Below are positions 1 through 64,000 of a DNA stretch of 64,000 nucleotides, one piece after another. Origin of the DNA: Rhabdophis nuchalis (lineage: Eukaryota; Chordata; Lepidosauria; Squamata; Natricidae); the NCBI GenBank assembly GCA_039707465.1, contig CM077644.1, positions 141,546,462-141,610,461 on the forward strand, read 5' to 3'. Made by a program: the position numbers and the translations under genes. Under the pieces are notes generated by a model. The model did not search any database. It was not told where the DNA came from and was given only the letters and a program-made list of their open reading frames with translations. The first letter of the stretch is position 1, and the number at the start of each line of letters is the position of its first letter.

Positions 1-1164
1 AACTAAATTAAATGAGGTTCAAAAACAGATCACTCAGCTCGAATCAAGATAGAAATAGAGCTACTGAGAGTTGCAAATTTGATGAGTTAAGAACTGAGGG
101 AGATGGAAAGAATATTTTTATCAATTTCTCTCTTCCTTCAGTTCAAAATTGCCTTCCTTGGGCAAAACGGAGTACCCAAATCTAATTCCAGGAGGGGACA
201 GATTTGGAACAAGAAAAAAAATACCTTCGAAAGAAATTATAGGCAATCAGAATTAACAACAAAAGAGGAGAAATGATAGATGGCCACAGGGAAGACAGAA
301 TGGCCTCCTGGGGTTTGGTAGATATGCTGGACAGAGGCAGGAGTAGGATCTGAGCATGGTGGCATCAACCAGGCCAGGAAAACTCAGAAGGGTATGGAGA
401 AGTATCTGACAGCAATGACTATGGCAAAAGGGAAACAGTAGCACGCAGCACAGAGTAGATCAGAGGTGTCAAACTCAAGGCCTGCAGGCCAAATCCAGCC
501 CGTGGGTTACTTAGATCTGACCCATGTGGCCACCCTGGAAACAGGGTAGGACCGGCTCACTGTGCCTCTGCCAGTGAAAACAGTTCAGGAGGGCTGTGTG
601 CAGAGAGCTGGAGGCAGCTGCGGCCGAAAACAGAGCGCACCCCCTCCTGCACTCCATTTTAGCTGAAGGAGGCCATCGCAGCTGAAAATGTGCCGGGCGA
701 GGTCTTCCCCTCAGAAGCTCCATTTCGACCTGGGTGAGGCCTGCGCAGGCCTAAACACAACTGCAGAGGGGTGCACATGGCTAAGAGTCTGGAGAGGAGA
801 CTGCTTGCTAGATAAGTGACCCAGTGTGGCAGGTTGGGGCAATAAACAATTGTGGGGAGTATGACGTATTTCAGTAGGTTAGGAAGGCCTTGGGTGGTCT
901 TAGGCAGGGGGCCTGTTTGATCACTACCCCCCCCCCCCGGGAAGGAGAGTAGGTCAAAATCTATGATGACAATGCATCTGATCAGAAATGCTATATTGAT
1001 GCTATGATGTTTATTAACTGGGGTTTTATTATTAAAGTATGCATGTATTAACATATTATTATATATAAACTATTAATAATGTATTAATATTGTGCTGCAA
1101 CACAAGTGGGTACCAAACCAATCTTTAGAGTGAATTGCTACTTTTGCCTCCTTATTGTTTAGAA
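1..1164. other. Intergenic DNA with an old hAT-type fragment
   Basis: I see no convincing gene here. From about 462 the sequence resembles the left end of a hAT family seen elsewhere in the window (GTGTCAAACTCAAGGCCTGC, as at 1812), but I cannot find its right end or a target duplication, so it is probably truncated. There is a C run at 926-938. The open frames at 253-444, 511-723 and 659-1054 carry no recognisable domain. Confidence 0.5.
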
Positions 1165-1252
1165 CAGGGGTCTCCAACCTTTGCAACTTTAAGTCTGAAG
1201 GACTTCAGCTCCCAGAATTCAGACTTAAAGTTGCAAAGGTTGGAGACCCCTG
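1165..1252. mobile_element. Palindromic hAT MITE, 88 bp, 8-bp TSD
   Basis: The element begins CAGGGGTCTCCAACC and ends with the reverse complement, and its two halves pair over most of their length, so it is a near-perfect hairpin. It is flanked by GTTTAGAA at 1157-1164 and 1253-1260, an exact 8-bp target duplication typical of hAT transposition. A longer relative sits at 62457-62604. Confidence 0.9.
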
Positions 1253-1806
1253 GTTTAGAATGCCTTGCAAGGTTGATATTGGTTTGAAACATGTTAACCT
1301 GAGTATGGAAAAACAAAGGGACGGTAAATAGTAGCTGCTTGGAAAGTCAGAAAGATGGCGTGGGAGAAAACTCACCAGTTTTCATGTTTCCATCTGGTAA
1401 TGGGAACATGGCATACTCAAAACTCCAAAGATGTCCATTGACCCAAAAATTTGTCTATATTGTAGAATAAAATTCCACAGTCACAGTCAGAAGCAACAAG
1501 TAAAGTTTAATCAGCAAAAATGAATGTAGGCCGACTTACACAACTATATAACTCTAGATAACCACTAGATGGCAGTAAAGGGATGCCAAAAATCCACTTT
1601 TAACTAACTTCTCTGGGCCATCCATATTTTTAAGCTCCAGATCTGGTAGCTGTAGGGTCAAATCCTTGAAATTCCTCCCCCACCCCGCCCTCACCACCCA
1701 GACTGGCTGCAACAGTTAATGATTTGAGAAAAACTTTCCTGAAAAACTCATCATAAGAAATGCAGATTTTTTTTTGCAGTCTGTGGCAAAATTCATGATT
1801 CTAGTT
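1253..1806. other. Intergenic DNA, nothing recognised
   Basis: No gene-like open frame, RNA gene or clear repeat end was found. The stretch is AT-rich unique-looking sequence between two hAT elements. Confidence 0.5.
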
Positions 1807-3039
1807 CAGACATGTCAAACTCAAGGCCTGCGGTCCAGTTGCAGCCCACCATGTGGTTAGATATGCACCCTGCAAAAGGTGCATTTGTTAAGCTGGCAGT
1901 GTTCTGACCCAGCCTGACCCAGCCAGAAGTCTCCTCTCAAAGAAGCCCCCCCTCTTTATTTACACCTTGTGAATTAACTGCATTCACCCACAAAGTAAAG
2001 GCAAGAGTCCTGCAATAGGCCCATATTAGCTTGTTATAATAATTGCAAGTGTGTGAGCTCCCAGAAGAAAGCCTGCAAATTAAATCAATTCAAATAAACA
2101 AACCTCAGGTCTGGCAAGGCAATCTTTGTCGCACAAAACACAATGCACAAAGTTTCCAGAAATGCGAACAATTGCCTGCTATGACCATTACTCCTGCTCT
2201 ATTTATTTCCCAGCCAGGGAGGGGCCATTCAGCGTCCACATTTCTTTTGCTTCCCGAGTCGGCTCCTTGTCTTCCGTTGTTCACCTCTCCTAGCTGCTCT
2301 GTGCATGCATGAATCTGGAACCGGCCCAGCTGTTCGTCCTCCTCACTCATCTCTGACCCCAAAAACAGCTGCCTCTTCGGTAGCTGGGAAATGCCAGGCA
2401 GCCCTGGCTCTATCATTGGGTCCGATGCTGAGCATCCATCAGAGCTTTCCCCAGGCTCCAAAACTGGCCCAAGTTCTTCACCAACCATCGTCCAAGTCCA
2501 AGCCACAACAGGCAGTGCCTGGCAGCAGTTGCAACTTGTTGGCCTCACCCCACCTGACCTCGCAGAAGCGATCGCGCTAAGCAACTTGCAGCAGTAGCAG
2601 CACACAAAATCGATTGCATCAGGGGGGACAGACGCTGGACAAGCCGCAGAGGCTTTTGAGCAATAACTACAGGTTGGGAGCTTTAAATTCAGTTCTGCCC
2701 TTGTCTTCGGGAGATAAAACTGTGTTAGGAGAGCTCTCCTACCATTAAAATGGGACAAGCCATTGCTGCCGCATTTGGGGATCTGTGTTGCGGAGGGAGA
2801 GCAAAGCCACAGGCAGGCAGGGAAGTCTTCAGCCTAATTTTCTACCAGAAACAATTCAGAGGCTTCATTTATAGTCCCACCCCCCGCACCCCTGCGATAT
2901 GATTCTGGCAGTGTGGGTGAGTGCTGGGAGGGGAGTGATTTGGAAAATTAGGCCGAAGCCTGCCCATGCCAGTTTGAGGGCAGACTCGATCTAATTACAT
3001 CTGTGATGTGGCCTGTGGGCCTTGCGTTTGACATGTCTG
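1807..3039. mobile_element. hAT-like element carrying a nested solo LTR
   Basis: The ends form an inverted repeat: CAGACATGTCAAACTCAAGG at 1807 and its near reverse complement ending GACATGTCTG at 3039. The interior has the GGCCTGCGG/GGCCTGTGGGCC pattern shared by the 52284 and 60711 elements. The flanking octamers (TTCTAGTT and ACTTAGCC) do not match, so the target duplication is missing or decayed. A solo LTR occupies 1900-2510. The long open frame at 2105-2758 on the minus strand runs from the LTR into hAT sequence and is probably not a gene. Confidence 0.65.
1900..2510 (-). mobile_element. Solo LTR, TG...CA, 5-bp TSD GGCAG
   Basis: The repeat starts TGTTCTGACCCAG and ends AGCCACAACA, and is flanked by GGCAG at 1895-1899 and 2511-2515. 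A diverged second copy of the same family is at 13087-15611. A TTTATT near the left end reads AATAAA on the minus strand close to the presumed 3' end, which suggests minus orientation. No internal retroviral coding region adjoins it, so it is a solo LTR formed by LTR-LTR recombination. Confidence 0.8.
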
Positions 3040-3133
3040 ACTTAGCCACTGTAAATTGTTCCACCCCAACCCAGCCCCAATGAGCGGCATGGAGTGGGCC
3101 ACACCCACCTGTGGGTTGTCATAGTCTTACTCG

Positions 3134-4449
3134 TTCCTCTACTTCTCTCAACCTGGTCAATCCTTTCCTTCATCTCACCATTCAATGGCATCTCATGTCC
3201 AAAGGTTCTAGTAAAAACTAAATAACAGCTGCCAACCCTTGCGTCTGCCCATTCATGTGGCAATGCTTTCAGAAGTGGGCACTGCAGCGTTTCAGTGAAG
3301 CTGTAATCTGACTGCTGGCCAGTAGATGGAGCTTATGGGTCACACTAAACTCCACTTTTTTAGCACTTACACCAGATAGAATGTGCTCCAACAGTAAGCA
3401 AGGAGAGTTTCCAAAGGAAGCTGCAGAATTTCATTAAAAGCAATTCTAGCATAATGCTTATATTTGAAGGTAGGTCTGGGCGGATGCTTCCCTCCATTGC
3501 TGGTTGAGCGGGTGCTGTTGAATAGCTAGGGAGTCACAAGGGCAGCTTCCTCTGACTTCTGTAAAGAAATGTAGACCTCCCATGGATTTAGGCAAGATTC
3601 AGAAAGTAGACAGCTTCTGAAGGAGCAGCCTGCTGCATTACATCCATTTCATCTCTCTAATGCCGGATGAACAGAAATTAAACTGTGGGAAAGTTCAAGT
3701 ACTGGAAGACACGCTTAGGTTTTTATAAGCAGTAGGCCGCCATCTTCTACACCTGGGGTTGGAACAGCTTTAATGTCTTCAATTAAATTGTAGAACTTCC
3801 AATTAAGAGGCAAAGTTCTAGTGATCAAAAATAGTCTGCATTCAGAAATCAACTGAAGCAGTGGTGGGTTTCAAAATTTTTTAGAACCTCTTCTGTAGTT
3901 GTGGCCTGCTTTGTGGCTTGCTGGCCATGTGACCAGGTAGGAGTGGCTTGCCAGCCATGTGACCGGGTGGGCGTGGCCAACTTGTAAAATGTGGTGAAAC
4001 TCACTTAACAATGCTCTTGCTTAGCAACCAAAATGTTGGCTCAGAAACTCTGGCATTTGAAGCACGCAAGTCTTAAAGCTGTCAAGTTACAAGACCCTTG
4101 CACCCCTAACCCTTTAGGGAAAAAACCCCCAGGGATGTTCAAACTTGACAGCTTTAAGACTCGTGGACTTCAACTCCAGGAATTCCTCCTCTTGCTCTTC
4201 ATCTTGATGATGGATGGACGGGCGGGGGGAGGGAGCTGGAACCGGTTCTAAAGGGCACTGTAGATTTGTGGAACCTCTTCTATAGAAGAGCTTAGAACTG
4301 GCAAGAACCCACCCCTGAACTGAAGCCTCTCTAAGAACCTCGGCATATTCACACAGAATCCAAGGGTTCTCAGGAAGTCAGTTTGAACAATCCTACATCA
4401 ATGCCTCTTTTGAGGAGTCTAGCCTGCAGTTGCTTAATGGTGGAAACTG
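3134..4449 (+). repeat. Direct repeat copy A (about 850 bp without its insert)
   Basis: This block matches 10865-11811 in the same orientation with only scattered differences by eye. Copy A contains a hAT MITE (3859-4317) that copy B lacks, and lacks the 88-bp MITE in copy B. The two copies flank the hAT-derived gene at 8902-10533. It may be a local segmental duplication or two members of a dispersed family; the sequence alone does not decide. Confidence 0.85.
3859..4317. mobile_element. hAT MITE, 459 bp, 8-bp TSD AACTGAAG
   Basis: The termini are CAGTGGTGGGTTT and AACCCACCCCTG. The flanks are AACTGAAG at 3851-3858 and 4318-4325. The paralogous block at 11690 has a single AACTGAAG with no insert, so the boundary and the duplication are confirmed by a natural empty site. 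The interior is non-coding. Confidence 0.93.
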
Positions 4450-4907
4450 AGGAGAGTTTTATATATAAAAAGGTTTTTATATGCTCAGAGCAGTGGTGGG
4501 ATACGCCCAGTACGACCAGTAAGGGTGTACTGGTGCTTGGGAGCACCAGGTACTGTTCCGGTATGGTGCTCCAGAGGGCCCACCTGCCAGCCTGCCCGCT
4601 CTCCTTACCATGCAACTGGCCCTTTGAGGGCAACCATAATGCTGATGCAGCCCTCAATTAAATTGAGTTTGACACCCCTGTTTCAGTCTTGGCCTGTCAT
4701 GGACGATGCAGAGAAACTAGAAAAGGGCCCGTGCAGTTCACTCCTTTGCAAGTTTGGTCAGAAGCTTTTAGGAAGTGTTTATCCAACTATCAGAGTCACA
4801 CTTCATGAAGATGATATTGTTATCTACAAATTAAAATCTGCTTTTCCTCAAAAAGGAGAAAAATATATCTGTAAAGCCTTTGTAAAGAGCAAGGAGGTTT
4901 AACAAAC
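4450..4907. other. hAT-type fragments and unassigned sequence
   Basis: From 4494 the sequence resembles the family at 57793-58093 (CAGTGGTGGGATACGCC, then GGTGCTCCAGAGGGCCCACC). The tail TTGAGTTTGACACCCCTG at 4663-4680 looks like the right end of another hAT family. The open frame at 4525-4902 runs through these pieces; its last 70 codons resemble no protein I know. Confidence 0.5.
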
Positions 4908-4915
4908 AACTAGAA

Positions 4916-5499
4916 TAAGGTGACCAGACGTCCCCCTTCTGGCGGGACAGTCCCGGTTCACCAGCAGATGTCCCGCACCCCGCCACCTCTTCAAAATGTC
5001 CCACTTTTTGCAGGCAGGTGGTGGGCGCGGATAGCTGAGAGTGCCGGCTTGGGCGGGGAGGGCGTCGTGGCCGAGGAGAGGGGGGGCGCATGCTCTGGTG
5101 CGGCATGCGCCTGCGCAGAGGGCTTTGGGGCCGAGGAGAGGGGGGACGCTCCGGCGCGGCGCCCTCTTTAAAGGCAGCGGCGGCGGCCCAGCCCAGCGGT
5201 GCTGAGAGCCGCTGGCTCGGGCGGGAAGGGGGAAGGTGGCCTGAGGCGGCCGCTTTCAGCTTGGCCCATGATGGGCTGACAGCAGCCAGCTCAGGCCGCC
5301 TTCCCCCTCCCCACCCCAGTCGGCGGCTCTCAGCGCCACCGGGCCGGGCCACCGCCACTGTCTTTAAAGAGGGCCCTGCGGGGGCAGATGGAGCGCACCC
5401 CTGCCCCCAATGCCCTCTGCGCAGGTGCGTTCCGTGCCAGAGCGTGCCCCCCCCCCATCGACGGTGTCCCTCTGGGAGTTTGAAAATCTGGTCACCTTA
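4916..5499. mobile_element. GC-rich hAT-like element, 584 bp, 8-bp TSD
   Basis: It has 13-bp perfect terminal inverted repeats, TAAGGTGACCAGA and TCTGGTCACCTTA, flanked by AACTAGAA at 4908-4915 and 5500-5507. The 8-bp duplication points to hAT, but the terminal sequence differs from the CAGKGG ends of the other elements. The interior is CpG-rich with internal inverted segments and can look like a CpG island or coding DNA. The frames at 4831-5358 and 5090-5500 are by-products. Confidence 0.85.
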
Positions 5500-5507
5500 A
5501 ACTAGAA

Positions 5508-8500
5508 CCTCCAAATTCCTTGTCAGAAGGATGAAGAGATTTTACAGAGTGTCCTATCATATACTAAATAATGAAAATTCTCCTCAGGCTTTCAGAACCA
5601 TGTTATATTGCAATATGAAAACCCCATCTTACATTCTGTACCTCATAAATGGTAAATATTCTAGTTAATATTTTTCTCATCTGTTTTGATGGCAACTAGG
5701 CAAAGAACATATCTGCAAAGAATATGTACAAAAAATCATTGTGGTTTCTTTAACCCATCATCAGATGGAAAAGAATATGCCCAGACAGACATTCAATAAG
5801 TGCAAACTTCTTTAGTTATTTGATAAAGAAGCCGCTAATGAATCTATGTCTGATGCAGGTTAGAGGAGAAAATCCTCACCACCTTCCAGCTGCTATGGTT
5901 ATGTTGCAGGCAAATATTCAATAGATCAAAAAGAACATGCTACAAGCAGAGCATATGCAGTACAGCCATCAGAAACAGACAGTATACATTGATGGTATCC
6001 CAAATGAACATATTCAAGAATAACAAATATACCTGAAAAGCATAGCAACTGGTTTAATCCCCAAAGCAAATTTTTGCTAGCTATCCAAGCCTGTAAAAAG
6101 ACATTCTTAACAGATTGGATGGGATTGGATGGGATAATCAGTAGTAAGATGTGAAGCTGCTGCCCTGTAGCTAGCAATTTTGCATACAAAGATTAGAGAA
6201 ATGTTCCCTTTGTATCAGCTGTGCAGACCTTAAATTACAACCTTATTGCTATTTCCTCAAATCTTGCCCAGCCCATCAAATAACTTTTGAATTTGCAAAA
6301 CTAGCACATTAAAATCCAATATATTTAACCAATCCTGCCTCAAATCCATTCCATGTATCTTGGAAATACATCCCTTCAACGTTTACATGTAGCTTTGCTA
6401 CGTGATGCAAGATTTACTAAGACAAATGACACAATGTTCAACTAACTGAACTGAATACATTTTATTAATAGGTAGAGAATGCGTGTATTATAAAGATACT
6501 GAACAAGTATTGGTTTTCACTTTAGACAATATTCACATGATTGGTAGTAGTGCCATGTCTTCCTTTCATCCATGCAGCTCTTAATACTCACAGCTTCTGA
6601 TCATTAATTGAATCTAAAATATATGCCTAGTTTATCGAAGTGGCCCTCTTAAATACAGGGATATTTTCCATGGTAAAAGTATTCCCATTATGTCTGTCAG
6701 TTTTCCTTGGCTTCTCTAGCCCCATCATTCTGAGTCAGCATTCTGTGTGGTCAGGATGTCTACACTTCCTAATAGCGCTAGAGTAGACCTATCAAATCTC
6801 TGTTGCAAGCATTTGGCTGATGATAGCAAAGGATGAGAGATTGTGGTTTGTTTGGTGTTGGTTTGTTTTGGTATTTGTATTTCTTTATTGCCATCTAGTG
6901 CTGATCCAATTTTCTGCAGCCCAGATCTGGCAACCTTAATCTTGAAAGCACTGGGGAAAGCTGTTCAATCAAACCATCTTTTTTGCTTATTAGATGACTG
7001 TTAAAGACACAGAAGTTCTACCAAGAAGAAGGTGGAATCCTAGGTATATTTTCCTGGGAGAAAACCCAAATGAATTCTAAAAAGAGGCAGAAATAGATGT
7101 GTATTTCTTCCCTCCCCCCCCCCCCCCCATATATGGAGAGAGAGACATTGGTTGGTGTACACCGAAGTCTCCTTGGTATGATACACTTTGTAAAATGAAT
7201 AAAATCTACATACCTGGCTATTTCCAAGTTGAACGTAGCTGTATTTTCTCTACAAGTAGCTTTTTGCATTTGTACAAAAAATTGTTCCTGCTTGATTATG
7301 TCAAACAGGGGAGGACAACCCGAAATCTTCAAGAAGATGCTGAGAAATGTAATGTTAGCAAGAGCTTTCACCTGTAAAAGCTTAAGGAAAAACCCAAATA
7401 GTGACTGGCAGTCATTGATACCACTTGTATTGCTGTAAACTAAACAAAAATACTTTGCAAAGCACGAACTGCCAGTAGTGATGTTTATGCTACTACCACC
7501 ATAAAATAACAACAAAAATATTTTGAAAAGCAAAACCAGAAATGATTGGGCAAAAGGGAATTCCAGCAGGCATCAGTATCAGATCACTCAAGGCAGAAGC
7601 TTCAGCAGTGACTATAGAGGAGACCTTTCTCCAAGCTAAAACTTGTCTTTCTACTCTCGGTATCCTAAAGCACTTGAAGCACTTATTTTATTTCAATCCC
7701 TAAAGGAAATGCTGGCAGGGACTTTGCAAGCATGGATATTATATGTTCATTCATTGATTGCTCTTTCTAGGTTTCCCTACTGTGATTATTATACTTCTGC
7801 TGATCACTAGTCTCCACCACTGAAGAGTTGTTTGACACGATTCTACAAGGCCATGTTTATCACAGGATTTAAAAGTTCAATACTTACCTCTCCCATTTTG
7901 ATTGAAAGCCCTTAGTGCTCATGGGAAACAGTGGATCACAATTATCTGGGAGGAGTCAGCACACCAGGAGACAAATTACTGAGGTTAAAAAAGAGGAAGG
8001 CAGCAAGGGTGGAATCTTGAAGTTTGCTTGGATGCTGTTGTGTCTTCTAGGTTTTTCTCTCTCTCTCTAATCAAGTGGTGACCTTGGGTGTAGGGAAGGC
8101 TTTTTTTGCTATGAAGTGTTGTCTTCAATCTAGAACTGCAAAGAAAGTGAGTATGAGGATTTGGGGAGTATGCCGTGCTATTGGGAAGGGATGGCTCTGT
8201 GGGCTAACAACCCCTTGTGACCTTTCCAAAGCAATTTGCAGCCTTTAATGAGAAAATGATAATAATAGGCTCAACTTTGGGTTGTATAACTTGCCAAATG
8301 TTGGGTTGTATTGAATTGCTTGGTTCTTTAGCATTTGCAGAATTGATATAGTTTGTAGGCACAACATAACTAAAGAACAGGTAACATTTTCTTTCTTACA
8401 AGTAGAAATTCTGTGAATGTAATGGCTGCATGAGCAGCCAGAAGCAGGTTGGAAAGTGCTTTCTTATCACAGTAGCCATAGGAAAAACTTTGCTTGTTAA

Positions 8501-8700
8501 AAACACAGCACAGGTACCTCTTAACCCAAAATGATAGCCCTTCATGGGAAAGAAATGTTTGTTATAGAGACTCTGGTTCCATCTTGGATATACCCCCTAT
8601 AATGGAACTTATCACTGAGTGGAACTGCAATAATACGAAAAAGAGGTCTTTGACTTTAATATCATTTTAACACAGAATTTAAAATTTCAAATTGTAGCAG
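5508..8700. other. Intergenic DNA, no gene recognised
   Basis: I see no exon with splice signals and no recognisable protein. Minor features are a C run at 7115-7129, a duplicated GGATTGGATGGGAT motif near 6118-6140 and a short (CAG)n at 8695-8713. The frame at 7018-7533 (minus) has no known domain. Confidence 0.5.
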
Positions 8701-8901
8701 CAGCAGCAGCAGCTAAAAGGATCAAGCAGTCAGCCTGGATGGCTGTATTGTTAGAAGAAATGTAAAGCTTTGGTAAATTGGTACCAAGATCTCAGCTGCA
8801 GAAAACGAGTTCAAACACAGGCTGTGTTTAATATATGGTTTGCTCCAGGAAAGGCTTTGCCTTCACTTAGTTATATGTCTGTTACTTTTCAGAGTGATTC
8901 C

Positions 8902-10533
8902 ATGGCAAATCAATCAAGACGATCTACAAAGCTCTCTCCACGCTGTTCTTTCCTGACCTCAAAGGATGAGGCACAGGCCCCTGACGTTTCTGCTTCATCT
9001 TATCACCCTACAAGACAAACTCACGCAAAGCCATTGAATGTGTCCCGATGCCGTCGCTCAGAATCCTTTGTCGCGCCAGATTCAATCGTAGTGACTCTGC
9101 TCCAGGCCTTGGCCCAGACAGGAGTCCCACTTTCGGAGGCAGAGCTCTTTGAGGCTCTTGTGCGGCAGGCAGGCGCTAGGCGCCCACTCCCCTCCCTTGC
9201 ACAGCTCTATCGTAGCTTCCTTCCTGCCCTGAGACGACAGCATGAATCGGCTCTTTGTCACAGCCTTCGGCATCAGGATGCCTTTGTCTTCCTTCACGAG
9301 GCTACCACAGACGACGGACGGATGGCCCTTGGCCTCTCCCTTTTGCCGCTTAATAGACTTGGGCAATCTCCACTGCTTCTTGGGATTGAGATCCTGGAAC
9401 AGTTGAGCCGTCCCTTAGTGGCTCGTACTGTAGCCCGTATGCTGAGTGAAGGGCATGTTTTGTTCCACCAGGTACTGGCTGTGGTCACTTCAGGGGGTGT
9501 GCCTATGATCCAGGCCTTCGCTGCAAATGGGATTTTAGGTGCGGTGTTGCCAGCTGCCCTTCATGTTCCTTGCTTGTACCATCAGTTGGAGTTGGTGATG
9601 GAGCTATGGCAAGATAAGTTAGAAAGGCTGGTTTCACTGCAGAATCTTCTGGAAGAGACGTTTGGACGGCGTCCAACTCTCCGTCACCATTATGCACTAT
9701 TCCTGAAAGAGCATGAACTGAAGCTGTCCCTCCCCGTGTGCAATAGGCAGGCTGGCCCTGAGGTTTGGTTGGAGAAAGCAATAGGCATTGCAGACCATCT
9801 CCCAGTTCTGAGGGAATTTGTAGCAATTGATGAAGTCGAGGGACCCATTATGGCAAAATTGCAGAGTATCCTAGAGGAGAATGACAAGGAACTTGTGGCA
9901 GAAGCCACTTTTATAGCTGAGCATGCCCAAGGTCTGCTGGCCACGGCACGGCTTCTCCACCAGACAGGTGAGCCCCTGGCCCACAGAATCTATGGAGAAC
10001 TAGATTCCTTGCGAGTTTCTTTCTCCTATCACTTGGATGCAAGACTGGGGCCCAACACAGAACAGCATCTGACTCTGTGCCCACCTCAGTGGGCACAACA
10101 GTTTCGCGACATCTTAGCTCAGAGCCTGAGTCACCTGGAGCACTTGTTTGACTCCCATCCTGCGATGCCCATCTACAAAGCAGTGCGGGCACTTGATCCC
10201 AAGCAACTGGGGGCTGTAGGATGGAGCCAGATAGAGCAAGAGCAGGGGATCCCTGGCCTATTGGGGGTGCCAGAAATGGAATGGTTTCGGTATCAACGTT
10301 TGGCTGAAGCAGCTCCTGCTGACATCTCCCTGGCTCAGTGGTGGGAGGCACAAGCTGAGCAGCTTCCTGTGCTGAGTCCACTGGCCCGGCGATACCTCTG
10401 GCTGCCTGTCTGTTCTCCCAAGTCTCCCTTCCTCCCAGGAGGTTTCTTCAACCTACCAGTGGCTGAGGATGGCTTTACACAGGAAGGTGCACGTCTCTTA
10501 TGCATGCTTAGGTATAACCGCAAGCTCCTTTAA
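8902..10533 (+). CDS. hAT transposase-derived protein (candidate domesticated gene), 543 aa
   Basis: An intronless ORF of 543 codons that I cannot assign to a named gene. Residues 62-113 resemble the helical region of CGGBP1-type hAT proteins (VTLLQALAQTGVPLSEAELF ... LYRSFLPAL). Residues 131-150 fit the first RNase H strand, 194-230 the second strand with the hAT CLYH (C-x-x-H) motif at 224-227, 431-436 the DPKQL motif, and 480-543 the C-terminal dimerisation region (WWEAQ ... LSPLARRYLWLP ... MLRYN). The positions expected for the three catalytic acids appear changed: H132 in LHEATTDDG, S197 in VVTSGG, and SPKSPF in place of the S-E-R motif. I see no N-terminal BED finger. The start at 8902 is chosen because TTACTTTTCAG just before it could be a splice acceptor; an in-frame ATG at 8875 is the alternative. 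AATAAA lies at 10684. Transposase ancestry is well supported, host function is inference. Confidence 0.8.
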   Translation: MANQSRRSTKLSPRCSFLTSKDEAQAPDVSASSYHPTRQTHAKPLNVSRCRRSESFVAPDSIVVTLLQALAQTGVPLSEAELFEALVRQAGARRPLPSLAQLYRSFLPALRRQHESALCHSLRHQDAFVFLHEATTDDGRMALGLSLLPLNRLGQSPLLLGIEILEQLSRPLVARTVARMLSEGHVLFHQVLAVVTSGGVPMIQAFAANGILGAVLPAALHVPCLYHQLELVMELWQDKLERLVSLQNLLEETFGRRPTLRHHYALFLKEHELKLSLPVCNRQAGPEVWLEKAIGIADHLPVLREFVAIDEVEGPIMAKLQSILEENDKELVAEATFIAEHAQGLLATARLLHQTGEPLAHRIYGELDSLRVSFSYHLDARLGPNTEQHLTLCPPQWAQQFRDILAQSLSHLEHLFDSHPAMPIYKAVRALDPKQLGAVGWSQIEQEQGIPGLLGVPEMEWFRYQRLAEAAPADISLAQWWEAQAEQLPVLSPLARRYLWLPVCSPKSPFLPGGFFNLPVAEDGFTQEGARLLCMLRYNRKLL

Positions 10534-10683
10534 TTGACTACTTCTGTGTAATTTGTCCAGGACCGGATAGCATTCACTTGGAATGGTGCAAAACCTCTAG
10601 TGTTTGCTTTGGTACTATGATAATTTTAAATATTTGTCTTGTTAATTAGATGGAAAGTCACAAAGTTTCCTGATTGTAAAAAT

Positions 10684-10689
10684 AATAAA
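10684..10689 (+). promoter_or_regulatory. Possible polyadenylation signal of the hAT-derived gene
   Basis: AATAAA lies 151 bp after the stop codon, in an A-rich stretch. It is plausible as the mRNA 3' end, but AT-rich DNA makes chance matches common. Confidence 0.4.
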
Positions 10690-10864
10690 AATATCACCTG
10701 CATCAAATATTTCTTGTCCCTTCCCTTTTTGGTGGTGAGGATAAAGGGAGATCAGTGCAACTTGAACTATGAGCATGAACACTACAGTGGGAATTGAAAA
10801 TGATTATGCTTGAAAATAAGAGTTGGGTCATTGTCTTTCGGTGGTTTTATGGATACCAGCAGTA

Positions 10865-11811
10865 TTCCTCTACTTCTCTCAACCTGGTCAATCCTTTTCT
10901 TCATCCCACCATTCAATGGCATCTCATGTCCAAAGGTTCTAGTAAAAACTAAATAACAGCTGCCAACCCTTGCGTCTGCCCATTCATGTGGCAATGCTTT
11001 CAGAAGTGGGCACTGCAGCGTTTCAGTGAAGCTGTAATCTGACTGCTGGCCAGTAGATGGAGCTTATGGGTCACACTAAACTCCACTTCTTTAGCACTTA
11101 TACCAGATAGAACAGTGATGTCTGGACTTCAACTCCCAGAATTCCCCAGCCAGCGAATGAAGTCCCGACATCTTCAAGTTGCCAAGGTTGAGAAACACTG
11201 AGATAGAAGTTGTTCCAACAGTAAGCAAGGAGAGTTTCCAAAGGAAGTTGCAGAATTTCATTAAAAGCAATTCTAGCATAATGCTTATATTTGAAGGTAG
11301 GTCTGGGCGGACGCTTCCCTCCATTGCTGGTTGAGCGGATGCTGTTGAATAGCTAGGGAGTCACAAGGGCAGCTTCCTCTGACTTCTGTAAAGAAATGTA
11401 GACCTCCCATGGATTCAGGCAAGATTCAGAAAGTAAAAAGCTTCTGAAGGAGCAGCCTGCTTCATTGCATCCTTTTCATCTCTCTAATGCCGGATGAACA
11501 GAAATTAAACTGTGGGAAAGTTCAAGTGCTGGAAGACACGCTTAGGTTTTTATGAGCAGCAGGCCGCCATCTTCTACACCAGTGGTTGCATTAACAGCTT
11601 TAATGTCTTTAATTAAATTGCAGAACTCCCAATTAAGAGGCAAAGTTCTAGTGATCAAAAATGGTCTGCATTCAGAAATCAACTGAAGCCTCTCTCAGAA
11701 CCTCGGCATATTCACACAGAATCCAAGGGTTCTCAGGAAGTCAGTTTGAACGATCCTACATCAATGCCTCTTTTGAGGAGTCTAGCTCACAGTTGTTTAA
11801 TGGTGGAAACT
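10865..11811 (+). repeat. Direct repeat copy B (about 850 bp without its insert)
   Basis: Same block as 3134-4449 and same orientation. It holds the 88-bp MITE at 11113-11200 that copy A lacks, and an empty site where copy A has a 459-bp MITE. Its right end runs straight into the (GATA)n array, while copy A ends in unrelated sequence at the same point. Confidence 0.85.
11113..11200. mobile_element. hAT MITE, 88 bp, 8-bp TSD AGATAGAA
   Basis: The ends are CAGTGATGTCTGG and GAGAAACACTG, with AGATAGAA at 11105-11112 and 11201-11208. Copy A of the direct repeat has a single AGATAGAA near 3376, giving the empty site. The core (ACTTCAACTCCCAGAATTCC) recurs at 16740-16807. Confidence 0.93.
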
Positions 11812-11812
11812 C

Positions 11813-11920
<108 letters not shown>

Positions 11921-11975
11921 TGCTGGCATTGCTTGCTTCGGGTATTTTCCCGTGTATAAGGCATGGAAATGTTAT

Positions 11976-12047
11976 TGCAACGTTTCGACAAGATCTCATT
12001 TGTCATCATCAGGCTTTGGACAAGTGAGATCTTGTCGAAACGTTGCA
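11976..12047 (-). ncRNA. Hammerhead-ribozyme-like motif in an inverted repeat
   Basis: Read on the minus strand, 12012-11980 gives CTGATGA, then a helix GACAA/TTGTC closed by an 8-nt loop, then GAAAC and GT. This matches the hammerhead core CUGAUGA - helix II - GAAA. After GAAA comes ACGTT, so helix III would be the self-complementary ACGU, as in small dimer-forming hammerheads associated with Penelope-like elements. A 23-bp perfect inverted copy lies at 12025-12047 on the plus strand, but its CUGAUGA half is not intact. Cleavage activity is untested. Placing it in a Penelope-like remnant is inference, because no reverse transcriptase is visible beside it. Confidence 0.55.
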
Positions 12048-12467
12048 AACGAGACCGCATCCTACCTCATACATCCCTGCAGCCGATTCGCTCCCACAGA
12101 GAGGGACTTCTCCGGGTGCCGTCCACCAGGCAATGCCAGCGGGCGACGCCCAGGGGAAGGGCCTTCTCTGTGGTGGGCCCAACCCTCTGGAACGACCTAC
12201 CCCCCCCCCCCCCGACCTCAGAACAACCACGGACCTCCGCACCTTCCGCCAGAAATTAAAGACACTTTTGTTCCATCAGGCCGGTTTGGCCTAAGTTATT
12301 TACCTAGCCTTCAGTCTGTATTATAAATTGTTTTAATTGGGTTTTTAAATGGATTATGTTTTAACTGTCTAAATTTTAGCACAGGGATAACCTATTTAAT
12401 TCGATTTTAATTATTTATATTTTGTACTGTTTGTTTTAACTTCCTGTGCACCGCCCCGGGTCCCATA
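12048..12467 (+). mobile_element. CR1/L3-type LINE 3' fragment
   Basis: It encodes in broken frame the end of a CR1 ORF2 (the CGRAFSVVGPTLWNDL-type block) followed by the typical 3' end (CCTGTGCACCGCCCCGGGTC). The same segment ends the intact copy at 36049-39102. It begins abruptly against the inverted repeat at 12047. A C run (12201-12213) shifts the frame. Confidence 0.85.
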
Positions 12468-12578
12468 TATATATATATATGGTCTCTTCTAATTTAATTT
12501 ATTGATCAGCTCATAAAACTAACACACATATATATATATATACACATATACATATACATACATACATACATACATACA

Positions 12579-12608
<30 letters not shown>
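12463..12608. repeat. (AT)n and (CATA)n microsatellites
   Basis: (AT)n at about 12465-12480, (TA)n around 12527-12541, and a long CATA array at about 12550-12608. All low-complexity. Confidence 0.95.
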
Positions 12609-12609
<1 letters not shown>

Positions 12610-12790
12610 CAGTGCTCCACGATGCTCCAGCTGCTCCACGGAGCATAGCGCAGGCGATATATGCGCCATGCACGTGTGCAGCGGCACAGAAGCTTTAAAA
12701 CACAGATAAGGAGTGAGGGAGGGAGGGCGCTCCGGAGCACCAGAATGTAATGGTATCCAGTGCTCCGGGCTCCATTTCTTGTGGCTGTAG
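12610..12790. mobile_element. hAT-type fragment (family of 57793-58093)
   Basis: CAGTGCTCCACGATGCTCCAGCTG and the following GGAGCATnGCGCAGG, GTATGCGC-type and GTGCTCCGGGCT segments match the centre of the element at 57793-58093. Neither terminus is present with a target duplication, so it is a fragment. Confidence 0.55.
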
Positions 12791-13081
12791 ATTTTGAATG
12801 AAAAGACCCTCCAGGTATACTGGGTGATATACATAGATGTTGTACATAGGTTGTACCTAGGTGTTGTTCTTTCTTGCTAAATATCCAGCAAAAATACTTA
12901 ATACTGGGTTTATAGATATCATATTTGGTGATGGAGATAAGTTGCTTTCTTGGTTAACATATACTAAATATACTAACCAAATGGGCTGGGTTCACACAAC
13001 CCAGGGTCCACCCCAAAATTAACTAAGTTTAAAATAAACACATTTTAGCATGTGTCAGTAGTACAGTTGCCCATGTTTGAA
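12791..13081. other. Intergenic DNA, nothing recognised
   Basis: No gene or repeat end is visible between the hAT fragment and the solo LTR. Confidence 0.4.
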
Positions 13082-13518
13082 TATGGTGTTCTGACCCAGT
13101 CTAAGCAGAAACAAGAAACAGACTGTCACGAAAACTCCCTTTATTTACCTCTTACAATTAATTAATTACAATCAATTAATTGTATTCAGTCACTGAAAAG
13201 TCCAGGCAATAGTCCTTTAACAGACCTTATCTGTTGCAAATTAAGTTCTGGCAAGCACGAAACACAATGAGCAAAATCTTCAGAAATATGAACTGTTGTC
13301 TCCTAGGACAGTGGTGGGCAAACTCATTAGTCAATAGAGCCAAATATCAATAATACCACGATTGAAATTTCTTTTGAGAGCCGGAAGGTGTGGTCTGTTT
13401 TGTGGGAGTGGCTCAGTAGTCATGTGACTGGGTGGGCGTGGCCAACTTGGAAAATGTGAAACTCATTTAACAATGGTCTTGGTTAGCAACCAAACTTTTA
13501 GGCTCAATTGTGGTCATA

Positions 13519-14241
13519 AATTCTTTCTTTCTTTCTCTTTCTTTCTCTCTTTCTCTCTTTCTCCATTTCTCTCTCTCTCTTTGTCTCTTTCTTTCTGTCT
13601 CTCTTTCTGTCTCTCTCTCTTTCTTTCCCTCTTTCTCTCTCTTTCTCTTTCTTTCCCTTTTTCTTTCTCTCTCTCCATTTCTCTCTCTCTCCATTTCTCT
13701 CTCTCTCTTTCTGCCTCTATTTCTCTCTCTTTCTTTCTTTCTCTCTCTCTCTTTCCCTCTTTCTCTCTCTCTCTTTCTCTTTCTTTCTTTCCCTTTCTCT
13801 TTCTCTTTCTCTCTTTCTCTTTCTCCCTCTCTTTCTCTCTCTTTCTTTCCCTCTTTCTCTCTCTCTCTCTCTTTCTCCATTTCTCTCTCTTTCTCTCTCT
13901 CTTTCTTTCCCTCTTTCTCTCTCTTTCTCTTTCTCTCTTTCTCTCTCTCTCTTTCTCCATTTCTCTCTCTTTTTCTCTCTCTTTCTCTTTCTTTTTCTTT
14001 CCTTCTTTCTCTCTCTTTCCCTCTTTCTTTCTCTTTCTCTCTTTTTCTTTCTTTCCCTCTTTCTCTTTCTCTCTCTCTTTCTCCATTTCTCTGTCTTTCT
14101 CTCTTTCTCTCTCTCTCTTTCTCTCTTTCTCCATTTCTCTCTTTCTCTTTCTTTCCCTCTTTCTCTCTCTTTCTCTCTCTCTTTCTTTCCCTTTCTCTCT
14201 CTTTCTCTCTCTCTCTTTCTTTCCCTCTCTCTCTCTCTCCA

Positions 14242-14284
<43 letters not shown>

Positions 14285-14520
14285 CCTTCTTTCTCTTTCT
14301 CTCTTTCCCTCTCTTTCTTTCTCTCTCTATCTGCTTCGTCTGCCCATCTCTGTCACTCTGTGTGTGTGTGTCTGTCTGTCTCGCATTCAAGCACTTAATC
14401 ACTCATTCTGTGTCTCTATCTTTCTCTCCCTCCCTCTCTCTCTCTGTCTCTCTGTGTGTGTCTGTCACTCTCTGATTCCCCCCTCCCTCCTTGTCTCTCT
14501 CTGTGTCTGTGCCTCGCTCT
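13519..14520. repeat. About 1 kb polypyrimidine (CTTT/CT) tract
   Basis: The plus strand is almost purely C and T from 13519 to about 14330 and mostly so to 14520. It creates long false open frames: Ser/Phe/Leu-rich on the plus strand and Arg/Glu/Lys-rich on the minus strand, up to 413 codons. These are not genes. Mirror-symmetric homopurine-homopyrimidine DNA of this length can form triplex (H-DNA). Confidence 0.95.
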
Positions 14521-14649
14521 GTCTGTCTGTCTGCCCTCCGCGGAGCCTCCTCAGCCCAGCCCATCGCGATTACTCACTCGCTCGCCTTAGCCGGGGCCGT
14601 CTGGCCGCCCGCCGCGTTCGTTGGCCGCTCAGGGTATTTCCAGGGCTCG

Positions 14650-15080
14650 GTGTGAGGTGGGGAAGGAACGGCGACCCTCTGGATGCCGGTTCCCTCCAAT
14701 CGCCCTGGATGTAGCCTGGCTCGCCCGATAGCCCGCCCGTTCCGTATGTGGTGGGGAAGGCCTTCTCACCCCTGGAAGTAGCCCGAGCGGCCGGGCGGCC
14801 GGGCGAGCCAGGCTACATCCAGGGGGATTGCAGGAAATTCCCTTCCCGTGCCCGCGGAGACTCCACAGCGAACGAGTGTAGCGGGAGAATTTCCTCCAAT
14901 CCCCCTGGATGTAGCCTGGCTCGCCCGATAGCCCGCCCGTTCCGTTTGGGGTGGGGAAGGCCTTCTCACCCCTGGAAGTAGCCCGAGCGAACGAGCGGCC
15001 GGACGAGCCAGGCTACATCCAGGGGGGTTGCAGGAAATTCCCTCCCCCTGCTCGCGGAGACTCCGCACCCCCTGGAAGTA
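14650..15080. repeat. Tandem unit (~190 bp) with internal inverted arms
   Basis: CCTGGATGTAGCCTGGCTCG recurs near 14703 and 14903, and its reverse complement near 14804 and 15004. The array is therefore a tandem duplication of a unit that itself contains an inverted repeat. It is GC-rich and lies inside the hAT element. The small frames across it are by-products. Confidence 0.8.
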
Positions 15081-15682
15081 GACGAGTGGCGGCATGCTGG
15101 GCTGGGGAGGTTCCGCGGGGAAAGGGAATCGGTGGCCAGTAGGAGGGTTTTTCCGGTGGGTCCCAGGAGTCCCACCGTCGGCGCGGGTGGAGGAAGAGCC
15201 ACACGTGAGGGGCCAAAGAGCCGCATGTGGCTCGCGAGCCGCGGTTTGCCGACCACTGTCCTAGGACAACCACTCCCCTTTCCTTCTATTTATTCCCCAG
15301 CCAGGGAGTGGCCTTTCAGCGTCCACATTTGTTTTGCTTCCCGAGTCAGTTCCTTGTCCTCTGTTGTTCATCTCTCCTAACTGCTCTGTACATACATGAA
15401 CCTGGAACAGGCCCCAGCTGTTCTTCCTCCTCATATCAGCCTCCGAAGGCAGCTGCCTCTCCAATGGCTGGGAAATGTCAGACAACCCTGGGTCTATCTC
15501 TGTGTCCAACACAGAGCATCCATCACAGCCTTCCCCAGACACCAGAACTAGCCAACCTCCTCATTGTCCGAGTCTGGTGCCAGCTCCACTGGCAGCAGGC
15601 CGGCCACAACATATGGTATGTTTTGAATTGCCAAATCTTGAACATGCGTCAGCATGTTGTGTAAAGTCAGTTAATATATAAG

Positions 15683-15940
15683 GAGTCCTTGACTTGTGAG
15701 CCCAATTGAGCCCCAAATTTATGTTAAGTGAGACATTTGTTAAGTGAGTATTATCCCATTTTATGATGTTTCTTGCCGGAGTTAAGTTGATCACTGCAGT
15801 TGATAAGTTAGTAATCAGGTTGTTAAGTGAATCTGGCTTCACCATTGACTGTGTCAGAAGGCTGCAAAAGATCATCACACAGGTGACTCTGGGACACCTC
15901 AAAGGTCATAAGTATGAATCAGTTGCCAAACATCTGAATT
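15683..15940. repeat. Interspersed squamate repeat fragment
   Basis: The phrase GTTAAGTGAATCTGGCTTC with repeated 'TTAAGTGA' and the following CCATTGACTGTGTCAGAAGG is a repeat I associate with squamate genomes. I cannot name its class. It ends near 15940 against an L1 fragment. Confidence 0.55.
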
Positions 15941-15944
15941 TCTT

Positions 15945-16400
15945 TTTTAAATATAAGTTTATTTACAATTTTTTTTAAAAAAAGACAGATTTTCCATTAC
16001 ACATACACAAACAATATATTGCAACAAGTGTGTCTGAATGTAGATTCATTAAAACAATAACTTCCAGAAAATAATTAGGACTATTTGGGGTTTCCATTTC
16101 TGTGTTTCATCCAATTGTACCATAGATTCCAACAGTTGTAATAATCTCTATCTTTCTGGTTCCTGAGTATTTTCGTTAGACGGTGTGCTTCCGCAAATTC
16201 TGTGATTTTCCAGATCAATTTACTTTCTGTGGGTAGCAATTTGTTTTTCCATTCCTGTGCAAAAAGTATTCTAGCTGCTGTAATAATGTGGAGGGTCAGA
16301 TACCATTTGTCCTTGTTTATTGTATCGGGTTTCATTCCCAATTTAAAAAAAAAAAACCCTGGTTTCATCTCGACTGCATAACCTGTAATCTCTATGAGCC
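15945..16400 (-). mobile_element. L1 ORF2 3' fragment
   Basis: The minus-strand frame at 16081-16368 contains ITAARILFAQEWKN and a run of Lys/Trp-rich residues, which fits the extreme C-terminus of an L1-type ORF2. T-rich DNA at 15951-15981 on the left would be the A-rich 3' end. No target duplication was found. Confidence 0.7.
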
Positions 16401-17187
16401 ATTTCCTAATCTTTGACCAATATTTGCCTGCTTGGGGGCAAGTTGGTGATAATAAGTCCCTTTTTTATTTCCACATTTCCAACACTCTGAGGACATTCCT
16501 GGGTACACGCGAGGCATTGCCCTGTCAGCTGGCCATAAAGCCATTTTTTGCCCTCCCCAGGCTTTATAAGAGCCTGGGGAGGGCAAAAACAGCCTCCCCC
16601 GCCCCTCCCGAAGGCCCTCCGAAGGCTTCAGGAGTTTCCCTGAAGCCTCCAGAGAATTAAAAACAACCCTACGAGCAAACTGGAAGTGACTTCGTAGGGT
16701 CGGTTTTAGTCCTCCGGAGCCTTCAGGACCTTCAGCATTTGCTGGCTGGGGAATTCTGGGAGTTGAAGTCCGGACATCTTCAAGTTGCCAAAGTTGAGAA
16801 ACACTGCTTTAAAGACTCATATTTGATTGAAACCAGAGGCTTTTCTTGGAGATGGATGAGCAGCTGGGGGGGGGGGGGGGGGGAATATAGCACTTTGTAA
16901 CTACAACAAAACTACTCAATGCGCAAAGGTGAAAACGTTTGACTTTGCCTACAATGGAGAAGTGAGGTAGCGAAGACAATAGAATTTGCTGAGATGGCCA
17001 AATTGACTGCTTCAATTAGAGACAGGACATTGTCTAAATTTAATTATGATTTACTCTTTCTAGGAAACCGAAAATAGAAACTAGGCTAATAACAAGTCTC
17101 GTGAGGTACCTTTTCCCCGACCATTTAAACTTTGAAGCCTCAGATGTATTCTCTTCTCACACCCCTTAACCCCCACCATCCCCCAAG
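16401..17187. other. Intergenic DNA with a partial hAT MITE and a G run
   Basis: An inverted GCCCTCCCCAGGCT/AGCCTGGGGAGGGC pair lies at 16551-16586. The segment 16740-16807 (GGGAATTCTGGGAGTTGAAG ... GAGAAACACTG) is the right part of the MITE family at 11113. A G run spans 16866-16883. No gene is seen. Confidence 0.6.
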
Positions 17188-17205
17188 GCTCTTGCCATCA
17201 TTTCT

Positions 17206-17703
17206 TTTTTTAAATTTTTTTTAATTTTCAACATAAAAAAAACAAGTAAAAACATTCAATCATTTTCAACTTTGTGTATAACATGTCGTTTGGTCATAAC
17301 TTTTTGTGCATCGGTCTTTACAATTACAAACATTGTTAAGTTTAAATGTATAAATATATGTGTATGGAATTCAGACTTTTCTTCATTTCATGCCACCTTA
17401 TCCTCTTAAATAATTAATTATCTGTGTAGTAACAAATAGTATTTGTCAAAAATTAATCTTTTTCTATGATTATTCAATCAGTAAAAAGAAAAAAATTCTC
17501 CATAAGTTCCTGTTTTAACATTATTCTCGATTGTCTTTAGCAAATGCATTATTACTATAAAATATGTTGCTTAGTCAAGCACCCATAATATTTTCTATAT
17601 ATAAAATCAAAAGATTATCCACATTTTCCATTATATATGTATCTCCTTAATAATCTAGTTAATATACAAAATATCTTTCTAATATAACTTTTTATATTAG
17701 AAA
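17206..17703 (-). mobile_element. LINE-like insertion with 18-bp TSD, abutting the IGFBP7 promoter
   Basis: An AT-rich, T-starting segment is flanked by an exact 18-bp direct repeat, GCTCTTGCCATCATTTCT, at 17188-17205 and 17704-17721. Poly-T at the left end means the inserted strand is minus with its poly-A tail on the left. A long target duplication plus an A tail is the mark of target-primed reverse transcription. It has no coding match, so it is probably LINE 3' UTR. Confidence 0.85.
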
Positions 17704-17721
17704 GCTCTTGCCATCATTTCT

Positions 17722-17896
17722 GTTTATAACGGCGAGGCCGGGCAGGCGGAGAACGGGGCGGAGACTTAACTCCAGGCTTATTTTCCTGCCTCTTTTAACG
17801 GAGATCTTGAGCCAGCAATTAAGGTCCTCCGCCAGCCCTTGCCAGAGAGAGGAGTCTCCGCCGCCCCTGCCGCCTCCGACCCAGCCTCTCGCAACC
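17722..17896 (+). promoter_or_regulatory. IGFBP7: IGFBP7 core promoter and 5' UTR (predicted)
   Basis: A TATA-like TTTATAA lies at 17723-17729, followed by GC-rich DNA that continues through exon 1 as a CpG-rich region (about 17730-18400). The start site would fall near 17755, giving a 5' UTR of roughly 140 nt. The LINE-like insertion ends 1-19 bp before this box. The start site is inferred from spacing only. Confidence 0.55.
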
Positions 17897-51377
<33,481 letters not shown>

Positions 51378-51506
51378 AAGATGAACCATATATACTGCAT
51401 TTTGAACAACAGTGCCTTTCATCTATAACAAGTTTATTTTTTGGAAAACTCACAACCAGCCATGGCTCTGTAGTCCCTTAATTCCTACTATTTTCGCTGT
51501 AATTAC

Positions 51507-51512
51507 AATAAA
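51507..51512 (+). promoter_or_regulatory. IGFBP7: IGFBP7 polyadenylation signal
   Basis: AATAAA 130 bp after the IGFBP7 stop; cleavage would fall around 51525-51545. Confidence 0.8.
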
Positions 51513-51537
51513 GTATTAAACGAATGTCTGAAAAGCT

Positions 51538-51543
51538 TTTATT
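51538..51543 (-). promoter_or_regulatory. POLR2B: POLR2B polyadenylation signal
   Basis: TTTATT on the plus strand reads AATAAA on the minus strand, 153 bp after the POLR2B stop. Cleavage would fall around 51510-51528, so it overlaps or abuts the IGFBP7 3' end. Confidence 0.75.
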
Positions 51544-51695
51544 TCTATTTACATAAAACATGAAATTCACACATTCATAATCTGGAAAAAAAAACTTCCA
51601 ATAAAACACAACACCTGTTGGGATTTAAAACACATTTAAAAAGGAAGTTTAAAGTAGGCAATACGAATTTCGGGAAAAGATAAATTGTTTGAAGA

Positions 51696-63146
<11,451 letters not shown>

Positions 63147-63282
63147 CTAAGAACAAACACAGGCTAAGTTTTCAATCTTAACCAGCTTTATTGTGCACAG
63201 AGGTTCTGGCAGTATTTGAAATTATAATAACATTTGAGACAAGACTCAAGACTGTTACATGAGAATGGATCCCAAGGCACAT

Positions 63283-63610
63283 TTTAGGTTTAGGTTTTAG
63301 GTTTTATTGGGGTTATATGCCGCCCTTCTCCCAAGGACTCAGGGCGGTGTACAACATAAAAAACACATATTACAAAGATTTTAAAAAAAGATTAAATAAA
63401 AAATCCAATAACCCAATTCAACAATTCAATTTAAATTTAAAATTAAATTAAAATTAACAATTAGAATTAATAATTTATTTTATTCAGGCCAGACCAGCTT
63501 GCTGAAAAAGCCAACTTTTTAGGGCGCAAACCCTGTGAAATTCTTTTTAAAGATTTTGTGGAGCACCCTGTAAAAACTGCCCTGAATTTTGGCAGTTGGT
63601 TTGTTAAAAC
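63283..63610 (-). mobile_element. CR1/L3 LINE 3' end
   Basis: The plus strand carries the reverse complement of the CR1 3' block (GCCGCCCTTCTCCCAAGGAC, GGCGGTGTACAAC), followed by AT-rich 3' UTR. Non-coding. Confidence 0.8.
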
Positions 63611-63779
63611 ATTCCTGCTACTTCAAGATACTGTAGAAACAATAAGGAAACGTGTGACAAAAGCCTAGAACAGTGGTAGTCAACCTGGTCCCTACCGCCC
63701 ACTAGTGGGCATTCCAGCTTTCATGGTGGGCGGTAGGGGTTTTGTCCGATACTGAAGCACTTTCCTTTTTTACATTTTA

Positions 63780-64000
63780 AGATTTAAGATTTATTGCATT
63801 TATATACCGCCCTATCTCCCTTTCGGGACTCAGGGCGGTGTACAGCCAACAGTAAAAATGAGTAATATAAAAGTTAAGATCAAATGTTAAGATATAATTA
63901 AATAAATTGGCCTGCCAAATTAAAAACCCCTACTAAAATCAATTTAAAAACTGACTTCCCTACTTTATTGACTTCCCTATTTAATTGACTTCCCTACTTT
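63780..64000 (-). mobile_element. CR1/L3 LINE 3' end, cut by the window edge
   Basis: TTTATATACCGCCCTATCTC and GACTCAGGGCGGTGTACAGCC match the CR1 3' block. It continues beyond 64000, where a short GACTTCCCTACTTTATT repeat appears. Confidence 0.8.

Follow-up and report, generated by a model that had tools for sequence, protein, structure and literature searches.

The window analysed here is a stretch of 64,000 nucleotides from the genome of the snake Rhabdophis nuchalis. On its forward strand, at 8902-10533, lies an open frame of 543 codons followed by a stop, as the preliminary description had claimed. Given the frame's own base composition, a run of 543 open codons has a probability of about 3e-10. 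A further ATG stands in frame at 8875 of this hAT-derived frame (protein P0001), and the nearest in-frame stop upstream is at 8752; starting from that ATG would give 552 aa, with 8875-8901 (+) as a possible N-terminal extension. The extension spans an acceptor-like site, so if splicing takes place there it probably consists of intron sequence and nine bases from the start of the coding exon. The acceptor-like TTACTTTTCAG ends at 8892, and the candidate 3' splice acceptor, ATATGTCTGTTACTTTTCAG, was picked by eye at 8873-8892 (+). The Thamnophis homologue (P0002) begins with another N-terminal sequence, which meets the window protein at S-E-S-M; since this is the same point as the acceptor-like end, it is plausible that a 5' exon is spliced on there. 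A search for an exon resembling the N-terminus of P0002, covering about 25 kb upstream on the same strand, gave no 9-residue match with at least five identities. An AATAAA at 10684-10689 (+), 151 bases past the stop codon, is a candidate polyadenylation signal.

Further downstream the window holds a host gene, IGFBP7, identified by its IGFBP and Kazal domains (Pfam) and by IGFBP7 itself in the PDB at E 7.5e-36. Its exon 1 is at 17897 on the same strand, and the hAT-derived gene sits 7.4 kb upstream of it. Other elements also lie in the window. A long open LINE ORF2 with endonuclease and reverse transcriptase domains (36049-39102, minus strand, 1017 aa) seems to have inserted fairly recently. 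Fragments related to it, recognised by eye through peptide stretches in common, are seen at 31157-31831 (-), 40922-41710 (+) and about 12050-12300 (+). Two coiled-coil frames at 23407-23877 and 25213-26061 (+) have, by eye, the look of L1-type ORF1 proteins; the one at 25213-26061 matched nothing in Pfam above a cut-off. A long CT-rich low-complexity tract at 13473-14300 is open on both strands, giving mechanical frames of 413 and 242 aa.

A protein search with P0001 found 16 homologues with 60-89% identity, covering 67-100% of the query. The 13 homologues that carry a species name are all squamates, and three carry none. They include the snakes Thamnophis elegans, Pseudonaja textilis, Python bivittatus and Erythrolamprus reginae, as well as Pogona vitticeps, Anolis carolinensis, a Varanus, Tiliqua scincoides, Paroedura picta, Gekko kuhli, Rhineura floridana, Podarcis muralis and P. 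lilfordi. Gene identifiers among them are LOC116505460 (Thamnophis), LOC112542808 (Python), LOC103279824 (Anolis), LOC114588023 (Podarcis), LOC133388781 (Rhineura) and LOC143841330 (Paroedura). In the databases 10 of the 13 are called 'uncharacterized protein', while one source names the P. lilfordi entry as HAT C-terminal dimerisation domain-containing. The Varanus homologue (P0008) is labelled a bacterial sugar transferase in NCBI, an evident mislabel.

A profile of 17 sequences recovered the same 16 homologues at E<=0.1. Neither the single protein nor the profile met a hAT protein or a named non-squamate among 7998 scored candidates; as scoring was confined to these candidates, which share most words, remote relatives may have been missed. 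The PDB sequence search gave no match with either query. Within the database searches made here, the gene is met in squamates only. The gene was not found as the subject of any paper in the literature searched, judged by title or opening of the abstract, and six LOC identifiers do not occur in that literature.

In the gene tree, which is unrooted, snakes, lacertoids, geckos and skinks each form one clade (100/100), and geckos plus skinks are separated from the remainder at 100/99; three rows without a species name were assigned by us as snake, skink and iguanian. Rhabdophis groups within the snakes, next to Thamnophis. The deepest forks are weak (77/87), and Iguania do not form one clade, a deviation of two changes, being together in 36% of the bootstrap trees. 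A squamate species tree in which geckos branch first is compatible with this unrooted gene tree. A one-codon insertion is a second sign of vertical inheritance: it is present in all seven gecko, skink and lacertoid rows and in none of the nine other covering rows, which are snakes, iguanians and the monitor, that is Toxicofera. Geckos split from other squamates about 190-200 million years ago, and by such general divergence times the gene would predate that split.

The protein can be divided into regions that follow a hAT transposase. Residues 1-54 (8902-9063, +) are poorly conserved, rich in serine and basic residues and modelled with low pLDDT, and hold no BED-like finger. Residues 55-115 (9064-9246, +) are helical, and within them residues 79-113 correspond to the hAT N-terminal domain: against a hAT profile, none of 100 column shuffles was as good for residues 56-250, and two of 100 for 56-460. 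Residues 221-441 (9562-10224, +) correspond in the predicted structure to the helical insertion domain of the housefly transposase Hermes, residues 264-458. At the start of this domain the C-x-x-H motif is found at the place given for it in the preliminary description, C224 to H227 (9571-9582, +), aligned to C265-x-x-H268 of Hermes; C224 is invariant in 17 of 17 rows and H227 is kept in 14, with Q or R in the other three. The DPKQL motif reported at 431 is also there, one residue further on, starting at D432.

Residues 455-543 (10264-10530, +) form the C-terminal dimerisation region, which had been recognised from the sequence alone and proved hAT-like in profile comparison: hhalign against five hAT proteins scored 38.7 versus 23.7, with none of 100 column shuffles as good. 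In Pfam, PF05699 matches 13 of the 17 rows at E<=10, every row shown being below the cut-off, and P0001 itself scores 16.4 bits against the 21.4 required. Hermes alone gave less: 27.4 versus 26.9 for the best of 200 shuffles in the C-terminal region, as good a score in 143 of 200 shuffles for residues 60-240, in two of 200 for 115-240 and in five of 200 for 115-222, there in a nonsensical register. A global hhalign to Hermes gave nothing. Foldseek alone had no match for the first structure model at E<0.2, and Hermes (PDB 4d1q, 8sjd, 6dwz, 2bw3) was found as a structural relative only in a second look at the predicted structure with VIA-align, with 10-12% identity in the structural alignments. 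The RNase H-like core is modelled with pLDDT below 50. A sub-cut-off match to PAS_4 occurs in 9 of 17 rows (best E 0.0012, versus 0.0078 for the best hAT match), at about residues 117-180 in the six rows where its place is shown, over presumed core strands; being below the cut-off and with no other evidence for PAS, it was taken as probably a chance match. As judged from the profile comparisons, the hAT descent of the gene is demonstrated; the five-protein profile strengthens this descent and makes the third catalytic position less certain.

We take D180, D248 and E572 to be the catalytic residues of the Hermes transposase; their letters were checked in its sequence. The preliminary description held that all three acids look replaced, and the alignments agree for the window protein. 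The place of D180 is taken by H132 (9295-9297, +), by eye in the local LHEAT/IDLWT register, and it is H in all 16 rows covering the position. One profile alignment lands one residue away, and the first loss is slightly less certain because the adjoining E133 is likewise invariant. D248 corresponds to S197 (9490-9492, +) in two of three alignments and in the hAT profile. This assignment is trusted since the register between CxxH and D248 is common to the two Hermes-only alignments and the profile; across rows the position is S, L, V or P. The third residue has two candidate places within P509 to G513 (10426-10440, +), both without an acid in P0001. Hermes alone puts E572 at P509, invariant in 17 of 17 rows, while the five-protein profile puts it at 513, which is G in 16 of 17 rows and E in P0010; at position 514, six of the 17 rows have D or E. 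Judged by these alignments, the protein very probably cannot cut.

The zinc finger is missing as well. No C-x2-C...H pattern of a BED-like finger occurs in the first 140 residues of the 17 rows, although in four rows (P0004, P0008, P0011, P0013) the N-terminus is short. No BED was among the Pfam matches of P0001 and the other rows. A BED finger may sit on a 5' exon outside the sequence scanned. The N-terminal region had been described as similar to CGGBP1. Some likeness stands, but it is weak: an alignment of residues 51-109 to the latter half of human CGGBP1 has P 0.018, with two of 300 shuffles as good. The specificity does not stand, as the same stretch matches general hAT proteins, and CGGBP1 was dropped as a special relative in favour of a general hAT N-terminal domain. 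Yellan et al. (2021, PMC8097297) describe CGGBPs as a BED plus a Hermes-type DNA-binding domain, and the terms lizard, snake, squamat and Anolis do not occur in the main text of that paper. Because the stretch is general to hAT proteins, and CGGBPs have a BED besides this half, the gene is not classed with the CGGBPs. Like it, CGGBP1 and the other hAT-derived CGG-binding proteins are host genes tamed from hAT elements; in contrast to them, the window protein has no BED found and retains nearly the whole transposase body.

When P0001 was searched against its own genome (1.92 Gb, 348 contigs), one match was found, which is a lower bound. Between 6900 and 12500 there are 19 short inverted pairs, some of which flank the frame. 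A scan for inverted ends with 8-bp duplications around the frame gave one match, versus a mean of 0.57 and a maximum of 2 in shuffled sequence, in line with the earlier remark that no hAT ends are evident. Dispersed copies with terminal repeats were thus looked for, and the single match and the chance-level ends argue against a transposon. Nearby, a GATA microsatellite at about 11815-12048 runs into an inverted repeat of 30 bases with 97% identity (11975-12004 and 12019-12048); this stretch adjoins a LINE-like one and has no evident relation to the hAT-derived gene.

Together with the 16 homologues and the species-compatible tree, the copy number in the own genome suggests single-copy orthologues across a deep clade. 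That the sequence is a hAT element still mobile, or recently transferred horizontally, fits its hAT descent, but the first two catalytic positions are non-acidic in all covering rows, the terminal repeats are not beyond chance, the genome holds one match and the gene tree is compatible with the species tree. We therefore regard this as extremely unlikely.

Selection was gauged by protein-level proxies, with 7 of the 16 homologues in the replacement test. At equal protein divergence, neutral change would propose 3-18 stop codons per comparison; the absence of stops is a biased measure because databases preferentially list open frames. The replacement spectrum, the scarcity of internal indels and the uneven conservation are not subject to that same bias. 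Observed replacements have a mean BLOSUM62 score of -0.04 to -0.20, versus -0.55 to -0.66 for neutral replacements (sd 0.06-0.12, 20 runs each). The conservative fraction is 0.32-0.40 versus 0.25-0.29; for Thamnophis, Python, Anolis and Podarcis this excess is at most about 2 sd in one setting or in both. Internal indels are almost absent over 488 residues, and conservation ranges from 0.5 to 0.87 (12 of 17 rows). Conservation is among the highest in the C-terminal region and in the core around 181-240, and lowest in the N-terminal 60 residues; W480-W481 and E460-Y464 (EWFRY) are invariant.

There are also counter-signs. A stretch of the P. lilfordi protein looks locally frame-shifted relative to P. 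muralis, with an 8-residue gap, and the Varanus and Erythrolamprus models are short at the N-terminus; these may be gene-model errors. By the protein-level proxies, the gene appears to be under purifying selection. If this were a dead or decaying transposon copy with a frame left open by luck, the lost acids would be accounted for, but that reading fits poorly with one genome match, homologues across Squamata, almost no internal indels, conservative replacements and terminal repeats not beyond chance; it is very unlikely.

In the same genome, all 150 scored PF05699 matches are over the Pfam cut-off, most of them nearly equal at 56-58 bits and with recurring frame lengths (167, 366 aa), as a young hAT family would be. 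The window protein, as far as sequence comparison tells, is not closely similar to this abundant family. When the 30 longest frames from hAT-domain loci L004-L033 were compared with A1, two matched at P 0.0017-0.0018 (L004, L005), while the remaining frames gave P 0.016 or worse, several of them not being in the hAT frame. The long frames at L004, L005, L007 and L009 have the same layout as the window protein, with an N-terminal hAT domain, then the core, then the C-terminal region, but are distant: the search with P0001 returned none of them, and single comparisons give P 0.0017-0.13. They look like separate hAT-derived genes, probably of the ZBED type.

A dead transposase kept by the host as a repressor, binding hAT ends or forming mixed dimers and so blocking transposition, would make sense of lost acids beside a kept dimerisation region, in a genome with many near-equal, seemingly young hAT copies. 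But P0001 found no such element in its own genome, which makes the abundant family no close relative, the compared frames of that family gave no significant match to A1, and any first target must have persisted as long as the gene. We give such a repressor only a slim chance.

The preliminary description proposed exaptation of a catalytically dead hAT-derived frame, and this is supported by Squamata-wide homologues, the single genome match, protein-level signs of purifying selection, the lost acids and the lack of terminal repeats beyond chance. We are highly confident that the gene belongs to the host and derives from a hAT element by domestication. The fuller reading, which we hold with good but somewhat lower confidence, is that a hAT transposase was domesticated, probably once, ahead of the radiation of living squamates, and has been inherited vertically since. 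Of the hAT body, the protein retains the helical domain at the N-terminus, the sequence of the core, the helical insertion domain and the C-terminal region for dimerisation; BED zinc-finger recognition and the acids at three catalytic positions are lost. As the kept parts are those by which hAT transposases fold and associate, the protein may fold and self-associate like a hAT transposase, without cutting. Its hAT ancestry further suggests a role in the nucleus, and as the likeliest single mechanism, though at less than even odds, we propose that it could work there as a non-catalytic DNA- or chromatin-binding scaffold or regulator.

Alternatively, the domesticated dead fold may have lost DNA binding altogether and serve as a scaffold between proteins, like EPM2AIP1, a hAT-derived host protein known through its protein partners. 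No row has a BED-like finger, and the parts that are conserved best and worst, with the invariant W480-W481 and EWFRY, would suit a scaffold of this kind; but residues 79-113 retain the hAT N-terminal domain, which is DNA-binding, and we consider the loss of DNA binding possible but doubtful.

Returning to a domesticated hAT gene, the comparison with Hermes gives its main differences: H132 for D180, S197 for D248, P509 or G513 for E572, no BED finger and terminal repeats not beyond chance. Domesticated hAT genes as such are already known, and several hAT-derived genes occur in vertebrates. ZBED and EPM2AIP1-type vertebrate genes have kept a near full-length hAT body as host genes, and ZBED proteins retain BED fingers. 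By description, the window protein is like ZBED in its near full-length hAT body, while of the two only ZBED has a BED. ZBED genes are also mentioned in PMC10027918.

In kind, the gene is ordinary among the hAT-derived genes of vertebrates. More speculatively, and with a small probability, it could be a squamate-only nuclear regulator or genome-defence factor on which snakes and lizards depend, in which the acids and the BED were lost before living squamates diverged and the core is reused non-catalytically around the invariant H132-E133. The hAT-derived host genes gain a member of apparently early squamate origin, which mostly stands in databases as an 'uncharacterized protein'. As every row sampled has lost the first two catalytic positions and retained the core sequence, it offers a clean case for what a transposase fold does without cutting.
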